From Turneriella parva DSM 21527 (lineage in GTDB: Bacteria; Spirochaetota; Leptospiria; Turneriellales; Turneriellaceae): a stretch of DNA of 64,000 bases. A program made the position numbers and the translations under genes. Positions within the stretch are counted from its first letter, which is position 1; each line of letters opens with the position of its first letter. Positions 1 through 64,000 of this stretch are shown here, piece after piece. The stretch spans positions 2,542,001-2,606,000 of the forward strand of contig NC_018020.1 of the NCBI RefSeq assembly GCF_000266885.1, in the 5' to 3' direction. Under the pieces are notes generated by a model. The model saw only the letters and a program-made list of their open reading frames with translations. It ran no database searches and was not told the DNA's origin.

Positions 1-350
1 GCACGTCCGCCGAGTCTTTCTTTGGTGAGAAATAAAAAGTAGCGCCTGTGCCGGCGGGCGAATCGTAAGAATGTGCCGACTGACTCATAGACGAGCTGGC
101 GCGCTGTCAGGCGGCGTGCGCGAACCCCGGCGACGAGATTTTCCATCGGGCGAAAACAATATTCAACGAGTTCGACGGCCAGATCTTCCATTTCGTTGAA
201 ATGCCGGTAGAATGTCGCAGGCACTACGCCCGCTTCGCGCGTGACCTCGCGCAGGCTGATGCTTGAAAAGCTGCGGTCGTCGCTCATGAGTTTAATCGCC
301 GCTACCATGAGTGCGCGGTGGGTTTTCAGGCGTTGCTGCGATTTTTTCAT
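1..350 (-). CDS. TetR-family regulator, FabR-like (partial, runs off the left edge)
   Basis: Start ATG at 348-350, read leftward; the C-terminus lies outside the window. The visible 116 residues hold a TetR helix-turn-helix with SLREVTREAGV followed by FYRHF, then a helix ending in FLTKERLGG. This layout closely resembles FabR, the repressor of unsaturated fatty acid synthesis genes in Gammaproteobacteria, so control of membrane lipid genes is a reasonable inference. The start overlaps the stop of the DedA gene by 4 bases (ATGA), so the two are co-transcribed. The ligand-binding part is mostly missing, so the FabR assignment rests on the N-terminal half only. Confidence 0.75.
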   Translation of the reverse strand, partial: MKKSQQRLKTHRALMVAAIKLMSDDRSFSSISLREVTREAGVVPATFYRHFNEMEDLAVELVEYCFRPMENLVAGVRARRLTARQLVYESVGTFLRFARRHRRYFLFLTKERLGGR

Positions 351-994
351 GCTGCCGCCTTCGTCTTGCGCCTCTGGCGCAGGTATTCGATCACCATCGG
401 CATCACGGAGAGCAGAACGATGCCGATGACCACGAGGCTGAAATGTTTGCGAATGACTTCGAGATTACCGAATGCGTAACCAGCGAGGGTCATCGAGCTG
501 ATCCAGAAGATGCCGCCGACTACGTTAAAAATGGCAAAATCGCGGTATCGCATTTCGGCAATACCCGCGACAAACGGGGCCAAAGTTCTCACAATGGGAA
601 CAAAGCGCGCGAGCACAATGGTTTTATTGCCATACTTCTCGTAAAATTCATGGGTTTTCTGCAGGTATTCACGTTTGACGACGCGCGAAAACCGTCGCGT
701 GACCACGTGCCCGAGGTAACGGCCGACTGCGTAGTTCAGGGTATCTCCGGCTATTGCCGCAACTGACAGGCTCACGAGAATAATGGGGAGTGAAAGGGTG
801 CCCCGCGCCGCAAGCGCGCCCACGGCAAACAGCAGGGAATCGCCCGGCAAGAAGGGGGTGACGACGAGGCCGGTTTCGGCAAAGATGACGGTGAACAGAA
901 TAGCATACATCCATATACCATACTGCAGCGACCAGGCGTCGAGATACCGCTCAAGGTGCAAAACCACGTCAATCGCGGCAACGATAAACTCCAT
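347..994 (-). CDS. DedA-family inner membrane protein
   Basis: A 215-residue membrane protein with the DedA (SNARE-associated/VTT) pattern: an early ETG..VTPFLPGDSLLF segment, GDTLNYAVGRYLG, and the typical FVPIVRTLAPFVAG motif with its conserved Arg, followed by hydrophobic C-terminal helices. DedA proteins of the YqjA/YghB type are proposed lipid flippases or proton-dependent carriers needed for envelope homeostasis. I start at the ATG at 992-994, because the upstream in-frame extension to 1042 is not typical of the family. It is the first gene of a two-gene operon with the FabR-like regulator, a link that fits a membrane lipid role. Confidence 0.88.
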   Translation of the reverse strand: MEFIVAAIDVVLHLERYLDAWSLQYGIWMYAILFTVIFAETGLVVTPFLPGDSLLFAVGALAARGTLSLPIILVSLSVAAIAGDTLNYAVGRYLGHVVTRRFSRVVKREYLQKTHEFYEKYGNKTIVLARFVPIVRTLAPFVAGIAEMRYRDFAIFNVVGGIFWISSMTLAGYAFGNLEVIRKHFSLVVIGIVLLSVMPMVIEYLRQRRKTKAAA

Positions 995-1097
995 GTTTAC
1001 TAACTTTACCACCGCACGTGGTCTGACAATAAATATCTGCAAAAACGCCTATTGCAGAAAGTGTTGCCGCAACCTTTGGCAGAGCAATTCTGGGCCT

Positions 1098-1682
1098 ATG
1101 AAGACCCCATACCGCTTTGCGCTGATTCTGGGCCTTGCGGCCGCCAGCGCCTGTGCATCCACGACAAAGAGGCTCGATGCGAATGAAGACCTGACCGCAG
1201 ATTCGGGTGAACTCACCAGGGGGGAGCTCGAAAAGGCCGCGCAGGCCATGGCGCAGAAGGTGCAGGCTCACTTTCAGGCAAACCGGCCCGCCGAGGGCAT
1301 TTTTGTCGCCTTTCTGCCGACGAAAAACGACACTTCTGAGCAGCTGCCCGTCAATGTATTCGACAACCGGGTCGTGGCCGATCTGCTCGCCGGCAAGATC
1401 TACACGGTGAGGGTTGAAGACCGCACGAAGGCCCTTTCTGAAATCGCGTTCAGCCAGACCGGAGCTACGGCGAACGGCATTTCGGCCGGCAAAATGCGCA
1501 GCCCTAACTTCTTCATTCAGGCAGAAATTCACGAGAATATTTTCAAGACCGGCGGCACGCGCATTGTGGAGCAGATTCTGAACTTTGAGATGCGCTCGGT
1601 CGAAACGCAGCTCGTGGTGTTCAGCGACCAGATTATCTACCGCAAGAAGCCGCGTAACCAAAAGGGCGGCGTGGGATGGTAA
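1098..1682 (+). CDS. LpoB-like lipoprotein (putative penicillin-binding protein activator)
   Basis: 194 residues starting with a lipoprotein signal (ALILGLAAASAC, lipid Cys near residue 19). The mature part has the LpoB (PF13036) layout: VFDNRVVADLL, a strand YTVRVEDR, a helix with SEIAFSQTG, then the strand pair around NFFIQAEIHENI. In Enterobacteria LpoB is an outer-membrane lipoprotein that activates the peptidoglycan synthase PBP1b. The stop overlaps the start of the COG3014 gene by 7 bases, implying translational coupling. Family membership comes from pattern and size only; activation of a PBP is inferred. Confidence 0.6.
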   Translation: MKTPYRFALILGLAAASACASTTKRLDANEDLTADSGELTRGELEKAAQAMAQKVQAHFQANRPAEGIFVAFLPTKNDTSEQLPVNVFDNRVVADLLAGKIYTVRVEDRTKALSEIAFSQTGATANGISAGKMRSPNFFIQAEIHENIFKTGGTRIVEQILNFEMRSVETQLVVFSDQIIYRKKPRNQKGGVGW

Positions 1683-3088
1683 CACGAAATATGTGCGCGA
1701 GGGCGATAGCCTTCGCGCATGTATTTCTGGTTTTCCACTGCTCGGGTTCATACGCGAAGAAGATTCGCGGCGCTGAAGAGGCCTTCTATTCAGGTGATAT
1801 CGATACCGCAGTACAGCGTATAACCCCGCTCGCGCAGGATTCAAACGCGAAAGACCGTTTGCTCTACTATATGGAAGCAGGGGTCGTCTACCATGCCAAG
1901 GGGGATTTCAAGACCAGCAATGAAATTTTCGGGCGCGCCGATGAAATGGCCGAAGAAATCAAGACCAGCATCAGCAGTTCGGTCGCGGGCTTTTTGCTGA
2001 GCGACCGCGAGTCAGCATTTCAAGGCGAAAATTTCGAGCGTATTCTCATCAAGTATTATATCGCGCTGAACCAGGTTTTGCTCGGCGACATCGCTGCCGC
2101 GAAGCGCACACTCAGAAAGCTCGAGGTCGATCTCAAGGATATGAAATATGAAGATGCCGCGTACAAGCAGGTGCTTGCGGCCCGGTATCTCGATGCATTG
2201 ATATCTGAAGAGCTGAAGCAATATAACGACGCGCGTGTGCAGTATAAAAATCTCGAAATGTTCGGCGTCGATGGCGCATGGCTCGCGCGCGAGCGTTATG
2301 CTCTGGCTGCCAGGGCGCGCGACGCGGGTGACATGGCGAAATACGCGGCGCACAAATTTTCGGTGCTCGACACGGGCGTGAGAACGCCCGCTGGTAAAGA
2401 GGCGGGTGAACTCGTCGTTTTGGTGCAGACGGGTAAGGCCGCGGTCAAGGCAAGCCGGGGTAACCTGATGAGTGACCGGGAATTTGCGCTTGCACTGCGC
2501 GTTGCAATCGACGTCGCGATTTTGTCGCAGGGTAAAGGCCTTTCGACGGCGGGTGTGATCGCCATGATGGGCACTGCCGAGAATCCGATTCCCAAATTTG
2601 ACGTGCGCGATCACTCAGGCGTGCCCCCGCTTTCGGTTATGGCTGCAGAGCTCACCGGTGCTGCACTCTTGACTGATTTCGATCTGATGGCGCAGAAAAA
2701 CTTTAACGACAACTATTCGTCTTATATCAACAAGAATGTGGCATCGATTGCGACCAAGATAGTCGTCGCCGCCGTCGCAGCAGATCAACTGGCGCGGCAA
2801 ATTCGCAAAAATAACGACGGCGTGGTCGGTGCGCTCGGCGGGCTCGCTGTGGGGTTGGGCGCGGGCGGCGCAGTCGCAGCCACGGTCAAACCCGATCTGC
2901 GCAGCTGGCATATGCTGCCATCGGGTTTCGCGGCGCTGCGTGTCTGGCTGCCGCCTGGCAAATATTCGCTGACCGTGCCCGATGCGACGTCGGGCTATGT
3001 TGTTTACGGAAATTATCTGCAGCCCTTTGAAATTCAGGCAGGCAAAAAGAGTTTTGTGTCGCTGCGCGCGTTTAAGCGCGGGCTTTGA
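1676..3088 (+). CDS. COG3014-like envelope protein with TPR-type N-terminal region
   Basis: 470 residues. After a hydrophobic leader ending in FLVFHC (a relaxed lipobox; H before Cys is unusual) comes a helical repeat region (AEEAFYSGDIDTAVQRI, AGVVYHAKGDFKTSNEIF). The second half has a Gly/Ala-rich stretch (GALGGLAVGLGAGGAVAATV) and a beta-rich end with PPGKYSLTVPD. This resembles the uncharacterised COG3014 group. It overlaps the LpoB-like gene upstream by 7 bases, so both probably act on the cell envelope together. The alternative start at 1691 would shorten the leader. The 3' end overlaps the convergent YdjM-like gene by 17 bases. Confidence 0.6.
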   Translation: MVTRNMCARAIAFAHVFLVFHCSGSYAKKIRGAEEAFYSGDIDTAVQRITPLAQDSNAKDRLLYYMEAGVVYHAKGDFKTSNEIFGRADEMAEEIKTSISSSVAGFLLSDRESAFQGENFERILIKYYIALNQVLLGDIAAAKRTLRKLEVDLKDMKYEDAAYKQVLAARYLDALISEELKQYNDARVQYKNLEMFGVDGAWLARERYALAARARDAGDMAKYAAHKFSVLDTGVRTPAGKEAGELVVLVQTGKAAVKASRGNLMSDREFALALRVAIDVAILSQGKGLSTAGVIAMMGTAENPIPKFDVRDHSGVPPLSVMAAELTGAALLTDFDLMAQKNFNDNYSSYINKNVASIATKIVVAAVAADQLARQIRKNNDGVVGALGGLAVGLGAGGAVAATVKPDLRSWHMLPSGFAALRVWLPPGKYSLTVPDATSGYVVYGNYLQPFEIQAGKKSFVSLRAFKRGL

Positions 3089-3602
3089 TGCGGCGCAGGC
3101 TGTAACCGCCGATTGCGACGATCGCGCAGGGTAACCATACTGCCTTGATTTCAGAGGCGAGAATTGCCAAACCTCTGCCGGTGAAAAACTCGCGCGCAGT
3201 CAGCGGGCTGACTTCAATCGGTCTCAGCGAGAAGAAATAACGTTCGCCGGTGAAAGGTATGAAGAAGCCGACGCCCTTGCCCCCGGTGGTGAGCGCGTCG
3301 AGAACACCGTGTGAGGCAGTCGCGGCGAAGACGAACAGAAAAACTTTCAGGCGATGCCCTTGGAATGCGTTTAAATACGCAATCGCCGCAGCGAACAATG
3401 CTGCAAACACGAGCGAATGGCTGAGGCCACGGTGGCCGAGCATATGGCCATAGGGTATACCGAATCTGAAGGCTATGACATCCGCATCGGGCAGCATGCT
3501 CGCGAATATGCCGATGAGCAGCAGCTTGTAATGTATCTGCTTCTTGCCTGCTGCGATCGCGATCGCAACGGGAACAACAGGATGCGTAATGAGCGAAGCC
3601 AC
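3072..3602 (-). CDS. YdjM-family membrane-bound metal-dependent hydrolase
   Basis: 176 residues with the PF04307 pattern: an N-terminal His (THPVVP), LPDADVIAF, HRGLSHS and SHGVLDALTTGG motifs, which carry the presumed metal ligands, set among four to five hydrophobic segments. Members are integral inner-membrane proteins; in E. coli the family member YdjM is LexA-regulated and its substrate is not established. Here the gene is followed by 6 bases to the VOC-family gene upstream, so they may share a transcript. Its 3' end overlaps the convergent COG3014-like gene. Confidence 0.8.
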   Translation of the reverse strand: MASLITHPVVPVAIAIAAGKKQIHYKLLLIGIFASMLPDADVIAFRFGIPYGHMLGHRGLSHSLVFAALFAAAIAYLNAFQGHRLKVFLFVFAATASHGVLDALTTGGKGVGFFIPFTGERYFFSLRPIEVSPLTAREFFTGRGLAILASEIKAVWLPCAIVAIGGYSLRRIKARA

Positions 3603-3608
3603 GAGGGC

Positions 3609-4070
3609 TTAAGCGAGCGCTTTGCGCACGTCTTCGGGCGCCTGTATGAGTTCTATCAGCACGCCTTCGCCGCAGAGCGGAAATTCTTCATTGCCTTTTG
3701 GGTGGATAAAGCACACATCGTGGCCGGCCGCACCCTTGCGAATGCCGCCCGGGGTGAAGCGCATGCCCTGCGCGGTCAGGTATTCCACTGCCGCTTTGAG
3801 ATCGTCGACCCAGAGGCCGATATGGTTGAGGGCTGGGTCGTCGACTTTGGGTTTTTTCGCCGGGTCAATCGGCTGCATGATATCGACCTCGACTGCGTGA
3901 ACGCCGTGGCCGATCTCGAGAATATCTTCGTCGACATTCTCTTTTTCACTGACGAAAACAGACTTTGGGGTGAGGCCCAGGGTATCGACCCAAAGCTTGC
4001 GCAGGCGGCCCTTGTCGGGGGCGCCCACCGCGATCTGTTGAACACCGAGTATTTTAAAGGGTCTCTGCAT
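3609..4070 (-). CDS. VOC (glyoxalase/methylmalonyl-CoA epimerase-like) family protein
   Basis: 153 residues, one vicinal-oxygen-chelate domain made of two beta-alpha-beta modules. The second module shows [10 protein letters not shown] (His ligand) and ends with VLIELIQAP (Glu ligand), as in methylmalonyl-CoA epimerase and glyoxalase I. The first module has [10 protein letters not shown], so Gln occupies the place where epimerases usually have His, which makes the exact reaction uncertain. A segment with AEVDIMQP-like character lies between the modules. It precedes the YdjM-like gene by 6 bases. Confidence 0.75.
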
Positions 4071-4138
4071 ACATTACGCCGCTTGCTTCGAGCGCCTCAG
4101 CAAGCGACGTGCCCTGAGGTGCTCGAAGGGCATCACGG

Positions 4139-4423
4139 CTACGCCTCTGATTCTTTCAGGGTGTAGATTTCGTCTTTCACCGGCAGTTCGCGGCGAAGGT
4201 TTTTGATGAACGGGTTTGGGTCGCCCATCGGTGAATAGTCAGGGCAATCGGAAACGACGCGGCGTGCTACCGTGAAGTATTTATATTGCTTTTCTTCGCC
4301 TGAGCGCTTCGCCCAGCGTTTTTTTGAGCATTTGACGCGCAAAACGTATTTGCTCGCGTCGGCTTCGAACACGCGCACGACATGGCAATGTTCGCAGTTC
4401 GCGCAATAGACTTTTTCTCTCAT
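4139..4423 (-). CDS. Small Cys-containing protein, possible zinc ribbon
   Basis: 94 residues, not recognised. The N-terminus has MREKVYCANCEHCHV, then VKCSKKRW and SDCPDYSPMGD, giving a CxxC pair plus two further Cys that could bind one zinc or an iron-sulphur cluster. The middle is basic and aromatic (EEKQYKYFTVARR). There is no signal peptide, so it is probably cytoplasmic. It is transcribed divergently from the Lrp-type gene. No function is proposed. Confidence 0.6.
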   Translation of the reverse strand: MREKVYCANCEHCHVVRVFEADASKYVLRVKCSKKRWAKRSGEEKQYKYFTVARRVVSDCPDYSPMGDPNPFIKNLRRELPVKDEIYTLKESEA

Positions 4424-4452
4424 GTTATCGTCTAAAACTATTTTCGAAACAG

Positions 4453-4519
4453 GGGGTCAACGAAATAAGCGCGGGCCAACCGCGACAGGTACCCATCTGC
4501 TGCATAAATCATTGACCCC
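4453..4519 (+). other. Structured leader ahead of the Lrp-type gene
   Basis: An 8-bp perfect inverted repeat (GGGGTCAA at 4453-4460, TTGACCCC at 4512-4519) encloses a second 5-bp hairpin (CGCGG/CCGCG). The region ends 28 bases before the chosen start of the Lrp-type gene. It could form a long RNA hairpin in the 5' leader or serve as a DNA operator; the sequence does not decide. Confidence 0.4.
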
Positions 4520-4547
4520 GCGTTCGCCGTCTGCATGTTTTCGACGC

Positions 4548-5051
4548 ATGTTGAAGACCCTCGCTACCGAAGAGCTGAAGATTCTGAACGCCCTTTCTGA
4601 AAATGCGTTGCTTAGCAACCAAGATCTCGCTGCGCTCGTGGGGGGGGATGTTTCACGCATCGCAGAGGTGCGCTCTGAACTCGAGTCGTCGGGCATTATT
4701 CTGAAATACCGCGCGATTATTAATTGGGAAAAAATCGAAAGTTCTGGGGTGAACGCGGTCATTCAGGTCAAGGTCACCCCCGCGCAGGGGCAGGGATACG
4801 ACGAAGTCGCCCGCCGCGTCTCGGCTTTTCCCGAAGTGCGTACGTGCCTGCTCGTCTCAGGCTCGTTCGATTTACTCGTTGAGGTAGACGGCCCATCACT
4901 GCGCGACGTTGCCTTTTTCGTCGCCGATAAACTCGCAACGATCGAAGGCGTGAACCACACCAGCACCAACTTTCTTCTAAAGCGTTACAAGCAGTCCGGT
5001 GACATGTTCTCGGTGAGCGGTAAGACCCATCGCCTGCCGATGGTTATATAA
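4548..5051 (+). CDS. Lrp/AsnC-family transcriptional regulator
   Basis: 167 residues. The N-terminal winged helix (TEELKILNALSENALLSNQDLAALV) is followed by the Lrp linker SSGIILKYRAIINWEKI and a C-terminal RAM/ACT-like effector domain (NAVIQVKVTP, FPEVRTCLLVSGSFDLLVEV). Members form octamers that bind amino acids or related metabolites. I start at ATG 4548 because the in-frame extension back to 4422 runs through the structured leader and adds a sequence unlike the family; no clear Shine-Dalgarno is present for either. It ends just before a strong bidirectional hairpin. Confidence 0.8.
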   Translation: MLKTLATEELKILNALSENALLSNQDLAALVGGDVSRIAEVRSELESSGIILKYRAIINWEKIESSGVNAVIQVKVTPAQGQGYDEVARRVSAFPEVRTCLLVSGSFDLLVEVDGPSLRDVAFFVADKLATIEGVNHTSTNFLLKRYKQSGDMFSVSGKTHRLPMVI

Positions 5052-5067
5052 GGGGTCTGGGCGCCCG

Positions 5068-5141
5068 AAAAAATTGGCGGCAGCCGTCTTCGGCGCTTAA
5101 GCAGCATTTCGTCTTACGAAATGCGAGGCCGCCGGTTTTTT
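5068..5141. terminator. Bidirectional terminator-like hairpin
   Basis: A 14-bp stem pairs 5068-5081 (six A, TT, GGCGGC) with 5128-5141 (GCCGCC, GG, six T), with two G-T wobble positions. Inside sits a second perfect 8-bp hairpin (GCATTTCG at 5104-5111, CGAAATGC at 5117-5124). A and T tracts at either end let it serve both the Lrp-type gene (+) and the convergent TPR-lipoprotein gene (-). The rest of the gap up to 5246 shows nothing else. Confidence 0.7.
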
Positions 5142-5246
5142 CGGTTAACCGCGCCCTGACGGCTATCGGAAGCTGCGAGGCTTTCGCCTTTTGCGGATTG
5201 AGCGCGGCGAAAACTTATCTGTATTCTTCGGTTGGCAGCGAAGCGC

Positions 5247-5951
5247 TTACAAATTCTTCAACCAGACTTTCACGCGCCCGGCCTCTGACGAATTCGGAGA
5301 GAGCGCCAGGTATTTTTCGAAATGCTTCTTTGCGTCGGCCTTCTTCTTTTCGTTCTGCGCGGCGATGCCGGCGCCAAGATATGCTTCAGCCAAATCTGGG
5401 TATGATTGAATCGCTCGCTCATAGACCTTCAGCGCGTCGCGTGACTTTTTCGCACGTAGGTTGATGGCGCCGGCGTTGATGAGCAGACGATGGTCTGTGA
5501 ACGTATTCTTTTCGGCGGCCGCGTAGCTTTTGAGCGCAGCTGCAAAGTTTGTTTGGCTTGCATAGACGTTACCCTGCACGTAGTGCGCGCGGCCATGGTT
5601 CGGGTGGCGCTGCAGTGCATCTCTGATCGTCTGCGCTGCTTCTGCAACCTTACCTTCTGCGAGCTGCACCTCGGCGATTGCGGTCAGGCATTGTTTCTGC
5701 GTTGGGTTTGCGCGCTCACCAGAGCGTGCTGCATTCAACGCGGCTTTGAGGTCGCCTTTATCGACGAGCAGTTCTGCGGCCTCGCCGAAGAGCGCCGCCT
5801 TTTTGTTGTCGTCAGTTGCCGCATTGGCTTCTTTAAGCAGTGCGTCGATCTTCTGGTTGAGTGGAATATCAAGACGCGTGCGCGCCGCCGTCTTTTCTTT
5901 GCACGCTGCGGTGCCTAAGAGTGCAAGCAAAATCAGGGTTCTATAATTCAT
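5247..5951 (-). CDS. TPR-repeat lipoprotein
   Basis: 234 residues. The signal peptide ends in a good lipobox (LLGTAAC). The mature part consists of about five tetratricopeptide repeats, for example LKAALNAARSGERANPTQKQCLTA, VAEAAQTIRDALQRHPNHGRA and DALKVYERAIQSYPDLAEAYL with the usual A-x3-Y/F spacing. TPR lipoproteins usually scaffold envelope complexes. The start overlaps the stop of the TetR gene by 4 bases (ATGA), so expression is probably controlled by that repressor. Partners cannot be deduced. Confidence 0.85.
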   Translation of the reverse strand: MNYRTLILLALLGTAACKEKTAARTRLDIPLNQKIDALLKEANAATDDNKKAALFGEAAELLVDKGDLKAALNAARSGERANPTQKQCLTAIAEVQLAEGKVAEAAQTIRDALQRHPNHGRAHYVQGNVYASQTNFAAALKSYAAAEKNTFTDHRLLINAGAINLRAKKSRDALKVYERAIQSYPDLAEAYLGAGIAAQNEKKKADAKKHFEKYLALSPNSSEAGRVKVWLKNL

Positions 5952-6553
5952 TTTTCTTCAAGCTCCACGCCGTTCATGTAGATGGAAATCATCTCGTCTA
6001 CCTTAGATTCGATATCACGGTTGTAGCGGCCAAACAAGAGCCATTGTGACAGAACTTCACGCAATCCGCCTGAAACGAGAAAGCTCATCAGCTCAGAGTC
6101 GTGTTTCTTGAGCCTGCCCGAGGTGATACCCCGGTCGAGCATGACCCGAATCGTTGCCTGCAGCAGTTCTTGAAACCAGACAGTCTGCGCGCGAATCTTG
6201 GGCTCTGAGTTCATCGTCGTGAGCAACAGTATGACGGTCTCGCGATGGTTCTGAAATACCGAAAGCAGTGATTTTGCGAGGTCGCTGAGCGCGCGCTTGA
6301 AGTTCTTGTGGTCGAGTGCCTCGACCTGCAGGTCGGTGAGATAGCGCTGAATATCGATGAAAATCTCTTGCAAAAGAGCGTTCAAGACCTGTTCGACGCT
6401 TTGAAAATGCAGGTAAAACGTGCCTCGTGCGAGTTTGCTTTTCTTAACGACGTCGGCGATACTTGTGCCGGCATAACCCTTCTGGGCAAACACGGCTTTG
6501 GCCGCTTCTAGAATTTTCTCGCGCGTGAGTTCTTTGCGTTTCTCTTGTCGCAT
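5948..6553 (-). CDS. TetR-family transcriptional regulator
   Basis: 201 residues with a classic N-terminal TetR domain: REKILEAAKAVFAQKGYAGTSIADVVKKS and ARGTFYLHFQSVE, followed by a helical ligand-binding half. It heads an operon with the TPR lipoprotein and faces tadA divergently. A perfect 13-base palindrome lies 30 bases upstream, which suggests autoregulation. The inducer is unknown; TetR proteins in front of envelope genes often respond to lipophilic compounds. Confidence 0.88.
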   Translation of the reverse strand: MRQEKRKELTREKILEAAKAVFAQKGYAGTSIADVVKKSKLARGTFYLHFQSVEQVLNALLQEIFIDIQRYLTDLQVEALDHKNFKRALSDLAKSLLSVFQNHRETVILLLTTMNSEPKIRAQTVWFQELLQATIRVMLDRGITSGRLKKHDSELMSFLVSGGLREVLSQWLLFGRYNRDIESKVDEMISIYMNGVELEEK

Positions 6554-6583
6554 GGGTTGTACCTTCGGGTAATCGCTAAGATT

Positions 6584-6596
6584 AGACAGCCTGTCT
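6584..6596. promoter_or_regulatory. Palindrome in the TetR/tadA divergent region (candidate TetR operator)
   Basis: AGACAG-C-CTGTCT is a perfect inverted repeat in the 77-base gap between the divergent TetR and tadA genes. Part of the arm (GAGACA) recurs at 6618-6623. Size, symmetry and place fit a TetR-family operator. No promoter boxes are assigned with confidence. Confidence 0.5.
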
Positions 6597-6630
6597 CAAA
6601 AAGTCGCTTCGGTTTACGAGACAAATTCGT

Positions 6631-7086
6631 ATGCTCGAAGAGGCCATATTACGCACCGCGCTCGCCGCCGCCTACAGCGAGGCCGAGCTGGCATTTGCCG
6701 AGAACGAAGTGCCTGTCGGTGCAGTCGTCGTCTGGAACAATGAAATTATCGCACGCGACCACAATCGCATCGTGCAATCGGCGAATGCGCTGCGCCATGC
6801 GGAGCTCAGCGTGCTCGAGCGCGCGGCGGGCGTAGTCAAGAATGAGCGCCTCATCGACTGCCATCTGGTGACGACCCTCGAGCCTTGTATGATGTGTTCG
6901 GGCGCCATTGTGCATTCGCGCGTCGCTTCGGTGCATTTTCTGGCCGAAGAAGAGCGCGCGCCGGGTCTGAAACAGCTTCTGGCGCTGCCGAATGTGAACC
7001 ACAAGCCGCAGCTTTACCGCCACCGCAGCGAAGACTGGGATTCAGCAGCGCTGCTGCGCCGATTTTTTCAGATGCGCCGGCAATGA
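6631..7086 (+). CDS. tadA: tRNA adenosine(34) deaminase TadA
   Basis: 151 residues of the cytidine/deoxycytidylate deaminase fold. VPVGAVVV and the catalytic HAE (LRHAEL) supply one zinc His and the proton-shuttle Glu; PCMMCSGAIVHSR supplies the two zinc Cys. TadA converts A34 to inosine in tRNA-Arg(ACG), allowing wobble decoding. The segment before HAE (SANALRHAEL) differs from the usual DPTAHAEI but keeps the active residues. The stop overlaps the alr start by 4 bases, so the two genes are co-expressed. Confidence 0.92.
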   Translation: MLEEAILRTALAAAYSEAELAFAENEVPVGAVVVWNNEIIARDHNRIVQSANALRHAELSVLERAAGVVKNERLIDCHLVTTLEPCMMCSGAIVHSRVASVHFLAEEERAPGLKQLLALPNVNHKPQLYRHRSEDWDSAALLRRFFQMRRQ

Positions 7087-8207
7087 TCGATTCGACCCAG
7101 ACAAATCACGATTCAGCGCCCCCGGTAACGCTGCGCATTCACGCAGACGCGTTGCGCCACAATCTCGCCCGTTTTCGCCAGCTGGCACCGCGCAGCAAGA
7201 TACTGTTGCCGGTGAAGGCCAATGCCTATGGCTGCGGACTGCAGACGCTGTTTCCGGTTTTTCAAAAGAACGACGTCGACGTGCTGGGCGTCGCGAACTG
7301 CAACGAGGCAGTTGAACTGCGTGCGCTCGGCTGGCAGAAGCCTGTGCTGAACCTCGGCGGTTTTTTCAGGGGCAACATCCAGAGCATTCTCGACCACCAG
7401 ATTTCGGCTTCGATCACTGACTTGTGGCAAGTGAACGAACTGAACGCCGCCGCATCTGGCGCGACAGTGCGCGTGCACCTGAAGCTCGATCTCGGTATGG
7501 GGCGCATTGGCATTCGTCAGAATGAGTTGCCTGATCTGGTTTCTGCGCTGAAGGCCGCACCAAACCTGCAGATCGACGGCATGTTTACGCACTTTCCGCA
7601 TTCGGGGCCCGAGGCGGCCCCCTTTACGCTGGCGCAGAATGAAAACTTTGTGAGGATCTCGCACGAACTCATAAATGAACTTCAGCTTGAGCGTGGCTCG
7701 GTAACTCTGCATGCGGCGAACTCGTACAGTGCAGCCTTCTTTTCGCAGACGCACCACGACATGATTCGCCCCGGCATTTTGTTTTATGGTTATTACCAAA
7801 GCGAAAGTGACCGGGTGCAGTTTAATGAGCGTTTCGGCTTCAGGCCGGCGCTCGAACTTGTGGCGACGCCGATCAGCGTGCGCACGCTGCGCCGGGGCGA
7901 CGGCATCTCTTATGCGTCGCTCTACCATGTAACCGAAGAACAAGAGACTGTCGCTGTGTTGCCCCTGGGCTATGCCGACGGTATTCCGCGGGCGCTCTCG
8001 AACCAGATCACTTTCGGCCGCCACCCCCTGCGCGGCCGGGTGACGATGGACCAGATTATTCTCGGCAACGCGGAGGGCACCTCGCCGATTCGCCTGCTGG
8101 GTGAGGGGCTACCTTCTTTGGAATACTGGGGTGAACTTTCGCACAGCTTTTCTTATGAACTCATGTCTCATCTCGGCAACCGCATACAGCGTGTGCTGGT
8201 CGACTAG
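7083..8207 (+). CDS. alr: Alanine racemase
   Basis: 374 residues, the normal length. The PLP-binding Lys is in LLPVKANAYGCG, the second catalytic base Tyr in GISYASLY, and the LGYADGIPR and GRVTMDQI signatures are present. The enzyme makes D-alanine for peptidoglycan. I start at ATG 7083, which overlaps the tadA stop (ATGA); the first 15 residues are a short polar extension. No Shine-Dalgarno is obvious, as expected for coupled translation. Confidence 0.93.
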   Translation: MIDSTQTNHDSAPPVTLRIHADALRHNLARFRQLAPRSKILLPVKANAYGCGLQTLFPVFQKNDVDVLGVANCNEAVELRALGWQKPVLNLGGFFRGNIQSILDHQISASITDLWQVNELNAAASGATVRVHLKLDLGMGRIGIRQNELPDLVSALKAAPNLQIDGMFTHFPHSGPEAAPFTLAQNENFVRISHELINELQLERGSVTLHAANSYSAAFFSQTHHDMIRPGILFYGYYQSESDRVQFNERFGFRPALELVATPISVRTLRRGDGISYASLYHVTEEQETVAVLPLGYADGIPRALSNQITFGRHPLRGRVTMDQIILGNAEGTSPIRLLGEGLPSLEYWGELSHSFSYELMSHLGNRIQRVLVD

Positions 8208-8323
8208 CCCGTTTGAAACTCGTCGTATTTTGCCATTTTTGCGCTTTCTGCCGATTACAGTAGACGTCGGCGGCTGATTCCGTATTTCGTGTTCTGATTT
8301 TTACGAATCACTAAGGAGACAAC

Positions 8324-8860
8324 ATGAAAAAGATGATGATTCTGGTGGCTTTTTGCGCTGTGGCGGCGGGCGCCTGCAAAAAAAGTGTATCGGGCCAGAC
8401 CAGCCAGTGGACGCACAACCTGAAAGAACTCGATGAGGCAGTCACGCAGTACCCGGCGCTCAAGAACCTGCTGACGGCGAAAGCGACTGAAGCCAAGGCA
8501 ATATACGCCGAGGCGGAAAAAATCGGTGACGAAGAACAAAAGGCCGAGAAAATTGCTGCGGCGATCGCTAAGCTGAAAGAAAACCTGGGTATCGTGCTTG
8601 AAATCAAGTACAAACTTCAAGGCATTGACTCAACGGTCGAAAAAATTACAAAAGTGAAGACATCGAAAGACCGTGCGAACCGTGCGACCGCAGAAATCAA
8701 GGCAATCCGCGCTGAACAGGATTCTATCGAGAAAGCGATGAGTGCGCTGAAGCCGGCAACGGGCGAAGAGCTGAACGCGCAGGGCAAAGAACTTGTGAGC
8801 AAGCTGATTTCTCTCGGTGGCCGGGCCGACCGGGCTCTGAAACTCGTTAAAGGCAAATAA
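8324..8860 (+). CDS. Small helical lipoprotein, unknown
   Basis: 178 residues. A signal peptide with lipobox VAAGAC is followed by Lys/Glu/Ala-rich sequence that should form long helices or a coiled coil (ATEAKAIYAEAEKIGDEEQ, EIKAIRAEQDSIEKAM). A clear Shine-Dalgarno (AAGGAGA) stands 5 bases before the ATG. It opens a three-gene run with the S41 protease (3-base gap) and the amidase/beta-lactamase fusion, so a role in the cell wall or periplasm is likely. No family is recognised. Confidence 0.75.
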   Translation: MKKMMILVAFCAVAAGACKKSVSGQTSQWTHNLKELDEAVTQYPALKNLLTAKATEAKAIYAEAEKIGDEEQKAEKIAAAIAKLKENLGIVLEIKYKLQGIDSTVEKITKVKTSKDRANRATAEIKAIRAEQDSIEKAMSALKPATGEELNAQGKELVSKLISLGGRADRALKLVKGK

Positions 8861-8863
8861 GCG

Positions 8864-10384
8864 ATGAAGCAAATGCGGGCAATCGGGTACCATGTGCAGC
8901 GCGGGGCGCGCACGGCAGCCCGGTTGCTCGCGTTTGCCGCCTCATTCGCGGTACTTTATGCGGCCCGCGGCGACACAAACCGCGGGCAGGGCATCAGCGC
9001 TACGGCAGCACAGAGCGATTTCAAAATCATGAACAAGATATTCGCCGAGGCGCATGCCACTGCGTTCAGGCAAACTGGCACAGCAGAGCCGCCGGTTCTG
9101 TTTGATGAGAAAAAAAAGGTCAGCATACGCGATTTTGTGCTACGTGTGCTCGAACATTACCGGGGCCTGCACGTCGACCATACCGGGCTCGGCTTTTCGC
9201 CAGAGCTGATCGAAGAGCTGGGCCTTAAAACTGCACTTTTTCCTTTCCCGTTAAAATTCATCGAGGGTCGCGCTTTTGCCGATTGCGAGTACCTTGAACT
9301 GCGGCCGGGATCAGAAATTCTGCAGATTAACGGAAAGCCGATGCTTGAAATTCTGCAAAAGCTTGAGATGGCCGCGGGCATCAAAGACCCCGAAGGCCGC
9401 TGGGCAGATTACCGCATCGGTGAAGGTTTTTCTTTTATCTATTATATGGCGAATGGCGCCGCATCAGAATGGAAAATTCAATACAAGTCGGGTAACAGGC
9501 AGAAAGAGATTGTGGTCAACACTGCCGCTGCAGAGCCATCACCATTCGTGCCACGTAAGTCTGCGCTGAAAGCGCAGCACAGCCAACCCCTGTTCACAAT
9601 GTTCAATCCGTCGCTGAAAGCGGCGTACCTTGCCATCAATACCTTTATGCCAACCGGCAACCAGCTCGATACGATTGAAAGCTGGCACAATCACCTCAAC
9701 CTGCTACACCAGGAATCACGCGCAAAGGGAGTTGAAAATCTCGTGATCGATCTGCGAACCAACCGCGGCGGTGTGATGCTGTTTTCTGCCGCTGCGGCAA
9801 CGTGGTTTATCACGAAGCCGGTGGGCGACCGTAGCCGCAGCAGCGCCAGATCGCGTATTCTGCCGTATAAACAGTATGCTCAGGCGATTAATGGCATGGC
9901 GTCTACCGAGGCGATGCTGCGCGATACCGAAAATCATCTTCAAAAATCTTTTGCCGATAAAATGAAAGACGGTTACTTCGAAACACGCGCGACCGAAGCA
10001 AGGTTTCTCGAACTGACGCCGATAGAGCAGGCACACGCGTTCAAGAAGATCTATATTCTGACCGGGCCTGCGACCTATTCGGCTGCCGTCAATTTCGCCC
10101 GGCTCGTGCGCCTCGGCAATGAAAACGCGGTGATCGTGGGCGAAGAGACGGGCAGCCCGGGTGACGGGCACTCCGCTGAAATTTTACTCACTTACAAGCT
10201 GCCCGCTTCTGGTCTGCTCTTCGAGATACCTTTGGTCAAAGTGGCTTTTGCCCCACTTGTCGCAGGGCAAAAACCAGGGCGGGGACTCAAGCCTGACATC
10301 ACGGTCGTCGAAACTGCCGCAGACTTCGTCGCGGGCAAAGACACGGGCCTCAACGCCGTATCAGATCTAATGGACAAAAAGTGA
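8864..10384 (+). CDS. S41-family (C-terminal processing type) peptidase, secreted
   Basis: 506 residues. A basic N-terminus and hydrophobic stretch (ARLLAFAASFAVLYAARG) form a signal peptide. The S41 core shows LVIDLRTNRGG, the nucleophile region ILTGPATYSAA and the EETGSPGDGHS loop, as in tail-specific proteases that use a Ser/Lys dyad. A weak PDZ-like region (GSEILQINGKPMLEIL) precedes it. Such enzymes trim or degrade periplasmic proteins. The stop overlaps the next gene by GTGA, and the preceding lipoprotein ends 3 bases upstream. Confidence 0.82.
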   Translation: MKQMRAIGYHVQRGARTAARLLAFAASFAVLYAARGDTNRGQGISATAAQSDFKIMNKIFAEAHATAFRQTGTAEPPVLFDEKKKVSIRDFVLRVLEHYRGLHVDHTGLGFSPELIEELGLKTALFPFPLKFIEGRAFADCEYLELRPGSEILQINGKPMLEILQKLEMAAGIKDPEGRWADYRIGEGFSFIYYMANGAASEWKIQYKSGNRQKEIVVNTAAAEPSPFVPRKSALKAQHSQPLFTMFNPSLKAAYLAINTFMPTGNQLDTIESWHNHLNLLHQESRAKGVENLVIDLRTNRGGVMLFSAAAATWFITKPVGDRSRSSARSRILPYKQYAQAINGMASTEAMLRDTENHLQKSFADKMKDGYFETRATEARFLELTPIEQAHAFKKIYILTGPATYSAAVNFARLVRLGNENAVIVGEETGSPGDGHSAEILLTYKLPASGLLFEIPLVKVAFAPLVAGQKPGRGLKPDITVVETAADFVAGKDTGLNAVSDLMDKK

Positions 10385-12015
10385 AACGTTCAATTCTGTT
10401 CGTGTTGACGGCCGGGCTCTTTGCCTGCAGTACTGACCGCATTCGCGACAAGCCCATTTCTTTCTCAGAATGGCGCGTGCAGCAAACGCTCGCTTATGTT
10501 GAATCGCGTTATGGCGTGAAACAAGAATCACTCGAGATGCTGCCGGTGATGGTTGTCTCGCACTACACGGCCATGGACTCGCTTGATGTTTCGTTTAATT
10601 ACATGAACCATGAAGAGATGGAATCGGGCCGCAGCCAGCTCAAGAAAGCCGGCGGCGCAAATATCGCCGTGCACTTTCTCGTCGGCAAGGCGGGTGACAT
10701 TTACCGTCTCATGCCCGAGAATCATATCGGCAGGCATGCGATTGGCCTAAATCGCCATTCGATCGGCATTGAGAATGTCGGTAACGATGAAGCGTCACTC
10801 ACGACCGCTCAGGTTGAGGCGAATGAGCTGATCGTTCGCCGGCTGGTGCAGAAATTTCCCATTCGCTATCTGATCGGCCACTCAGAATACCGGCGCTTTG
10901 AAAACACCCCGATATGGGAAGAGGCCGACGAAACCTACCGCACCGAAAAGCATGACCCCGGTGAGTCATTCATGGCGGCGCTCAGGGGGCGCGTTGCCGA
11001 TCTTTCACTCAGAGAGCGCTATGACCGGTCAGAAATTGCTGCCCGTGTAGAGTTTACGCTCGCCGGTTATGCGAAGAAAGGTTTGTTTGCCGGCACGGCG
11101 CTCGTGGTCGACGACGGCAAGATCATCTACCGCGGAGCTTTCGGCAAAAACGCAGAAAGTGGCCAGCCACTCAAACCCGAAAACCGCGTGTATCTCGCTT
11201 CGGCGGCAAAACCGTTTACGGCATTGGCTGCGGCGATGCTCGAAGCAAAGGGAAAAATTTCTTACGAGTCACCGGTAGCGCCGTATTTTCCGCAGCTTGC
11301 GCACCTTTTGAAGGGCGTAAAACTGAAACATCTGCTTGCGCACACCTCAGGCCTGGAAGACTATTATAAGCTGGGCTTGCCGGCAGTTCCCTTCACGAAC
11401 CAGAATGCCCTGGCGCTGATTGCCGCGCAAAAACAGCCGCTTAACCCCGCGGGAAAAAAGTTCGTGTACGCAAATTCAAACTATATACTTATTGCTGAAA
11501 TAGTCGCGAGACTCGCTGGAATGCCATTTGCAGAATTTTTGAGATCCGAAATATTTGCGAAAGCTGAAATGACGGCGACCGATTTCGTCGTGAGTGCAAA
11601 GGCTGAAAATGCACCTGTGCCGGCGACTGATGCAGGGGGTAGGCTGTTCAGGTATGGCTACGCAACGGAAGGGCCGGGGGGGCTCTGCACGACAGTCGAC
11701 GACCTTGCGCGGTTTGATCTCGCGCTTTTCGGCAATAAGCTTCTGAAGCCGAGGTCGCAGGCAAAGCTTTTTAAGGCTCAGGCAGCTGTCGAGGCGCGGC
11801 AGAACCAGTATGCAATAGGGTGGTATGTATATCCCGATCGGGGAGTCGCTTACCACGACGGCAATTTCGGCGGTTACCACTCAATCAACTGGATAAACGC
11901 GAAGAAGAAGCAGGCAATTATTTTACTCGGCAACCGGCACACCGACAAGGTGCGCGAAATCACCTGGCACCTCGACCGCGCGCTGAACGGCCTCGAGGCC
12001 AAAAAACTCGATTAA
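10381..12015 (+). CDS. Lipoprotein fusing N-acetylmuramoyl-L-alanine amidase and beta-lactamase-type serine hydrolase domains
   Basis: 544 residues, GTG start inside the stop of the S41 gene. Lipobox LTAGLFAC. Residues about 50-200 are an Amidase_2 (AmpD/PGRP) domain: VSHYTA (H61), VHFLVG, IGHSE (H167) and HDPG (D192) match the zinc ligands. Residues about 225-530 are a class C-like beta-lactamase/penicillin-binding fold: SAAK (S274, K277), YAN (363-365) and a late HDG standing in for KTG. The first domain should cut the stem peptide from muramic acid; the second could be a DD-peptidase, an esterase or a D-amino acid peptidase. One secreted chain could thus act twice on muropeptides. Confidence 0.85.
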   Translation: MKRSILFVLTAGLFACSTDRIRDKPISFSEWRVQQTLAYVESRYGVKQESLEMLPVMVVSHYTAMDSLDVSFNYMNHEEMESGRSQLKKAGGANIAVHFLVGKAGDIYRLMPENHIGRHAIGLNRHSIGIENVGNDEASLTTAQVEANELIVRRLVQKFPIRYLIGHSEYRRFENTPIWEEADETYRTEKHDPGESFMAALRGRVADLSLRERYDRSEIAARVEFTLAGYAKKGLFAGTALVVDDGKIIYRGAFGKNAESGQPLKPENRVYLASAAKPFTALAAAMLEAKGKISYESPVAPYFPQLAHLLKGVKLKHLLAHTSGLEDYYKLGLPAVPFTNQNALALIAAQKQPLNPAGKKFVYANSNYILIAEIVARLAGMPFAEFLRSEIFAKAEMTATDFVVSAKAENAPVPATDAGGRLFRYGYATEGPGGLCTTVDDLARFDLALFGNKLLKPRSQAKLFKAQAAVEARQNQYAIGWYVYPDRGVAYHDGNFGGYHSINWINAKKKQAIILLGNRHTDKVREITWHLDRALNGLEAKKLD

Positions 12016-12029
12016 ATTATTTGTCGATC

Positions 12030-12058
12030 TGTCCAAGGTTTATTAAGTTCATTGGACA
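12030..12058. promoter_or_regulatory. Inverted repeat just upstream of the lipid operon (candidate operator)
   Basis: TGTCCAA (12030-12036) and TTGGACA (12052-12058) are perfect 7-bp arms 15 bases apart; the right arm touches the first ATG of the operon. A possible -35 box TTGTCG starts at 12021. Placement fits repression by the MerR-type photoreceptor encoded second in the operon, but no binding evidence exists. Confidence 0.4.
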
Positions 12059-13084
12059 ATGATCGATTCGCTTCTCGCCAAGGGGCTTTTGCCCGATTTT
12101 ATCATTCGCCGGGGCATTCGTATGCTGAACCGGCGCCGCCTCAAAGAAATCAGCGCACACAATATTGAGCTCGGTCAGGCCAAAGCAATGGCCCTCGTCG
12201 AGACACTGAGAAAATCTGAGATCGCGATTCTTACCGAGAAGGCAAACGAACAGCATTACGAAATTCCCGCAGAGTTTTTCGCGCTTGTTCTGGGCAAGAA
12301 CAGAAAATACAGCAGCTGCTATTATCCGACAGGCCGCGAATCACTCGACCAGGCTGAAGATCTGATGCTCGCAGAGACTGTCGCGATGGCGCGACTCGCA
12401 GATGGCCAAAATATTCTCGAACTCGGTTGTGGCTGGGGTTCGCTTTCGCTTTATATGGCGTCGAAGTTTCCCAAAGCGCGTATCACGGCGATCTCCAATT
12501 CGGCAAGCCAGAAGGCTTACATCGATTCTGAGGCAAAGCGGCGCGGCATAAAAAATCTGAAGATCATCACGGCGGATGTCAATCGTTTCAAGCCGGCGGC
12601 CTCGTTCGACCGTGTTGTTTCCGTTGAGATGTTCGAGCATATGCGCAACTACGATGAGCTGTTTGGGCGCATACGTTCATGGCTGAAGCCCAAAGGTATG
12701 CTTTTCGTGCACATCTTCACGCACCGCATGTTTCCCTATCTGTTCGAAGACAAGGCGAGCGACGACTGGATGTCGCGGTATTTCTTCTCGGGAGGCATTA
12801 TGCCCTCGAACCAGCTGTTTTCATATTTTTCGAAGGGTTTTAGCCTGAAGGAGCAGCGCATTTTCAAAGGCACGCACTACCATTTAACCAGCGAACACTG
12901 GCTGCAAAATATGGACAAGAACCGCAAGGCGATTGAGGGCATTTTCGCGAAAGTTTACGGCGAGGCAAACGTGACGCGTTGGATTAACTATTGGCGGGTT
13001 TTCTTTCTTGCGGTATCCGAGCTTTTCCGTGCCCGCGGCGGCGAAGAGTGGAACGTCAGTCACTACCTCTTTGAGAAGGCATGA
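12059..13084 (+). CDS. SAM-dependent methyltransferase of the cyclopropane fatty acid synthase superfamily
   Basis: 341 residues. The SAM site is ILELGCGWGSLSLYMA, followed by VEMFEHMRNYDELF and WLKPKGMLFVHIF. The N-terminal part (NEQHYEIPAEFF, CYYPTGRESLDQAE) resembles CFA-synthase relatives such as the coclaurine N-methyltransferase-like group rather than classical CFA synthase. It lies first in a seven-gene operon that has a second, classical CFA-type gene, so it most likely methylates an unsaturated acyl chain or a lipid-derived substrate. It overlaps the photoreceptor gene by 4 bases (ATGA). Confidence 0.85.
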   Translation: MIDSLLAKGLLPDFIIRRGIRMLNRRRLKEISAHNIELGQAKAMALVETLRKSEIAILTEKANEQHYEIPAEFFALVLGKNRKYSSCYYPTGRESLDQAEDLMLAETVAMARLADGQNILELGCGWGSLSLYMASKFPKARITAISNSASQKAYIDSEAKRRGIKNLKIITADVNRFKPAASFDRVVSVEMFEHMRNYDELFGRIRSWLKPKGMLFVHIFTHRMFPYLFEDKASDDWMSRYFFSGGIMPSNQLFSYFSKGFSLKEQRIFKGTHYHLTSEHWLQNMDKNRKAIEGIFAKVYGEANVTRWINYWRVFFLAVSELFRARGGEEWNVSHYLFEKA

Positions 13085-13869
13085 GACTAACCGCGAAAAA
13101 ACTCAGCGAACTCACTGGCGTGCCGGCGGCGAATATTCGCAAGTGGCGCGAGCGCTATTCGATTCTCGACCCACAGCGCGGCGACAACGGCTATCTGTAT
13201 TACACCTCTGAAGACTATCGTGTGGTGCTGGGTATTAACCGGCTGCTCGCCGATGGCAAGAAACTTGCGGGCATTATGCATCTGGGGCGCGGTAAACTGC
13301 TCGAGATCGCTCCGCAGGTTAACTACACAACCGAACAGATGCAGTTTTTAGAGAAGGTGATCGAAGGAAACTTCAGCGTTTTTTCGCAGCAGTACGACGA
13401 ATATCTGCAAACGCATTCGGTTGAATCGTTAGTACAGAAGAAAGTGCATCCGCAGACGGTTTTGGTAGGGCAGGCCTGGGAATCAGGCTTTATCACCGTC
13501 GCGACAGAACATGCTTTCACGCGCTGGGTTATGGGTTATCTCTCTCAGCTTGCGTTGCGGTTTACGCGCAAGAAGGGCGGCGACCGCCTGTTTGTCGCAT
13601 TTCCCGGTGATGCCCATGAACTCGGTGCGATGATGCACTTCGTACTCATGTCGGCTGAGGGACTCGGCGGAAAATTTTGCGGCGCGTTGCCTTTCGACAG
13701 GCTCTTCGAAGAGCTCAACCACGGCGACTACGAAGAGGTTCATGTTTCGGCGACGATTCCCAAATCACGCGAAGAAATCGATAAATTCGTCAGCGCGGTG
13801 CACAAGAAGTTTCCGCATATTAAGGTCAAAATCGGCGGTAGTGGCGCCAAGACAGCAGGTTCAAAATGA
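13081..13869 (+). CDS. MerR-type B12-binding light-sensing regulator (CarH/LitR family)
   Basis: 262 residues. N-terminal MerR winged helix (TAKKLSELTGVPAANIRKWRERY); residues about 85-165 form the helical cap and 166-255 the Rossmann cobalamin domain. In CarH, cap residues W131, V138, E141 and H142 and axial ligand H177 handle adenosylcobalamin; here W133, V140, E143 and H144 keep the same spacing (AWESGFITVATEH), and H179 sits in PGDAHELGAM. Members repress in the dark and release DNA when light breaks the Co-C bond. Lying second in the lipid operon, it probably controls that operon. Overlaps both neighbours by 4 bases. Confidence 0.85.
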   Translation: MRLTAKKLSELTGVPAANIRKWRERYSILDPQRGDNGYLYYTSEDYRVVLGINRLLADGKKLAGIMHLGRGKLLEIAPQVNYTTEQMQFLEKVIEGNFSVFSQQYDEYLQTHSVESLVQKKVHPQTVLVGQAWESGFITVATEHAFTRWVMGYLSQLALRFTRKKGGDRLFVAFPGDAHELGAMMHFVLMSAEGLGGKFCGALPFDRLFEELNHGDYEEVHVSATIPKSREEIDKFVSAVHKKFPHIKVKIGGSGAKTAGSK

Positions 13870-15119
13870 AAAAACTCGCAATCGTCGGCAGCGGGGTTGC
13901 CGGTCTTGGGGCGGCATGGCTTTTACGCGACAGATACGAGATCAGCATTTTTGAGGCGGGTTCATATGTCGGCGGCCATACCAACACATTTGACGTGCCG
14001 CTGCTCGGTGGGGGCACGCAGCCCGTAGATACAGGGTTTATTGTTTTTAACGAGCAGACCTACCCACACCTCTTGACACTTTTTCGTGACCTGGGCGTCG
14101 AATACGCGAACAGCGATATGTCGTTTGCCCACTACAACACGCTGACCGGGTTGCAGTGGTCGTCGCGCGGCCTTGCGGGGCTCTTTGCGCAGAGAAAGAA
14201 TCTGCTTTCGCCACGCTACTATAAATTCTTACTCGAAGCCAACCGCTTCAATACGCAATTGCCAAAAGATCTGGAGCGCGGGCGGGTAGATGGCTCATTT
14301 GGCGATTATCTGCGGCGAAACAAGTTTTCTGATTTTTTCATGCAGAACTACATCGTACCGATGACTGCGGCTGTGTGGTCGACCCCGCCCGATCGTATGC
14401 TGTCTTTTCCCGCGCGCACGTTCGCCCGTTTTTTTGTGAACCACGGTTTTTTAAGTCTGTACAGTGGTCTGCAATGGAAATACGTCGTGGGTGGCAGCCG
14501 CTCGTACGTGAAAAAGATACTCGCCGCGCATAAGGGCAAGGTACACCTGAACGAGCCAGTCAGCCGTGTCAGCGAAGCCGGCGGTAGGGTTGAGGTATTG
14601 ACCGCGAAAGGGCGGCACGAGTTCGATGCGGTATTGCTCGCCACGCACGCCGACCAGTCGCTGCGCATGCTGGCGAACCCCAGCGACGAGCAGAAGAGGC
14701 TGCTCTCTAAATTCAAATATGAGCAGAACCGTGCTGTATTGCACAGCGACGAGAATGTTCTGCAACCGATTAAAAAAACCTGGGCCTCGTGGAACTTTAA
14801 GCTCGGCAAGAATTCAGCCGGCGGGTTTAAATCGACAGTCGTTTATTACATGAACCTGCTGCAGAATATTCCCGGCCCGGTGAAATATTTCGTGTCGCTG
14901 AATGATTTTCAAATTATCGACCCCGCAAAGATCTACGCCACAATTGATTATGAGCACCCGCTCTTTGACGAGCAGACAGAGATAGCGCAAGCGCATTTGC
15001 CGCGACTCAACGAAACCGGTAATATTTTCTTCAGCGGCAGTTATTTTCGCTACGGCTTTCATGAAGATGCCTACATGTCAGCGGTAAATGCGGCCGAGGC
15101 AATTGCACGCAGGCTGTGA
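13866..15119 (+). CDS. FAD-dependent amine oxidase-like protein (COG2907)
   Basis: 417 residues. The N-terminal FAD site is LAIVGSGVAGLGAAWLL with EAGSYVGGHTNT; GGTQPVDTGFIVFNE is typical of the COG2907 group, and the C-terminal FFSGSYFRYGFHEDA holds the second FAD contact. COG2907 proteins are regularly found with DUF1365 and cyclopropane synthases, and relatives are implicated in oxidative modification of acyl chains. It overlaps the regulator by ATGA and is followed directly by DUF1365. Confidence 0.85.
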   Translation: MKKLAIVGSGVAGLGAAWLLRDRYEISIFEAGSYVGGHTNTFDVPLLGGGTQPVDTGFIVFNEQTYPHLLTLFRDLGVEYANSDMSFAHYNTLTGLQWSSRGLAGLFAQRKNLLSPRYYKFLLEANRFNTQLPKDLERGRVDGSFGDYLRRNKFSDFFMQNYIVPMTAAVWSTPPDRMLSFPARTFARFFVNHGFLSLYSGLQWKYVVGGSRSYVKKILAAHKGKVHLNEPVSRVSEAGGRVEVLTAKGRHEFDAVLLATHADQSLRMLANPSDEQKRLLSKFKYEQNRAVLHSDENVLQPIKKTWASWNFKLGKNSAGGFKSTVVYYMNLLQNIPGPVKYFVSLNDFQIIDPAKIYATIDYEHPLFDEQTEIAQAHLPRLNETGNIFFSGSYFRYGFHEDAYMSAVNAAEAIARRL

Positions 15120-15121
15120 GA

Positions 15122-15877
15122 ATGAAAGAAGGAGTTTATTCACTCGAAATCTTTCATGAGCGGCGAAAACCCGTGCCGCAGAAGTTCACGATCAGGGGCT
15201 ACATGCTCTTCGTCGACGTTTCGCGATTCGACAGTCGTGATGCCAGCAGGCTTTTGGGTTTCGACCGCCGCAGGTTGCACAGCTTCAGGCGCAGCGACTT
15301 TTCTTTGCTGCGCGATTCAAGCGAAACTTCCCGTGGCGCCGCGCTGGCATTTCTCAAAAAAGCGACGGGACTCACAGCAGACACCGTGATGCTGCTCGCT
15401 AACCCGGCAATCTTTGGTTACGTGTTTAATCCGGTGAGTTTCTTCTTTTGCTACCGCAATGGCGCCCATGTCGCGACGATCGTCGAGGTGAACAATACCT
15501 TTGGCCAGCAAAAACATTACCTGGTGCGGGCGGGTGAAAGATACAACGCGCAGAAAAACTTCTACGTTTCGCCTTTTATTTCGTCATTTCACCATTTCGC
15601 GATGCGGTTAGGTGCCCCTGCTGATCGCCTCTCGATCGGCATACACACGCAGAAAGAGGGCAAGGCCGAGCTGGTGGCTGAAATGCGTGGCACGCGCTCG
15701 CCGCTCACCGACCTGCAGCTGCTGGCGGCGTTTTTCAAATTTCCATTTTATACCGCGCGCGTAATCGTCATGATACACTGGTATGCCCTTCGCCTGATGC
15801 TGAAGGGTGTGCCGTTTTATCCGAAAGAAAATACCGACGCAGCATTGCTGCACGCAGATTTGAGGAGCTCGAAGTGA
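15122..15877 (+). CDS. DUF1365 family protein
   Basis: 251 residues with the DUF1365 hallmarks FGYVFNPVSFFFCY, IVEVNNTFGQQ and the conserved KNFYVSPF. In Rhodobacter sphaeroides DUF1365 genes belong to the singlet-oxygen (RpoE/ChrR) regulon, and the family travels with CFA synthases. Biochemical function is not firmly established. ATG 15122 is chosen; a GTG six bases upstream overlaps the previous stop and is also possible. The last 4 bases overlap the CFA synthase start (GTGA). Confidence 0.88.
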   Translation: MKEGVYSLEIFHERRKPVPQKFTIRGYMLFVDVSRFDSRDASRLLGFDRRRLHSFRRSDFSLLRDSSETSRGAALAFLKKATGLTADTVMLLANPAIFGYVFNPVSFFFCYRNGAHVATIVEVNNTFGQQKHYLVRAGERYNAQKNFYVSPFISSFHHFAMRLGAPADRLSIGIHTQKEGKAELVAEMRGTRSPLTDLQLLAAFFKFPFYTARVIVMIHWYALRLMLKGVPFYPKENTDAALLHADLRSSK

Positions 15878-17130
15878 CATTTTACAAGAAGCTGTTTCGC
15901 TATGGATTGTCCCGTATTCAGAAGGGTAGTCTGACGATTACCGAATCATTTGCAGGTGGTGAAACCTATTCGCTGCGTGGCAACCAACCCGGATACGAAG
16001 CCCAAATCACCGTGCAAGATCCCTATTTTTACAAGCACTGCGTACTCTATGGCGAAATCGGTTTTGGCGAAAGTTATGTTTCCGCGACCTGGCAGACGAC
16101 TGACCTGAATCTGACGCTGCGCTGGTTCGCAGACAATGCGCGACAGATGCCGGGATTTTCGGGATCATCAGCATCAACCTGGTTTTTGAACGTTCTCGGT
16201 TTTGTGAACCGTATAAAACATTTCTTCAGACCGAACACCATCAAGATCAGCAGAAAAAATATCGCTGAGCATTACGACATCGGCAACAGACTGTATGAAT
16301 TGATGCTGGGCAAAACCATGGCCTATTCGTGCGGTATTTTTCGTAAAGCCACTGACACGCTCGACGCCGCGCAAGAGCGCAAGTTTGAAACGATTTGCCA
16401 GAAGCTGCAGTTGCGAAAGGGCGATCATCTGCTCGAAATTGGCAGCGGCTGGGGTGGTTTCGCGATTTATGCAGCCCGCAAGTACGGCTGTCGCATTACG
16501 ACAATTACAATTTCTGAACAGCAGTTTATTTATGCTCAGCAGGCGATACGCAAAGCGCGCCTCGAGAAACTCATCGACCTCAGAATTTGTGACTACAGAA
16601 CGCTTGAAGGCCAGTTCGATAAAATCGTCTCGATTGAAATGGCAGAGGCAATTGGTTTCAAATATTTCGACACCTATTTCGGTAAGGTGGCCAGCCTGTT
16701 GAAGCCCGAAGGCCTCGCCGTTCTGCAATACATTACATTTCCCGAGTCGAGGTTCGAACAATATCTGAAGAATACCGATTTTTCACAGATTTATATTTTC
16801 CCGGGATCGTGCCTGCTGTCAAATCACGAGGTCATGAAATCGTTGCACCGTACATCAGATCTGTTGCTCAACGATCTTGAAACGATGGGCCAGCATTATT
16901 CAACGACGCTGCGCCGGTGGCGGCAGAACATCGAGAAGAACCGTAAAGAATTGCTCAAAATGGGGTACGATGAAAAGTTCTTACGCAAATGGGTCTATTA
17001 TCTCTGTTTTTGCGAGGCGGGTTTCGCCGAGCGTGCGATCAATGATGTACAGGTAGTCTTAGGGCGGGCAAATACAAAACAACTGGGGGATTACAATGGA
17101 CTGGTTGAACCTTATCTCGACAGGCTGTAA
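15874..17130 (+). CDS. Cyclopropane fatty acid synthase-type methyltransferase
   Basis: 418 residues, GTG start. The N-terminal domain (GSLTITESFAGGETYSL, YGEIGFGESYVSATWQTTDL) is the lipid-binding part of CFA synthases; the catalytic part has ISRKNIAEHYDIGNRLYELML, MAYSCGIF, LLEIGSGWGGFAIYA and VSIEMAEAIG. Bicarbonate-site-type residues (Glu/His/Tyr cluster around the C-terminal FCEAGF) are present. It transfers the SAM methyl group to cis-unsaturated phospholipid acyl chains, giving cyclopropane or methyl-branched chains. Its 3' end overlaps the next gene by 35 bases. Confidence 0.88.
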   Translation: MTFYKKLFRYGLSRIQKGSLTITESFAGGETYSLRGNQPGYEAQITVQDPYFYKHCVLYGEIGFGESYVSATWQTTDLNLTLRWFADNARQMPGFSGSSASTWFLNVLGFVNRIKHFFRPNTIKISRKNIAEHYDIGNRLYELMLGKTMAYSCGIFRKATDTLDAAQERKFETICQKLQLRKGDHLLEIGSGWGGFAIYAARKYGCRITTITISEQQFIYAQQAIRKARLEKLIDLRICDYRTLEGQFDKIVSIEMAEAIGFKYFDTYFGKVASLLKPEGLAVLQYITFPESRFEQYLKNTDFSQIYIFPGSCLLSNHEVMKSLHRTSDLLLNDLETMGQHYSTTLRRWRQNIEKNRKELLKMGYDEKFLRKWVYYLCFCEAGFAERAINDVQVVLGRANTKQLGDYNGLVEPYLDRL

Positions 17131-17827
17131 ACATGCGACAGTTATCGCAATCGCCATCATGACAGTAGAGGTTTCGGCCTCGACTGCCGGCACGTTGAAA
17201 TTCAGGGGAGATGCCTACGATCTTTCGACGGGTAAATTCGTTTATTCTGAGAATCATTCGGAGTTCTACAAAGAAGGCAAACATGCATATTCGCGTGTAT
17301 CGTACCGCGACGCTGCCGGCAAAGAATTCGCGAGCAAAATAATCACATTTCTGCCAAACCGCACGCAACCCACGTACGAGCTGCGCGATGTGCGCGACGG
17401 TTATGTTGAGGGCATCAGGCGCGAGGCAGGGGGTACAGTGTATTACGCACGGCGCAAGGCCGATGAGCCGATGAAAGAAAAACGCATACAAACCCCTGCG
17501 CCTGCGGTGTTTGACGGTGGCTTTGATTATTTTGTGCGCGAAAATTTTAACGAGATCTGCGCAGGTACGAATAAGTCGTTTTTCTTTGCTGTACCCATAG
17601 AACTCGATTACTTTCGCTTTCGTGTGGCACGGCAAGAGTCTGGCGATGTCTGCCGCATGAACCTCGAGCTCGATAACGTGTTGCTGCGGCAGATCGTGCG
17701 CCCGATTAAACTCTGGTATGAAACGAAAACGGGCCGGTTAAAAAAATACGAGGGCATTTCAAACATCAATGGCCCCGATGGCAAGAGTCTCAAGGTGCGC
17801 GTCGTTTTCACCTATCCAGAGAAATAA
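17096..17827 (+). CDS. Secreted protein of unknown function in the lipid operon
   Basis: 243 residues. Hydrophobic leader HATVIAIAIMTVEVSAS, then a beta-rich body (TLKFRGDAYDLSTGKFVYSE, VFDGGFDYFVRENF, IVRPIKLWYETKTGRLKKYEG), consistent with a periplasmic lipocalin- or DUF3108-like lipid-binding barrel. The start overlaps the CFA synthase by 35 bases; a later start at 17159 would shorten the leader. It sits between CFA synthase and the MFS carrier, whose start overlaps its stop by one base. Function unknown; lipid handling is inferred from context. Confidence 0.65.
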   Translation: MDWLNLISTGCKHATVIAIAIMTVEVSASTAGTLKFRGDAYDLSTGKFVYSENHSEFYKEGKHAYSRVSYRDAAGKEFASKIITFLPNRTQPTYELRDVRDGYVEGIRREAGGTVYYARRKADEPMKEKRIQTPAPAVFDGGFDYFVRENFNEICAGTNKSFFFAVPIELDYFRFRVARQESGDVCRMNLELDNVLLRQIVRPIKLWYETKTGRLKKYEGISNINGPDGKSLKVRVVFTYPEK

Positions 17828-19143
17828 TGCGCATATTACCCTTATCGCTTTATGCGCTGGCCGAATCAGGTATTTTTGCCGTCGAGTTTTTTGTCAGGCT
17901 GCAACTGCTGATCTATTACACCGATGTGCTGAAAATTGAGAGTTATCTTGCCTCGATAGCTGCCGGCGCTGCTCTCGTCTGGGATGCCTTCGTGGACCCC
18001 TATGTCGGCACGCTCTCTGATACGTTCAAAAGCCGCTGGGGCAACCGTAAACCGTTTCTGGTCGCGGGCGCGGTATTGATAATACCGTCGCTTTTTTGGA
18101 TATTTGCTCCCTACACGGCTGCCGGCACAGTTGCAATCTTTGTGCAGCTGTTACTCTCGAACCTGTTGCTCAACACAGGCATTACCCTGGTCACGGTGCC
18201 ACACGCGGCGATTTCTGCTGAACTCTCTAAAGATGCCGCAGTACGCGTTCGTATTTTCGCTGCCCGGTTGCTTTTTGCCAACTTCGGCTTGATTCTTGGA
18301 CTCGTCATACCTGCGGCGTTTATGGGCAGCGGACGCAGCACGGGCACCGCACCCTACGAGGTCTTCTCGCAGATTGCTCTGGTCATGGGTGTTATATGTT
18401 TTGCAGCGGTTATCGTCTGCGTTCTCTCGCTCAAAACGACGCACAGCGAGCAGCAAAAATCTGCTGAGCGCAGTTTCTTGAATGACCTGAAGCTGGCGGC
18501 TCGTAACAGATTCTTCGTGGCGCTTTTCATAGCAGGATTTTTAGCGTACATCGCCGTCGCCATCAATTCGACACTCGCGCGCTTCTATTATGACCATTTT
18601 CTGAAACTGAACGAAGACGAGCTGGCTCTGGTTCTGATCGTCTTCATTTTGGTTTGGTCTTTTTCTGTCGTTTTGTGGGTAACTCTCGCGGATAAGTTCG
18701 GCAAAGACCTGCCGGCCACGGTCGGCATTGTCGGGCTGGGCTTCATGACAATATTCAGTTATCCGTTTTTTCCAGAGGGCAAACTGGCAGGGCCAATAGC
18801 TGCGGCTGTTCTGGGCGGCATATTCACCGGCTGCATTTTGCTGTTTGATTCGTATGTCGCCGATGCAGCCGATATCGATTCGGCGAAAAGCGGCCAGAAC
18901 CGCGATGGCCTCTATTTTGGCCTCTGGAAATTCGGCATCAAGGCTTCGCGCGGTGTTGCCGTTGCGCTTTCGGGCATGCTGCTCTGGGCGATTGGCTACC
19001 AGGCTGGTGTTACTCCGGATGAAACTGTCAAGTTTCGTATTGCGCTACTCTTTGGGCCCGCCGTTGGTTCGATTTTTGTGCTGTCAGGGCTGGTATTCTA
19101 TTTCTCTGCCGCAAAAGCGCGCCGCGCCGCGACCGCAACCTGA
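17827..19143 (+). CDS. MFS transporter of the GPH (glycoside-pentoside-hexuronide) type
   Basis: 438 residues, about 12 transmembrane segments. Early motif AALVWDAFVDPYVGTLSD and KSRWGNRKPFLVAGA match the GPH/MelB-like group, with the conserved Asp in helix 2. GPH-like carriers are regular companions of CFA/DUF1365 clusters; a lipid or lysophospholipid substrate is more likely here than a sugar, by analogy with MelB-fold lipid carriers such as LplT and MFSD2A. Start overlaps the previous stop (TAATG). Last gene of the operon; only 38 bases follow before the recombinase. Confidence 0.82.
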   Translation: MRILPLSLYALAESGIFAVEFFVRLQLLIYYTDVLKIESYLASIAAGAALVWDAFVDPYVGTLSDTFKSRWGNRKPFLVAGAVLIIPSLFWIFAPYTAAGTVAIFVQLLLSNLLLNTGITLVTVPHAAISAELSKDAAVRVRIFAARLLFANFGLILGLVIPAAFMGSGRSTGTAPYEVFSQIALVMGVICFAAVIVCVLSLKTTHSEQQKSAERSFLNDLKLAARNRFFVALFIAGFLAYIAVAINSTLARFYYDHFLKLNEDELALVLIVFILVWSFSVVLWVTLADKFGKDLPATVGIVGLGFMTIFSYPFFPEGKLAGPIAAAVLGGIFTGCILLFDSYVADAADIDSAKSGQNRDGLYFGLWKFGIKASRGVAVALSGMLLWAIGYQAGVTPDETVKFRIALLFGPAVGSIFVLSGLVFYFSAAKARRAATAT

Positions 19144-19181
19144 ATTTTCTGAATTGCAACGAAAGCTGCCGATAATCATCT

Positions 19182-20087
19182 ATGCGGGAGTGGGCCGGCG
19201 ATTTCGCTGAATTTCTTGAGTCAGAGCAGAACGCTTCGCCCAATACCCGGGCTGCGTACGCGCGCGACCTTGGCCAGTGGTTCAGCTTTCTCGAGACCGA
19301 AGGTATTCAGAACGACGAAATTACCGGCGAAGATGTTTATGCATTTATCGGCAGCCTCAAGAATCGTGAGCAGGCGCTCGAAAGGCGCACGCAGGCGCGC
19401 AAGCTTTCGGCTATCAAATCATTCTTTCGTTTTCTTGAGCGGCGCAAACTTACTGAAAAAAATCCTGCCCGGTCATTGAAGGCAGCGCGGTACAAACGCC
19501 TGCTGCCGAGGCCCTTACGGCCGCTGGAACTCGAGGCGCTGCTCGACGACGGTATCAGCGACACTTTTACCGCGCTGCGCGACAAGGCGCTCTGGGAGAC
19601 AATCTATTCGTCGGGCATGCGTGTCTCTGAGGCGCTTTCGCTCGATATGGGTCGGTTTAGCGTCGAGTTTGTGCCTGAAGAGCTGACCGTCATGGGTAAA
19701 GGCAGCAAAGCGCGCGTCGTCTATCTCGGCAAAGCAGCGCGCGAGGCACTCAGCGAATATTTGCCGGTACGCGCCGACCAACTGTACCGGCAGGCAAAAA
19801 ATACGCCTGCGCTGTTCATCAACGCCAAAGGGACCCCGCTCACCCGGCGCGGCGCACACTACCTAATCAAGAAGCGCGTCAATGCACTGGGGCTCGACGC
19901 CCGTGTTTCACCGCATAGCCTCAGGCATTCGTTCGCGACCGATTTACTGAATGCAGGCGCCGACATTCGCCATGTTCAGGAAATGCTCGGCCACGCCAGC
20001 GTCTCAACGACCCAGAACTACACGCAGGTTGCCAAAGAGCGGCTGTTTGATGTTTACCGTAAGGCCCACCCGCATGGGCGAAGCTGA
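19182..20087 (+). CDS. Tyrosine recombinase, XerC/XerD type
   Basis: 301 residues, standard Xer length. N-terminal SAM-like domain (FAEFLESEQNASPNTRAAYARDL) and a complete catalytic set: Arg in SGMRVSEAL, Lys in GKGSKARVV, HSLRHSFA, LGHASVSTTQNY with the nucleophile Tyr. Such enzymes resolve chromosome dimers at dif. No second Xer gene or dif site is seen here, so XerC versus XerD cannot be settled. Convergent with the M16 gene, 2 bases between stops. Confidence 0.9.
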   Translation: MREWAGDFAEFLESEQNASPNTRAAYARDLGQWFSFLETEGIQNDEITGEDVYAFIGSLKNREQALERRTQARKLSAIKSFFRFLERRKLTEKNPARSLKAARYKRLLPRPLRPLELEALLDDGISDTFTALRDKALWETIYSSGMRVSEALSLDMGRFSVEFVPEELTVMGKGSKARVVYLGKAAREALSEYLPVRADQLYRQAKNTPALFINAKGTPLTRRGAHYLIKKRVNALGLDARVSPHSLRHSFATDLLNAGADIRHVQEMLGHASVSTTQNYTQVAKERLFDVYRKAHPHGRS

Positions 20088-20089
20088 TT

Positions 20090-21640
20090 TTAGCGTTCGA
20101 GTTGCCTGATATAGACTGTCGTGTTTGTCGCCTCTTTGAAGTATTTGCGTGCGACATCGCGTATCTTTGCCGCGTCGATCTTCTCTACTTCTTCGAGTGC
20201 CGTAAACATTTTGCTATAATCTTGCAGAATGAGTTCATAGTAAGAAAGGTTGTCGGCAAGGCCGGCATTTTGTTGCAGTGTGTGCACGAGTTCTGCGACG
20301 TAGCGGTTCTTAATCTTCTGCAATTCGTCTTCGCTCGGCCCATCAGCCGCTAATTTCTTTATCTCGTCTTCGATGGCCCGTTCAACAGCCGGGTAGTTTG
20401 CAGCATCAAATACATCTGCAAAAATGGTAAACTGCGTATCGAGTTTTTCACCGGGGGTTGAAGAACCGACTTTCACATCGCCGGCAATTTTATCTTGTAT
20501 CACAAGGCGGTTGACGAGCCTCGAGGTCTGGCCTTCGCCGAGCAGGCGGGCCAAAACTTCGAGCGCGCGATCGTCTGCGTGTGTCACCGGTGGCCGTGCC
20601 CAGCCTGAAATCATTGCCGGTGAGTTTTTGGCCTCAAGCCAGGCGATGCGGCGGCCTCGCTGTGGTTCGTACACCGTCGGGGGAAACTCGGGCGTATTGC
20701 TGGGTTTGAGCCTGCCGAAATATTTTTCGATGATGGCGAAAGATTGGTCGAATTCGAGATCCCCCACGATGGCGATGACCATGCGCGAAGGTATGTAGTT
20801 GCGTTTGAAAAACTCGCGGGTTTCTCCCAGGCGCAGCCGGTGCATACTTTTTTCGAAGCCGATGACCGGTTTGCCATAGGGGCTCATGCCGAATGCGGTT
20901 TTGAGAAAAAGTTCGTAGAGCAGCGATGTTGGGCGCGAGTCGTAGCGCATGCGGCGTTCTTCTTTTATCACTTTGCGTTCGGGGTAGAATTCGCGTAAGA
21001 TGGGGTTGAGAAATCGGGCGCTTTCGAGCTCTGCCCACATTTCAAGGCGGTTGGATGGCAATTTGATCTGATAGTTAGTCACATCGGTCGTGGTATAGGC
21101 ATTGTACCCCATTTGACCAGCCTGGGAATAGGCCTGCGAATCTTCTTCGGAGATGACAAATTTCTGAGCCCGGCTTTGCCACATTTCAAGGCGGGTGCTT
21201 AGGCGGGCAATGCGGTCTTCAATAGCCTGGCGTTCGCTGGTCGTCAGAAGCGGGTTCAGCAGCGTGCGCTCAAGTGTGTCTATGCGTTCACCATCGGCCT
21301 CAATTTGGTCGAGATAAACTTTCTCTTGTTCATAGTTCAAAGTACCAAGTCGCTCAGTCCCCTTAAAAAGCAAATGCTCCAGAAAATGGGCAGTCCCCGC
21401 CTGATCAAATGATTCATTCGCAGAGCCAACGCCTATCTTCAGGTAGCAGGCGATCGTCGGGCTAGAGGGTTGCCTCATGAGTATCACGCGCAATCCATTG
21501 GGTAGGGTGCGTTTGCGGATGTTCTTCTCTGTTTTCTGCCTGAAGGCTGACATATCGAACTTTTCTTCAATCGGTGTGACTGGGTTGGTTATAAGCACTA
21601 GCAGGGGTAGAATTAGAGGAGTCAGCCAGTAATGATGCAT
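20090..21640 (-). CDS. M16-family zinc peptidase, secreted or membrane anchored
   Basis: 516 residues. Signal-like N-terminus (WLTPLILPLLVLITNP). The inverted zinc motif HFLEH (H85, E88, H89) is followed by LFKGTERLGT and then an insertion of about 60 helical residues (105-165) before MGYNAYTTTDVTNYQIKLP, LESARFLNPILREFYPER and KEERR. The C-terminal half has the second M16 domain without a zinc site. This insertion type is known from M16 peptidases of deltaproteobacteria and other Gram-negatives. Substrates unknown; probably periplasmic peptide turnover. Confidence 0.88.
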   Translation of the reverse strand: MHHYWLTPLILPLLVLITNPVTPIEEKFDMSAFRQKTEKNIRKRTLPNGLRVILMRQPSSPTIACYLKIGVGSANESFDQAGTAHFLEHLLFKGTERLGTLNYEQEKVYLDQIEADGERIDTLERTLLNPLLTTSERQAIEDRIARLSTRLEMWQSRAQKFVISEEDSQAYSQAGQMGYNAYTTTDVTNYQIKLPSNRLEMWAELESARFLNPILREFYPERKVIKEERRMRYDSRPTSLLYELFLKTAFGMSPYGKPVIGFEKSMHRLRLGETREFFKRNYIPSRMVIAIVGDLEFDQSFAIIEKYFGRLKPSNTPEFPPTVYEPQRGRRIAWLEAKNSPAMISGWARPPVTHADDRALEVLARLLGEGQTSRLVNRLVIQDKIAGDVKVGSSTPGEKLDTQFTIFADVFDAANYPAVERAIEDEIKKLAADGPSEDELQKIKNRYVAELVHTLQQNAGLADNLSYYELILQDYSKMFTALEEVEKIDAAKIRDVARKYFKEATNTTVYIRQLER

Positions 21641-21769
21641 GCACCAGACTCTTGAAATCGGCTGCGGTGAACAGCGCTATGGGGCTGACTAACTATTTTT
21701 TCGCAATGTGTGAGAAAAAATCGACGTTTTCTGGTATTTAATATTTATAAGGCCGGGAGAGCGACGATC

Positions 21770-22216
21770 ATGATGACCACCAGCGTATCATTACCCCATC
21801 AAGTCGCAGCAAAGTGGAGGCGCAAGCAACGCAAGATCATGCGCATGGCGCTCAGAAACATGCGTGTGCAGATGCGCAAACACAAGGTGCGGCGGGGCGT
21901 AACGCGTCGGTACAATCGGGTTCCGGGTGAGCGGGTTATCGTGACAACCAGGTTTACGGAAGCTGAATATGATGCGCTTCATTTTGTTGCAGCGTCGTTA
22001 CGCATAAGTGTGTCGCTCCTCATTTACCATCTGATCTTAATGTGGAAAAAAGCGTCGCGACGGCACAGGCATAACACTCATGTGACTAACTATGAGACCC
22101 ATGTGACAATCTGGCATCCGAATGCCGGCATAGTGACTGAATCTCTGATGGTCTGGCCCAAGACGAACAATGCAGATTTTACTTTGCGTGCTGAACCAGA
22201 AAAAATCTTGAATTGA
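21770..22216 (+). CDS. Basic DUF1564-like protein
   Basis: 148 residues from ATG 21770, which has GGGAGAG 8 bases upstream; an extension to 21710 is in frame but less likely. Very basic N-terminal half (AAKWRRKQRKIMRMALRNMR), then RVIVTTRFTEAEYDALHFVAASLRISVSLLIYHLILMW, which looks like a ribbon-helix-helix-like DNA-binding element and recalls DUF1564, a paralogous Leptospira family. Function unknown; DNA binding is inferred. It ends 3 bases before dapD. Confidence 0.5.
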   Translation: MMTTSVSLPHQVAAKWRRKQRKIMRMALRNMRVQMRKHKVRRGVTRRYNRVPGERVIVTTRFTEAEYDALHFVAASLRISVSLLIYHLILMWKKASRRHRHNTHVTNYETHVTIWHPNAGIVTESLMVWPKTNNADFTLRAEPEKILN

Positions 22217-22219
22217 GAC

Positions 22220-23071
22220 ATGGACAAAACGCAGCTGCCCGATCTGATTGAGAAGAAATACGAAGAAAAAAACTCCAACCCCGGCGTGCTCGAAGAGGCA
22301 GAGACGCGTCGCGCCGTGCTCGCGATTATTGATATGCTCGATCGCGGCGAATTGAGGGTTGCAACCCCGCCGAATTCAGCCGAAAACACCACAAACGAAT
22401 GGCGCGTAAACACATGGGTGAAAAAAGCCATTCTGATGTATTTTCCAATGATGGGGATGCAGACCTCACATGCCGGCGATATCGAATACTGGGACAAGAT
22501 TCCCACGAAGAAAAATTACGCCGCCCAAAAAGTGCGCGTGGTTCCCCCGGCAGTGGCGCGCTACGGCAGCTTTCTTGAACCGGGAGCCATAATGATGCCA
22601 TCTTATGTGAATATCGGCGCCTATGTGGGCGGCGGCACCATGGTTGACACGTGGGCGACAGTCGGCAGCTGCGCGCAGATCGGTCAGCATGTTCACCTCT
22701 CTGGCGGTGTTGGAATTGGCGGTGTACTTGAACCACCCCAGGGACTACCTGTCATTATTGAAGACCATGCATTTTTGGGCAGCCGCTGTGTTGTGGTTGA
22801 GGGCGTGCAGGTGAGTACCGGCGCAGTTCTGGGTTCGGGGGTAATCCTCACAGCATCGACGAAGATCATCGATGTGTCGCAGTCTGAGACGAAGACCTAC
22901 AAGAGTTTCGTGCCCAAGAATTCGGTGGTGATTCCCGGTAGTTATGCGAAGAAATTTCCCGGTGGTGAGTTTCAGGTGCCGTGTGCGCTCATTATCGGGC
23001 AGCGCAAAGAATCCACTGATTTAAAGACCTCGCTCAATAATGCGCTGCGCGATTTTGAAGTGAGCGTTTAA
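22220..23071 (+). CDS. dapD: 2,3,4,5-tetrahydropyridine-2,6-dicarboxylate N-succinyltransferase
   Basis: 283 residues of the left-handed beta-helix acyltransferase type. VPPAVARYGSFLEPGAIMMPSYVNIGAYV, MVDTWATVGSCAQIG and HLSGGVGIGGVLEP are DapD signatures. It succinylates tetrahydrodipicolinate on the way to lysine and meso-diaminopimelate. The presence of the succinylase route fits a diderm cell wall. Located 3 bases after the DUF1564-like gene; other dap genes are not in the window. Confidence 0.95.
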   Translation: MDKTQLPDLIEKKYEEKNSNPGVLEEAETRRAVLAIIDMLDRGELRVATPPNSAENTTNEWRVNTWVKKAILMYFPMMGMQTSHAGDIEYWDKIPTKKNYAAQKVRVVPPAVARYGSFLEPGAIMMPSYVNIGAYVGGGTMVDTWATVGSCAQIGQHVHLSGGVGIGGVLEPPQGLPVIIEDHAFLGSRCVVVEGVQVSTGAVLGSGVILTASTKIIDVSQSETKTYKSFVPKNSVVIPGSYAKKFPGGEFQVPCALIIGQRKESTDLKTSLNNALRDFEVSV

Positions 23072-23080
23072 ACTACCAGG

Positions 23081-23800
23081 GTGAGTTCAGAGGCGGGGCT
23101 GTTTGCGCTGATCGGGGCTGGCCCCTCGCTCGATTATTGTGATACGGAAATCAGCGATCTCTTGCGCCGGGGCGCGCACTTTTTTATCAGCGACTCAATA
23201 GCGTCAGGTTTTCTGCGGCGCTGGCGGCCGCGGCGGGCGAGTGTTTTCACGGTTGAAAATCGCCGGCATATGTACATTCACAGAATTTCTGGGGAGGTAG
23301 ATTTTTCTGTTTTGGCCTACCAGGGTGCAAATGCGCGAAACCTGCGGTTTACCAAAGCCCGCGTAGTTAGTCAGTTTAAAATAACTGGAGAATCGGGTGA
23401 GCTTCCGATGCTTCATTCGCCAGGCACGGTCTTCGGCGTCATGCTTTCATGTGCCGCCACGGTAAACGTTAGTTCAGATTCGCGCGAAATTCACCTTCTT
23501 GGAGCAGATCTCTCTTACATTGACAATCAGGTCTACTGCCGCTACATTGATGACCATACGCCACCGGGCAATCGGCTACTTACAAGAGAACTTTGGCAGT
23601 TTGAAATTATGTTGAAGAAGAGCTCAGTTGTTCATCTTCGGGCTGGTTACGCTATCCGCACTGGCTTTGAACTGGCGCAATCGCGTGAGAATCTATGCCA
23701 ATTTGTGAAATCCGCTCCGAAAAGCACTCGGTTTATCGAGTACTCGCCGCTCGGACTCGAGACGCCAGACGTAGAAAGGCGGTTCCCTGCGCGTAGTTAG
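23081..23800 (+). CDS. DUF115/MptE-like protein
   Basis: 239 residues from a GTG start. IGAGPSLDYCDTEI near the N-terminus and HLLGADLSYIDNQVYCR toward the middle resemble the DUF115/MAF_flag10 family (6-hydroxymethylpterin pyrophosphokinase MptE-like fold), which includes flagellin-modifying Maf proteins. Here it is a short, single-domain version, so flagellar glycosylation is only one possibility. Separated from dapD by 9 bases. Convergent with the ACT-domain gene. Confidence 0.55.
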   Translation: MSSEAGLFALIGAGPSLDYCDTEISDLLRRGAHFFISDSIASGFLRRWRPRRASVFTVENRRHMYIHRISGEVDFSVLAYQGANARNLRFTKARVVSQFKITGESGELPMLHSPGTVFGVMLSCAATVNVSSDSREIHLLGADLSYIDNQVYCRYIDDHTPPGNRLLTRELWQFEIMLKKSSVVHLRAGYAIRTGFELAQSRENLCQFVKSAPKSTRFIEYSPLGLETPDVERRFPARS

Positions 23801-23809
23801 TCAGTTACG

Positions 23810-24433
23810 TCAGAAAGTCAGCTTCTGGTTGAAAAGATCAGACAGAAACACACGGTCTTTCTCACTGATTTCGGTTCCATCAGAGTGGTTAATGAGAAAC
23901 TCATCGCGCACGCCCTGAACGACTGCCTCAGCAGAGAACGAAATAATATCCAAACCCAGCGCGTACAGAACCTGAGTCAGCTGCATCAAGACGCCAGGTC
24001 GGTCGGGCCGCTCGACGACGAGCCGTGAGCAATGCTGCTTCGGATACGCTTCAAACACGAAATCCGATTTTGTCGCCCGTGCATTCTTTATCTGCTGTAC
24101 CTTCTCCGGGTAACGCGCGATAAACTCATCAGGCGTCACATCGCCTTGAATGAGCTCCTGCACCGCCTCAAGAATGGTGTCGCAGGCTGTTTTCGTCAGC
24201 GCCTCGTGCCGCGTTGAGCTAACGATGAAGATGTCTTCGACTTCCGCATCTTCATTCGGGCGCGAATAGGCGCTCAATATGTCCCATCCATAGGCGAACA
24301 GTACGGTAGTGACCTTATACAGAATACCGCTCGCGTCGTGGGGAAACAAAAACTGCAGCTTGTAGTTGCCATCGGCCAGCATCGTACTAGTTAGTCGAAT
24401 ACCTGCAGTTTGCTGGGCAGAGACGGTTACCAT
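23810..24433 (-). CDS. Double ACT-domain protein (GlnD C-terminus-like)
   Basis: 207 residues with two ACT domains: about 25-95 (LFPHDASGILYKVTTVLFAYGWDI) and 130-205 (ERPDRPGVLMQLTQVLYALGLDI). The second closely follows the ACT repeat of GlnD, the PII uridylyltransferase, but no nucleotidyltransferase or HD domain is attached. A free-standing amino acid sensor is the likely role. I use ATG 24433; an upstream TTG adds five residues. A 6-bp hairpin (GTTTGC/GCAAAC, 24437-24450) lies directly before the ATG and could occlude it. Confidence 0.75.
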   Translation of the reverse strand: MVTVSAQQTAGIRLTSTMLADGNYKLQFLFPHDASGILYKVTTVLFAYGWDILSAYSRPNEDAEVEDIFIVSSTRHEALTKTACDTILEAVQELIQGDVTPDEFIARYPEKVQQIKNARATKSDFVFEAYPKQHCSRLVVERPDRPGVLMQLTQVLYALGLDIISFSAEAVVQGVRDEFLINHSDGTEISEKDRVFLSDLFNQKLTF

Positions 24434-24615
24434 ACAGTTTGCAAGCAAACTTCATGCCATTTTCACTCCCCCACACCCCGATGGATTGAGGCACGAATTA
24501 CCTGCGCTAACCTTAGAATTCCCGATCGACCAGCACTACCGTACTTGCGCATCGGGCAATTTGTCGGATATAGTTCTTTTCGCAATGACTGAACTCGTAA
24601 ACTGATGCGGCTTCC
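24434..24615. promoter_or_regulatory. Divergent control region between the ACT gene and the Moco cluster
   Basis: 182 bases without a gene. Apart from the hairpin at 24437-24450 I see no convincing operator, and no pattern that I would call a molybdenum-cofactor riboswitch. Promoters for both directions must lie here. Confidence 0.4.
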
Positions 24616-25533
24616 ATGAACGATATCACGCGAAAGAATGCTTCACTGCGAACTGCTACCGCAACCGCCACGGTGCACTGCTCAGCGACAACTCTTCGAA
24701 TGATTCAAGAAAATACGCTGCCAAAGGGCAATCTTTTTGATGTCGCACGTGCCGCGGGGCTTCTCGGCGCCAAAGCGACGTCTGCCCTCATACCGCATTG
24801 CCATCCGGTGCCCATCGAGCATCTGGGCATTGACTTCGTACTCGAAGAGGCGGGCGAAAAAGCCCGGGTTGTGGTGAAGGTGTTTGCGCAGACAGTTTAC
24901 AAGACTGGCATTGAGATCGAAGCAATGACGGCTGCAACTGTTACGGCGCTCACCGTTTTTGACCTGCTGAAACCAGTTGACCATGAGCTCGAAATTTCTG
25001 GGGTCAGACTCATCGAAAAAACGGGGGGAAAAGCAGACCGCAAAAAGCTCACCGGCAAAGGCCACACGGCCGCAATTCTGGTCTGCTCTGATTCAGTATC
25101 GCAGGGTAAACGCGACGACACGTCAGGCAAGATCATCAAGGCAGAAGTAGAAAAATACGAGGCCAATGTTACAGACTTTAAGATTGTTCCCGACGACATT
25201 GACACCATACAGAAGCAGGTCAGGGCGTGGGTTGCCGCAGGCGTCGAGTTTATTTTCGTAACGGGGGGTACCGGTCTTTCGCTACGCGATCAGGCGATTG
25301 AAGCGATTGCTCCCCTGCTCGAGAAGGTCGCCGATGGTATAGGGGAAAAAATGCGGCATTACGGCAACGAGCGTACACCCCTGGCGATGTTTTCCCGTTC
25401 GCTCGCGGGTTCAATCGGCAAGAGCTTCATTATCTGTCTGCCGGGCAGCTCAAATGGAGCCCGCGAAAGTCTCGATGCAATTTTACCGGCAATCTTTCAT
25501 GCCAATGCGATGCTGCACGGGGGTGGGCATTGA
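24616..25533 (+). CDS. Bifunctional MoaC-MogA/MoaB molybdenum cofactor protein
   Basis: 305 residues. Residues 1-150 are MoaC: LPKGNLFDVARAAGLLGAK, LIPHCHPVPIEHLGIDF, AQTVYKTGIEIEAMTA, and DLLKPVDHELEISGV. Residues 155-300 are a MogA/MoaB domain: AILVCSDSVSQGKRDDTSG, FVTGGTGLSLRD and GSSNGARESLDAI. MoaC works with MoaA to make cyclic pyranopterin monophosphate; MogA adenylates molybdopterin later in the pathway. Early and late steps are thus joined in one chain. First gene of the Moco operon. Confidence 0.92.
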   Translation: MNDITRKNASLRTATATATVHCSATTLRMIQENTLPKGNLFDVARAAGLLGAKATSALIPHCHPVPIEHLGIDFVLEEAGEKARVVVKVFAQTVYKTGIEIEAMTAATVTALTVFDLLKPVDHELEISGVRLIEKTGGKADRKKLTGKGHTAAILVCSDSVSQGKRDDTSGKIIKAEVEKYEANVTDFKIVPDDIDTIQKQVRAWVAAGVEFIFVTGGTGLSLRDQAIEAIAPLLEKVADGIGEKMRHYGNERTPLAMFSRSLAGSIGKSFIICLPGSSNGARESLDAILPAIFHANAMLHGGGH

Positions 25534-25549
25534 CCAGGCGAGGGGCAGC

Positions 25550-26764
25550 TTGCTCGGCGTAAGCGAAGCAAAATCCCTGATTCTCGCCGAAGCCCGCAGC
25601 TTTGGCACAGAAAGAATTGCGCTCGAAAGATCTTTCGGGCGTGTGCTCGCAGAAAATGTGCGCGCCGATCGCGATTATCCTCCGTTTAATCGCTCAGCGA
25701 TGGATGGTTACGCAATTGTTGCCGATCAGTGTGCAACAGAAAAGCTTTACGATGTCGTGGGAAAGCTCTTCGCGGGGGGCGCTGCACCCGCACACCTTTC
25801 CCGGTTGCGGGGCGGGCAGAAGGCGACCCCAGCAGCCCTGAAAATCATGACTGGCGCGGCCGTGCCAGAACCCTTTGACGCCGTCATTCGCCGTGAAGAT
25901 GCGCGCGAAACCGCCGGGCAGCAAGTATCTTTCACCAGTGAGTCGATCTTGCCCTGGCACAACATCTCACGCCAGGGTGAAGATCTGCAGCGGGGCAGCA
26001 CGCTCGCACTTGCGGGTAGCGCGGTCGACCCGAGCTCGGTGACCTTGCTGGCGTCGCTCGGCGTGCACCGACCCCTTGTGCAAAAGCTGCCGCGCGTGAC
26101 GATTATCACCACGGGCAATGAAATTATTCCGGTGAATAAGAAGCCCAGGCCGACGCAGATTCGCAACGCGAATGCGCTCGCGCTCAGGTGTATGCTCGCC
26201 CGCTTCGGCATTCTGAACGTTACAGAAAAACATACCTCTGACAACAAAGCGCGTCTCAGCACTGCACTCAAAGCTGCGCTCTCTTCTGATCTCGTGCTTT
26301 TAACCGGTGGCGTATCTGCCGGTGATTCAGACTATGTTCCTGAGGTTTTGCAGAAGTTGCGGGTAAAGCAGGTGTTCCACAAAATCGCCATGAAACCGGG
26401 TAAACCCCTGTGGTTCGGTACGCGGGGCAAGACTCGGGTATTCGCGATTCCCGGTAATCCCTTTAGTGCGCAGGTGTGTTTTCATGTTTATGTTGCCCCG
26501 TTTCTGCGCGCATGCTTAGGGCAGGCGCCCCGCCCGGCGCTCACTCTTTCTCTTGCGGCAGACCGGCAGAAAAAAGATGCATTGGAGCATTTTTTCCCGG
26601 TGCGCATTCTGAGCAAGGTGAAATCTACCCCTGAACTCGAGCTGGTCGCCTTTAACAGCAGCGGCGATATTCGTGCAGGGTGGGGCGCAGACGGCCTGGC
26701 GGTACATGCCGCAGAAAAAAAAGAAATCCGCCGTGGCGAACTCGTGGAGTTTTTACCATGGTGA
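25550..26764 (+). CDS. moeA: Molybdopterin molybdenumtransferase
   Basis: 404 residues in the MoeA layout: VSEAKSLILAEARSFG, DYPPFNRSAMDGYAI, IMTGAAVPEPFDAVIRRED, IITTGNEII, TGGVSAGDSDYVPEVL, MKPGKPLWFG and the C-terminal beta-barrel. It inserts molybdate into adenylated molybdopterin. I choose TTG 25550 because GAGGGG precedes it closely and the protein then begins where E. coli MoeA aligns; GTG 25523, overlapping the previous stop, is the alternative. It overlaps moaA by 7 bases. Confidence 0.9.
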   Translation: MLGVSEAKSLILAEARSFGTERIALERSFGRVLAENVRADRDYPPFNRSAMDGYAIVADQCATEKLYDVVGKLFAGGAAPAHLSRLRGGQKATPAALKIMTGAAVPEPFDAVIRREDARETAGQQVSFTSESILPWHNISRQGEDLQRGSTLALAGSAVDPSSVTLLASLGVHRPLVQKLPRVTIITTGNEIIPVNKKPRPTQIRNANALALRCMLARFGILNVTEKHTSDNKARLSTALKAALSSDLVLLTGGVSAGDSDYVPEVLQKLRVKQVFHKIAMKPGKPLWFGTRGKTRVFAIPGNPFSAQVCFHVYVAPFLRACLGQAPRPALTLSLAADRQKKDALEHFFPVRILSKVKSTPELELVAFNSSGDIRAGWGADGLAVHAAEKKEIRRGELVEFLPW

Positions 26765-27672
26765 GAAGATTTCGAAAGTTGCGGCTCAGCCTTACAGATA
26801 GCTGCAACTTTGCGTGCGTCTATTGTGTCACAGGCCATGAAGCACCAGCAGAAAAGGCACAGACAAGAGTTGAAGATTTTCTCCGTTGGGTCAGCGCTAT
26901 TCACGCAGTGAATCCCCTGAATGAAATTCGCTTAACCGGCGGCGAACCAACGCTGTACCGCGACCTTGTGCCGCTGGTTGCGCGGCTGAGCGCCATGGGG
27001 ATCTCAAAAATATCGCTGACCACAAACGGTTTTGCATTGGCTCGTCTGGCGAAACCCCTCAGCGCAGCCGGACTTTCTGCAGTGAACGTCTCGCTCGATG
27101 CACTCGACGAAACAATCTTTCGCGTCATGGGGGGCCGTTCACCCGCCGCGGTTTTCGCGGGCATTGATGCGGCGAAAGCTGCAGGCCTTGAAACCAAAAT
27201 CAACACCACGCTTGTCGGTGAAGTCAATGATTCGCAGATTCTGCCGCTTTTGGGTTGGGCAAAGGGTAAGCACGTTACGATACGTTTTCTCGAACTGATG
27301 GCAATGGGACACCTGCACGCTGAACGGTCGGCAAGGCTGGTTGCAGCCGAAGACATTCTGTCGGTGATCGCAACAGCTTTTGAATTTCGTGCTCTGCCCC
27401 GTGCACCACACGCGACCGCGCATTATTACGAACTCGACGGGGGCTACCGGTTTGGCATCATCGGCAATACTTCATTGCCATTTTGCTCAGATTGCGACCG
27501 GCTGCGCCTCGACAGTCATGGCAGAATCTTCGGCTGCCTGAGCTCTCAGCAGAGCCATGATCTTGCCGCGGAGGGCATCGACGTGGCGGCCGTGCTGAGA
27601 TCGGCAATGCAGCTGAAGCAAGCTGAAAAATTTACCGGCAGCCAACTGGTCATGCGGGAGATCGGCGGATGA
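26758..27672 (+). CDS. moaA: GTP 3',8-cyclase MoaA
   Basis: 304 residues, slightly short for MoaA (about 325-340). Radical-SAM cluster motif CNFACVYC near the start, RLTGGEPTLYRD, SLDALDETIF, and the C-terminal second cluster FCSDCDRLRL with IFGC. The chain ends in GG, the C-terminal motif needed for MoaA activity. It opens GTP to start cyclic pyranopterin synthesis. Overlaps moeA upstream and moaD downstream (ATGA). Confidence 0.95.
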   Translation: MVRRFRKLRLSLTDSCNFACVYCVTGHEAPAEKAQTRVEDFLRWVSAIHAVNPLNEIRLTGGEPTLYRDLVPLVARLSAMGISKISLTTNGFALARLAKPLSAAGLSAVNVSLDALDETIFRVMGGRSPAAVFAGIDAAKAAGLETKINTTLVGEVNDSQILPLLGWAKGKHVTIRFLELMAMGHLHAERSARLVAAEDILSVIATAFEFRALPRAPHATAHYYELDGGYRFGIIGNTSLPFCSDCDRLRLDSHGRIFGCLSSQQSHDLAAEGIDVAAVLRSAMQLKQAEKFTGSQLVMREIGG

Positions 27673-27911
27673 AAATCGAAGTCCATTTCTATGCACAGCT
27701 CAGGGATTTCTTCGGCGATTCGCTCTCCCTCGAACTGAGTGAAGCCGCGACGGTTGCGACGCTCTTCACTGCCTTGACAGAGAAGAACGCTCTTGCCGCA
27801 GACTGGCTGAAGGTTTCACGGGCTGCCTCAGACGAAGCATTTCTGACGCCTGACACTTTGCTCACCGCCGGGGCGCGATGCTATATTCTGCCGCCTTCAA
27901 GCGGAGGATAA
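27669..27911 (+). CDS. moaD: Molybdopterin synthase sulfur carrier subunit
   Basis: 80 residues with a ubiquitin-like fold (KIEVHFYAQLRDFFG, TVATLFTALTEKN) and the essential C-terminal GG (LPPSSGG), where MoeB adenylates and sulfur is loaded. It donates sulfur to cyclic pyranopterin monophosphate with MoaE. Overlaps moaA by 4 bases; moaE starts at the next base. Confidence 0.93.
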   Translation: MKIEVHFYAQLRDFFGDSLSLELSEAATVATLFTALTEKNALAADWLKVSRAASDEAFLTPDTLLTAGARCYILPPSSGG

Positions 27912-28346
27912 ATGTATCTTGCAGAGCTGACCGAAAAACCGATTGATCTGAGCCGTGTATTGGCTATGGCCAAGAGTATGCCATCGTCATCACAGATCGG
28001 CGCCCGAGTAATTTTCAGCGGCGAGATTCGGGGGTTCAGCCATGGCAAAGACGTCAGCCAGCTCGAGTATACGGCGCATAAGCCGCTTGCCGAAAAGCAT
28101 ATGCTTGAGGTTGTTCGCGCGGCTGCTGCCGAATATCCGTTAATCGCGGCGCTCTGCGTGCACCGCTTAGGCATGCTCGAGGTGGGTGAAAGCGCCGTCG
28201 TCGTCATCACCTGCGGCCGCCACCGCACAGAGACCTATGCAGCAAATCAGTACATCATCAACCGCGTGAAGGCAGAAACCCCCATCTGGAAGCGCGAATT
28301 TTTCACCGATGGCACGAGCATGTGGGGCGAAAATTGCCATCATTAA
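27912..28346 (+). CDS. moaE: Molybdopterin synthase catalytic subunit
   Basis: 144 residues of the normal MoaE length: ARVIFSGEIRGFSHGKDVSQLEYTAHKPLAEKHM, CVHRLGMLEVGESAVVV, HRTETYAANQYIINRVKAETPIWKREFF. The Lys in KAETPIWK is the catalytic region. Together with MoaD it builds the dithiolene. Ends one base before the stop of the convergent protease gene. Confidence 0.95.
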   Translation: MYLAELTEKPIDLSRVLAMAKSMPSSSQIGARVIFSGEIRGFSHGKDVSQLEYTAHKPLAEKHMLEVVRAAAAEYPLIAALCVHRLGMLEVGESAVVVITCGRHRTETYAANQYIINRVKAETPIWKREFFTDGTSMWGENCHH

Positions 28347-28347
28347 A

Positions 28348-30339
28348 TCAGTTCTTTTTCAGGGCAGCCTCAACGGCTGCCATACGCTTCAGCAGATCTT
28401 CGTCGCTGATTTTGCCCTCGTGAATATAGCGCAGAATATACTGGTAAGGCACACCATCAGAGGCCGTGCCCGCCAGACCCTTCAGCGGTTTCTGCGAAGT
28501 TGATTTGTTCTCGCCGGTTTTAATGCTGCCGTCATAGGGTTCTGTGCCCGCGGCCAGCTTTTGCCAGGTTGACATGAAAGATTCGGGTGTGTTCTCACCT
28601 GGCTTGGCCATACGATAGATCTGCGCCACCGTTGCCGTGTTTTTGTTCTCGCCGACCTGTATATCAGTCAGCCGCCAGATGAGTTTTTTATTCTGCATCA
28701 TGTAACCAAAATCGACACGCAGATCGCTTTCGTCGTTTATGGTGAAGTTCTTGGCATTCAGTTTCAGGCTGTATTCAGGCAAAGTAATGTTGAGCATTTC
28801 TCCACTCGTGTAGCTAAACCGAAAAGTTTTGTATTCATCGGGTATATACTGGGTTAATTTAAGAAACTCCACCCACGATTTAAACTGACCATAGTGCGAG
28901 AACATGATGTAATCGACGACTTTACGCACATCGGGAGCGTAATCATTTTTAACGAGGCCGGCGCTGTTGCGCACGATGATACTGATAATGCCTTCAGGCG
29001 TGGGCGTCGAATAGATGAGCAGAATTTCGTTGCAGTATTCGATTTCGAATTCGCTGACTACCCATTTGCGCGCGAAACGGTCTGAATAAATTTTACTGCG
29101 CGCCGGGCTGCCGAAAGAGGTGACGCGTATTTTCTGGCCTGCCATCTCGCGTTCAAAGCGTACATATTTCAGCATCTGGTCGAGATGGTATTTCGGGTCT
29201 GAGATATACTTGAGCACACTTTCGTCTTTCGGTAAGTGCATTGCCTGAAAATACAGGCCGCTCATCGAGCCATAGACGATCGCCCCGCCGCCCGGCATGT
29301 CGACCTTTTCTTTTTTCTCCGGTTCAAATATCGTCCAGACGCCGTCGCCCGACTGGCCAATCATCATCGGAAACGAATTGTCATAGGTATTGTTCAGTAT
29401 TTTCGCTGAGCCAGGCCCATTGGGAAAATACTCGGGTTCTTTCTCGCGCATGAATTCCGCGAGAAGTTTTTCTGAAAGCTGCAGATGATCTTTCTCCATC
29501 TGCTCATCGAGAACGCGGTACGATACCGGCACCGAATACGATTTTTCATACTGCGAGCGGGTACGAAGAATTGTATTGTAGAATCTGTAGTTATACCGGT
29601 ATTCGAGTTTGTTTGCGTGCTTTGGCCCTAAAAACTGTTCTGTCGGCAGGGCATAATTCAGATTCTCATTTTGGCTCTTGCGCAGAACAATACCCAGAAC
29701 CTCGCCTTTCTGGTTTAGCAACGGCCCGCCGCTGTTGCCCGGTGACACGGCCGCCGTGAAACGAATCCATTTCCACTGGCCTTCAACTGCCTCGGGTGTT
29801 TCTGAGGTAAATATGCCGTCGCGGCTGATAATACCCTCGCCATGGGCATTGCCCACCGCATAAACGCGCTCGTTGATTTTCTTCTTGCCTGCAAATTTCA
29901 ACGCATGCTTAAACTTCTTGTCTTTAACCGTCAAGATTGCATAGTCGCGCCGGTTCGAGAAGGCTGTTACTTCGTTTATTTCTGAGACGTTGCCCTCATG
30001 GTCGCGCAAAAAGAGTTCGCGGTTTAGCCCACCGGCCCCCAGATCGATTACATGCCATGCAGTAATTACCTCGTTCTCATTGATCGCGAAAGCACTGCCG
30101 ACTGAATAATATTTATCGGTGCGCTCGGTGTAAGGCAGCAGGTGCACCGGAAGTTTTTCTTCATAAGTCAGCGAATCTTTGGTCGGCTTTTTCAGAACAA
30201 TTTCAAATACCGCCTTGCGCGTGCGCGTCAGGTCGGGGCCTGCCTGCTCAGTATTGGCCTGTGATGGCAAAGCCAACAGGCAAATTAACGGCAGAACTTT
30301 TGAAAAACCAGTCGGTTGTGGCAGCGATGGGTGAAACAT
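28348..30339 (-). CDS. Secreted trypsin-like serine protease (S1C) with a large C-terminal extension
   Basis: 663 residues. Signal peptide (VLPLICLLALPSQA). Residues about 75-225 are a trypsin-fold domain with H96 in TAWHVID, D132 in RRDYAIL and S203 in GNSGGPLL. The remaining 430 residues have no PDZ domain that I can see and no recognised family; they are beta-rich with aromatic stretches. It probably acts in the periplasm. It lies divergently inside the molybdenum cofactor cluster, facing moeB across a 117-base gap. Substrate unknown. Confidence 0.82.
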   Translation of the reverse strand: MFHPSLPQPTGFSKVLPLICLLALPSQANTEQAGPDLTRTRKAVFEIVLKKPTKDSLTYEEKLPVHLLPYTERTDKYYSVGSAFAINENEVITAWHVIDLGAGGLNRELFLRDHEGNVSEINEVTAFSNRRDYAILTVKDKKFKHALKFAGKKKINERVYAVGNAHGEGIISRDGIFTSETPEAVEGQWKWIRFTAAVSPGNSGGPLLNQKGEVLGIVLRKSQNENLNYALPTEQFLGPKHANKLEYRYNYRFYNTILRTRSQYEKSYSVPVSYRVLDEQMEKDHLQLSEKLLAEFMREKEPEYFPNGPGSAKILNNTYDNSFPMMIGQSGDGVWTIFEPEKKEKVDMPGGGAIVYGSMSGLYFQAMHLPKDESVLKYISDPKYHLDQMLKYVRFEREMAGQKIRVTSFGSPARSKIYSDRFARKWVVSEFEIEYCNEILLIYSTPTPEGIISIIVRNSAGLVKNDYAPDVRKVVDYIMFSHYGQFKSWVEFLKLTQYIPDEYKTFRFSYTSGEMLNITLPEYSLKLNAKNFTINDESDLRVDFGYMMQNKKLIWRLTDIQVGENKNTATVAQIYRMAKPGENTPESFMSTWQKLAAGTEPYDGSIKTGENKSTSQKPLKGLAGTASDGVPYQYILRYIHEGKISDEDLLKRMAAVEAALKKN

Positions 30340-30456
30340 GATCGGCTAGAATCTTGCCGGCTTTTGCTTGGTCAAACAATTCTGATCTGCGCTGCCCCGC
30401 AGAAGTGTTATAGTGCTTGGCTGCGTGACCGGCGCGGTGTTTTCGAATCTTTCTCA

Positions 30457-31194
30457 ATGGCTGACCCGCTGACAAATCGCTACTCAAGGCAGCTGCTCTT
30501 GCCACAACTCGGCAAGGCAGGCCAGCAAAAACTGAAGTCGGCCCGCGTGTTGATCGTAGGCCTGGGGGGCCTCGGCTGCCCGGCCGCGCAATACCTCGCT
30601 GCAGCGGGCGTCGGCCATCTGGGCCTCGTCGACCCCGATGTTGTACAGGTCTCAAACCTGCATCGGCAGATTTTGTATGGCGAGGGGGATATAGGCCAGA
30701 CCAAAGTCGACGTCGCTAAGCAGAGGCTTTTACACCTGAACCCCCATGCAACAATTGCCACGCAAGCAGAAAAATTCACGACCGATCGCTCAGCGTTTCT
30801 CGCCCAAGCGTGCGACCTGGTGCTCGACTGCACCGACAACTTCGCGGCTCGCGACGCGATCAACGCGTATTGTGTGCAGGCCAAAAAGCCAAGCGTGTTT
30901 GCGAGCCTCTACCGCTTCGAAGGCATGCTCACCGTTTTTGATACGACCACTGGCGCCGGTTGCTACCGTTGCCTCTACAGCGAATCGTCCGAGGCGATTC
31001 AGAACTGCGCTGAGGCAGGCGTCATCGGCATGCTGCCCGGCATCATGGGTGCGATGCAGGCACTCGAGGCAATCAAAATCATTACGGGCGCTGGCGAGGT
31101 GCTAAACCGGCAGACTTTGGTCTACGATGGCTTGAATCAGACAGCGAGAAAATTCATTCGTGAGAAAAAAGCCGACTGCTCGGTTTGTGGGTGA
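30457..31194 (+). CDS. moeB: Molybdopterin-synthase adenylyltransferase (MoeB/ThiF family)
   Basis: 245 residues. RYSRQLLLPQLGKAGQQKL, ATP-binding VLIVGLGGLGCPAAQYL, DPDVVQVSNLHRQILY, DCTDNFAARDAIN, and the zinc pairs CYRC and CSVC are all present. MoeB adenylates the MoaD C-terminus; the same fold serves ThiS in thiamine synthesis, but the location beside moaD and moaE favours the molybdenum role. There is no rhodanese domain. Start ATG 30457 is chosen because the upstream in-frame part is not conserved-looking. Confidence 0.88.
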   Translation: MADPLTNRYSRQLLLPQLGKAGQQKLKSARVLIVGLGGLGCPAAQYLAAAGVGHLGLVDPDVVQVSNLHRQILYGEGDIGQTKVDVAKQRLLHLNPHATIATQAEKFTTDRSAFLAQACDLVLDCTDNFAARDAINAYCVQAKKPSVFASLYRFEGMLTVFDTTTGAGCYRCLYSESSEAIQNCAEAGVIGMLPGIMGAMQALEAIKIITGAGEVLNRQTLVYDGLNQTARKFIREKKADCSVCG

Positions 31195-31267
31195 GAGTTG
31201 TTGTGTGCCATTTTCTTAGATACTTGTTGTTTGTTGCAGGAATAGAGTAAGAATTAAGACAGGCCTG

Positions 31268-33058
31268 ATGCAAAAAAAGGAAGACATAGTAAAGGCCGTT
31301 AACGAGTATAAGGTGAAGCACGCTCTTGAAGGCACTGACGAGAACCTTAGTATTATCGTGCATTTCATAAACAACCAATCGCTAGATCGAGATAGCGCCA
31401 TTGACCAAACATCAAATCGTTCTAATGACTTTGGCATTGATGGCTGGTTCTTGAAAGATGGCGAGACATTGAATATTTACCAGAGCAAATTGAGCGAAAG
31501 CAAAGCCTTAGCTCTCCGAGGTCTCTCTGATCTCATTAATGCCGCAGCTTGGCTTGAGGCCCTGTTTACAACGGATGAAGTTGAAAAAATTCCCGATAAT
31601 CCATGCCTTTACAACCTCTTCATGATGTTCGCTAAAAACAAGGCAAATATTCGGCAGCTAAATTTCGTCCTACTGAGCCCTTATTCAGAAACTGAACTGG
31701 AAGACACAGTAGAAGCAGAAAATGCTAACCAATCCCTCTTAGCTTCAAAGCTAAACGAAAAAGTAAAAATTAGTCTCCGGTTCGAGCAATATTGCCTGGT
31801 ACCAGGTTTAAAGAAAGCGCGCAAGAAGTATCCCATAGCTAGGATAAAGGATTCGACAATTTCTTTGAGACCCGATGCCCATCTTGATCTCGCCTATATA
31901 CCGATAACAAGCCTAATTGACCTTTATCGTCAACGCGGCGACGTGCTCTTTGAAAAGAATGTACGCATGTCCATTTCTTATACTAAAGAATCTAAAGACA
32001 GACTTGTGAACCCAATGGAGGCGACATTCGACGCGATAGTTGAGGGTCGGCTTGACCCCAAAATATTTCCCTTCTACCATGTTGGCGTCACAATCTGCGC
32101 TCTCCGAAAGCATGATGATGAGGACCGAAAACTTAGTCTTGAAAGCCCGAATGTGATTAACGGCGCACAAACCATTACCATCGCAAATAATTTTCTTAAG
32201 CGTTTAGAAATTAGCAAAGACGAGAAAAAACTTGAGCGATTCTCAGAAATCAAAGTTATAGCTAAAATTGTCACAGGGACGACAGATGATGAACTTAAAG
32301 AGATAACTAACTCAAACAATCGCCAAAATCCGATTGAAAATTGGCAACTTTTCTCCAATGACCCTATCCACATAGCAATCGAATTAGCTTTAAAGGACAT
32401 TGGCGTATTTTACGAACGACAGCGCGGCAAGTTTCAGTCGGTTATGAAGAAAGCTGAATCAGCAAAAGACTATTTTAACACCAACAACGCGCATATAACC
32501 GTTATGGACTTAGGCCAAATAATTGCATTTGCGAAAGGCAAATTGCAGTGGGCGGCTAAGCCATCCGAAATATTCCTCAATAAAGCCAATCATGATACGA
32601 TATTTGATGCGAGCATAGAAAACTACCCACAGGATATGGTCGTGATGCATAACATTTTTAAGGCCCTGAAAAGAGGTTTGCAGCACTACTTGCAAAAGCC
32701 AGTGCTCTCTGATGACCACTCCCAGCGAATCTTCAGCAAACCGATTGTTCGAGCCCATGTTTACTACATTGGCCTATTGCACTACTACCGACATCCATCG
32801 AAAGAAAACATCCGCATTGACGCTGCCCAACGCCTACACCGAATTGCGAATTCAACGCTGGTTGACGACACCCTGATCACATTCCAAAAATACATATCTA
32901 AGTTCAAGAACAGGTATCTCGCAGACTCAAAGCAAATGGAACAAGATGTTTCCAATAAGAAACTTGATACAATCACAAAAGATATTCTCAGTGAACTTGG
33001 CATTAGCCAAATAAACCTTCTTCCGTTTTCAGGCACTGCAATATCGTGGTCTGAATGA
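31268..33058 (+). CDS. AIPR-family protein, candidate abortive-infection/phage-defence factor
   Basis: 596 residues. The second half shows the AIPR (PF10592) pattern: KNVRMSISYTKESKD, FYHVGVTICALRK, SPNVINGAQTITIANN, and TNSNNRQNPIENWQLFSND. The first part has FGIDGWFL followed by LNIYQSK (D58, Q72, K74), a plausible D...QxK nuclease core of the PD-(D/E)XK type. AIPR proteins are tied to abortive infection. The gene is visibly AT-richer than its neighbours and is followed by repeats, both signs of transfer. No partner methylase is adjacent. Confidence 0.8.
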   Translation: MQKKEDIVKAVNEYKVKHALEGTDENLSIIVHFINNQSLDRDSAIDQTSNRSNDFGIDGWFLKDGETLNIYQSKLSESKALALRGLSDLINAAAWLEALFTTDEVEKIPDNPCLYNLFMMFAKNKANIRQLNFVLLSPYSETELEDTVEAENANQSLLASKLNEKVKISLRFEQYCLVPGLKKARKKYPIARIKDSTISLRPDAHLDLAYIPITSLIDLYRQRGDVLFEKNVRMSISYTKESKDRLVNPMEATFDAIVEGRLDPKIFPFYHVGVTICALRKHDDEDRKLSLESPNVINGAQTITIANNFLKRLEISKDEKKLERFSEIKVIAKIVTGTTDDELKEITNSNNRQNPIENWQLFSNDPIHIAIELALKDIGVFYERQRGKFQSVMKKAESAKDYFNTNNAHITVMDLGQIIAFAKGKLQWAAKPSEIFLNKANHDTIFDASIENYPQDMVVMHNIFKALKRGLQHYLQKPVLSDDHSQRIFSKPIVRAHVYYIGLLHYYRHPSKENIRIDAAQRLHRIANSTLVDDTLITFQKYISKFKNRYLADSKQMEQDVSNKKLDTITKDILSELGISQINLLPFSGTAISWSE

Positions 33059-33332
33059 AAGAAAACGGCGTGCAACAAAATTTACCTGCTGCGCTCGCTG
33101 CGGTGCCGTAGCTCCACCGAAGACGGAGAATCGAAGACTCTTCGCGCGTGCTCTGAAAGCAGAGACCCGAAGACGGGTCGCGGCCCTCCGCGGCAAAGAT
33201 GCCTTCGTCGCACAAGCGGGATGCTTGTTTTGTGCTCCTCAGGCAGGCGCTGCGGGCACATTTGGTGACGCAAAATGGCTTTACAATGCAAATTTATGAC
33301 AGAGGCGTCACCAAGCGTCAGGTATATTCCGC
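33059..33332. repeat. Palindrome-rich intergenic repeat, copy 1
   Basis: A gene-free stretch after the AIPR gene. A block at 33111-33175 is repeated directly at 33851-33915 (CCACCGAAG, GAGAATCGAA, GCTCTGAAAGCAGAGACCC). It contains CTCTG-AAAG-CAGAG (33151-33164) and GACCCG-AAGA-CGGGTC (33164-33179), both perfect hairpins. This fits a dispersed palindromic repeat or a recombination site; see the findings. Confidence 0.7.
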
Positions 33333-33350
33333 GTTAGCAGCTATACGCGC
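33333..33350. repeat. Left inverted repeat flanking the GNAT pseudogene
   Basis: GTTAGCAGCTATACGCGC matches the reverse complement of 33800-33817 at 17 of 18 positions. It ends 14 bases before the GNAT ATG. The two copies bracket exactly one gene, so they are likely element or cassette boundaries. Confidence 0.75.
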
Positions 33351-33364
33351 TTAGTTTTACTTAT

Positions 33365-33796
33365 ATGAATATCTTACCGTATAACAACCATTCCCATAGG
33401 GATATGGTAATCTCACTATGGAATGAAGTATTCAACTATACTTCTCCACAGGCCAAGTCTGAATTGATTATAGATAAAAAGATTCATCATGAAGGCGGAC
33501 TATTCTTCGTCATGGTAGACGGAACTGAGGTAATTGGTACAATCCTGACACGATATGACGGTCACCGAGGTTGATTATATTCTCTCTGCGTTGCGACAAA
33601 GCACCAGAAAAAAGGGGTTGGAACTGCATTGGTAAAGCATGCCGAAGCAGCCTTATTCGACTTGGGTTGCGTTAAGATCAATCTACAGATAGTATCGGAT
33701 AATGCCGAAGTAGTTAGTTTTTACGAAAAGCGTGGCTATAAGACAGAACCTCGCATAAGCATGGGTAGGCTGATTACCCAGAATTTACCGAAATAG
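33365..33796 (+). pseudogene. GNAT-family N-acetyltransferase broken by an in-frame TGA
   Basis: 144 codons in one frame from ATG 33365 to TAG 33794-33796, interrupted only by TGA at codon 70 (33572-33574). Before it: FFVMVDGTEVIGTILTRYDGHRG. After it: LYSLCVATKHQKKGVGTALV, the acetyl-CoA loop, and VVSFYEKRGY. GNATs of this kind have GHRGW at this site, so TGG to TGA at a conserved Trp explains the break. Other genes here use TGA as stop, so readthrough is not expected. The gene is bounded by an 18-bp inverted repeat. Confidence 0.85.
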
Positions 33797-33799
33797 GGC

Positions 33800-33817
33800 G
33801 CGCGTACAGCTGCTAAC
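33800..33817. repeat. Right inverted repeat flanking the GNAT pseudogene
   Basis: GCGCGTACAGCTGCTAAC begins 3 bases after the GNAT stop and is the partner of 33333-33350 with a single mismatch. Confidence 0.75.
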
Positions 33818-33850
33818 AAGTGTTACGCGAGTCGCCCGCTGCTGTGCAGT

Positions 33851-33915
33851 AGCCCCACCGAAGCCAGAGAATCGAAAACTCACGGGGCAACTGCTCTGAA
33901 AGCAGAGACCCAAAG
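33851..33915. repeat. Palindromic repeat, copy 2
   Basis: Second direct copy of the block at 33111-33175, sharing CCACCGAAG, GAGAATCGAA and the CTCTG-AAAG-CAGAG hairpin (33894-33907). A GCCCC/GGGGC pair encloses its first half. The rest of 33818-33954 shows no gene. Confidence 0.7.
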
Positions 33916-33954
33916 AAGAAAACTCGGCCTCACGGAGTCACGGGCAAGCAGCGT

Positions 33955-34329
33955 CTAATCATCCGAACCTGTACACATTTCATCGACACACTTAAAGTTG
34001 AATCCGCATTGAATATCCATCGAACATTTCTTTCCGCAATAGCCTTGTTTGGCGCATTTGTTTCCGATACCACATTCGATGTCCATCGTGCATTCCTTAA
34101 TGCCGTGCGCTATCTCTTTCGTGCAGACCTGATTTTTGCATTTGAAATCACCACATTCAATATCCATCGAACATTTCTTGCCGCAGACCCCACGGGAGCA
34201 TTTCATTTCGAGGCCGCATTCGATATCCATGCTGCATTTCTCACCAATTTCTTTATCAGCGAATGCAGGATTCAAAAAAGATATCAATACCAAAGCGGTA
34301 AAAAACCAAATGCTCTTGACGTTTAACAT
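33955..34329 (-). CDS. Secreted Cys-rich protein with four repeats
   Basis: 124 residues. A good Shine-Dalgarno (GGGAG) precedes the ATG. Signal peptide (FFTALVLISFLNPAFA) followed by four units starting at residues 32, 53, 80 and 102, each with C-x-MDI-E/Q-CG, then KC and a fourth Cys: 16 Cys in about 90 residues. The pattern suggests small disulfide-bonded domains exported from the cytoplasm. It resembles no family I can name with confidence. It lies among repeats on the strand opposite to its neighbours. Confidence 0.75.
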   Translation of the reverse strand: MLNVKSIWFFTALVLISFLNPAFADKEIGEKCSMDIECGLEMKCSRGVCGKKCSMDIECGDFKCKNQVCTKEIAHGIKECTMDIECGIGNKCAKQGYCGKKCSMDIQCGFNFKCVDEMCTGSDD

Positions 34330-34514
34330 GTTGCTCTCCCTGCAGACTCGAATCTGGCTCGGGTATACCGTCTGTAAAGCCCGATTACCGGGGTGCGGTG
34401 TGGCTTGCTTAGTTTAAGCGGTTCATTGGGCAATTAGCCGTCATGGGTTTCTGCGGAGCCGATTTGATTTGCGAGCAAGAGCTGGCGATACCGCGTGAGC
34501 GATGGTTCGACATG

Positions 34515-34582
34515 CTCTGAAGGCAGAGACTCGCTGCGCTTCGTCGCACCACGAGTCTCCGGCGTGCCGGGCAGCGCCCGGC
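34515..34582. repeat. Palindromic repeat cluster, copy 3
   Basis: Three nested or adjacent perfect hairpins: CTCTG-AAGG-CAGAG (34515-34528), GAGACTCG/CGAGTCTC (34526-34533 and 34552-34559), and GCCGGGC-AGC-GCCCGGC (34566-34582). The first is nearly identical to hairpins at 33151 and 33894. The remainder of the gap from 34330 shows no gene. Confidence 0.65.
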
Positions 34583-34644
34583 TTAGCCGAAAAGCGCGGC
34601 CTTGAGCGTTTCTTGCGAAACGCGAAAGGACACGCCAAGTTAAC

Positions 34645-34721
34645 CATTTCGTCATTCCCGCGAAAGCGGGAATCCATCTTATTGGTTATGAAGTTAGATG
34701 CCCACTTGTGCGGGCATGACG
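34645..34721. repeat. MITE-like or REP-like element
   Basis: ATTCCCGC-GAAA-GCGGGAAT (34654-34673) is a perfect 8-bp hairpin of the widespread dRS3-like type. A second hairpin ATGCCC/GGGCAT follows, and outer arms CCATTTCGTCAT and ATGACGAATGG pair with one bulge. The whole looks like a small non-coding mobile or dispersed repeat ending 13 bases before the next gene's stop. Confidence 0.65.
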
Positions 34722-34733
34722 AATGGTGCGAAA

Positions 34734-35717
34734 TTAATTAAACCAGCGCTTCACTGCCTCTGCACCGATATCGATACCGGTGAGGCGTGCGCGCTGCACG
34801 ATTGTCCAGAAACCGCGGTAGGTTGCGCGGTCGTGCAGTTCGCCTTCGTGCTGAATCGGGCCCCAGGCAGCGTCTTGCGCCGCGAGCAGAACTGCGACAC
34901 CTTTTTTCACTTCAGAGAGGTCGGGTTTCATCGCTTCGACGATTGCATCGATCTGCGTTGGGTAAATCGACCACATGCGCAGAAAGCCGAACTCGTTGCG
35001 TGCGCGTGATGCGTCAGATTTGGTTTGTTCGAAGTTTTTGAGGTCGAGCGTCACGTTGTGCGCGGGAACCACGCCATTCGCGAGTGCCGCGGCGACGCAG
35101 TTGGCCTTTGCGCGTGCGAGCAGCTTGTGGTCGAACTGGCCCGGGCTCTTCATGTTAGAGAGCGCGATTGCGCCGTGGTGGCCCGAAATGAAGTCCATGA
35201 GGCCGAAGTCGATAACCTGCAGCCAGGGCAGCGTCGCGATTTTTTCGACGTCGCGCAGCGCGCCGTGCGTTTCGATCAAAACGTGAATCGGTATCTCGCG
35301 CTTGAGGCCGGCTTTTTTCGCAGCCGCCTGTATGTATTCGATCATCTCTTTTACCTGCTCGTAAGCAGTGGGCTTCGGTATTGTGATGTACGCGAGGCGC
35401 TCGCCGGCACCGGCAACGAGAATATCGACGTCTTGTTTCCAGTACTTGCTGGTGTAGTCGTGAATACGCGCGCCCGCCATGTTGTGCTTGTTGTGCTCGC
35501 TGTTGGTGAGGCGCACGATCATCTCGGCGTGGTCTTTCTCTTGGCCGGTGGGCGCACCATCTTCGCAGTCTTGCGTGATGTCAAAAACGGGGCCTTTTTC
35601 GTCTTGAAAGCTGAATGCCTTCATGATCATTTTTTCGTTGCCCGCGAAATGCTCGCAGGTAGCGATCACGGGAAAGGGTTTTTCGCCTGCAAAGAGGGCG
35701 TCATTGGGGTGTGTCAT
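34734..35717 (-). CDS. HpcH/HpaI aldolase/citrate lyase-family protein (CoA ester lyase-like)
   Basis: 327 residues of the TIM-barrel lyase type. DCEDGAPTGQEKDHA supplies acidic metal ligands, IHVLIETHGALRDVEKIA the Glu after strand 5, and IDFGLMDFISGHHGAI a later barrel loop. The order resembles malyl-CoA/citramalyl-CoA lyases and CitE-like proteins more than HpaI. Substrate unproven. Transcribed alone, divergent from the P-type ATPase across 160 bases in which I see nothing notable. Confidence 0.75.
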   Translation of the reverse strand: MTHPNDALFAGEKPFPVIATCEHFAGNEKMIMKAFSFQDEKGPVFDITQDCEDGAPTGQEKDHAEMIVRLTNSEHNKHNMAGARIHDYTSKYWKQDVDILVAGAGERLAYITIPKPTAYEQVKEMIEYIQAAAKKAGLKREIPIHVLIETHGALRDVEKIATLPWLQVIDFGLMDFISGHHGAIALSNMKSPGQFDHKLLARAKANCVAAALANGVVPAHNVTLDLKNFEQTKSDASRARNEFGFLRMWSIYPTQIDAIVEAMKPDLSEVKKGVAVLLAAQDAAWGPIQHEGELHDRATYRGFWTIVQRARLTGIDIGAEAVKRWFN

Positions 35718-35877
35718 AATGAGGAAAAAACCGGGATTTTAGACACAGCGTCAACGAAAGGGAAGGGTAAGGCGCGCCTATTTCTCTCGTTTTCAGAACC
35801 GTGACGCACGGCTAAAAAAGACAAAAATATCCTTTATGAATCGTTGACGAAGCGTCGGGCGCTGCGGGCAGTGCACC

Positions 35878-38800
35878 GTGCTGCGCGAGCATCTCAATGC
35901 TGAGAATATCAGATTCGCTCTGAAGGGTAGCGTTGAAAACGCCATCAGCACGCTTATCGAGGCGAACGCAGGTGCCGATCTGGGTCTCGTGCGCGATGCT
36001 TTTGCGAACGCGCGCCGCGCACCCTATATGAGCGCTGAGCATGGCGTGCTGATTCCGCATGTGCGGGTGCACGGCCTTCGCCGCACGATCGCGGCGCTAG
36101 GGCTCTCGCGCGAAGGTCTTGAACATGCCGGTGGCAAGGTTCATGTCGTGCTCGTGCTCGCTCTGCCCGCGGGCGAAACCGCGCACGAACTGCAGTTGCT
36201 TCAGGGCATGTCATCGGTCTTGCCTGCGATCGCGGGCGAACTGCGCGAAATCACCGACGCAGCTGCCGTGCTCAAGGCGTTGAAGCGCGGCGAAGAGCAC
36301 GCAAAACCTTCTTTTCGCAACCTCACGCAACAACAAATCGAGTTTGAACTTGCAACCGATCTCAAAGCAGGATTAACCACGCGAGAAGCCGGCGCGCGGC
36401 TCGCTGAGTTTGGCGGCAATGTCGTGCGCCGTGGCCGCCGAATTCCCTGGTACATAAAACTCGCGCGCAATTTCTTTAGCTTCTTCGCCGTCTTGTTGTG
36501 GGGGGCCGCAGCGCTCTGCTACGTACCGGGCGTCGATATGCCGCAGCTCGGCACAGCGATACTCATCGTGGTGATCGTCAATGGTTTCTTCTCTTTTCTA
36601 CAAGAATACAAATCAGATAAGGCTGTCGACGCACTCAAGCGTATGATGGCACGCACCTCGCGCGTCATGCGCGACGGCGCGGTCACAGAGATATCGGCAG
36701 AAGAACTTGTGCCAGGCGATATTATATTGCTTGAAGAAGGTGACATCGTGCCCGCTGACTCGCGGCTTGTCGACGCGTACGACGTCGAGGTTGATAACTC
36801 GTCTCTGACGGGCGAATCGACTTCGGCGAAAAGGTACAAATCTGACCAGCCCGTTCTGATCGAAGGCCGCTTTTTGTGGATAGAGCTGCCCAATATCGTC
36901 TTCGCCGGGTCGACACTCATTCGTGGCAATGGCCGCGCCGTTGTTTACGCAACGGGCATGTCGACCGAGATCGGCAAGATTGCAGACCTGACGCTCGGCA
37001 TCAAGAGCGAAGCGAGTCCGTTGCAGAAGCAGCTGCGCGGTACGGTATTCGCAATCGCGCTGCTCGCACTCACGATCGGGCTTACGTTTCTGTTTCTGGG
37101 GTGGCTCGTTGCGGGCTTAAGTTTTGTTCAGGCGTTTGTCTTCTTTATCGGTCTTTTCGTCGCGAATGTGCCCGAGGGGCTTTTGCCGACTGTCACGCTT
37201 TCGCTCGCCATGGGGGTCACCCGCATGGCCCGGCGCAATGCAATCGTCAAGAACCTGTCTTCAGTCGAGACCCTTGGCTGCACGACCGTCATCGGCACCG
37301 ACAAAACCGGCACGCTCACACAGAATCTGATGATGGTGCAGCAGGTCGTCGCGGGCGGCGAAACCTTTTTCGTTGAGGGTCACGGCTATGAACCGCAGGG
37401 CAAGTTTACGCTGAACGGCAGCGAAGTCGCGCGCGAACAGCTTGCAGGCCATTCGGTATTCAAGGCCCTCGTCGATTGTGCATACATCTGCAATAACGCC
37501 AAACTCGAGCGGGTGCCTGGCGGCACGCGCGTAATTGGCGACCCTACAGAAGGCTGCCTGCAGACGCTCGCTGCGCGCGCCGGTGTTGCCGGCACGCACC
37601 AGCGCATTCACCTAAACCCGTTTGAGTCCGTTCGCAAGCGCATGAGCGTCGTGGTGCTCGAGCCGCAGACGCGTAAACGTATAGCGTATGCCAAAGGTGC
37701 CCCTCTTGAAATTCTCTCGTGCTGCAGCCACATCATGACTGCGGGCGGCGCCAGCCGATTAGACGACCGGGAGCGCGATAAGATACGCCGCCAAACAGAT
37801 GAACTGGCAGCACAGGGTTACCGCATGCTCGGCCTTGCCATGCGCAGCGACGACGCGCTGCAAAGCATCACGGCGTTCGACGTCGCGAACACCGAGAGCG
37901 ATCTCATATTTCTGGGGCTCGTCGCAATTTCAGACCCCGTTCGCCCCGGCGTCAAAGAGGCGATCGCTGCCTGCCACAGGGCGGGCATTCGCATCATGAT
38001 GATTACGGGTGACTATCCGCTCACGGCGAAAAGTATCGCGAGGCAAATCGGTCTCGGCGATGGTGGCGACCTCACCGTTCTCACGGGCACTGAACTTGGC
38101 AACCTCAGCGACGAAAAACTCTGTGAGGTGCTGAAAAGCGGCGAGGCCGTTTTTGCGCGGGTTTCGCCTGAGCAGAAGCTGCGCATAGTGACGATGCTCA
38201 AGTCGCTCGGCGAGATTGTTGCCGTGACGGGCGATGGGGTCAACGACGGCCCGGCACTGAAAAAGGCCGATATCGGCATCGCGATGGGCATGCGCGGCAC
38301 CGACGTTGCCAAAGAAGCGGCGGAGATAATACTCACCGACGACAATTTCAGTTCGATAGTGGCAGCGATCGAAGAGGGGCGCGGTATTTTCGACAACATC
38401 AGAAAATTTGCTTCGTATGTGTTCAACAGCAACCCGCAAGAGCTGTATCCCTTTATACTCTGGATGCTGATACCCGGTTATCCGCTCGTGATGACAGTCA
38501 TGGGGGTTCTCGCAGTCGATGTCGGTACCGACCTGATACCGGCGATGGGCCTCGGCATCGAACCGCCCGAAAAAGGCATTATGGAAAGGCCGCCGCGCAA
38601 ACGTGGCGAACGGCTGCTGTCGATGCCGTTCATTTTGCGCTCATACCTCGTGCAGGGTAGCCTGCTCGCGTTCAGCTGTTTCGCCACGTACTATTACTTC
38701 GCCTGGACGATGGGCTACCTCAAGGGGCCGAACGCGCTGATGAACCTGCCGGCCTCACCTGAAAAACTCAACATGGCTAATGCGACCCAAATCTATTTGC

Positions 38801-39393
38801 AGTCGCTCACGGCATTTTTCTTTCCGACAATTGCCGTACAGATTGGCAACGTGCTCTGCAAGAGGTCGCATTCGGCGTCGTTGTTCTCACGCGACTTCTT
38901 GCGAGAAAGTACACGGGCCGCGGGCATCGCCGCGCTGCGCTCGTACCTGCCGAAACGCCGCACGCTCAACATCAACATTCAATACCGTTTTGAAGAGGCA
39001 CACCACGACGATACGCACCGCGCGTTCTTCGCGCAGTTCTTGCAGCTGGTCAGCTTTCCGCTGCGCGTGCTTTATATGCGCCTCGCCAACTACACGCTGC
39101 CGCTCAGGCGAAAAGTTTTTGTGCCTCTGCTGCGCCTGACCGCGGCTTTCTTTGAGCGCTACCCGGTGGTCTATAACTTCGTTTCGAATCCGCTGATCAA
39201 CGTCGGCATTGCCGTTCAGTTTCTGCTGTGTTATGCGTTCTTCTACACTGACCTCGGTAAGGTTTACTTTTTCGAACCCGTGCCATGGCATGTGTACCTC
39301 TTTGCCTTTCATGGCACAGTGCTCATCATCGCGTTTGAGGAGATCAAGAAGTACTACCGCCGGCGCGGGCATAAGTTGGAGTTTTTGGGGTAA
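35878..39393 (+). CDS. P2C-type (Na,K-ATPase-like) P-type ATPase with an N-terminal PTS EIIA domain
   Basis: 1171 residues, GTG start. Residues 1-140 match a fructose/Ntr-type PTS EIIA domain (HLNAENIRFALKG, phosphorylatable H61 in VLIPHVRV, QLLQGMSSVL). The pump follows: cation-ATPase N-terminus, TGES (311-314), PEGLL (432-436) in VANVPEGLLPTVTLS, phosphorylated D475 in DKTGTLTQN, GDGVND (785-790), then six C-terminal helices. NVPEGLL and VKNLSSVETLG are close to eukaryotic Na,K-ATPase alpha. Expected to export Na+ or exchange cations. The EIIA fusion suggests control by PTS phosphorylation. No beta subunit nearby. Confidence 0.88.
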   Translation: MLREHLNAENIRFALKGSVENAISTLIEANAGADLGLVRDAFANARRAPYMSAEHGVLIPHVRVHGLRRTIAALGLSREGLEHAGGKVHVVLVLALPAGETAHELQLLQGMSSVLPAIAGELREITDAAAVLKALKRGEEHAKPSFRNLTQQQIEFELATDLKAGLTTREAGARLAEFGGNVVRRGRRIPWYIKLARNFFSFFAVLLWGAAALCYVPGVDMPQLGTAILIVVIVNGFFSFLQEYKSDKAVDALKRMMARTSRVMRDGAVTEISAEELVPGDIILLEEGDIVPADSRLVDAYDVEVDNSSLTGESTSAKRYKSDQPVLIEGRFLWIELPNIVFAGSTLIRGNGRAVVYATGMSTEIGKIADLTLGIKSEASPLQKQLRGTVFAIALLALTIGLTFLFLGWLVAGLSFVQAFVFFIGLFVANVPEGLLPTVTLSLAMGVTRMARRNAIVKNLSSVETLGCTTVIGTDKTGTLTQNLMMVQQVVAGGETFFVEGHGYEPQGKFTLNGSEVAREQLAGHSVFKALVDCAYICNNAKLERVPGGTRVIGDPTEGCLQTLAARAGVAGTHQRIHLNPFESVRKRMSVVVLEPQTRKRIAYAKGAPLEILSCCSHIMTAGGASRLDDRERDKIRRQTDELAAQGYRMLGLAMRSDDALQSITAFDVANTESDLIFLGLVAISDPVRPGVKEAIAACHRAGIRIMMITGDYPLTAKSIARQIGLGDGGDLTVLTGTELGNLSDEKLCEVLKSGEAVFARVSPEQKLRIVTMLKSLGEIVAVTGDGVNDGPALKKADIGIAMGMRGTDVAKEAAEIILTDDNFSSIVAAIEEGRGIFDNIRKFASYVFNSNPQELYPFILWMLIPGYPLVMTVMGVLAVDVGTDLIPAMGLGIEPPEKGIMERPPRKRGERLLSMPFILRSYLVQGSLLAFSCFATYYYFAWTMGYLKGPNALMNLPASPEKLNMANATQIYLQSLTAFFFPTIAVQIGNVLCKRSHSASLFSRDFLRESTRAAGIAALRSYLPKRRTLNINIQYRFEEAHHDDTHRAFFAQFLQLVSFPLRVLYMRLANYTLPLRRKVFVPLLRLTAAFFERYPVVYNFVSNPLINVGIAVQFLLCYAFFYTDLGKVYFFEPVPWHVYLFAFHGTVLIIAFEEIKKYYRRRGHKLEFLG

Positions 39394-39424
39394 CCTTTCC
39401 CCGGTTCTGTAACCGGGGAAAGGT
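39393..39424. terminator. Hairpin after the P-type ATPase gene
   Basis: Perfect 14-bp stem (ACCTTTCCCCGGTT/AACCGGGGAAAGGT) with a CTGT loop, beginning at the stop codon's last base. The + strand downstream is AAATAAATA, so it lacks a U tract; it may still stop transcription or protect the 3' end. Confidence 0.6.
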
Positions 39425-39434
39425 AAATAAATAC

Positions 39435-39479
39435 TTGCCACTTCTCCCTCGTTTTATTATATATCAACCGTTCGATATA
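39435..39479 (+). promoter_or_regulatory. Promoter with overlapping inverted repeat upstream of the TetR-CMD operon
   Basis: TTGCCA at 39435-39440 and TATATA at 39458-39463 are 17 bases apart. The -10 region overlaps TATATC-8-GATATA (39460-39479), a perfect 6-bp inverted repeat ending 2 bases before the ATG. This fits autorepression by the TetR protein. Confidence 0.5.
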
Positions 39480-39481
39480 AA

Positions 39482-40054
39482 ATGCCAAAGATAGTCAACC
39501 ACCGCCAGTATCGCAGCGAGCTGCTTGAAAAGTCGGCCAGTACGTTTTCACGCCACAACTACGCCGACGTCTCGATGCGCGACATCGCAAAAGACATCGG
39601 CGTCTCGACGGGCACACTCTACCATTACTTTCCCTCGAAAGAAGAGCTCTTCTGCGCGCTCTTTCTGCATACCGCACAGAGCTCTGCCGCCGAGGTGGTC
39701 GATGCGATGTGCAACCTGACGAGCTTTGAAGAGCGGCTCGACCGCCTGTTCGACTATTTTCTCGGCCGCTGCGACCGCATGCGCCGGCAGTTTCTGTTTT
39801 CGGCGGACATGCTGCGCAATGCTCTGCCGCACAAGGCGCAGAAGCTGCTTAACCGCTGGGCCAGCGAGCTCGAACGCCGGCTGTCGGGCGTACTGGGGCT
39901 CGACTCTGAGACCGGCCTCGCGGTCTTTTTGTTTCTTGCGGGCAGTCTCTACGCGGGGCAGGTGCTGCCGGCCTCGCGCGATCTTGAACCGGGCTTCAAC
40001 GCGATGAAGCAGATGCTCTTACAGCAACATAAAACAAAAGGAAAGGGAAAATAA
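39482..40054 (+). CDS. TetR-family transcriptional regulator
   Basis: 190 residues. HTH at the N-terminus: KSASTFSRHNYADVSMRDIAKDIGVSTGTLYHYFPSKEELF. The C-terminal half is helical and ends in a basic tail (KTKGKGK). It leads an operon with the carboxymuconolactone decarboxylase-like gene (1-base gap) and has an inverted repeat over its own promoter, so it probably controls both genes. Confidence 0.87.
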   Translation: MPKIVNHRQYRSELLEKSASTFSRHNYADVSMRDIAKDIGVSTGTLYHYFPSKEELFCALFLHTAQSSAAEVVDAMCNLTSFEERLDRLFDYFLGRCDRMRRQFLFSADMLRNALPHKAQKLLNRWASELERRLSGVLGLDSETGLAVFLFLAGSLYAGQVLPASRDLEPGFNAMKQMLLQQHKTKGKGK

Positions 40055-40055
40055 C

Positions 40056-40649
40056 ATGAACGGAAAATTTGGCAAAAGGGTGTTCACACCCCAATCAATG
40101 ATAGAGATTCTGACCGACATCGTGCGTGCGGCGCCGACGATGCCTGGTACATTTACGAGCGGTCGCATCTCGCCCGCATTCCGCGAGCGCATTCTGCTGG
40201 CGGTAACCTCGGTCAACCGCTGCCGCTATTGCCAGTGGGTGCATTCAGACCTCGCGGCGGCGAACGGCATCAGCGGCGAACAGATCGCTTCGCTGCTGGG
40301 TTCGTCGACTGAAAGTGTGCCCGAAGAAGAAAAGGTGGCATTGCTCTATGCGCTCCACTATGCTGAAACCAACCGTAACCCTGCGCCGATGCACCGGCAA
40401 CAACTCATCGACACCTACGGCGCCGAAACCGCGCAGGACATTGAAAACTGGATTCAGCTGATCTTCTTTTCGAACCTGTCGGGCAACACGTTTGATGCGT
40501 TTCTCTCGCGTCTGCGAGGCGAAGCGAACCCCGAAGGCAATGCAATCTTCGAAGCAATGTTCGCGGTACTCTCTGCCCCGGTGCTGCTGTCGCTCGCGGC
40601 GATCAGCAAGAACTCGGTGAACCCGCTCGCCAGCTTAAAACACAATTAA
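40056..40649 (+). CDS. Carboxymuconolactone decarboxylase/AhpD-like protein
   Basis: 197 residues. FRERILLAVTSVNRCRYCQWVHSDLAAANGIS contains the CxxC...H motif of AhpD-type proteins, in which the two Cys act as a redox pair with the His. The family includes peroxidase-type antioxidants and decarboxylases; the motif favours a redox role. A TetR regulator just upstream and a strong hairpin over the stop define a two-gene operon. Confidence 0.82.
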   Translation: MNGKFGKRVFTPQSMIEILTDIVRAAPTMPGTFTSGRISPAFRERILLAVTSVNRCRYCQWVHSDLAAANGISGEQIASLLGSSTESVPEEEKVALLYALHYAETNRNPAPMHRQQLIDTYGAETAQDIENWIQLIFFSNLSGNTFDAFLSRLRGEANPEGNAIFEAMFAVLSAPVLLSLAAISKNSVNPLASLKHN

Positions 40650-40682
40650 TGGCAACAGGCGCAGCCTGTTGCCATTAATTGT
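40642..40682. terminator. Strong hairpin terminator after the CMD gene
   Basis: A perfect 19-bp stem with a 3-base GCA loop (left arm 40642-40660, right arm 40664-40682). It includes the TAA stop of the preceding gene. The right arm ends in TTAATTGTTTC, giving a short T-rich tail. Confidence 0.8.
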
Positions 40683-40690
40683 TTCAAAAA

Positions 40691-40708
40691 GTTGACAATA
40701 CCGTCAAC
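40691..40708. promoter_or_regulatory. Inverted repeat overlapping a possible -35 box
   Basis: GTTGAC-AATACC-GTCAAC is a perfect 6-bp inverted repeat 16 bases before the ATG at 40725. TTGACA inside it matches a -35 box, but the distance to the ATG leaves little room for a promoter, so an operator is more likely. Confidence 0.4.
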
Positions 40709-40724
40709 ATCGACCCTTTGCCGC

Positions 40725-41261
40725 ATGCGTATTTTTTCTGCGGCAATGGCGCTTTTTCTCGCGACACAGCTCGCCGCGCTCGCGCCCAACCAAATGGGCA
40801 GCGACTTCAACGACGGCGTGCAGGCCTATAACCTCAAGCTCGGCATCGGCTGGTCGCAAGAAAATCATGAAGCGACACGCGCGCATCTGGTGCAGGGCGC
40901 ATTCGAGTTCATGCTGAGCGACCGCTTCTCGGTGCGCGGCAATGCCGGTTTTCCCGTTTCAACCGCCGTTACCGACTTCAAATATTATCCGTTCATGATG
41001 GGCGGCGCCTTGCATCTTTTTCCGCGAAACTGGTTTGATATTTATCTTGGTGCCGATGCCGGTTTCGTGCACATCGGCGCGCCCAACTTCGCCGCGAGCT
41101 GGTCGACCCGAGTGACCCCCGTTGTCGGCATTTCGCTCTACTATTGGGGGGCTTTCTTTCTCGACGGCGAGGCGGGTTACAACATTCTGCAATATGCGAA
41201 CCAGACAGCGATTGACCTGAGTGCACCCACATACCGGGTGCGCATGGGCTTCTATCTCTAG
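40725..41261 (+). CDS. Small outer-membrane beta-barrel-like protein
   Basis: 178 residues from ATG 40725. Short signal peptide (FSAAMALFLATQLAALA), then alternating amphipathic strands rich in Gly and aromatic residues: FEFMLSDRFSVRGNAGFPV, YPFMMGGALHLFPRNWFDIYLGADAGFVHIG, GAFFLDGEAGYNILQYA, ending in a terminal aromatic-Leu (VRMGFYL). An eight-strand barrel like OmpA/OmpX-type proteins fits. Located 4 bases before the lipase-like gene. Function unknown. Confidence 0.65.
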   Translation: MRIFSAAMALFLATQLAALAPNQMGSDFNDGVQAYNLKLGIGWSQENHEATRAHLVQGAFEFMLSDRFSVRGNAGFPVSTAVTDFKYYPFMMGGALHLFPRNWFDIYLGADAGFVHIGAPNFAASWSTRVTPVVGISLYYWGAFFLDGEAGYNILQYANQTAIDLSAPTYRVRMGFYL

Positions 41262-41265
41262 AAAA

Positions 41266-42333
41266 ATGAGGATTGCCTTGCGTCATGTCGCTTTCACTTT
41301 ATTGATCCTCATCGCTTTTGCCATGGGGGCATGCGCTTCGGTGCAGCTGCATGGCGATAAACATGCGGTGCAGACTAAAGACGACTGGAAACTCACGATC
41401 GAACACTTTCAGGCGACCGGGCCAAAGAAACAAAAGTTTCCCGTGTTGATCTGCCATGGGCTCGGTGCAAACCGGCACTATTTCAAGGCGAACAACGAAG
41501 ATTCGCTCGTCAGCAATCTGCAAAAAGCCGGCTACGACGTGTGGCTGATGGACCTGCGCGGCAGACCCGAAGCGGGTGAAACCGGTTACTGGTTCGGCAA
41601 ACACACCTACACCTATTCGATGGATGAATACGTGCACCACGACCTCGACGCTGCGATTGCGTACGTGCTGCAGCAGACAGGTGCGGCGAAAATCAACTAT
41701 ATCGGCCATAGCATGGGCGGCATCATTATGTATGCGCGCCTGGGGTCGTTGCAAGAGAACCGCGTCGCCAATTTTGTCGCGATCGCGTCACCGATGAATT
41801 TTCTGCCCTACAACCTCTGGACGTTCAAACTCTATTCGATGCGCGGGGGCATGGCGCTCTTGCCGGTATTGCCTTTGCGCCCGGGGGCGATTATGGGCAG
41901 CTTTATTCCCGAGGCGCTGTATTCACCATTTATTGATGCTTTCTTGAATTCAGAAAATACCTCGCGCGAGGTGAAAACACTGCTGCTGCAGCGGTCGATC
42001 AACAACATCAGCAAGAATGAAATCAAGCAGTTTATTTATATGACAGAAAATGGCGGCATGTTCAGCGCCGACGGCAAGGTCTCTTACCGCGAGAATCTGA
42101 ACAAGGTGACGATTCCAGTTTACCTGCTTGCAGGCCGCCGCGACGAACTCGCAGACCCTGCTGTCGTGCGCGATATCTACGAGCGCGTCGCAGCGAAAGA
42201 CAAGACATTCGAAATTTTCTCGCGCGCAGATGGGTACGCCGACGACTACGGGCATACCGACCTCATCTTCGGCAAGGTCGCGCACAAAGAAGTGCACCCG
42301 AAAATCATTGAGTGGTTGAATAAGCGAAATTGA
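41266..42333 (+). CDS. Alpha/beta hydrolase lipoprotein (lipase/esterase-like)
   Basis: 355 residues. Lipobox AFAMGAC. The lid region and oxyanion motif LICHGLGANRHYF, nucleophile elbow YIGHSMGG, an Asp in LAGRRDELAD and a His in YGHTDLIFG form a full catalytic triad. The DLRGRPEAGETGYWFGKHTYTYSMDEYVHHDL segment resembles acid lipases and related esterases. Being lipid-anchored, it probably works at the outer membrane on lipids. Start ATG 41266 is chosen at the signal peptide. Probably co-transcribed with the barrel protein. Confidence 0.82.
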   Translation: MRIALRHVAFTLLILIAFAMGACASVQLHGDKHAVQTKDDWKLTIEHFQATGPKKQKFPVLICHGLGANRHYFKANNEDSLVSNLQKAGYDVWLMDLRGRPEAGETGYWFGKHTYTYSMDEYVHHDLDAAIAYVLQQTGAAKINYIGHSMGGIIMYARLGSLQENRVANFVAIASPMNFLPYNLWTFKLYSMRGGMALLPVLPLRPGAIMGSFIPEALYSPFIDAFLNSENTSREVKTLLLQRSINNISKNEIKQFIYMTENGGMFSADGKVSYRENLNKVTIPVYLLAGRRDELADPAVVRDIYERVAAKDKTFEIFSRADGYADDYGHTDLIFGKVAHKEVHPKIIEWLNKRN

Positions 42334-42338
42334 TGCTG

Positions 42339-42422
42339 TGTCACCCTTCGACTGGCACCGAAGCCGGAGACCCGAACCGGGTCACAGGGTGACAATCGTC
42401 ATGGTGAGCCTGTCGAACCATG
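42339..42422. repeat. Palindromic dispersed repeat, copy 4
   Basis: Outer 9-bp arms TGTCACCCT/AGGGTGACA (42339-42347, 42386-42394) enclose GACCCG-AAC-CGGGTC (42369-42383); a CATGGT/ACCATG pair follows (42400-42422). The inside shares CACCGAAGCCGGAGACCCGAA-type sequence with the repeats at 33111 and 33851. It fills the gap between the hydrolase and the convergent DUF486 gene and might act as a terminator. Confidence 0.6.
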
Positions 42423-42431
42423 GCGAACCTA

Positions 42432-42806
42432 CTACTTCTTGAAAATAAAAAAAACTGCGAGTATCAAGAATATAAACCCCACCAGATAGTTCCAGCGCAG
42501 CTGTTCGGTCTTGAACACGTAGACCGCAAAGACCGTGAACACCACCAGCGACACAACTTCTTGAATGACTTTGAGTTCAAACAGGTTGAAAGGCCCGCCA
42601 TAGTTTTCGCTGCCGATGCGGTTCGCCGGCACCTGAAATGTGTACTCGGCGAGCGCAATGAGCCAGCTGAGCAGAATCACGCCATAGAGGGGCAGCGCAG
42701 ACCAGCGCTCGCTTTTATGCAGTTGCAGGTGCCCATACCACGCGAGCGTCATGAAGATATTCGACAGCACTAGAAGTGCGATCGAAAGTATACCCGATTG
42801 GGCCAC
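42432..42806 (-). CDS. DUF486 family small membrane protein
   Basis: 124 residues with four transmembrane helices and the DUF486 signatures MTLAWYGHLQLH, LSWLIALAEYTFQVPANRIG and FELKVIQEVVSLVVF. The family is related to DMT transporters; transport substrate unknown. Followed upstream by the DUF4399 lipoprotein gene with a 14-base gap, so a joint transcript is likely. Confidence 0.85.
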   Translation of the reverse strand: MAQSGILSIALLVLSNIFMTLAWYGHLQLHKSERWSALPLYGVILLSWLIALAEYTFQVPANRIGSENYGGPFNLFELKVIQEVVSLVVFTVFAVYVFKTEQLRWNYLVGFIFLILAVFFIFKK

Positions 42807-42820
42807 TCGTTAAGCGAGAA

Positions 42821-43249
42821 CTATTCTTCTTCGCCGCCGGCAGCCTTCGCCTTGACTTTAAGCGAAATCGTCTGCGACCAGGCCGAACCATAGCTCACAT
42901 GCGCACCGTCTGCGAACTGCAACGTAATGCGGTAGTCGCCGGGCTTCAGGTCAATCGTATCTTCTGTCTGGCCTTTGCCGTAGTGTTTGTGAAATTCGTC
43001 ATTGATAACGACCTGACCAGCCGCGATCGCCTCTTTATTGATCAGAATGTGAAAATGCCCGGTGCCTTCTTCGATCGCGCCGGCGGGTTTGACTGTCATG
43101 CCTTCGACCTGCATGCCAAATTTGACGGGAGAGGTGACCTCGGCCTTGTCTGACGGTTCAGAGAACCAGACTTTACCGGTGTATTCTTTTTTCTTGCAGC
43201 TGATGACGGCAACCAAAACCAGCAGAGCAAACGGCTTCATGACTTTCAT
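42821..43249 (-). CDS. DUF4399 lipoprotein
   Basis: 142 residues. Lipobox LVAVISC, then the DUF4399 pattern: MTVKPAGAIEEGTGHFHILIN, HKHYGKGQTEDTIDLKPGDYRITLQFADG and HVSYGSAWSQ. A compact periplasmic beta-sandwich with conserved His that could bind a metal. Ends with Lys/Glu-rich residues. Function unknown. Confidence 0.85.
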   Translation of the reverse strand: MKVMKPFALLVLVAVISCKKKEYTGKVWFSEPSDKAEVTSPVKFGMQVEGMTVKPAGAIEEGTGHFHILINKEAIAAGQVVINDEFHKHYGKGQTEDTIDLKPGDYRITLQFADGAHVSYGSAWSQTISLKVKAKAAGGEEE

Positions 43250-43293
43250 AAATCCTCATTGGTGAGAATTGCGAGTCTGTAAAGAATTTCGTG

Positions 43294-43662
43294 CTAATTG
43301 ATGATATATGGCACACGAATAGAAGGGTGCGACAAATTGAAGTCGCGCGTGTTGCGGGTGACGAGCTGGCATTCGTGAACCAGAGCCGTTGCCCAAATCA
43401 TCGCGTCGGGTATGCGCAGTCGGTGTTGCTGGCGCAGTTTAACGGTGAAGTCGGCGACCTCGGTGGTTACGGGGCAGAGCGCGAAATGGCTCAAGAATTT
43501 TCTGAGCTGCGCTTCGTCTTCGGTTGATTTGGCGCCGACCAGAATTTCAATCTGCGTGACGAGGCTGATCAGGCGTTTTTCATACAGGGCAATTTCTGTT
43601 TTCGCCTGTGTCTCTCCGTTCAGGTAATCAATCAGAATGTTCGTGTCAAAGACGGCTTTCAC
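43294..43662 (-). CDS. vapC: VapC-type PIN-domain toxin
   Basis: 122 residues. PIN-domain acidic residues are in VFDTNILIDYL (first Asp), a Glu in TQIEILVG, and RIPDAMIWATAL (Asp pair region), followed by LVTRNTRDF. VapC toxins are Mg-dependent RNases that cut initiator tRNA or rRNA. The start overlaps the antitoxin stop by 4 bases, the usual VapBC arrangement. Confidence 0.88.
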   Translation of the reverse strand: MKAVFDTNILIDYLNGETQAKTEIALYEKRLISLVTQIEILVGAKSTEDEAQLRKFLSHFALCPVTTEVADFTVKLRQQHRLRIPDAMIWATALVHECQLVTRNTRDFNLSHPSIRVPYIIN

Positions 43663-43877
43663 CAGTCGTTACGCAGCGAGTCGACGTAGCCCAAAGCATC
43701 GATGGGCTTGCCGCGAAAGTGGCCAAAGTGTTCGTCAATGCTGCCTGCCTGCAGCGTGTGTGCCGCATAATAGTCGATTGCCCGGCGTATGGCCTCGGCT
43801 CGCGAAATACCATCGCGCTTGCAGATGTGCGAAAGTGCTTCAACCTGTTCTGTCTCCATATCAAGCAGAGCTTTCAT
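43659..43877 (-). CDS. Ribbon-helix-helix antitoxin (VapB-like)
   Basis: 72 residues from ATG 43877. MKALLDMETEQVEAL is the RHH beta strand, KRDGISRAEAIRRAIDYY the two helices; the C-terminal tail (DEHFGHFRGKPIDALGYVDSL) should wrap and inhibit VapC. It binds its own promoter in related systems, and a perfect palindrome lies 12 bases upstream. Confidence 0.82.
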   Translation of the reverse strand: MKALLDMETEQVEALSHICKRDGISRAEAIRRAIDYYAAHTLQAGSIDEHFGHFRGKPIDALGYVDSLRNDW

Positions 43878-43889
43878 ATGTATATATGA

Positions 43890-43901
43890 TATATGCATAT
43901 A
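43890..43901. promoter_or_regulatory. Palindrome upstream of vapBC (candidate antitoxin operator)
   Basis: TATATGCATATA is a perfect 12-base palindrome within an AT-rich run that repeats the TATATG unit (43876-43901). Position fits autoregulation by the RHH antitoxin. Confidence 0.5.
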
Positions 43902-43922
43902 CTGTAGGCGTCAACTAATTTC

Positions 43923-46382
43923 CTAGAATTTCCATTCGAGACCGAAATTGGGTATCAGGTTGAGCGGGGTGCTGGGCCCCAGAATGCGAGGGTTGCGTCC
44001 CTCTTGATAGGGCTCGCTGTTGCGAAACGACTGGCGTAGCTGCGGTTCATTGTTATAGACGTTAATGAACTCGACGAACCAAGAAAATGTGCCCCAGCTG
44101 TAGGTGCTCTTGCGCGTAATACGCAGATCGAGCCGGTGAAAAAGCGGAAACTGCGCACTGTTGACCGCGGTTGAATACGTCGGCGTATAAAGTGTCGTCG
44201 TCGGATTTCCATCGCAGGTGTAACCGGGCGTGCACGTGCTGCCAATAATCGGGGTATAGGGAAATCCCGTAAAAAGTTCAAACCGGGCGCCGAATTCCCA
44301 TGCGCCCCAGCGCGCGACGCCAATCATCTTCACGACGTGCCGCTGCTCGAACCGAAACGGAAAGCTGCCTGCAATGCCCGAAATATCGGCGCGGGTAAAG
44401 GTGTAACTTATCCAGCCGAAATAGCCGTCTTCGTTTTCTTGCAGTGATTTGCGGTAGCTCACCTCGACGCCGCGCGTCAGCACGCCGCCGGTATTTGCGT
44501 ACAAGATACCCTCAGCCTGTTGCGCAGAAGTCGTCGTCTGCGCCAGGTCGTACAGGTTGTTGTAAAAGCCTTCAACCTTGAAGACATGAAAACCGATCTC
44601 TTGCTCAATCGATGCGCTGCGGTGCAGCGATTTTTCACTTCTGAGATCATCAGACGTGACGATGCGTGCTTCGCGCCGCGTAGCCTGATTAAACCGATAC
44701 GCATTCGTCTGCGCGAAAGACGAATAGTGCCCGCCTGAAACGGCGAACGTTGTGTTGGTCGTAAACTTGTAACCCGCGAGCCCGCGCAGGTCGAGCGTTG
44801 TTTCTTTTGAGCGCACCAGATGGTCGCTGCGCACGCCGGGTGTGATAAAAAAGCCGCCGAACTCAAAGCGATTGTCGGCGTACGCCGAAAACTGGTGGTT
44901 CTGGCCGAGCGCGGCAATATTGATCACATCGAAATGGTCGGGATTGTTAAAATCGGTCTGGCCCTGCGGTATCGTTTCTTTGCGCTGCTGTGTCACACCC
45001 GAGCTGTTGAAATGGAAAAGCTGATAATCCACACCCGCCTTTAGCCGCGCTTTGCGGTTCATATAGTGAATGTCGAAAATTTCCCTGAGGCCTGTGATGT
45101 TCGGGCGCGTGTTGACGTCGATCGTGCCGAGCGCCCGGCCCGGCGCCTCGCGGTAGAAACGGCTGTAGATCAGCGTATTAAAAAGCATCGTGCGCATCTT
45201 CACGTTCTCTGACGGCAGATAGTCGTAAGTCGCCGATTGGCTATGTGAGGATATATCATTAAATACAGTCAGGTCGCCCGCCGCCGGGTTTTCACCCTGT
45301 TCGACACGTTCTTTTTTTTCTTCTTCAGAAAGTTTGCGAATCAGCGTAAACGTGTCATAGCTGCCGAAGATGAACATCGAAACCGCGTGCCGGTTGTGTT
45401 CGCCGAGATACCAGCGTGCTTTCCATTGGTAGTCGTAATATTCGGGCACCGCAATAATCTCTTTGCCGGTGATCACCTTGTAGATCGGCGGCACGAGCAG
45501 CGAGAGGTAACCGACGCGACCCGAGATCGAGAAAAAACCCGTGTCGATTTCGGCCTTGCGCTTTGCGTCTTGGTATGCCTTGCGTTCTTCTTCAGACGCG
45601 GTCTCTGCCGGCGCAACGAGTTTGGGAGAAAACACAGACCACGGCGCAGCATAGAAAGCATTCGATGAAATAATGCCGGTCTGAATGGTTGCCGTCGGTT
45701 TGGCGACGGTCTCAATCGTGCGAATGTCGATGACAGCGCCGAGCGCCTGGCCATAAAATGCGGGAAAAGCCGAACTGAAGAGCGTCATGTCATCGATCAG
45801 CTCATTCGAGATGACCGATTGAAATCCGCCGAAGTGCTGCGGGTTAATCACCGGAATATCGTCGATGAAATAGCGGTTCGCCGTATCGGGTGCGCCGCGA
45901 ATAATGAGTGGACCAAAGATACCGCCGGGGCGGTTGACACCCGGCAAAGTCGCGAGCGCAGAAATGTTGTCGCCGAAAGTAGCCGGCACCGATTTCAATT
46001 CGTGCTGCTGCAGCTGGTGGCGCGCGACGTTGTGCTTTTCTTCGTGCGTGATGAGGCGCACCTTCTGTGTGCGCCGGGTCTGCAACGGCATCACAAGCGT
46101 GAGTTTCTTCTTTAAGGGAAGTGTCACGAGCTCTTCGAGCGTGATGCGGCCGGGCGCGGTGAGCTTCAGCGTATACTTGCCCGGCTTCTGCGCGGGCAGA
46201 ATCAGTTTGCCCTCGGCAAAATTCGCCTTGTATTTGGCCTCGACGACAATTGCCGTGCCGAATTCGATAGTTTCACCAGTTTCGCCGATGACCGCGATTT
46301 CATTGGCGGCGAATAAGGGCGTGCAGGTGATCGCCAATACACCGATGATGATGCGCTTTGCTGCTGCCACGGACGCGGCCAA
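43923..46382 (-). CDS. TonB-dependent outer membrane receptor
   Basis: 819 residues. Signal peptide (IIIGVLAITCTPLFA), an N-terminal carboxypeptidase-regulatory-like beta domain (about 30-100), a plug domain (TFGDNISALATLPGVNRP, GPLIIRGAPDTANRYFIDDIPVIN, GQALGAVIDIRT) and a long beta barrel ending in the C-terminal aromatic signature (NLIPNFGLEWKF). It imports a large ligand such as a siderophore, cobalamin or glycan using TonB energy; nothing nearby tells which. Transcribed alone. Confidence 0.88.
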   Translation of the reverse strand: MAASVAAAKRIIIGVLAITCTPLFAANEIAVIGETGETIEFGTAIVVEAKYKANFAEGKLILPAQKPGKYTLKLTAPGRITLEELVTLPLKKKLTLVMPLQTRRTQKVRLITHEEKHNVARHQLQQHELKSVPATFGDNISALATLPGVNRPGGIFGPLIIRGAPDTANRYFIDDIPVINPQHFGGFQSVISNELIDDMTLFSSAFPAFYGQALGAVIDIRTIETVAKPTATIQTGIISSNAFYAAPWSVFSPKLVAPAETASEEERKAYQDAKRKAEIDTGFFSISGRVGYLSLLVPPIYKVITGKEIIAVPEYYDYQWKARWYLGEHNRHAVSMFIFGSYDTFTLIRKLSEEEKKERVEQGENPAAGDLTVFNDISSHSQSATYDYLPSENVKMRTMLFNTLIYSRFYREAPGRALGTIDVNTRPNITGLREIFDIHYMNRKARLKAGVDYQLFHFNSSGVTQQRKETIPQGQTDFNNPDHFDVINIAALGQNHQFSAYADNRFEFGGFFITPGVRSDHLVRSKETTLDLRGLAGYKFTTNTTFAVSGGHYSSFAQTNAYRFNQATRREARIVTSDDLRSEKSLHRSASIEQEIGFHVFKVEGFYNNLYDLAQTTTSAQQAEGILYANTGGVLTRGVEVSYRKSLQENEDGYFGWISYTFTRADISGIAGSFPFRFEQRHVVKMIGVARWGAWEFGARFELFTGFPYTPIIGSTCTPGYTCDGNPTTTLYTPTYSTAVNSAQFPLFHRLDLRITRKSTYSWGTFSWFVEFINVYNNEPQLRQSFRNSEPYQEGRNPRILGPSTPLNLIPNFGLEWKF

Positions 46383-46757
46383 GTCGTTTCGGGTTGTGGC
46401 GGCTACCAGAAATTATTGAGGTTTAGTTACGACGTCAATGTTCGTAAGGCTGACTATACCCTTGTCTAATGAAATTTGCTAGGGGTTATCCCCGCCAAAA
46501 TCTCGTGAAAATTTGCCAACCCCGCTTTGAGGTTAACCGCCGCCGTGCTGAGCATCTGCCCGCCCGCGCAAGCTGCGCATCAATCGTATCGCGGGCAATC
46601 TGTTCGGGATTCTGGTTCGGCATAACGATCGATGCGGGTGTATAGCCGGCTGCGGTCACAAAACGTCAATGCAAAGTGGGGGAATCGTCCTATAGCTTTT
46701 CTTGCCGGCTACCGGGGCCTCATTCAAGCGTTTGACGCGAAAGCCATGGCGCAGCTG
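46383..46757. other. Gene-free region upstream of the TonB-dependent receptor
   Basis: 375 bases. It should contain the promoter of the receptor gene (near 46383-46470) and holds a short restriction-gene remnant at 46558-46623. No other coding signal is convincing. Confidence 0.5.
46558..46623 (-). pseudogene. Possible remnant of a type I restriction R subunit (hsdR) 5' end
   Basis: Read leftward from ATG 46623, the translation is PNQNPEQIARDTIDAQLARAG, the usual start of EcoEI-type HsdR proteins (NPEQxARxxID..L..AGW). After residue 22 the frame breaks, and another frame continues with NLKAGL-like residues before ending. No hsdM or hsdS is nearby. Only about 22 codons support this, so it is a tentative call. 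Confidence 0.35.
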
Positions 46758-47018
46758 CTACACTGGTACGTCGAATCGATCGATATGAAAATTGTCATCG
46801 TTAATCCATTGCGACGGGTTGTTGCGAATATATTGGCGAATGCGATGCAGCGCATCTGCATCGCGCACGATATGTTCGTAATAATTGCGTTGCCAAATGA
46901 TATGCTGATCGGTGTTGTTGCGCGCCCATTTGGTGACACCGGTTTTAAAACCGCGAACGATGGTTGAAATGGATCGGGAAATAATTTTACCAAATTGGGC
47001 GGATTTCCCGGATACGCG

Positions 47019-47044
47019 TAGGGGCACAAAATTTTGTGCCCCTA
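47019..47044. repeat. 26-bp perfect palindrome inside the RAYT gene
   Basis: 13-bp arms TAGGGGCACAAAA/TTTTGTGCCCCTA with no loop, inside coding sequence. It encodes part of the linker and looks like a REP-type unit inserted in frame. Confidence 0.8.
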
Positions 47045-47119
47045 CCACGTCCGTTTGTGCCCCTACCACGTCCGTTTTTGCCCCTACCACGTCCGTTTTT
47101 GCCCCTACCGCGTTTGTTT
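47036..47119. repeat. 21-bp tandem repeat inside the RAYT gene
   Basis: Four units of about 21 bases (core CCCCTACCACGTCCGTTT) at 47036, 47057, 47078 and 47099; the last is diverged. Unit length is a multiple of three, so copy changes keep the reading frame. Confidence 0.85.
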
Positions 47120-47386
47120 GTGGTACCGCGTCATCACCATCGATTACGACAACCCCATGCACATGATTCGGCATGATGACAAATTCATCCAACCGCACGT
47201 GGGGGTAATGGTTGGGAATTGCCTGCCAACATGCATCTGCAACGCTGCCCATCGCGTTCAAAACCATTTTGCCACCGCGAACACCACCAAACAAATGCGC
47301 ACGTTGGTGCGTGCAGATGGTGATGAAATAATGCCCAGGCTGCGAATAATCGTAGCCTTTCAGACGAATGGATTTACGATTACGCC

Positions 47387-48064
47387 TCAGCACTCCCCGC
47401 CAACGTCGCAGGCATCTCCCTCGTTATGACCTGCTGCACCTTTGAGCACCTTCGCGAGCGTCACGCTGATCTCTTCAAACGGCTGATAACCGCGCATCAC
47501 CAGCATGAACTGGCCGTCTTCTTCGAGCACGAGCGCGGGAAAACCCTTCACGCCTAGACTTGCACTGAAGGTGAACTGGCCCCAGGTTTCTTTGTGCGCT
47601 TCTTCGCCTGTAAACGCCGCCGCGAAATCGGTGGCGCTGACGCCAAAGCGCCGCGCGAAGTTGGCGAGAACCTCTGCCGAGGTGATGTCTTGACTGTGAG
47701 CATAAAAGCCGCGCTGAATCTCGTGGTAATAGTCATAAGCGTGTTCGGGTGCGAGGCGTTCCATCACGATCACGGCTTTCGCGGCGGGTTCTGTGTCGTA
47801 GACAAAATCATCGCGTTTGAAGATATCGTCTTCAAAGGGTTGCCCGGTCATTTTCGCGACCTCGCGCCAATGCTGGCGCATGAGCCGCGCGCGTGCCGGC
47901 GTCATCGGTTCTGCCAGCGTGCCGGGGCGTAATCCCCCCATCACGAGGCGAATATCGAGATCGCGCGCATAGGCAGCACGCAGCCTGTCGAACACGGGCG
48001 CGAAACCGTAGCACCACGAGCACATCGGGTCGGCGAAATAGTAGAGTCGGCGCAGCCCTGCCAT
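47387..48064 (-). CDS. DsbA-family (FrnE/DSBA-like) thioredoxin-fold oxidoreductase
   Basis: 225 residues. YYFADPMCSWCYGFAPVF holds the redox CxxC (CSWC), followed by the helical insertion of the DSBA family and VKGFPALVLEEDGQFML with the cis-Pro loop. No signal peptide, so it is cytoplasmic, as in FrnE-like proteins. The C-terminus is unusual: DACDVGGEC adds two Cys, and the last 7 bases overlap the transposase start. Confidence 0.85.
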   Translation of the reverse strand: MAGLRRLYYFADPMCSWCYGFAPVFDRLRAAYARDLDIRLVMGGLRPGTLAEPMTPARARLMRQHWREVAKMTGQPFEDDIFKRDDFVYDTEPAAKAVIVMERLAPEHAYDYYHEIQRGFYAHSQDITSAEVLANFARRFGVSATDFAAAFTGEEAHKETWGQFTFSASLGVKGFPALVLEEDGQFMLVMRGYQPFEEISVTLAKVLKGAAGHNEGDACDVGGEC

Positions 48065-48186
48065 GGGCGAAGAGAACCATTCTGAATTAGGGTGTCACTC
48101 GAAAACACCATGCAGAATTATTTCGGGGTAAATCCGCATACGACAAAATACGCTCGACGGCAGTTGCCCGTGCATCAGGTTTTGCC

Positions 48187-48597
48187 ATGGTCCGCTGGAT
48201 GTTTGGGGTGCAAGGTATATTGCAGTTCTTCGTTGCGCTTGGCGCGCTCGCCGCGGGAGCAATGTTTATTCTAGAACCTTCGGGGCGACTTTTGCAGACA
48301 CCCCCCGAAATGCTCAGGGCGACCCCGTTCGGCAATTTTCTGCTGCCGGGAATTATTTTGTTCACTGTGAACGGCGTGGGCCAGGCAATTGCCGGTTACC
48401 TCACGCTGAGGCGGCACCGCCACGCGGGCATTGTCGGTGGCATTTTCGGCCTTGGCCTCATCATCTGGATCTTCGTGCAGGTCACCTTGATCGGCGGCGG
48501 CGCCTGGATACAGAACCTCTACTTTGTCTTTGGCATCTTCGAGACGACGGCAGCGTTCTTCATTGACCGTGTGCTGGCACAGCGGCGCGAAACTTAG
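48187..48597 (+). CDS. Small four-helix membrane protein, unknown
   Basis: 136 residues with about four transmembrane helices (GILQFFVALGALAAGAMFIL, LLPGIILFTVNGVGQAIAGYL, GIVGGIFGLGLIIWIFVQV, LYFVFGIFETTAAFFI). No conserved family recognised. Divergent from the DsbA-family gene and 65 bases upstream of the acyl-CoA dehydrogenase gene. Confidence 0.65.
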   Translation: MVRWMFGVQGILQFFVALGALAAGAMFILEPSGRLLQTPPEMLRATPFGNFLLPGIILFTVNGVGQAIAGYLTLRRHRHAGIVGGIFGLGLIIWIFVQVTLIGGGAWIQNLYFVFGIFETTAAFFIDRVLAQRRET

Positions 48598-48662
48598 CAC
48601 TGTAGCGTTTGCTACAATATCATTCTTCTTGTCTCGCGATATTGAATTCCGTTTTTGGCGAC

Positions 48663-51092
48663 ATGACAGCTAAGAATACGGAATCGTCCGCAGGCCGCGG
48701 CAACATGAAATACCGACTCCCCGACGACGTGATGGAATACCGCAATATGGTCTATGACTTTGCGGTGCGCGAAATACGCCCCTCAGTCGAGAAGCGCGAC
48801 CTCGAAGGCACGTGGGACCATACTCTCTGGAAAAAAATGGCGGATATAGGCCTCTTGGGGCTGTCGGTGCCTGAAGAATACGGCGGCAGCGGTGCGTCAT
48901 GCCTCATGACCTCTGTCGCGCACGAGGCGTTTTCTGAGGGCTCAACTGATGGTGGTTTGACTTTAGCATTAGGAGCTCATGCTATCATTGGCACAATGCC
49001 GATTGCGCTTCTGGGCACCAAAGAACAGAAACAGAAATATTTGCCGAAGCTCGCCTCGGGCGAGTGGACTGCGGGGCTGGGTCTTACCGAACCTTCGTCA
49101 GGTTCAGATGCGGCAGGTTCAATGCAGACGCGCGCGGTCAGAAAAGGCGACCGTTATATTCTGAACGGCAGCAAGATGTTCATTACGAATGGCCCGATCG
49201 GCGACGTGTTCGTGTGCATGGCAGTCACCGACAAGAAAAAGGGCGCGTTCGGCGTATCGGTTTTTATCGTCGAAAAAACTTTCAAGGGTTTTTCGGTCGG
49301 CAAAAAACTCAACAAGATGGGCATGAAGACCTCGACCACGAGTGAACTCATCTTTGAAGACATGGAAGTGCCGGTCGAAAACATGATCAGCGAAGAGAAC
49401 TCGGGCTTTCTGCGCGTCGGCCGCGCCACCCTCGAATGGGAGCGCACCGTGCTCGTTGCCGCTGGCCTCGGCGGCATGAACAGCCTCATCAAGGGCGGCA
49501 CACTCTACGCCAAACAGCGCGAGCAGTTCGGCGAGCCGATCATTCGCTTTCAGGCAATTCAAGACAAAATTGCGCGCTCACGTTATAAACTCGACGCGGC
49601 GCGCCTTCTCATCTACCAGAGCGCGATCAAAAAGGACAAGGGCCTGCCCGCGCCGATAGAGTCATCAATTGCCAAACTCTATACGACCGAAAGTAATGTC
49701 GAAGTTGCATACGACGTCGGCCAGATTTTCGGCGGCTATTGTTTTATCCATGAGTACCCCGTTGAGCGGGCCTACCGCGACTCGCGCCTGTCGACGCTCG
49801 GCGCCGGCACCTCAGAAGTCATGCGCTCGATCATCTCGGCAAACATGAAAGAGCTGTGGATAGACTCAGACCTCGAAGGCGACGAAAAAGAAGCGTTCAA
49901 TAAGTTTCGCGAGTTCTGCCAGAAAGAAATTGCACCGCACACGGCCGAACTCGACAAGAAGGGCGAGGTGCCCAGGTCGCACTTTGAGAAATTGTATAAG
50001 GTTGGTTATACATCCGCAATGTTTGAAGAAGCGAACGGCGGCTCGAATAGCTCGTACTATTTTATCACGCACATGCAAGAAGCGCTCGCCGAAGCATGCG
50101 GATCTACCTTTTTCTCGGTCGGCGCATCTGTTGGCCTTTTCGGTCTGCCGCTCAGAGAGCATGGCACCGACGCGCAAAAAGCCAAGTACCTGCCCGACAT
50201 CATCAGCACCAAAAAAATCGGCGCGCTCGGGGTTACCGAACCCGGCGCAGGTTCAGACGTGGCGAACATTCAGACGAAGGCGGTCTTCAAAAACGGCAAG
50301 TATTACATTAGCGGAGCGAAGACATACATTACAAACGCGCCTATTTGCGATTATGTGCTAGTGCTCGCCCGCGTTGAGTCCCCCCTCCCGGCCTCCCCCC
50401 GCGAGCGGGGGGAGGTGCCAGCGGCGGAGGGGGGACAAATTCGCACTGGCCAAACCGTCTTTATCGTCGACGCCCACGCCAAAGGTGTTTCGCGCGGTAA
50501 ACCGATGGATAAGCTGGGGCTCAAGGGTTCGCCAACGGGTGAGCTTTTCTTCGACGAAGTTGAAGTCGGTGAAGACGCGATCTTGGGTCGCGCGGGTCGC
50601 GGGTTTGCAATTATCATGTCGGCGTTTAACCGTGAACGCCTCGCTCTCGCCGCGTATTCGGTGGGCGTCATGGCTGCGGCGATTCAACACTGCCGCAAAT
50701 ATGCGAAAGAGCGCAAGGCATTCGGCAAGCCGATCATTAAGCACCAGGCTGTGGCGTTCATGATCTCTGACATGATCACCAAATACGAGGCCGCGCGCCA
50801 GGTGTTGCACGAAACCGCGTGGATGCTCGACGAAGCGGGTGATGAAAGTCACTACATGCACAACGGCGAACGCGTCGAACTCGCCGCGCGCACTGCTTCG
50901 CTGAAACTCATGGCCTCGACTTACGCGCGCGAGGTGACGAACCTTGCAGTGCAGGTCTTCGGCGGTGCAGGTTATATTGAAGATTATCCGGTGGCGCGCC
51001 TCTACCGTGACATTAAGCTGGCTGAAATCGGCGGCGGCACTTCAGAAATTATGAAATCCATCGTGGCAAGGTCTGAGTCAAAGAAGGTATAG
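48663..51092 (+). CDS. Two fused acyl-CoA dehydrogenase domains
   Basis: 809 residues from ATG 48663. Domain 1 (about 15-400): LGLTEPSSGSDAAG, MFITNGPI, TSTTSELIFEDMEVP, GTSEVMRSI. Domain 2 (about 410-800): LGVTEPGAGSDVAN, TYITNAPI, LGLKGSPTGELFFDEVEV, GTSEIMKSI. Both lack the Glu before GTSE used by MCAD and instead keep a Glu in LEWERTVL and FNRERLAL, the isovaleryl/long-chain-type position. They would dehydrogenate acyl-CoA with FAD. A palindromic repeat is inserted in domain 2. RND exporter gene follows at once. Confidence 0.9.
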   Translation: MTAKNTESSAGRGNMKYRLPDDVMEYRNMVYDFAVREIRPSVEKRDLEGTWDHTLWKKMADIGLLGLSVPEEYGGSGASCLMTSVAHEAFSEGSTDGGLTLALGAHAIIGTMPIALLGTKEQKQKYLPKLASGEWTAGLGLTEPSSGSDAAGSMQTRAVRKGDRYILNGSKMFITNGPIGDVFVCMAVTDKKKGAFGVSVFIVEKTFKGFSVGKKLNKMGMKTSTTSELIFEDMEVPVENMISEENSGFLRVGRATLEWERTVLVAAGLGGMNSLIKGGTLYAKQREQFGEPIIRFQAIQDKIARSRYKLDAARLLIYQSAIKKDKGLPAPIESSIAKLYTTESNVEVAYDVGQIFGGYCFIHEYPVERAYRDSRLSTLGAGTSEVMRSIISANMKELWIDSDLEGDEKEAFNKFREFCQKEIAPHTAELDKKGEVPRSHFEKLYKVGYTSAMFEEANGGSNSSYYFITHMQEALAEACGSTFFSVGASVGLFGLPLREHGTDAQKAKYLPDIISTKKIGALGVTEPGAGSDVANIQTKAVFKNGKYYISGAKTYITNAPICDYVLVLARVESPLPASPRERGEVPAAEGGQIRTGQTVFIVDAHAKGVSRGKPMDKLGLKGSPTGELFFDEVEVGEDAILGRAGRGFAIIMSAFNRERLALAAYSVGVMAAAIQHCRKYAKERKAFGKPIIKHQAVAFMISDMITKYEAARQVLHETAWMLDEAGDESHYMHNGERVELAARTASLKLMASTYAREVTNLAVQVFGGAGYIEDYPVARLYRDIKLAEIGGGTSEIMKSIVARSESKKV
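50378..50436. repeat. Palindromic repeat inserted in frame in the second ACAD domain
   Basis: Outer perfect 11-bp arms (GTCCCCCCTCC at 50378-50388, GGAGGGGGGAC at 50426-50436) enclose an inner perfect 11-bp hairpin (50392-50402/50405-50415). It encodes a Pro/Gly/Glu-rich insert (PLPASPRERGEVPAAEGG) between VLVLARVE and TVFIVDA, where other ACADs have only a few residues. Confidence 0.85.
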
Positions 51093-51093
51093 A

Positions 51094-53763
51094 TTGAAGT
51101 TACCAGAAAAAAAGCAATCGAAGCTGCGGCGGGCGCTGTTAAAGCGCCAAATCGGCTTCTCGTGGGCGATCTACCATTCGCCGGGCAAAATTCTGCTCGG
51201 GGTGCTGGCTGTTTCGCTCGTTTCGCTTTTTTTCACTCTTAAACTCTTTCAAGATGTGCGTACCGACTTTGCGACTCTTTTGCCTGAAAACGACCGCAGC
51301 GTTGTGCATGTCAAAGAGGCCACCCGGCGCACGGGGGGTGTAGGCAATATTTTTGTCTCTATCAATTCTCCCGATTTTGAGGCAAACAAGAAGTTTGCTC
51401 ATGCGTATGCGGCTTTGCTCGAGAAATATCCGAAAGATCTGATAAAGTTTTTTGACTTTAATTCGAGAGATACCGAACAATTCTTCAAAGACTACCTGTT
51501 TTACTACCTGTCGCTCGACGAGCTGAAAGAGTTGCGGGCTTCTCTGCGTAAGCGGCTTGAAAAGACGCGGCTCAGCGCCGTGGGGCTCGACCTCGATGAG
51601 AGTAACCCCGATGCACAATTCAAGAATGTGCTGAAAAAAATATTCGAAAAACACAAGTCTGAGAATCCCTTTGGTGTGAATAAAGAGGGTTACTTCACCG
51701 ACGCCACAGGGGAGAATATGGCGATGATCATTCGCCCCGCAGGCGATGCGGCAGACCAGAAATTTGCGCGCAAGATCATCGACCGGCTGCAGGCCGACAT
51801 AAACGCTCTGAATCCTCAAGGCTTTCACACCAAAATGGAAGTTGGCCTCAGCGGCACGTATGTCTCGCTGCTGCAGAATTTTGCCAGTGTTCTGCAAGAT
51901 ACAGTCGAAACCGCCGCGCTGACGATCTTTCTGGTTCTCGCTTCGATCTATGCCTATTACCGCTCGATGCGCATGGTGGCGATGCTGAGCGCCGGTGTTC
52001 TCGTCGGCATTTTGGTGACCTTTGCCGTGACCTATTTCAAGATCGGTTACCTGAACCAGCAGACGGCGTTTCTCGCATCGATTATCGTCGGTAATGGCAT
52101 CAACTTCGGGCTTATTCAAATGGCGCGTTATCTCGAAGAACGTGGTCACGGTGTTCATCTGAAGCGTGCGCTCAACCGCTCGATTTTCTATACAATTTCG
52201 GCAACGTTCATGGCGGCATTTGCCACATCAATATCGTATTCGATTCTTTCGGTGACAACCTTTCGGGGGTTCTCGCAGTTTGGGTTTATCGGTGGCATCG
52301 GCATGGTGATTTGCTGGGCGGCGCTCACTGTCATGCTGCCATGTTTTATCGTGCTGTTTGAAAGATGGCGTCCGCAGAATGTCCATAAGATCAGACAGTT
52401 TATTCAGCGCGACAATGCGCGCAAGTTTGCTTCGCTTATTCACCGCAACCGTAAGATTCTCACCTACTTCATGTATGCCCTCGTGCCGGTATCGATTCTG
52501 GGCACGATGCTCTATGTCAGCAAAGACCGTTTTGAATATGATCTGAAAAAGCTGACAATCAAAGTCTCAGAGGGGGCTGGGAGTGAAAACTATTACCTGC
52601 GCCGCGTCCATCAGGTTCTCGGCAACGGTTCTAACGCCTCGATGCTGATCGCGTTTGACCGCGAAGATGCGCACAAGGCGGGTGAAGCTCTCGAGAAAAA
52701 AATCGCCGATGCAAAGGCAGCGGGTAAGCCGCTCTTCATCAGTTCGGTAAGATGGCTAGACCAGTTTTACCCGCAAAATCAAGAAGAAAAATTCGAGATT
52801 ATCAAAGACCTTCGCCGCCTGTTCTTGCCCAAGTACCTGAGCATGATGTCGCCCAAAGAGCGCGAGTGGGGCACTGTGGCGCTTAAGGCGCTCAAGAAAG
52901 ATCCGTTTAAGACTGAAGAGTTACCTGAAATGGTTTTGCGGTTCTTTCGCGAAGTTGATGGCACCCTTGGGCGCGTCGTCATTGTGGCGGCCAACAACGA
53001 CGCAGTGCTTTCAAACATTCTCGATATTATCAAGATTGGCAATGAAATCAGCAGCACAGTCACACTCGCGCCGGGTGCATCGCTCGAAAAGGGCAAGGTC
53101 TTATTCGCCAGCGAATCTATGATCTTCATCGATATTCTGGCAAACGTGTCAAAAGAGGGGCCATTCGTCACGGTAATCTGCTTTCTCGCCGTCGGATTGC
53201 TGATCGGTTTTGGCTTTCGTAAACTCGGCGAATCATTGTTCGTCTATGGCTTTCTCGCCTTTGGCATGTTTGCCTTTATCGCTGCTCTGCAGTTTTTCGA
53301 AGTGAAGCTCAACTTCTTCAACTTCATTACCATACCCATCACCATTGGTATCGGTGTCGACTATGCGATCAATATCTATTATCGTTATAAGGTTGATCAC
53401 AAGCGCTCGATCAGCGACGCAGTCGCGAGCACAGGGTCAGCGGTGTTTCTCTGCTCATGGACCACGATTATTGGTTATGGTTCTATGCTATGGGCCAAGA
53501 ACCAGGCTATGGCGTCTTTTGGTCTTATGGCGGTAATCGGTGAAATCAGCTGCCTCGTCTTTGCATTGGTGTTCATGCCTGCTTACTTAGGCATGCGCGA
53601 AGACCGTCTCAAACACCTGGCTGCGACAGGCCCTGCAGCAGCTTTGCCAGCGGCAGCGAAGCATGAGGCAAAACCAGTGAAGCCCAAAGCCCAGGCGAAG
53701 AAGAAGCCTGCGAAAAAGGCGGCTGGCAAACCCAAAAAGGCCGTAAAGCGCAAGGCTCAATAG
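51094..53763 (+). CDS. RND-superfamily/MMPL exporter (HpnN-like)
   Basis: 889 residues, TTG start with AAGAAGG 7 bases upstream, one base after the ACAD stop. Two repeats of one transmembrane helix, a large periplasmic loop and five helices: LGVLAVSLVSLFFTLKLF, AFLASIIVGNGINFGLIQMARYLEERG, and in the second half PITIGIGVDYAINIYYRYKV. The GxxxDY element is typical of MMPL/HpnN lipid exporters. The C-terminal 40 residues are Lys/Ala/Pro-rich. Coupling to acyl-CoA dehydrogenases suggests transport of a lipid or acyl-derived product. Confidence 0.82.
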   Translation: MKLPEKKQSKLRRALLKRQIGFSWAIYHSPGKILLGVLAVSLVSLFFTLKLFQDVRTDFATLLPENDRSVVHVKEATRRTGGVGNIFVSINSPDFEANKKFAHAYAALLEKYPKDLIKFFDFNSRDTEQFFKDYLFYYLSLDELKELRASLRKRLEKTRLSAVGLDLDESNPDAQFKNVLKKIFEKHKSENPFGVNKEGYFTDATGENMAMIIRPAGDAADQKFARKIIDRLQADINALNPQGFHTKMEVGLSGTYVSLLQNFASVLQDTVETAALTIFLVLASIYAYYRSMRMVAMLSAGVLVGILVTFAVTYFKIGYLNQQTAFLASIIVGNGINFGLIQMARYLEERGHGVHLKRALNRSIFYTISATFMAAFATSISYSILSVTTFRGFSQFGFIGGIGMVICWAALTVMLPCFIVLFERWRPQNVHKIRQFIQRDNARKFASLIHRNRKILTYFMYALVPVSILGTMLYVSKDRFEYDLKKLTIKVSEGAGSENYYLRRVHQVLGNGSNASMLIAFDREDAHKAGEALEKKIADAKAAGKPLFISSVRWLDQFYPQNQEEKFEIIKDLRRLFLPKYLSMMSPKEREWGTVALKALKKDPFKTEELPEMVLRFFREVDGTLGRVVIVAANNDAVLSNILDIIKIGNEISSTVTLAPGASLEKGKVLFASESMIFIDILANVSKEGPFVTVICFLAVGLLIGFGFRKLGESLFVYGFLAFGMFAFIAALQFFEVKLNFFNFITIPITIGIGVDYAINIYYRYKVDHKRSISDAVASTGSAVFLCSWTTIIGYGSMLWAKNQAMASFGLMAVIGEISCLVFALVFMPAYLGMREDRLKHLAATGPAAALPAAAKHEAKPVKPKAQAKKKPAKKAAGKPKKAVKRKAQ

Positions 53764-53799
53764 GGTTTGCGCCGCAGCTGCCGTTCACGAAGCGGAGAA

Positions 53800-54723
53800 A
53801 TGTTAGCTGCGCAAAAGGTTTTTCCGCAAGACGCGGTCTTCGAAGATAAGGCTTTCGAGAATATCTTTCTACACGGCATTTATCCGGGTGAAAAGCCCGG
53901 TAAGGGCAAAGCAAAACCCGCTGCGCCGGCAGAGAAGGCCGAGATATGGGCGCTCTATGATAAGGCACCTGCATACAACAGCATCAACCTTTTGCGCCAC
54001 CTGCGAACTCTCTGGGGCATCGATACGACATTAAAGCTCGGGCCGCGCTCGGCGACTAATAGCTCCATTCGCGGCTTTGTACAAAAGCCGTTCGGCAGCA
54101 AAGCCATCGCCGACGTCTGGTTCGAAGCGTATCAGGGAAACATTTCTGATGCGACCCGCACCGCGATTGCGTTTTCGCCCTATGAAGATGGCGAAAAAAG
54201 CCGGGCGCTTTCACAGAAGGCGTTTATTCGTTTTGTGGTACCGCTGAAGAAAAAATCGGCGCTCGAGAAGATCGAGGCGCTGCTGATGGCCTACAGCGTC
54301 GCCGCGTTTCTTGACCCGAAACATTTTGCCGGCATCGTCGACCCTGACCTCTTTCTTTTTGTGCCGCCGACCGGGGTGAGGGCGGGGCTCGCCAATTACC
54401 TTTCGGCAAACCGGTTGCTCAACACGCACCTTGTCACCGGTTTCAATTTTTACGAAATCGAGGGAGTGCCGGTTTATTTCACGCATGGCTTTTCGAGGTT
54501 CGGCTTCGCCGATCTGCTGCTCAGCCGCGCCGAAAAAGGGCGCGAACTCACCACGGGCAACTATGCCGAAGTTCTGAAATTACTCCACGGCATTTTTCTG
54601 AATTCGCTGACCGGTAAGAAAAATGCGCACATATTCAGGCTGCGCGCGCTCGGCAAGAAAGCTGCATTGCCAGAACAGGTTGCAGCGATTACCGGCAAGA
54701 ATATTCGCGAACTTGTGCTGTAG
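53800..54723 (+). CDS. Uncharacterised protein after the RND exporter
   Basis: 307 residues from ATG 53800 (GGAG just before it); an in-frame TTG at 53767 adds 11 residues. No signal peptide, no membrane helix and no family I recognise. Contains a Lys/Pro/Ala-rich linker (GKGKAKPAAPAEKAE) like the tail of the exporter, then a globular alpha/beta region (FIRFVVPLKKKSALEKIEALL, LFLFVPPTGVRAGLANYL, GVPVYFTHGFSRFGFADLLL). Linked to the exporter by a 36-base gap, so perhaps part of the same function. Confidence 0.6.
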   Translation: MLAAQKVFPQDAVFEDKAFENIFLHGIYPGEKPGKGKAKPAAPAEKAEIWALYDKAPAYNSINLLRHLRTLWGIDTTLKLGPRSATNSSIRGFVQKPFGSKAIADVWFEAYQGNISDATRTAIAFSPYEDGEKSRALSQKAFIRFVVPLKKKSALEKIEALLMAYSVAAFLDPKHFAGIVDPDLFLFVPPTGVRAGLANYLSANRLLNTHLVTGFNFYEIEGVPVYFTHGFSRFGFADLLLSRAEKGRELTTGNYAEVLKLLHGIFLNSLTGKKNAHIFRLRALGKKAALPEQVAAITGKNIRELVL

Positions 54724-54789
54724 CAATTTTCTCTGAAAGAAACGCGTAAAGCAGGCTTGCGGAATTTCTCCGAAGCCCGCTGGAAAATT

Positions 54790-55848
54790 TTAAGGATATA
54801 CCGGCAGACCAGCAAGATACAGGTTGTACTGCCTCTCGGTGGCTTCTTTGAGCATCAGGGCCGCGCGGCCCGAAAACGCCGTTTTTTGCGACAGCAGGTA
54901 GCCGACCGCGTTATTGGGGCCGAGCGAAACAAAGTAACCTAGCTCACCATAGGTGTATTCAGGCAGAGGCCTTTGCATCGCAGCAGCGATAACCGAGCGC
55001 GCAACGTGCTGGCCTTTTCGCACCGCTGCTTGCGCGCTTTTGGTATTGAGCCCGCGGCCGCTGAAATAGCTGCTATCGCCTGCGGCAAAAATATTCGGAT
55101 GCTGGTTGCTCTCAACCCGCCCCGATACATCACAGGTGATCGACGGCGTCGAGCGAACGCCAGGCACGAACAGAACATGGTCTGCACGCTGCGACGATTC
55201 GGTTGCACCGCTGCGGCTTGTCACGGTTTCGTGCTCAACTTGCGTAATTTCTGTATTCAGGCGGATCTCAATGCCTGCTGATCTGGCCTCCGCTTCTGCT
55301 GTCTGCCCGAGTGAATAGTCAAATGTAGGCAGCAGGCGATCACGGGCTTCATAGAGAGTTACGCGGTTGCCCCGCGCCGCAAATTCGAAAGCAAACTGTA
55401 CACCCGTCGGCCCGCCGCCGACAATCGTGATGACTTTGCCGGTGGTGTTTTGCACTTCGGTCTGTACGATTGCGTCATCGCGCAGGGCATCGAGTGTCCA
55501 GACGCCTGTTGGCGCAGGTGGGCTGTGCGAACCCTGCGCTATGATAATGGCCGAGAATTTGCCGCGGAGTTCGCGTTCAGGGTCCGCGAGCAGCTTTACG
55601 ACATCGACCCGGCGCTGCGAAAAGTTAAAGTGAAATCTTCGGCTGAGCAGCGCGAATGGCAATTCGTACGTCGCAGCGCGTTCGCCCCGGGCAAGTTTAT
55701 GCCATTGCGTAATCTTTTGGTGAAAACTTCGCGCATCGAACACCGTCGCTGAACCGCCGAAGCCCTGAGCCTTGAGCTCAATAGCTGCAGCAAGACCTGC
55801 ATAGCCGCCACCAACGATCGCAATCTTCAGTTGTGGTTTCTGAGACAA
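54790..55848 (-). CDS. NAD(P)/FAD-dependent oxidoreductase (type II NADH dehydrogenase-like)
   Basis: 352 residues with two nucleotide sites: FAD site KIAIVGGGYAGLAAAIEL and NAD(P) site VITIVGGGPTGVQFAFEFAARG, then FAAGDSSYF with the FAD-binding Asp and VGYL near the end. The layout resembles NDH-2/AIF-type enzymes that pass electrons from NADH to quinone, though short and without a clear membrane helix. Electron acceptor unknown. Convergent with the uncharacterised gene. Confidence 0.8.
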   Translation of the reverse strand: MSQKPQLKIAIVGGGYAGLAAAIELKAQGFGGSATVFDARSFHQKITQWHKLARGERAATYELPFALLSRRFHFNFSQRRVDVVKLLADPERELRGKFSAIIIAQGSHSPPAPTGVWTLDALRDDAIVQTEVQNTTGKVITIVGGGPTGVQFAFEFAARGNRVTLYEARDRLLPTFDYSLGQTAEAEARSAGIEIRLNTEITQVEHETVTSRSGATESSQRADHVLFVPGVRSTPSITCDVSGRVESNQHPNIFAAGDSSYFSGRGLNTKSAQAAVRKGQHVARSVIAAAMQRPLPEYTYGELGYFVSLGPNNAVGYLLSQKTAFSGRAALMLKEATERQYNLYLAGLPVYP

Positions 55849-55906
55849 GACGACCCCGGTTGAAACTGAAGTGTTAGAGAGAAGAGGGCGTACCGCCCCA
55901 GAGATA

Positions 55907-56719
55907 TCACATCGCCGCTGTGCGGCTGATTCTCAGGATGGGAAGCCTTTCTTCAAGCTGGCGGTTTCGATCTGCGTAGAAGCCCGCACGCGCAGGGTTC
56001 ATCACGGCAAACGCGTCGTACATCGACTGTTCAAAATGCAGGGCTTCGGTCAGGTTGCGGGCCGCGTCGCGGGCGAATTCGGCTGTGTTATTCAACGCCA
56101 CATGGCGCGTGTTAAACCTTGCAGAGGGCAGAATTTCTGACATGTTGGCAATATTGTGAACGCTGAGACCTCCGCCTACTGAAGTCATTTTGCCCTGGCG
56201 GTTAAGCTTTGTAAGAACATTGCGTGTGGTGCGCAGCACCTCTTCGTCGTCTACCGAGAGGTTCATACTCTTCGAGAGGTCGCCGCGGCCAATTGTTACC
56301 TGTGCCAGGCGGCGAAAGGCTTCTGTAGCAATCATTGCATCGAGGTGACTAACTGCCGTGGCGGTTTCGAGGTTCATTGCGAGTTTTGCCTGCGTCTTGG
56401 TTTCGCGCATGATAGCCTCTGCCGTTTCGACAAAATTGACCAGCGCATAGACGGTTTCGACCATAGGGGCAAGAATCACGTCAACGCCGATCGCCAGACA
56501 TTCCCGTATATCGCGGCGCGCTTCGGGACCGCCGATTTTGACCACCAGCGGCATAATTTGTCCGTTTACCTGGCGGGTAATTTCGCGCATGAGCGCGATT
56601 TCATCGGCATCCATGTCTTCGACTTCGGTGCCGGTTTTGAGCGCCACAATGTGGTTCTGGTGCTTTAACTGCAGAAGCCGGGCGCGCAGGTTTGCGATCA
56701 ATTCGGGATTATGCCGCAT
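55907..56719 (-). CDS. HpcH/HpaI aldolase-like protein
   Basis: 270 residues. VVKIGGPEARRDIRECLAIGVDVILAPMVETVYALVNFVETAE and AKLAMNLETATAVSH are typical of the HpcH/HpaI (citrate lyase beta-like) TIM barrel, with the Glu after strand 5 and later GRGDLSKSM. Acts presumably on a 2-oxo acid or CoA ester in class II aldol cleavage; substrate not deducible. It follows thrB on the same strand with a gap of 94 bases. Confidence 0.75.
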   Translation of the reverse strand: MRHNPELIANLRARLLQLKHQNHIVALKTGTEVEDMDADEIALMREITRQVNGQIMPLVVKIGGPEARRDIRECLAIGVDVILAPMVETVYALVNFVETAEAIMRETKTQAKLAMNLETATAVSHLDAMIATEAFRRLAQVTIGRGDLSKSMNLSVDDEEVLRTTRNVLTKLNRQGKMTSVGGGLSVHNIANMSEILPSARFNTRHVALNNTAEFARDAARNLTEALHFEQSMYDAFAVMNPARAGFYADRNRQLEERLPILRISRTAAM

Positions 56720-56813
56720 GTTTGTTTATCGGAGTGTTCTCAAAAACGCTGAAGGCCTATTTCGTTGAAGTGCTTATTCGCAAACCCGGTCGCGTGATTT
56801 CACGCTTGGTCGC

Positions 56814-57812
56814 TCAGGCAAGAACCATGAGGCCATTCATATCAATCTGAAACTCGCGCTGTACTGCCGCAATCTTCTTTTCGCGCAGGCGTTTTGTCAG
56901 GTCGAGGGCTGAGATATCTGCCTGCTGGGGCCAGAAAGCGAGCAAAGTCGACCCTGCGCCCGATAAGAAGCAGGCATAAGCGCCGTCGCGGTACCAGTCT
57001 TCAAAGACCTCGAACATGCCAGGCACGAGATGGGCGCGCTGCGAGGTATGCATGCGGTCTTCTATGGCTGCCCGAAAGGCAAAAGCATCGCTCTGCGCAA
57101 GGCTCTCTTGCTGCAGCAGGTACACGAGCGCTGCGACACGAGAGGTCTGAAAAACCAGATCGGCGCGTGATATACTGACGGGAATCAGCTGCCGCGAATC
57201 GCGGGTTTCCAGTTTCAGATCGGGGATAATCCCCGCTATTTTGACCGGCGCCCTGATTTTGAGAGGCACGCGCAGAAATGCGGGGCCGCTTTCAGCCGGC
57301 TGGTTGCCTGGCAGGCAGAGGTTCCAGCCGCCATAGATTGCGGCGGTGAGGTTATCGGGGTGTGGTTCAAATTCGAGCGCAAAATCGAGCAGCTGCTCGA
57401 TGCGGTACGCCATGCTGTGCTCGCGGCGCAGCGTCTCGTTCGCGAGTGTCAGCCCTGCCAGAATTGCAGTACTCGACGAGCCAAGGCCGCGGCTGAATGG
57501 CACGTTGACGATAATGCGCACGTCGTAGGCGATGGGGGGCTGCCCGGCCTTCTTCATGAGGTAGTTGTAGACCCTGACAAAGAGGTTGTCGGCTTCGACT
57601 TTCTTCGGCAGTGAACCCGCCGAAACGACGCCGGTATCACCGGCAAGAAAACTCAGCCTGATGCTGCCGTCTTTACGGTCTGCCCTGTCGCAGACAAATT
57701 CATTTCTGAGATTGAGGGCCATGCCCCAGATATCAAAACCGGGCCCGAGATTGGCGGTGCTTGCAGGTACTGAGATGCGCAGCGACACCGGCACAAATCT
57801 CAAATGCGGCAT
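56814..57812 (-). CDS. thrB: Homoserine kinase
   Basis: 332 residues of the GHMP kinase family. ISVPASTANLGPGFDIWGMAL is the N-terminal homoserine-kinase signature, VPFSRGLGSSSTAILAG the ATP-binding loop, and CFLSGAGSTLLAF the C-terminal motif. It phosphorylates homoserine for threonine synthesis. ATG 57812 gives a family-like start; the open frame upstream to 57902 lacks similarity. Divergent from cutA. Confidence 0.88.
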   Translation of the reverse strand: MPHLRFVPVSLRISVPASTANLGPGFDIWGMALNLRNEFVCDRADRKDGSIRLSFLAGDTGVVSAGSLPKKVEADNLFVRVYNYLMKKAGQPPIAYDVRIIVNVPFSRGLGSSSTAILAGLTLANETLRREHSMAYRIEQLLDFALEFEPHPDNLTAAIYGGWNLCLPGNQPAESGPAFLRVPLKIRAPVKIAGIIPDLKLETRDSRQLIPVSISRADLVFQTSRVAALVYLLQQESLAQSDAFAFRAAIEDRMHTSQRAHLVPGMFEVFEDWYRDGAYACFLSGAGSTLLAFWPQQADISALDLTKRLREKKIAAVQREFQIDMNGLMVLA

Positions 57813-57944
57813 CCCGCGACAAGCCGGTTGCTGAGCTGCTAAACGAGAATGCGCTTCTTTCTTAAAACAGGTGAGTTTTCGTGTAGTCGCACCACTCTTC
57901 AAAGCAGTTGACCCCGCAGGCCTCGGTCTTATTCGAGAGCTTCT

Positions 57945-58265
57945 ATGGCCGAAAGCAACGAGATCATCATTTTTACCGCAATCAACGACAGCGATGTGGC
58001 CGAAGAGCTCATTACGAACATGCTCGAATCAGAACTCATCATTAGCGGTACGCTTTTTCCCGGTACCACCCTGCTCTACAGGTGGGAGGGAAAGATCAAC
58101 CTCGACGAAGAGGTGAAAATCATCATAAAGGCGAAGCGCGAGAACTACAACAAGATCGAAGATTATATCATGCACCGCCACCCATATAAGATACCAGAGC
58201 TCACGACCATCAGCGCATCGTTTGGCAGCGAGAAGTTTCGCGAATTCTGCCGCAATAAGCCGTGA
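57945..58265 (+). CDS. cutA: CutA1-like divalent-ion tolerance protein
   Basis: 106 residues, the usual size: EIIIFTAINDSDVAEELITNMLESELI, FPGTTLLYRWEGKINLDEEVKIIIKAK and YIMHRHPYKIPELTTI with the conserved H-PY-PE motif. CutA1 forms a PII-like trimer linked to copper/divalent tolerance; biochemical role uncertain. Overlaps the deacetylase gene by GTGA. Confidence 0.9.
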   Translation: MAESNEIIIFTAINDSDVAEELITNMLESELIISGTLFPGTTLLYRWEGKINLDEEVKIIIKAKRENYNKIEDYIMHRHPYKIPELTTISASFGSEKFREFCRNKP

Positions 58266-59146
58266 GCCGCAAGAGCGCTGAACTCGTCTATTCGCCGATC
58301 TACGATCTGAGTGATTACACGCATGTCATATCAGCTGGCAAATACCGCCAGCTTTACGACGCGCTCAAGTTCAGCCGCTGGAACTGGAACGAACCCGTAG
58401 CGGCGACCAAAGAGCAGTTGCTGCTCGTGCACACCGAGCGCTATCTGAAAGACTTTCTCGGGGCGCGCCTCACCGAGCAGACGCAGCGCGCCGAAATACC
58501 GATCGACGAGCGCATCGTCAACGCCGTCTGCACCGCAGCGGGCGGCACGATTCTCGCTGCTGAGCTCGCGCTCAAACACGGCGTTGCTTCGAATCTGAGC
58601 GGGGGCTTTCACCACGCATTTGCCGACCACGCCGAGGGTTTTTGTTTCGTCAACGACACGGTGCTGGCTATTCGCGCTCTGCGCAAGACACGGCCGGGCC
58701 TTAAGGTAGCCGTTATCGACCTTGATGTGCACCAGGGTAACGGCACGGCAAAACTTCTGCAGGGCGACGAAAACTCTTATACGTTCTCGATGCACGAGAA
58801 AGAAAATTACCCGGTAAAAGAGACGGGCAGTCACGACGTTGAACTGCCGTCGCACCTCGGTGACGCAGAATACCTGCGGCTGTTGGCCGAGAATCTCGAC
58901 AAACTCAAAGCAGCATTTTTTCCCGACCTGATTTTCTATGTCGCCGGTGTGGATATCTACCGTGACGACGCGCTCGGCGGTCTGCAGCTCAGCTTTGACG
59001 GCATCGCGGCGCGCGACGCAGCCGTGCGCGATTTTTTGCCCGAGGTGCCCAAGGTGGTATTGCCGGCCGGCGGTTATGCACGCAATATCGCTGAAACAGT
59101 CGCGTTGCATGCGCAGACGATCAAGATTATGCATGGGAGGCAGTAA
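58262..59146 (+). CDS. Histone deacetylase-family Zn hydrolase
   Basis: 294 residues, GTG start. GGFHHAFADHAEGFCFVND supplies the catalytic His pair, DLDVHQGNGTA the zinc Asp/His, and VAGVDIYRDDALGG the second zinc Asp. The short chain resembles the class IV-like bacterial group that acts on acetylated small molecules such as acetoin-related compounds or polyamines; histones are absent. Overlaps cutA by 4 bases and precedes an uncharacterised gene by 24 bases. Confidence 0.88.
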   Translation: MSRKSAELVYSPIYDLSDYTHVISAGKYRQLYDALKFSRWNWNEPVAATKEQLLLVHTERYLKDFLGARLTEQTQRAEIPIDERIVNAVCTAAGGTILAAELALKHGVASNLSGGFHHAFADHAEGFCFVNDTVLAIRALRKTRPGLKVAVIDLDVHQGNGTAKLLQGDENSYTFSMHEKENYPVKETGSHDVELPSHLGDAEYLRLLAENLDKLKAAFFPDLIFYVAGVDIYRDDALGGLQLSFDGIAARDAAVRDFLPEVPKVVLPAGGYARNIAETVALHAQTIKIMHGRQ

Positions 59147-59170
59147 CCGCGCGTAGCACGGTCGGGCACC

Positions 59171-59962
59171 ATGTCAGAGAAACGTTTCGACTTTCAAGAT
59201 CTTGAAGAGATCGATTTCGCCGATGAGCTGCAGGGTGCGACACATTTTAACGACGGCAAATCCCGATTTCTTTCGACGCTCACCGAAGCCGAGTTGTGGC
59301 AGGCGCTCGAAAAATCGCAAATAATTGCCGAGGTAAAGAACCGGGGTTATTACCCGGTAAAACTCGAGATCGAATTTCTCACCGAACGCGATCACCGGTT
59401 CTATCTGCTCTACAAAAATGAAAAGATTCTGCACATGCGGCTTAGGCTCTCGTTCTTTAAGTTGCATCGGCACCCGCTAATGCCGGCGACGCGCCTGCTC
59501 TTTATCGACTGGATGCAGTCGCGCCATGTGCTGAAACCCGACGCCGGCGCGCGCGGCCTTTTTCCCGGGCAAGATGTCGCAGGCCTCGGCATCTTTAATC
59601 GTATAGACCATTTTCTGCGCGATCTTGTCGTGGCGACGCACGCCTATGGCGGCTTTAATATACCCGAATACTTTCATGATGCGCTCTTGTTTCATCGCGC
59701 ATTCCAGTTTTATGACCCCGCACGCGAGGCATTTTTCAGGGCGCTGATACGCGACTTACGCCCGTATGGCGCGCGCGAAATTTCACGCGCACTCAGCGAG
59801 GGCAGGGTACGCAACAAAAAGGGTGAAGCGATGGAATGGCACGGCTCAGAAATGCTGATTTTTACGCACAAACCCTACGCCGAGGCGATCTTCGACGAGC
59901 GTTACCACAAAGACGTCGAACGCAAGATGCGCGAATTCAGTTTTACGCTTCAAAGAGCGTGA
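59171..59962 (+). CDS. Uncharacterised conserved-looking protein after the deacetylase
   Basis: 263 residues, no signal peptide or membrane segment. Acidic N-terminus (FDFQDLEEIDFADEL), then alternating hydrophobic and charged segments (RDHRFYLLYKNEKILHMRLRLSFFKLHRHPL) and GLGIFNRIDHFLRDLVVATHAYGGFNIPEYFHDALLF. No family recognised. Probably in one operon with cutA and the deacetylase; its 3' end overlaps the convergent hisA by 13 bases. Confidence 0.65.
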   Translation: MSEKRFDFQDLEEIDFADELQGATHFNDGKSRFLSTLTEAELWQALEKSQIIAEVKNRGYYPVKLEIEFLTERDHRFYLLYKNEKILHMRLRLSFFKLHRHPLMPATRLLFIDWMQSRHVLKPDAGARGLFPGQDVAGLGIFNRIDHFLRDLVVATHAYGGFNIPEYFHDALLFHRAFQFYDPAREAFFRALIRDLRPYGAREISRALSEGRVRNKKGEAMEWHGSEMLIFTHKPYAEAIFDERYHKDVERKMREFSFTLQRA

Positions 59963-60690
59963 CGCAGGCGAAATTCCCGTATCATCTGCGCGGTAACTTT
60001 GCCCTCGTAATAGGCTTTTCCCACGATTGCGCCATAGAGCTTAAGGCGCTGCAGCGCCTCGAGGTCGTCGATGGAGCTGACGCCGCCCGAGGCGATGAGA
60101 TTTACCGACGGAAAAGCCAGCAGCAGGCGCTCATAGAGCTCGAAATCAGGCCCCTGCATCATGCCATCTTTGCGTATCTGCGTCACGAGAAAATTCTTCA
60201 CACCCAACGCAGACATCTCTTGAATCAGCGTCTCAACCTTGTAGCCCGAATCTTTGAGCCAGCCAGAGTGCTTAACCTCATCGCCCCATGCATCGACGGT
60301 CATGAGCAGAGAGCTGCTGAATTCTGCCGCGATTGTGTCGAATGCCGGGCGGTCGAGAAAGGGCAGCGAACCTACCATTACGAAATCTTTCGCCAGAGTA
60401 AAACCATTATCGAAGTAGAATGAAAAGTCGTCTTTGCTGCGAATACCGCCGCCGACTTCACAGGGAATATTTACCGTGCGGCGAATTTCGGTGAAGAGTT
60501 TGCCTTCGCAGATTTTGCCCTCTTTAGAACCTTGCAAGTCAACGAGATGCAGGCGCTCGGCACCATGGTCGGCGAGATACCACGCGAGATCAATCGGTCT
60601 CTCATGGTAAACCGTTACCTGATCATAGTCACCTTGTTTGAGGCGCACGACTTTGCCCCCGAGTATGTCGAGCGCGGGAATCAGTTTCAT
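59950..60690 (-). CDS. hisA: Phosphoribosylformimino-AICAR-phosphate isomerase (HisA)
   Basis: 246 residues, TIM barrel. LIPALDILGGKVVRLKQGDYD at the N-terminus has the catalytic Asp; ADHGAERLHLVDLQGSK, EVGGGIRSKDDF and LIASGGVSSIDDLE are the phosphate-binding loops; the second acid is in LVTQIRKDGM. It carries out the fourth step of histidine synthesis, an Amadori rearrangement. The start overlaps the hisH stop by 4 bases. Confidence 0.93.
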   Translation of the reverse strand: MKLIPALDILGGKVVRLKQGDYDQVTVYHERPIDLAWYLADHGAERLHLVDLQGSKEGKICEGKLFTEIRRTVNIPCEVGGGIRSKDDFSFYFDNGFTLAKDFVMVGSLPFLDRPAFDTIAAEFSSSLLMTVDAWGDEVKHSGWLKDSGYKVETLIQEMSALGVKNFLVTQIRKDGMMQGPDFELYERLLLAFPSVNLIASGGVSSIDDLEALQRLKLYGAIVGKAYYEGKVTAQMIREFRLRHAL

Positions 60691-61310
60691 AGAGCCTCAA
60701 GAAAATTGGCGAGCAGCTTCAAGCCTGCGTTGTGAGATTTTTCAGGGTGAAACTGCGCCGCGAAAAGATTCTCGTGTTCAAGCACCGAGGTGAACATCTG
60801 CCCGTAAGAAGTCGTCGCCTTGGCATACATATGTTCTGCACGGTGCGCATAACTGTGCACATAATAAAACATCGAATGGGGATGTATACCCCGCCCCAGC
60901 CGGCTCTTTGCTTTGAATTCTGTGGTCGTCCAGCCGATATGCGGTATCGCGGGTGCTTCGGCATTCTTTTCAAGACGCGTGATAGCTCCTTTTACGAGGC
61001 CTAAACCTTTTGCTCCGGTGAATTCAGTCGATGATTCGAACAGAAGTTGAAAACCGATACAGATGCCGAAGATAATCTTCTGCTTTTGGTGCGCGCCATA
61101 GATGGCATCGATAAGGCCACGTGACCGAAGGTTATCCATCGCCCGCACAAATGCCCCGTCACCGGGCAGCAGCAGCACGTCTGCAGCCTCAACCTCGCGC
61201 GGGTCACCCGTCACCTTAGCAGTTGCGCCCAAATGCTCGAATGCCTTTTGCAGTGAGCGAATATTGCCCATGCCATAGTCGAGAAGCGCAATACGCGGAT
61301 TCTTACTCAT
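60687..61310 (-). CDS. hisH: Imidazole glycerol phosphate synthase glutamine amidotransferase subunit
   Basis: 207 residues from ATG 61310. Class I glutaminase with IIFGICIGFQLLFESS (nucleophile Cys), ALLDYGMGNIRSL at the N-terminus and AQFHPEKS (His-Glu of the triad). It supplies ammonia to HisF, which is not in the window. A 9-bp hairpin sits between hisB and this gene. Confidence 0.93.
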   Translation of the reverse strand: MSKNPRIALLDYGMGNIRSLQKAFEHLGATAKVTGDPREVEAADVLLLPGDGAFVRAMDNLRSRGLIDAIYGAHQKQKIIFGICIGFQLLFESSTEFTGAKGLGLVKGAITRLEKNAEAPAIPHIGWTTTEFKAKSRLGRGIHPHSMFYYVHSYAHRAEHMYAKATTSYGQMFTSVLEHENLFAAQFHPEKSHNAGLKLLANFLEAL

Positions 61311-61341
61311 CGGGTAGCCGAGGCGTAGCATTGGCTACCCG
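61311..61341. repeat. Intercistronic hairpin between hisB and hisH
   Basis: CGGGTAGCC (61311-61319) pairs with GGCTACCCG (61333-61341). On the transcript it overlaps the hisB stop and ends at the base before the hisH ATG, so it could modulate hisH translation or mRNA processing. Confidence 0.55.
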
Positions 61342-61937
61342 AGCAAACTCCCCTTTGTCGACGGAATCTCACCCGCCCGGCGCGCATCGACCGCAACCGC
61401 CTGGCGCAGCGCAAAGCCGAGCGCCTTGAAGATCGATTCGTGAATATGGTGGCGGTTATCACCATAGTGCACCTGAACATGCAGGTTCATCGCGGCGTGA
61501 ATAGAGAGTTTGTGCAGAAATTCGAGCGTCAGTTCAGAATCATAGATGCCGAATTTTCCCATGGGTTTCAGCGGTTCGCCGCGGTAGACGAAATAGGGGC
61601 GGCCCGAAAGGTCGATCGTGACCGTGGTGAGCACTTCATCCATAGGCAGCGTAAACGAACCGTAGCGAAAAATGCCCGCTTTATTGCCGAGGGCTGCGGT
61701 CAGCGCCTGGCCCATGACAATCGCTGTGTCTTCGACTGAATGGTGGCAGTCGATCTCAATATCGCCCTTGAGGGTAAGCTCAAGGTCGATCATACTATAT
61801 TTCACGATGTGGCCGAGCATGTGCTCGAAAAAGGGAATGGGGTTACTGCCGGTCATGCGGGCGCTGCCGTCGAGGTTCAGCGCCATGGTGATATCGGTTT
61901 CGTGCGTTTTGCGTTCTATTCGGGCGGTGCGGGACAC
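61335..61937 (-). CDS. hisB: Imidazoleglycerol-phosphate dehydratase
   Basis: 200 residues from GTG 61937, the usual size for monofunctional HisB; a TTG at 61976 would add 13 atypical residues. Manganese ligands in [24 protein letters not shown] and [14 protein letters not shown]. It makes imidazole acetol phosphate. There is no phosphatase domain. First gene of the hisB-hisH-hisA run. Confidence 0.92.
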
Positions 61938-62049
61938 TCTGGGCCGATTGGCCCCCGAACAAAAACAGGCTGTCAAACGCGAAACGGTTTAGGCCCGTTT
62001 AATACTTTTCGTATTGGCAGTCTTTCTGCTCAGGTCTACCGAGGTTCTT

Positions 62050-62697
62050 ATGTCACTGACCAGCATTTTCAAATTTCTGACTCCGAAAGACCGCACGTTC
62101 TTTCCCCTTTTCAAACAAGATACCGACAACCTGATCGTCATGGGTAAGGTTCTGTGCGATTTGGTTGCCAAAGACAACGCTGCCGAGCGCACGAAGCTCG
62201 TCGAAGAGATCGACCGGCTAGAGAATGTCGGCGACGAAATCACGCACACCATTTTTGTCGAACTCAGCCGAACCTTTATTACTCCTTTCGACCGCGAAGA
62301 TGTGCACGCGCTTGCCGCATCGATCGACGATATTGCCGACTACATTCAGGGGGCAGCTGCCCGCATGCGTCTCTACCATATCGGCACTTTTCCGTCTGCG
62401 GTCACCAAGCTCGCAAATATCTTGCGTGACGGTATTCAAGAGCTCGCCGGTACCATCGACCTGCTGATGGATCTCAAGAACCATAAAAAAATCGGTGAGT
62501 CGCTGGTGAAAGTGCACAGCCTTGAGAACGCGGCTGACGCTATATTTAATGAGGCGATTGAGTATTTATTTGTTCATGAAAAAGACGCGATCGAGCTCAT
62601 CAAGATGAAAGAGCTGCTCGCGACGCTTGAAACCGCGACCGACCGCTGCGAAGATGTGGCGAACGTAATCGAAACAATTCTGATCAAATATTCATGA
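62050..62697 (+). CDS. DUF47 (PhoU-like) protein partnered with Pit
   Basis: 215 residues of the TIGR00153/DUF47 family: FFPLFKQDTDNLIVMGKVL, IDRLENVGDEITHTIFVELSRTFITPFDREDVHALAASIDDIADYI, and ETATDRCEDVANVIETIL. These cytoplasmic helical proteins regulate or couple to Pit phosphate carriers. ATG 62050 is used; an upstream frame to 62014 is possible. Overlaps the pit gene by 4 bases (ATGA). Confidence 0.92.
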   Translation: MSLTSIFKFLTPKDRTFFPLFKQDTDNLIVMGKVLCDLVAKDNAAERTKLVEEIDRLENVGDEITHTIFVELSRTFITPFDREDVHALAASIDDIADYIQGAAARMRLYHIGTFPSAVTKLANILRDGIQELAGTIDLLMDLKNHKKIGESLVKVHSLENAADAIFNEAIEYLFVHEKDAIELIKMKELLATLETATDRCEDVANVIETILIKYS

Positions 62698-63686
62698 CGC
62701 TCGACCTCTTCGTTGCCGTTGTCATTCTTGCGCTGGTCTTTGATTTTATCAACGGCTTTCATGATGCTGCCAATTCGATTGCGACAATTGTATCGACACG
62801 GGTTCTAACGCCGCTGCAGGCGGTCTTTTGGGCAGCCTTTTTCAACTTTCTCGCTTTCTACATTTTTCATTTGCACGTCGCCGATACCGTTTCAAAAACT
62901 GTCGACACGAGCGCTATCACGCTTTATGTTATCATGGCTGGGCTTCTCGCCGCGATCACCTGGAATCTCATCACCTGGTATTTTGGCATACCTTCGAGTT
63001 CGTCGCACACTCTCATCGGTGGCTTTGCCGGTGGGGCCATGGCGCACGCCGGTTTTTCTGTGGTCAAGATGGCGAAGATCTGGCCGATTCTGCTCTTTAT
63101 TGTCGCGGCGCCCTTTATCGGAATGGTCGTTTCGTACTTTAATTCGATCGTCATGCTGCACATCTGCAAAAACTCGCACCCGCAGAAGGCCGAAAAATGG
63201 TTCAGGCGTCTGCAGCTGATTTCATCCGCGGCTTTCTCCCTGGGGCATGGCGGTAACGACGCACAGAAGGTTATGGGTATCATCGGCGCCGCGATGCTCG
63301 TGAACGGTAACATCAAGAGTCTTGCTGAATTGCCGCAATGGGTGGTTGTCGCATGCTATGTCGCTATCGGTTCGGGTACGCTCTTTGGCGGATGGAGAAT
63401 TGTGAAGACGATGGGCTCGAAAATCACAAAACTCACTGCTTTTGAAGGCGTTGCCTCAGAGGCTGCCGGAGCCGTAACGCTGTTCGCCACGGGGTCTTTG
63501 GGCATACCGGTTAGCACGACGCACACTATTACCGGCAGCATTATTGGCGTAGGGCTTGCCAAGCGCATCAGCGCCGTGCGCTGGGGAGTGACGGTGAAAC
63601 TTTTCTGGGCTTGGATCATCACGATACCCATAAGCGCTGTGTTCGCGCTCGGGTTTTATCACCTGATACACCTTTTTGTACCCTGA
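62694..63686 (+). CDS. pit: PiT-family inorganic phosphate transporter
   Basis: 330 residues, about ten transmembrane helices with two PiT repeats: ALVFDFINGFHDAANSIATIVSTRVL and SAAFSLGHGGNDAQKVMGII hold the GANDVAN-like motifs, and GIPSSSSHTLIGGFAG and GIPVSTTHTITGSIIGVG the paired SSTH motifs. Imports phosphate (metal-phosphate) with protons or Na+. Coupled to the DUF47 gene upstream. Confidence 0.93.
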   Translation: MTLDLFVAVVILALVFDFINGFHDAANSIATIVSTRVLTPLQAVFWAAFFNFLAFYIFHLHVADTVSKTVDTSAITLYVIMAGLLAAITWNLITWYFGIPSSSSHTLIGGFAGGAMAHAGFSVVKMAKIWPILLFIVAAPFIGMVVSYFNSIVMLHICKNSHPQKAEKWFRRLQLISSAAFSLGHGGNDAQKVMGIIGAAMLVNGNIKSLAELPQWVVVACYVAIGSGTLFGGWRIVKTMGSKITKLTAFEGVASEAAGAVTLFATGSLGIPVSTTHTITGSIIGVGLAKRISAVRWGVTVKLFWAWIITIPISAVFALGFYHLIHLFVP

Positions 63687-63698
63687 CGATCTCGTAAA

Positions 63699-64000
63699 AT
63701 GCTGAAATCACTCGAAAATATCTACGGTACACGCCGCAGCAGTTCAAAATACGATGGGTACGTCTGTACTTTCGATCTCGACAAAACCTACCTCGACACG
63801 CGTTTTGAGTCGTTGCGAAAATTGGTGCGTATTCCGTTCGAAAAAGCTGAAGAGAAGAAGAACATTCCCGGTGTGGCTGCCGTGGTGCGCGAGCTGAGGC
63901 GCGGGCCGGGTGGTTCGGCCCCCCCGGTGCCGATCTACTTTATTTCGGGTTCCCCTGAGGGCATGCACAAGGTGGTTTCAGAAAAGCTGAAGCTCGACGG
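63699..64000 (+). CDS. HAD-type phosphatase-like protein (partial, runs off the right edge)
   Basis: First 100 residues only, from ATG 63699. GYVCTFDLDKTYLDTRFESLRKLVRIPFEKAE has the HAD motif I (DLDKT) and IPIYFISGSPEGM resembles motif II. The pattern recalls App1-like/DUF2183 phosphatases of spirochaetes. It begins 12 bases after the pit gene, so it may be in the same transcript. Confidence 0.7.
   Translation, partial: MLKSLENIYGTRRSSSKYDGYVCTFDLDKTYLDTRFESLRKLVRIPFEKAEEKKNIPGVAAVVRELRRGPGGSAPPVPIYFISGSPEGMHKVVSEKLKLD

Follow-up and report, generated by a model that had tools for sequence, protein, structure and literature searches.

The window, a 64,000-nucleotide stretch of the Turneriella parva genome, contains seven plus-strand open reading frames that run head to tail from 12059 to 19143 and overlap successively by 4, 4, 4, 4, 35, and 1 bp. 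The first, at 12059–13084, encodes MT1, a 341-amino-acid methyltransferase of the CMAS superfamily (Pfam CMAS, 6.7e-39), and the second, at 13081–13869, a regulator that we call CarHx, which combines a MerR helix-turn-helix with a cobalamin-binding region (Pfam MerR_1 and B12-binding_2) and resembles CarH/LitR proteins. There follow a UfaD-like flavin oxidase/desaturase (13866–15119; Pfam Amino_oxidase), presumably a member of COG2907; a UfaO-like DUF1365 protein and candidate furan-ring oxygenase (15116–15877; PF07103, 6.2e-65); MT2, a UfaM-like fatty acyl methylase (15874–17130; CMAS, 1.4e-78); a protein predicted by eye from its N-terminus to be secreted, with no family match in Pfam (17096–17827); and a GPH-family MFS_2 carrier (17827–19143; 7.9e-61). 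The seven tightly coupled genes described in an earlier note on this DNA were thus confirmed, with Pfam families that fit. Immediately upstream, an inverted repeat, TGTCCAA-N15-TTGGACA, occupies 12030–12058 and ends at the MT1 start codon; we consider it the candidate operator, and it fits the earlier note's guess that a regulatory site lies within 12000–12060.

The arrangement is not peculiar to T. parva. The order regulator–UfaD–UfaO–UfaM recurs across the class Leptospirae, and the regulator is followed by the UfaD-type gene in 22 of the 26 class loci with downstream sequence present (28 were fetched, two of which were cut by contig ends), so that chance adjacency could be rejected. UfaD, UfaO, and UfaM types were all present and adjacent in 20 of 30 fetched loci, homologues of the secreted protein appeared in 14 of the 30, and a divergent photolyase gene lay beside the regulator in five; two loci, L067 and L068, are remote homologues from outside the class. 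Over 48 class genomes, the regulator and DUF1365 co-occurred (25/3/6/14; Fisher 3.6e-5, phylogeny not corrected). A scan of genome contigs returned 23 loci, all from metagenome-assembled genomes titled spirochaete or "bacterium", with no characterized relative among them.

Taken together, the predicted enzymes are those of the characterized UfaM/UfaD/UfaO furan pathway as reported in PMC7380195, where UfaO is the DUF1365 protein. The UfaD-like oxidase is 33–42% identical to oxidases adjoining DUF1365 genes in seven proteobacterial loci, and the UfaO-like protein is 22–36% identical to proteobacterial members. The earlier note had proposed comparing the two methyltransferases with UfaM and CFA synthase; in our tree, which contains other module members and not the reference UfaM (RSP2144), MT2 groups with UfaO-adjacent methylases (99/97), with E. 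coli Cfa and a third CFA-like protein of T. parva both outside that group. The putative orthology to UfaM, UfaD, and UfaO accordingly draws on synteny, the DUF1365 family, and this tree rather than on reference sequences. The reading of the locus as just a CFA synthase operon was rejected, given the joint presence of DUF1365, oxidase, and UfaM-type methylase and the position of E. coli Cfa outside the clade. MT1 falls instead in a clade of methylases adjoining DUF1295 genes and is 24–30% identical to the UfaM-type rows; FufM is reported to be 26% identical to UfaM (PMC7380195). We propose a FufM-like role for MT1. We regard it as fairly unlikely that the product is something other than a furan—a cyclopropane, methyl-branched, or diene fatty acid, or a modification of another lipid substrate—an alternative compatible with the regulatory part of the reading developed below. 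The modest identities of the UfaD- and UfaO-like proteins and the putative nature of the UfaO-like and MT1 activities leave room for it, whereas the adjacency of all three pathway types in two-thirds of the fetched loci, as in the characterized pathway, argues against it.

CarHx is, on its predicted fold and residues, a probable B12 light sensor compatible with adenosylcobalamin binding. Its residues W133, V140, E143, H144, and H179 align with W131, V138, E141, H142, and H177 of Thermus thermophilus CarH, bearing out the cap and axial residues singled out in the earlier note and including the adenosyl-cap motif Wx9EH (W133-x9-E143-H144). In CarH numbering, W131, E141, and H177 are found in all 22 aligned class rows and H142 in 21. 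The B12 motif reads D/ExHx2G-x40-SxT-x26-GG, one residue shorter in its first spacer than the published D/ExHx2G/P-x41-SxT/V-x22-27-GG; with relaxed spacing and a relaxed sixth position, it fits 18 of the 22 rows. The recognition helix is RKWRERY (compare RxWERRY of the MerR-type domain; PF13411, 6.6e-13). An AlphaFold model (pLDDT 88.7) returned full-length CarH as its best Foldseek matches, with photocobilins also among the best, and residues 83–260 scored Z 14–17 against light-sensing B12 domains vs 11.8 against methionine synthase. The genome also encodes a cobalamin adenosyltransferase (3.2e-57).

CarHx is nevertheless not a standard CarH: the light-state ligand is replaced, the interface is unconserved, and the operator is inverted. 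The position of His132, an upper ligand of the light state that some CarH/class I LitR members lack, is occupied by E134, a substitution absent from the earlier note, and across the 22 class rows by Glu in 18, Gln in two, and Ser in two. The R176/D201 salt bridge and G160 of the CarH tetramer are A, A, and T in CarHx, only G192 being retained, and all four positions vary across the class rows. The fourth element of a published light-response signature, GxxxP, is one residue shorter (GxLP), and CarHx reached 68.4 bits (5.7e-19) against the NCBIfam CarH equivalog NF052513, far below its cut-off of 400. T. thermophilus CarH lacking His132 is reported to stay mostly tetrameric in the light (PMC10442372). 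The earlier assertion that the sensor should be active was overstated; with His132 absent and the interface residues unconserved, CarHx cannot share the light mechanism of T. thermophilus CarH. A comparable protein is CtMerR of Chloracidobacterium thermophilum, a B12-MerR protein that likewise lacks His132 (Arg there, Glu in CarHx) and has a different DNA-binding domain; its cobalamin-binding domain is reported to pass from tetramer to monomer in light all the same (PMC11796333).

The operator was traced through the genome and through relatives. Its exact consensus, TGTCNAA-N14-16-TTNGACA, occurs at two sites in the whole 4.4-Mb genome, compared with none for the reversed-pattern control. Weaker sites are uninformative, because a 16-position pattern allowing up to three mismatches gave nine sites in T. 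parva vs 26 in the reversed control, and our genome-wide statements rest on exact forms only. In relatives, the operator stands ahead of the regulator operon, with at most one mismatch, in 15 of 28 regions, vs a mean of 0.03 in shuffles (L040, L065, and L066 were omitted owing to contig ends); it is absent from five regions (L044, L045, L049, L052, and L054) in which a cyclase gene on the same strand precedes the regulator. A promoter scan found no sigma-70 match over 12030–12058. The classical CarH operator, with TnnACA pairs 11 bp apart, was tried and rejected, appearing only twice in 24 upstream regions on both strands. The inverted repeat itself emerged by eye from upstream regions that had already been scanned for 11-bp direct repeats.

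The second exact copy in T. parva lies outside the window, 29 bp before a gene whose product fuses a BLUF domain (PF04940, 1.6e-25) to a class III cyclase (PF00211, 5.8e-10) and matches a photoactivated adenylyl cyclase in the PDB at 2e-84. In relatives, the operator is found before or between regulator, BLUF-cyclase, photolyase, photoactive yellow protein (PYP), and desaturase genes. Genomes with the regulator contain 25 sites vs 9 in the control and those without it 7 vs 8, so that the excess is confined to genomes carrying the regulator. Among 32 sites in the class, 18 lie beside module or light genes, or 17 when the desaturase is set aside, which is not independent because the desaturase query was taken from beside one operator site. 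The remaining 14 adjoin genes outside the counted categories; three of these neighbors were looked up and proved to be a TonB-dependent receptor, a UvrA-type gene, and a peptidase. The UvrA-type gene might fit photoprotection and was left out of the light-gene count. Within the 180 bp scanned, an operator with at most two mismatches precedes nine of 21 BLUF genes vs 19 of 1050 shuffles; 12 have no such site, or 11 once the BLUF gene of G220 is counted, where an exact site runs 1 bp into the start codon. BLUF and regulator genes also co-occur (19/1/9/19; Fisher 1.5e-5, phylogeny ignored). T. parva's own photolyase (C1:237870) and third CFA-like gene showed no operator with fewer than three mismatches.

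These targets bear on whether CarHx instead senses cobalamin status, responding to any B12 form and tying lipid modification to B12 supply rather than to light. The loss of His132 and of the CarH interface would suit such a sensor, as would an operator-like site beside a TonB-dependent receptor gene in a same-genus genome. Against this, W131 and E141 of the adenosyl cap do not vary among the 22 rows, and in relatives the operator stands at photoreceptor or photorepair genes of three unrelated kinds (BLUF cyclase, PYP, and photolyase); we consider this explanation quite improbable.

Among known systems, CarHx resembles CarH/class I LitR of T. thermophilus, Bacillus megaterium, and Myxococcus, with which it shares the MerR domain, two-part B12 domain, Wx9EH motif, lower axial His, and TnnACA half-site (TTnGACA here), as well as—in several relatives—an operator whose downstream arm covers a -35-like hexamer. 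It differs in having an inverted repeat, its arms spaced by 22 bp, rather than 11-bp direct repeats, and lipid and photoreceptor rather than carotenoid genes as putative targets. That a LitR/MerR regulator can put this lipid module under the control of light is already published: the Pseudomonas repressors PplR/PmlR are reported to control ufaM, an FAD oxidoreductase, and photolyase in response to light (PMC9758184). Those class II LitR proteins, however, keep one of two B12 domains, depend on a short LOV protein for sensing, and bind TGTACA-N12-TGTACA (PMC9758184). In Rhodobacter sphaeroides, the RpoE-ChrR regulon (UfaM, UfaD, UfaO, and RSP_1089) has the same enzyme set and GPH carrier as here (PMC7380195, PMC7074977)—RSP_1089, the counterpart of our carrier, is reported as a GPH-family symporter of the ufa operon (PMC7074977)—and responds to singlet oxygen via an anti-sigma factor, not a light-sensing repressor of the kind proposed here. 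A plasmid locus of the betaproteobacterium Azoarcus sp. KH32C places a B12-MerR gene (W, E at 132, EH, and H177) divergent from UfaD-UfaO-UfaM, a linkage read from genes alone; its regulator also matches, below cut-off, the Pfam B12-binding Rossmann model.

The Pseudomonas and Rhodobacter systems raise the possibility that CarHx, as with class II LitR or CarA, does not perceive light by itself and is freed by a partner photoreceptor, or that the operon is subject to an ECF sigma/ChrR route triggered by singlet oxygen. The reported release of class II LitR by a LOV protein (PMC9758184) offers a model for the former; for the latter, an ECF sigma factor gene adjoins a ChrR-cupin gene in T. parva, and in Shinella, Mesorhizobium, and Ensifer all or some of the lipid-module genes sit beside sigma/ChrR genes. 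We judge both variants unlikely, as CarHx has lost neither of the B12 subdomains nor the lower His ligand whereas class II proteins keep the four-helix domain only, and the ChrR-like gene lies about 1.66 Mb from the operon.

We therefore favor, with somewhat better than even confidence, a light-released adenosyl-B12 repressor that controls a methylated-furan-lipid operon together with other photobiology genes. In the dark, a CarH-like repressor loaded with adenosylcobalamin would sit as a symmetric assembly on the 29-bp inverted repeat, which would overlap the promoter of the repressor's own operon, and block transcription; light would break the Co–C bond and release the repressor, allowing expression. 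MT2 would then add a methyl group to an unsaturated acyl chain of a phospholipid, the UfaD-like oxidase would convert it to a methylated diene, and the UfaO-like protein would close the furan ring with O2. A second methyl group may come from MT1, and the resulting lipid would scavenge light-generated reactive oxygen. The operator at the BLUF-cyclase gene would place a blue-light receptor under the operon's switch. The earlier idea that light itself may switch on a protective lipid is partly supported by inference from the photoreceptor-type fold and residues, the furan-lipid-type enzymes, and the recurrence of the operator at photoreceptor genes, its claim of sensor activity aside. A broader proposal, which we hold tentatively and at slightly less than even confidence, is that Leptospirae possess a B12 master light repressor of a new subclass, which lacks His132, binds an inverted-repeat operator of two turns, differs in its light-state chemistry, and controls a furan-lipid shield, the supply of other photoreceptors (BLUF cyclase; PYP in some relatives), and photorepair, and so sets the sensing of other colors and, via cAMP, possibly motility.

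A literature search, with most subscription papers outside its scope, found no paper that connects a B12-type CarH with either furan fatty acids or Leptospirae. If our reading is true, B12 light sensing extends from carotenoids to membrane furan lipids. Across bacteria, at least three inputs seem to be connected to the lipid module: singlet oxygen through RpoE-ChrR, LOV/LitR, and a probable B12 photoreceptor. The locus provides a concrete 29-bp candidate operator and a two-locus putative regulon testable in a spirochaete, in a lineage where the bis-His ligand believed to be required for CarH release is missing from all 22 aligned regulators. In Leptospira kobayashii, the control of swimming by light is reported to depend on LprA, a light-dependent cAMP-making enzyme (PMC9043183), and the switch shared by the operon and the BLUF cyclase may link to such behavior. 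In T. parva, light may thus set both membrane protection and light sensing.

The seven open reading frames at 12059-19143 lie on the plus strand with overlaps of 1 to 35 bp, and this arrangement agrees with the family matches in upholding the operon proposed in the earlier note: a methyltransferase (MT1), a CarH-like MerR regulator (13081-13869), a UfaD-like oxidase, a DUF1365/UfaO protein, a UfaM-like methyltransferase (MT2), a secreted protein, and a GPH carrier. An amidase/beta-lactamase gene ends 43 bp ahead of the first gene, and a xerC/D-like recombinase gene (phage-integrase family) begins 38 bp past the last. The regulator (262 aa) aligned to Thermus thermophilus CarH across residues 6-201 (E 4e-13), and the cap residues and axial histidine previously named as CarH-like do match those of CarH. 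The top Foldseek match of its AlphaFold model (pLDDT 88.7, pTM 0.81) was full-length CarH; in VIA-align, its B12 part (83-260) scored Z 16-17 against photocobilins and CarH, 14.6 against CtMerR, and 11.8 against methionine synthase. The genome also encodes a cobalamin adenosyltransferase.

Among 22 aligned regulators from the class Leptospirae, W131, E141, and H177 (T. thermophilus numbering) are invariant and H142 is present in 21; position H132 is instead occupied by E, Q, or S, and R176, D201, and G160 of CarH showed no conservation across the same 22 proteins. When illuminated, the H132A variant of T. thermophilus CarH largely remained a tetramer according to one study, although an earlier one had described it as disassembling (PMC10442372). 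CtMerR, whose residue at position 132 is Arg, reportedly converts from tetramer to monomer upon illumination (PMC11796333). The loss of His132 is therefore compatible with a light response, though one that would run through a different light-state chemistry.

We searched 296 genomes of the phylum with the regulator protein, finding matches in 46 (E <= 0.001); the 28 genomes with matches above 70 bits all belong to the 48-genome class. DUF1365 exceeded its cut-off in 39 of the 296, including 31 in the class, where 25 genomes had both, three the regulator only (in two of these the locus is cut by contig ends), six DUF1365 only, and 14 neither (Fisher 3.6e-5, a statistic that ignores phylogeny). 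Thirty regulator neighbourhoods were fetched, 28 of them from the class; the region that follows the regulator is present in 26 of these 28. A UfaD-like gene comes next on the same strand in 22 of these 26, followed by UfaO and MT2 in 20; MT1 or the GPH carrier is frequently close by, sometimes divergent. The four other loci (L047, L053, L059, and L061) hold regulator copies with no adjoining lipid genes; the neighbour is a BLUF-cyclase gene in L061 and a cation-efflux gene in L047. Light-related genes recur in these neighbourhoods: a divergent, adjacent photolyase gene in five loci (L048, L056, L058, L062, and L064; grouped by cluster, with Pfam on one representative), BLUF-cyclase genes in several (Pfam), and PYP-like genes in four (one representative against PYP structures, 3e-25), these last accompanied by an aromatic amino acid lyase and an AMP-binding ligase.

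An inverted repeat, TGTCnAA-N15-TTnGACA, was spotted by eye in the upstream sequences and occurs with at most one mismatch (spacing 14-16) in 15 of 28 upstream regions, compared with a mean of 0.03 and a maximum of 1 over 100 rounds of shuffling. In the window's own genome, the exact form (N14-16) has two sites and the reversed-pattern control none. A stricter form is present in six of the 48 class genomes, all six with the regulator (control 0 in every genome). The N15 consensus gave 32 sites in 20 class genomes against 17 for the control, with 25 versus 9 in the 28 regulator genomes and 7 versus 8 in the 20 without. The half-site TTnGACA contains the CarH half-site TnnACA (PMC9304148); however, the CarH operator consists of 11-bp direct repeats, whereas the present repeat has inverted arms at a distance of 22 bp. 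In several relatives a -35-like hexamer falls on the downstream arm and a -10-like hexamer follows at 16-18 bp, an arrangement that fits repression by promoter occlusion; a promoter scan found no sigma-70 match over the window operon. Copy 1 of the putative operator, an exact form at 12030-12058, ends right at the ATG of MT1 (12052-12061; likewise in same-genus L039 and L041), suggesting that the MT1 mRNA is leaderless or has a very short leader, or that the start codon lies further down.

Copy 2 lies outside the window (C1:1401380-1401407; L099 1444-1471) and is followed, after 29 bp, by the start codon of a BLUF+cyclase gene whose product matched photoactivated adenylyl cyclases in the PDB at 2e-84. 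BLUF genes occur in 20 of the 48 class genomes, 19 of which also have the regulator, and the putative operator with at most two mismatches was found at 9 of 21 BLUF genes versus 19 of 1050 shuffles; at a tenth (G220) the site overlaps the start codon. Across the class, 18 of the 32 sites, every one in a regulator genome, precede module or light genes (MT1, regulator, BLUF cyclase, PYP, desaturase, DUF1295-MT1, or a GPH/cyclase pair, the desaturase row not being independent). One genome, G048, has copies ahead of a PYP-like gene (L118/L151) and a fatty acid desaturase gene (L114/L149). Operator-like sites also adjoin a UvrA-type excision-repair gene (L138, G080), which might belong to a photoprotection regulon, and a TonB-dependent receptor gene (L153, G110), whose product could serve cobalamin uptake.

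As the earlier note stated, related enzymes make methylated furan fatty acids: UfaM, UfaD, and UfaO do so in Rhodobacter sphaeroides and Rhodopseudomonas palustris, DUF1365 being a domain of UfaO, and FufM adds the second methyl (PMC7380195). The R. sphaeroides ufa operon likewise includes a GPH symporter, RSP_1089 (PMC7074977). In our tree, MT2 clusters with methylases adjoining DUF1365 genes on seven proteobacterial plasmids (support 99/97), outside of which fall E. coli Cfa and, on a long branch, a third CFA-like protein of the genome; MT1 sits in a separate clade with methylases adjoining DUF1295 genes, and our guess is that it takes the FufM role. The UfaD-like and UfaO-like proteins are 33-42% and 22-36% identical, respectively, to their counterparts at seven proteobacterial loci.

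Light control of such genes has precedents: ufaM is light-induced via LitR-type MerR proteins in Pseudomonas (PMC9758184), and the blue-light response of Vibrio cholerae, via a MerR and ChrR, induces a CFA synthase gene (PMC5241685). Our literature search turned up no B12-type regulator for this lipid module, no description of the inverted-repeat operator, and no case in which that operator is shared with a BLUF cyclase. Proteobacterial loci place some or all of these enzymes beside an ECF sigma factor with ChrR or another anti-sigma gene, a sigma factor and cupin gene, or a MerR and photolyase. On plasmid pAZKH of Azoarcus sp. KH32C (L161), a B12-type MerR, likewise with the W, E132, EH, and H177, is divergent from UfaD-UfaO-UfaM, together with chalcone isomerase-like, MFS, DUF3833, and SDR genes. 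Elsewhere in the Turneriella genome (L193, C1 around 896907), an ECF sigma factor gene is followed by a ChrR-cupin gene, possibly a singlet-oxygen system.

Because proteobacterial loci pair the same enzymes with different regulators, the regulator slot of the lipid module, as judged from gene neighbourhoods, varies, and spirochaetes are not the only bacteria with a B12-MerR in that position. The proposal that light switches on a protective lipid thus gains partial support at the sequence level, with B12 binding, light response, and lipid product standing as predictions, and is enlarged beyond its original scope.

Follow-up and report, generated by a model that had tools for sequence, protein, structure and literature searches.

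The spirochaete Turneriella parva, a free-living, aerobic member of the Leptospiraceae (PMC3746428), has a genome assembled into 2 contigs that total 4,409,302 bases. Within the 64,000-nucleotide stretch analysed here, hereafter the window, a gene on the forward strand at 35878–39393 encodes a fusion of an EIIA domain of the phosphotransferase system (PTS) with a P2 ATPase; the open reading frame, 1171 residues long with a GTG start, was confirmed at this position, and two congeneric genomes carry intact orthologues of 1171–1172 residues. The N-terminal EIIA domain of the fructose/Ntr type (residues 1–140, 35878–36297, +) contains the predicted phospho-acceptor His61 (codon 36058–36060, +) and is connected by a short linker to the Cation_ATPase_N region (PF00690, residues 148–214, 36319–36519, +). 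This is followed by the E1-E2 ATPase region, comprising the actuator and M3-M4 (PF00122, E 5.3e-45; residues 256–453, 36643–37236, +), with the VPEGL motif at 37168–37182, and by the invariant aspartyl-phosphate site DKTGT (residues 475–479, 37300–37314, +). Further downstream on the same strand lie the membrane motifs SNPQE in M5 (residues 851–855, 38428–38442), DVGTD in M6 (residues 881–885, 38518–38532) and QIGN in M8 (residues 988–991, 38839–38850). No beta subunit is evident among the neighbouring genes viewed. An operon with pts genes was considered and rejected, since the fusion has no pts gene as a neighbour in the 25 loci viewed. Elsewhere in the window, positions 31268–33058 (+) encode a 596-residue protein that by eye resembles AIPR (abortive infection phage resistance) proteins, 33955–34329 (−) a secreted-looking, Cys-rich protein of 124 residues with tandem CSMDIECG-type repeats, and 43294–43662 (−) a PIN-domain, VapC-like toxin as judged by eye (MKAVFDTNILIDYLNG).

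Both profile and fold confirm that the N-terminal domain is an EIIA of the fructose/Ntr type, as the earlier note had proposed from the letters of the DNA. The family PF00359 (PTS_EIIA_2) covers residues 21–136; against its curated cutoff of 27 bits, it scores 26.1 bits, just below, in a scan of the full-length protein, 31.1 bits in a six-frame search of the genome and 31.7 bits (E 1.8e-7) with the EIIA domain alone, and it matches 18 of 20 fusion domains at E values up to 0.01, the best being 3.6e-33. An AlphaFold model of residues 1–152, built with 20 homologues, reaches a pLDDT of 85.9 and a pTM of 0.82. Its best PDB match by Foldseek (E 1.2e-9) and VIA-align (Z 17.6, rmsd 2.0 Å over 139 residues) is the EIIA-Ntr/PtsN structure 3urr, and the top matches, 3urr, 1a6j, 4gqx and 2a0j, are all PtsN (Z 17.1–17.6), with EIIA-mannitol types next; the cytosolic domains of human SLC4 proteins are also among the fold matches, with Z of about 10 to 15. 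Relative to the nearest orthologue, dN/dS is about 0.15 for the EIIA part and about 0.06 for the pump, with dS near saturation; the former value indicates that the EIIA domain is under purifying selection and is not decaying.

Searches covered 296 Spirochaetota genomes with the EIIA part, 84,980 species genomes and 48 genomes of the class with a profile of residues 1–351, and three other phyla (395, 384 and 396 genomes) with a wider profile. Homologues with the same fusion, whose collection the earlier note had suggested, come from several phyla: 39 were collected from Leptospirae, groundwater 'Deltaproteobacteria', Desulfobacteraceae, Syntrophales, Acidobacteria and Omnitrophota, many of them complete frames of about 1060–1190 residues and the rest running off contigs. 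Eight genomes of the Leptospirae carry the fusion, and in a ninth (G217, locus L006) the contig is broken between the two parts. The fusion is widespread but rare, being present in about 13 of 395 genomes of the delta phylum, 5 of 384 Omnitrophota and 3 of 396 Acidobacteria. In a tree of the pump cores, T. parva falls within a branch made up of 21 fusions, free of EIIA-less pumps (SH-aLRT 100 in a quick tree), which spans Leptospirae, delta lineages and Acidobacteria; the remaining fusions form two or more other branches, beside which stands an EIIA-less group (L071, L073, L119–L121 and L123). Judged from this tree, one gain followed by loss and a few separate gains are both possible histories. 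Spread by plasmids was also considered and rejected, since the EIIA domain had no tblastn match in 72,556 plasmids.

The EIIA parts of 35 aligned fusions share a median pairwise identity of 25% (minimum 12%), and within residues 1–149 no column other than that of His61 (35/35) is invariant. Four further Omnitrophota copies keep it as well, so that the His of IPHVRV singled out in the earlier note is retained in 39/39 fusions, and it shares its column with the phosphorylated His of stand-alone EIIAs, T. parva's own included. Indeed, His61 stays even where the preceding Pro is missing (IFHT, IYHH, ILHN and IFHC). It is also kept in two fusions, L135 and L136, that were found via matches starting beyond residue 85, and His61 therefore played no part in their selection. 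Omnitrophota fusions keep the whole canonical site, RExxxxTGIG..IPHARI together with HLKxL. In T. parva, the supporting Arg is lost and the second His sits one residue early, column 104 being occupied by Glu where 27 of the 35 fusions have His; the second His is wholly absent in several fusions of the Leptospirae. Judging from this pattern of residues, the domain was very probably functional as an EIIA at the time of the fusion. It is likely to be functional in present-day T. parva too, a reading of which we are less sure because the Arg is lost and the second His displaced.

In the pump part, Pfam recognizes Cation_ATPase_N, E1-E2_ATPase, a hydrolase domain and Cation_ATPase_C, and the motifs TGES, VPEGLL, DKTGT and TGDGVND are all present, which places the pump in the P2 class. 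The earlier note had called it a complete P2C ATPase; the motifs and the full set of P2 domains bear out its completeness, but the subfamily holds only as the nearest one, since TIGR01106 (Na,K/H,K alpha), the best of the P-type models at 568.5 bits, falls below its cutoff of 946.1, and the scores of PMR1- and SERCA-type models are not much lower. The best PDB sequence matches are the solved Na,K- and H,K-ATPases, and these P2C pumps appear to be the closest relatives. Alignment with the alpha-3 chain 8d3u, in the residue numbering of the Na,K-ATPase, shows E327 (VPEGL), S775, N776 and E779 (SNPQE), and D804 and D808 (DVGTD) to be conserved. The ligands of Na/K sites I and II are kept throughout the fusion family, with SNxxE retained across the full-length fusions. 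At Na site III, an Asn of M8 replaces D926, a QxxN pattern seen in other fusions too, and the ion stoichiometry may therefore differ from that of the Na,K-ATPase. We read the protein as a Na/K-type pump with a changed third site, whose ion and stoichiometry we infer from these residues. The transported ion in T. parva is likely but not certain to be Na+ or K+, because the score lies below the curated P2C cutoff and the third Na site is altered.

A search of the T. parva genome for EI and HPr, which the earlier note had advised, found both encoded. The single HPr has a GVHARPA (His15-type) motif and a Ser46-type site, and its gene adjoins genes for HprK and an HPF-like protein (both named by eye). 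The single EI, of about 571 residues, is divergent (44.6 bits), with a CGE motif and a divergent His-bearing swivel motif, TSDTAHE (motifs read by eye). A stand-alone EIIA with canonical motifs is also encoded. A search for EIIC of the glucose superfamily, which gave matches in control genomes, found none in T. parva, and since EIICs of that superfamily are lacking, the T. parva PTS looks regulatory. This make-up fits the grouping of the Leptospira EI with regulatory types, found in organisms mostly without PTS transporters (PMC2405797). Among fusion-bearing genomes, HPr is found in 22 of 24 and EI in 21 of 24, many of these being drafts and the rates standing without a matched background. An EIIA match with its fold, His61 in the homologues and a PTS kinase in the genome, on which the earlier note had staked its reading, are all present.

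We propose, with a probability of roughly 0.62, that the protein pumps monovalent cations and that its activity is governed by the PTS through phosphorylation of the EIIA domain it carries. One chain would then combine an ATP-driven P2-type pump, most likely moving Na+ out and K+ in, with a PTS receiver, and phosphate would pass from PEP via EI and HPr to His61. The short linker ties the EIIA domain to the start of the actuator/M1 region, which moves to drive the E1-E2 cycle; a switch there is well placed, and the phosphorylation state of the domain would favour or hinder that movement and so act as a brake on the cycle or as its release. In the unphosphorylated state the domain would hold the pump back, and when PEP is high its phosphorylation would lift this restraint; this sign of control is a guess by analogy, made because unphosphorylated PtsN binds and inhibits the K+/H+ antiporter YcgO. 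The full-length AlphaFold model, with a pTM of 0.38, is too poor to place the EIIA domain on the pump. Counting against the proposal are, in T. parva, the loss of the Arg, the displaced His, the divergent EI, the lack of an adjoining pts gene and the Asn in M8. Pumping is probably tuned by the energy and nutrient state of the cell in T. parva and in bacteria of several other phyla. More broadly, we lean towards there being a widespread class of P-type pumps, each an aspartyl-phosphate pump with a PTS phospho-His domain covalently built in, so that PEP supply would set the monovalent-cation gradient directly, with a small co-translated membrane subunit in one large branch.

The T. parva domain might instead be a phosphorylation-independent regulatory or assembly module, its EIIA fold docking HPr, a stand-alone EIIA or the actuator domain, on the model of the cytosolic domain of the SLC4 anion exchanger, which has the same fold without PTS chemistry. 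The erosion of the supporting active-site residues in Leptospirae and the human SLC4 domains among the fold matches are consistent with such a module, but if the fold served docking alone, His61 would not stand out as the sole invariant column of the fusions, and the active site is complete in the Omnitrophota copies; we consider this reading unlikely. Alternatively, EIIA control may be real and the ion another one, H+ exchanged against K+, or Ca2+, in which case the PTS would be linked to pH or calcium. The missed TIGR01106 cutoff, the closeness of the PMR1- and SERCA-type models and the Asn in place of D926 point this way. The combination of SNxxE in M5 with DxGTD in M6 is, however, of the Na,K-ATPase type; in Ca pumps, Asn takes the place of the first Asp of M6, which counts against Ca2+, and the gastric H,K-ATPase has a Lys near the S775 position, where the alpha-3 alignment places none in the fusion. 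On balance, a different ion seems doubtful to us, and PTS control of a Na+ or K+ pump is the reading we prefer. That two neighbouring genes were merely read as one has a negligible chance of being true: no support for it was found, the single broken contig (G217) being a related one, and the frame runs without a break in one finished genome and in over 30 independent assemblies, which represent several phyla. These intact independent copies in many genomes rule out an artefact of assembly or reading frame.

An EIIA domain attached to a transporter is a known idea, and its attachment to a P-type pump appears to be undescribed. LacS of streptococci and lactobacilli resembles the fusion in being a transporter whose polypeptide includes an EIIA-like domain; it is, however, a secondary carrier of sugars, and its domain is of the EIIA-Glc type, whereas the fusion is a primary P-type ion pump with an N-terminal domain of the EIIA-Ntr/fructose type. 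The EIIA domain of LacS is C-terminal, and its fold is unrelated to that of the EIIA-Ntr/fructose type. The P2C ATPases, comprising the alpha chains of Na,K- and H,K-ATPase and archaeal homologues, resemble the fusion pump in best subfamily score, P2 architecture and Na/K-site ligands, but the fusion pump falls short of the TIGR01106 cutoff, has Asn for D926 and carries an EIIA domain, which is absent from known P2C pumps. Phosphorylation of the EIIA-like domain of LacS by HPr modulates transport, and a 2023 review (PMC10710835) presents LacS as the only transporter in bacteria to be regulated by direct phosphorylation; KdpFABC, whose serine phosphorylation is cited in PMC11808508, is left out of that count. 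PtsN is of the same EIIA family and fold as the fusion domain and likewise targets monovalent-cation transport: unphosphorylated PtsN inhibits YcgO, and PtsN regulates TrkA and KdpD (PMC11808508, PMC13104625). PtsN acts in trans by binding, whereas the EIIA of the fusion belongs to the transporter itself. The role of prokaryotic P2C pumps is listed as an open question in section 7, on archaea, of PMC10654040. In agreement with the earlier note, which knew of no pump with its own EIIA domain, the literature searched holds no description of such a fusion; Barabote and Saier 2005, the likeliest place for one, lies outside that scope, so that this absence is no proof. If our proposal is true, the fusion would be a second case of a transporter regulated by direct phosphorylation, here on a primary ion pump. 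It would suggest that some prokaryotic Na,K-like pumps, at the least, serve to couple ion gradients to PEP supply, and it would offer a single-chain system for testing PTS control of K+/Na+ transport, so far studied via PtsN in trans.

A CPA2-like antiporter of 888 residues in another spirochaete (genome G053, locus L042, 832–3498), whose gene adjoins a ClC-like gene, has an EIIA match in frame and so, like the fusion, joins EIIA and cation transporter in one open frame; by eye it is a secondary antiporter, in contrast to the P-type pump. Several transporter classes seem to recruit EIIA domains.

Directly upstream of the EIIA-pump gene, a number of loci encode a conserved small protein of about 65–90 residues with two hydrophobic stretches and the consensus KLAKHLALLAxLLIxGRASG...AASLLHLxGRxL, whose stop usually overlaps the pump start by 4 nt. 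It lies at L052 249–497, L053 4774–4995, L055 (to 1386), L056 (to 5004), L057 2860–3069, L058 380–661, L060 4648–4854, L061 4784–5020, L062 4808–5011, L063 2054–2293, L065 4579–4854 and L124 3886–4089. No Pfam family fits it. It occurs in the delta/Acidobacteria branch and in one Leptospirales genome, and may be a small pump subunit. As a general pump subunit it was rejected, being absent from T. parva and hence outside the T. parva system. One Omnitrophota contig, JADFYD010000043 (L070, 4815–6050 and 7795–8832), looks like a chimera. Its EIIA-pump stops short at about 5936, and the C-terminal portion follows farther along the contig on the other strand, a glutaminyl-tRNA synthetase-like gene separating the two.
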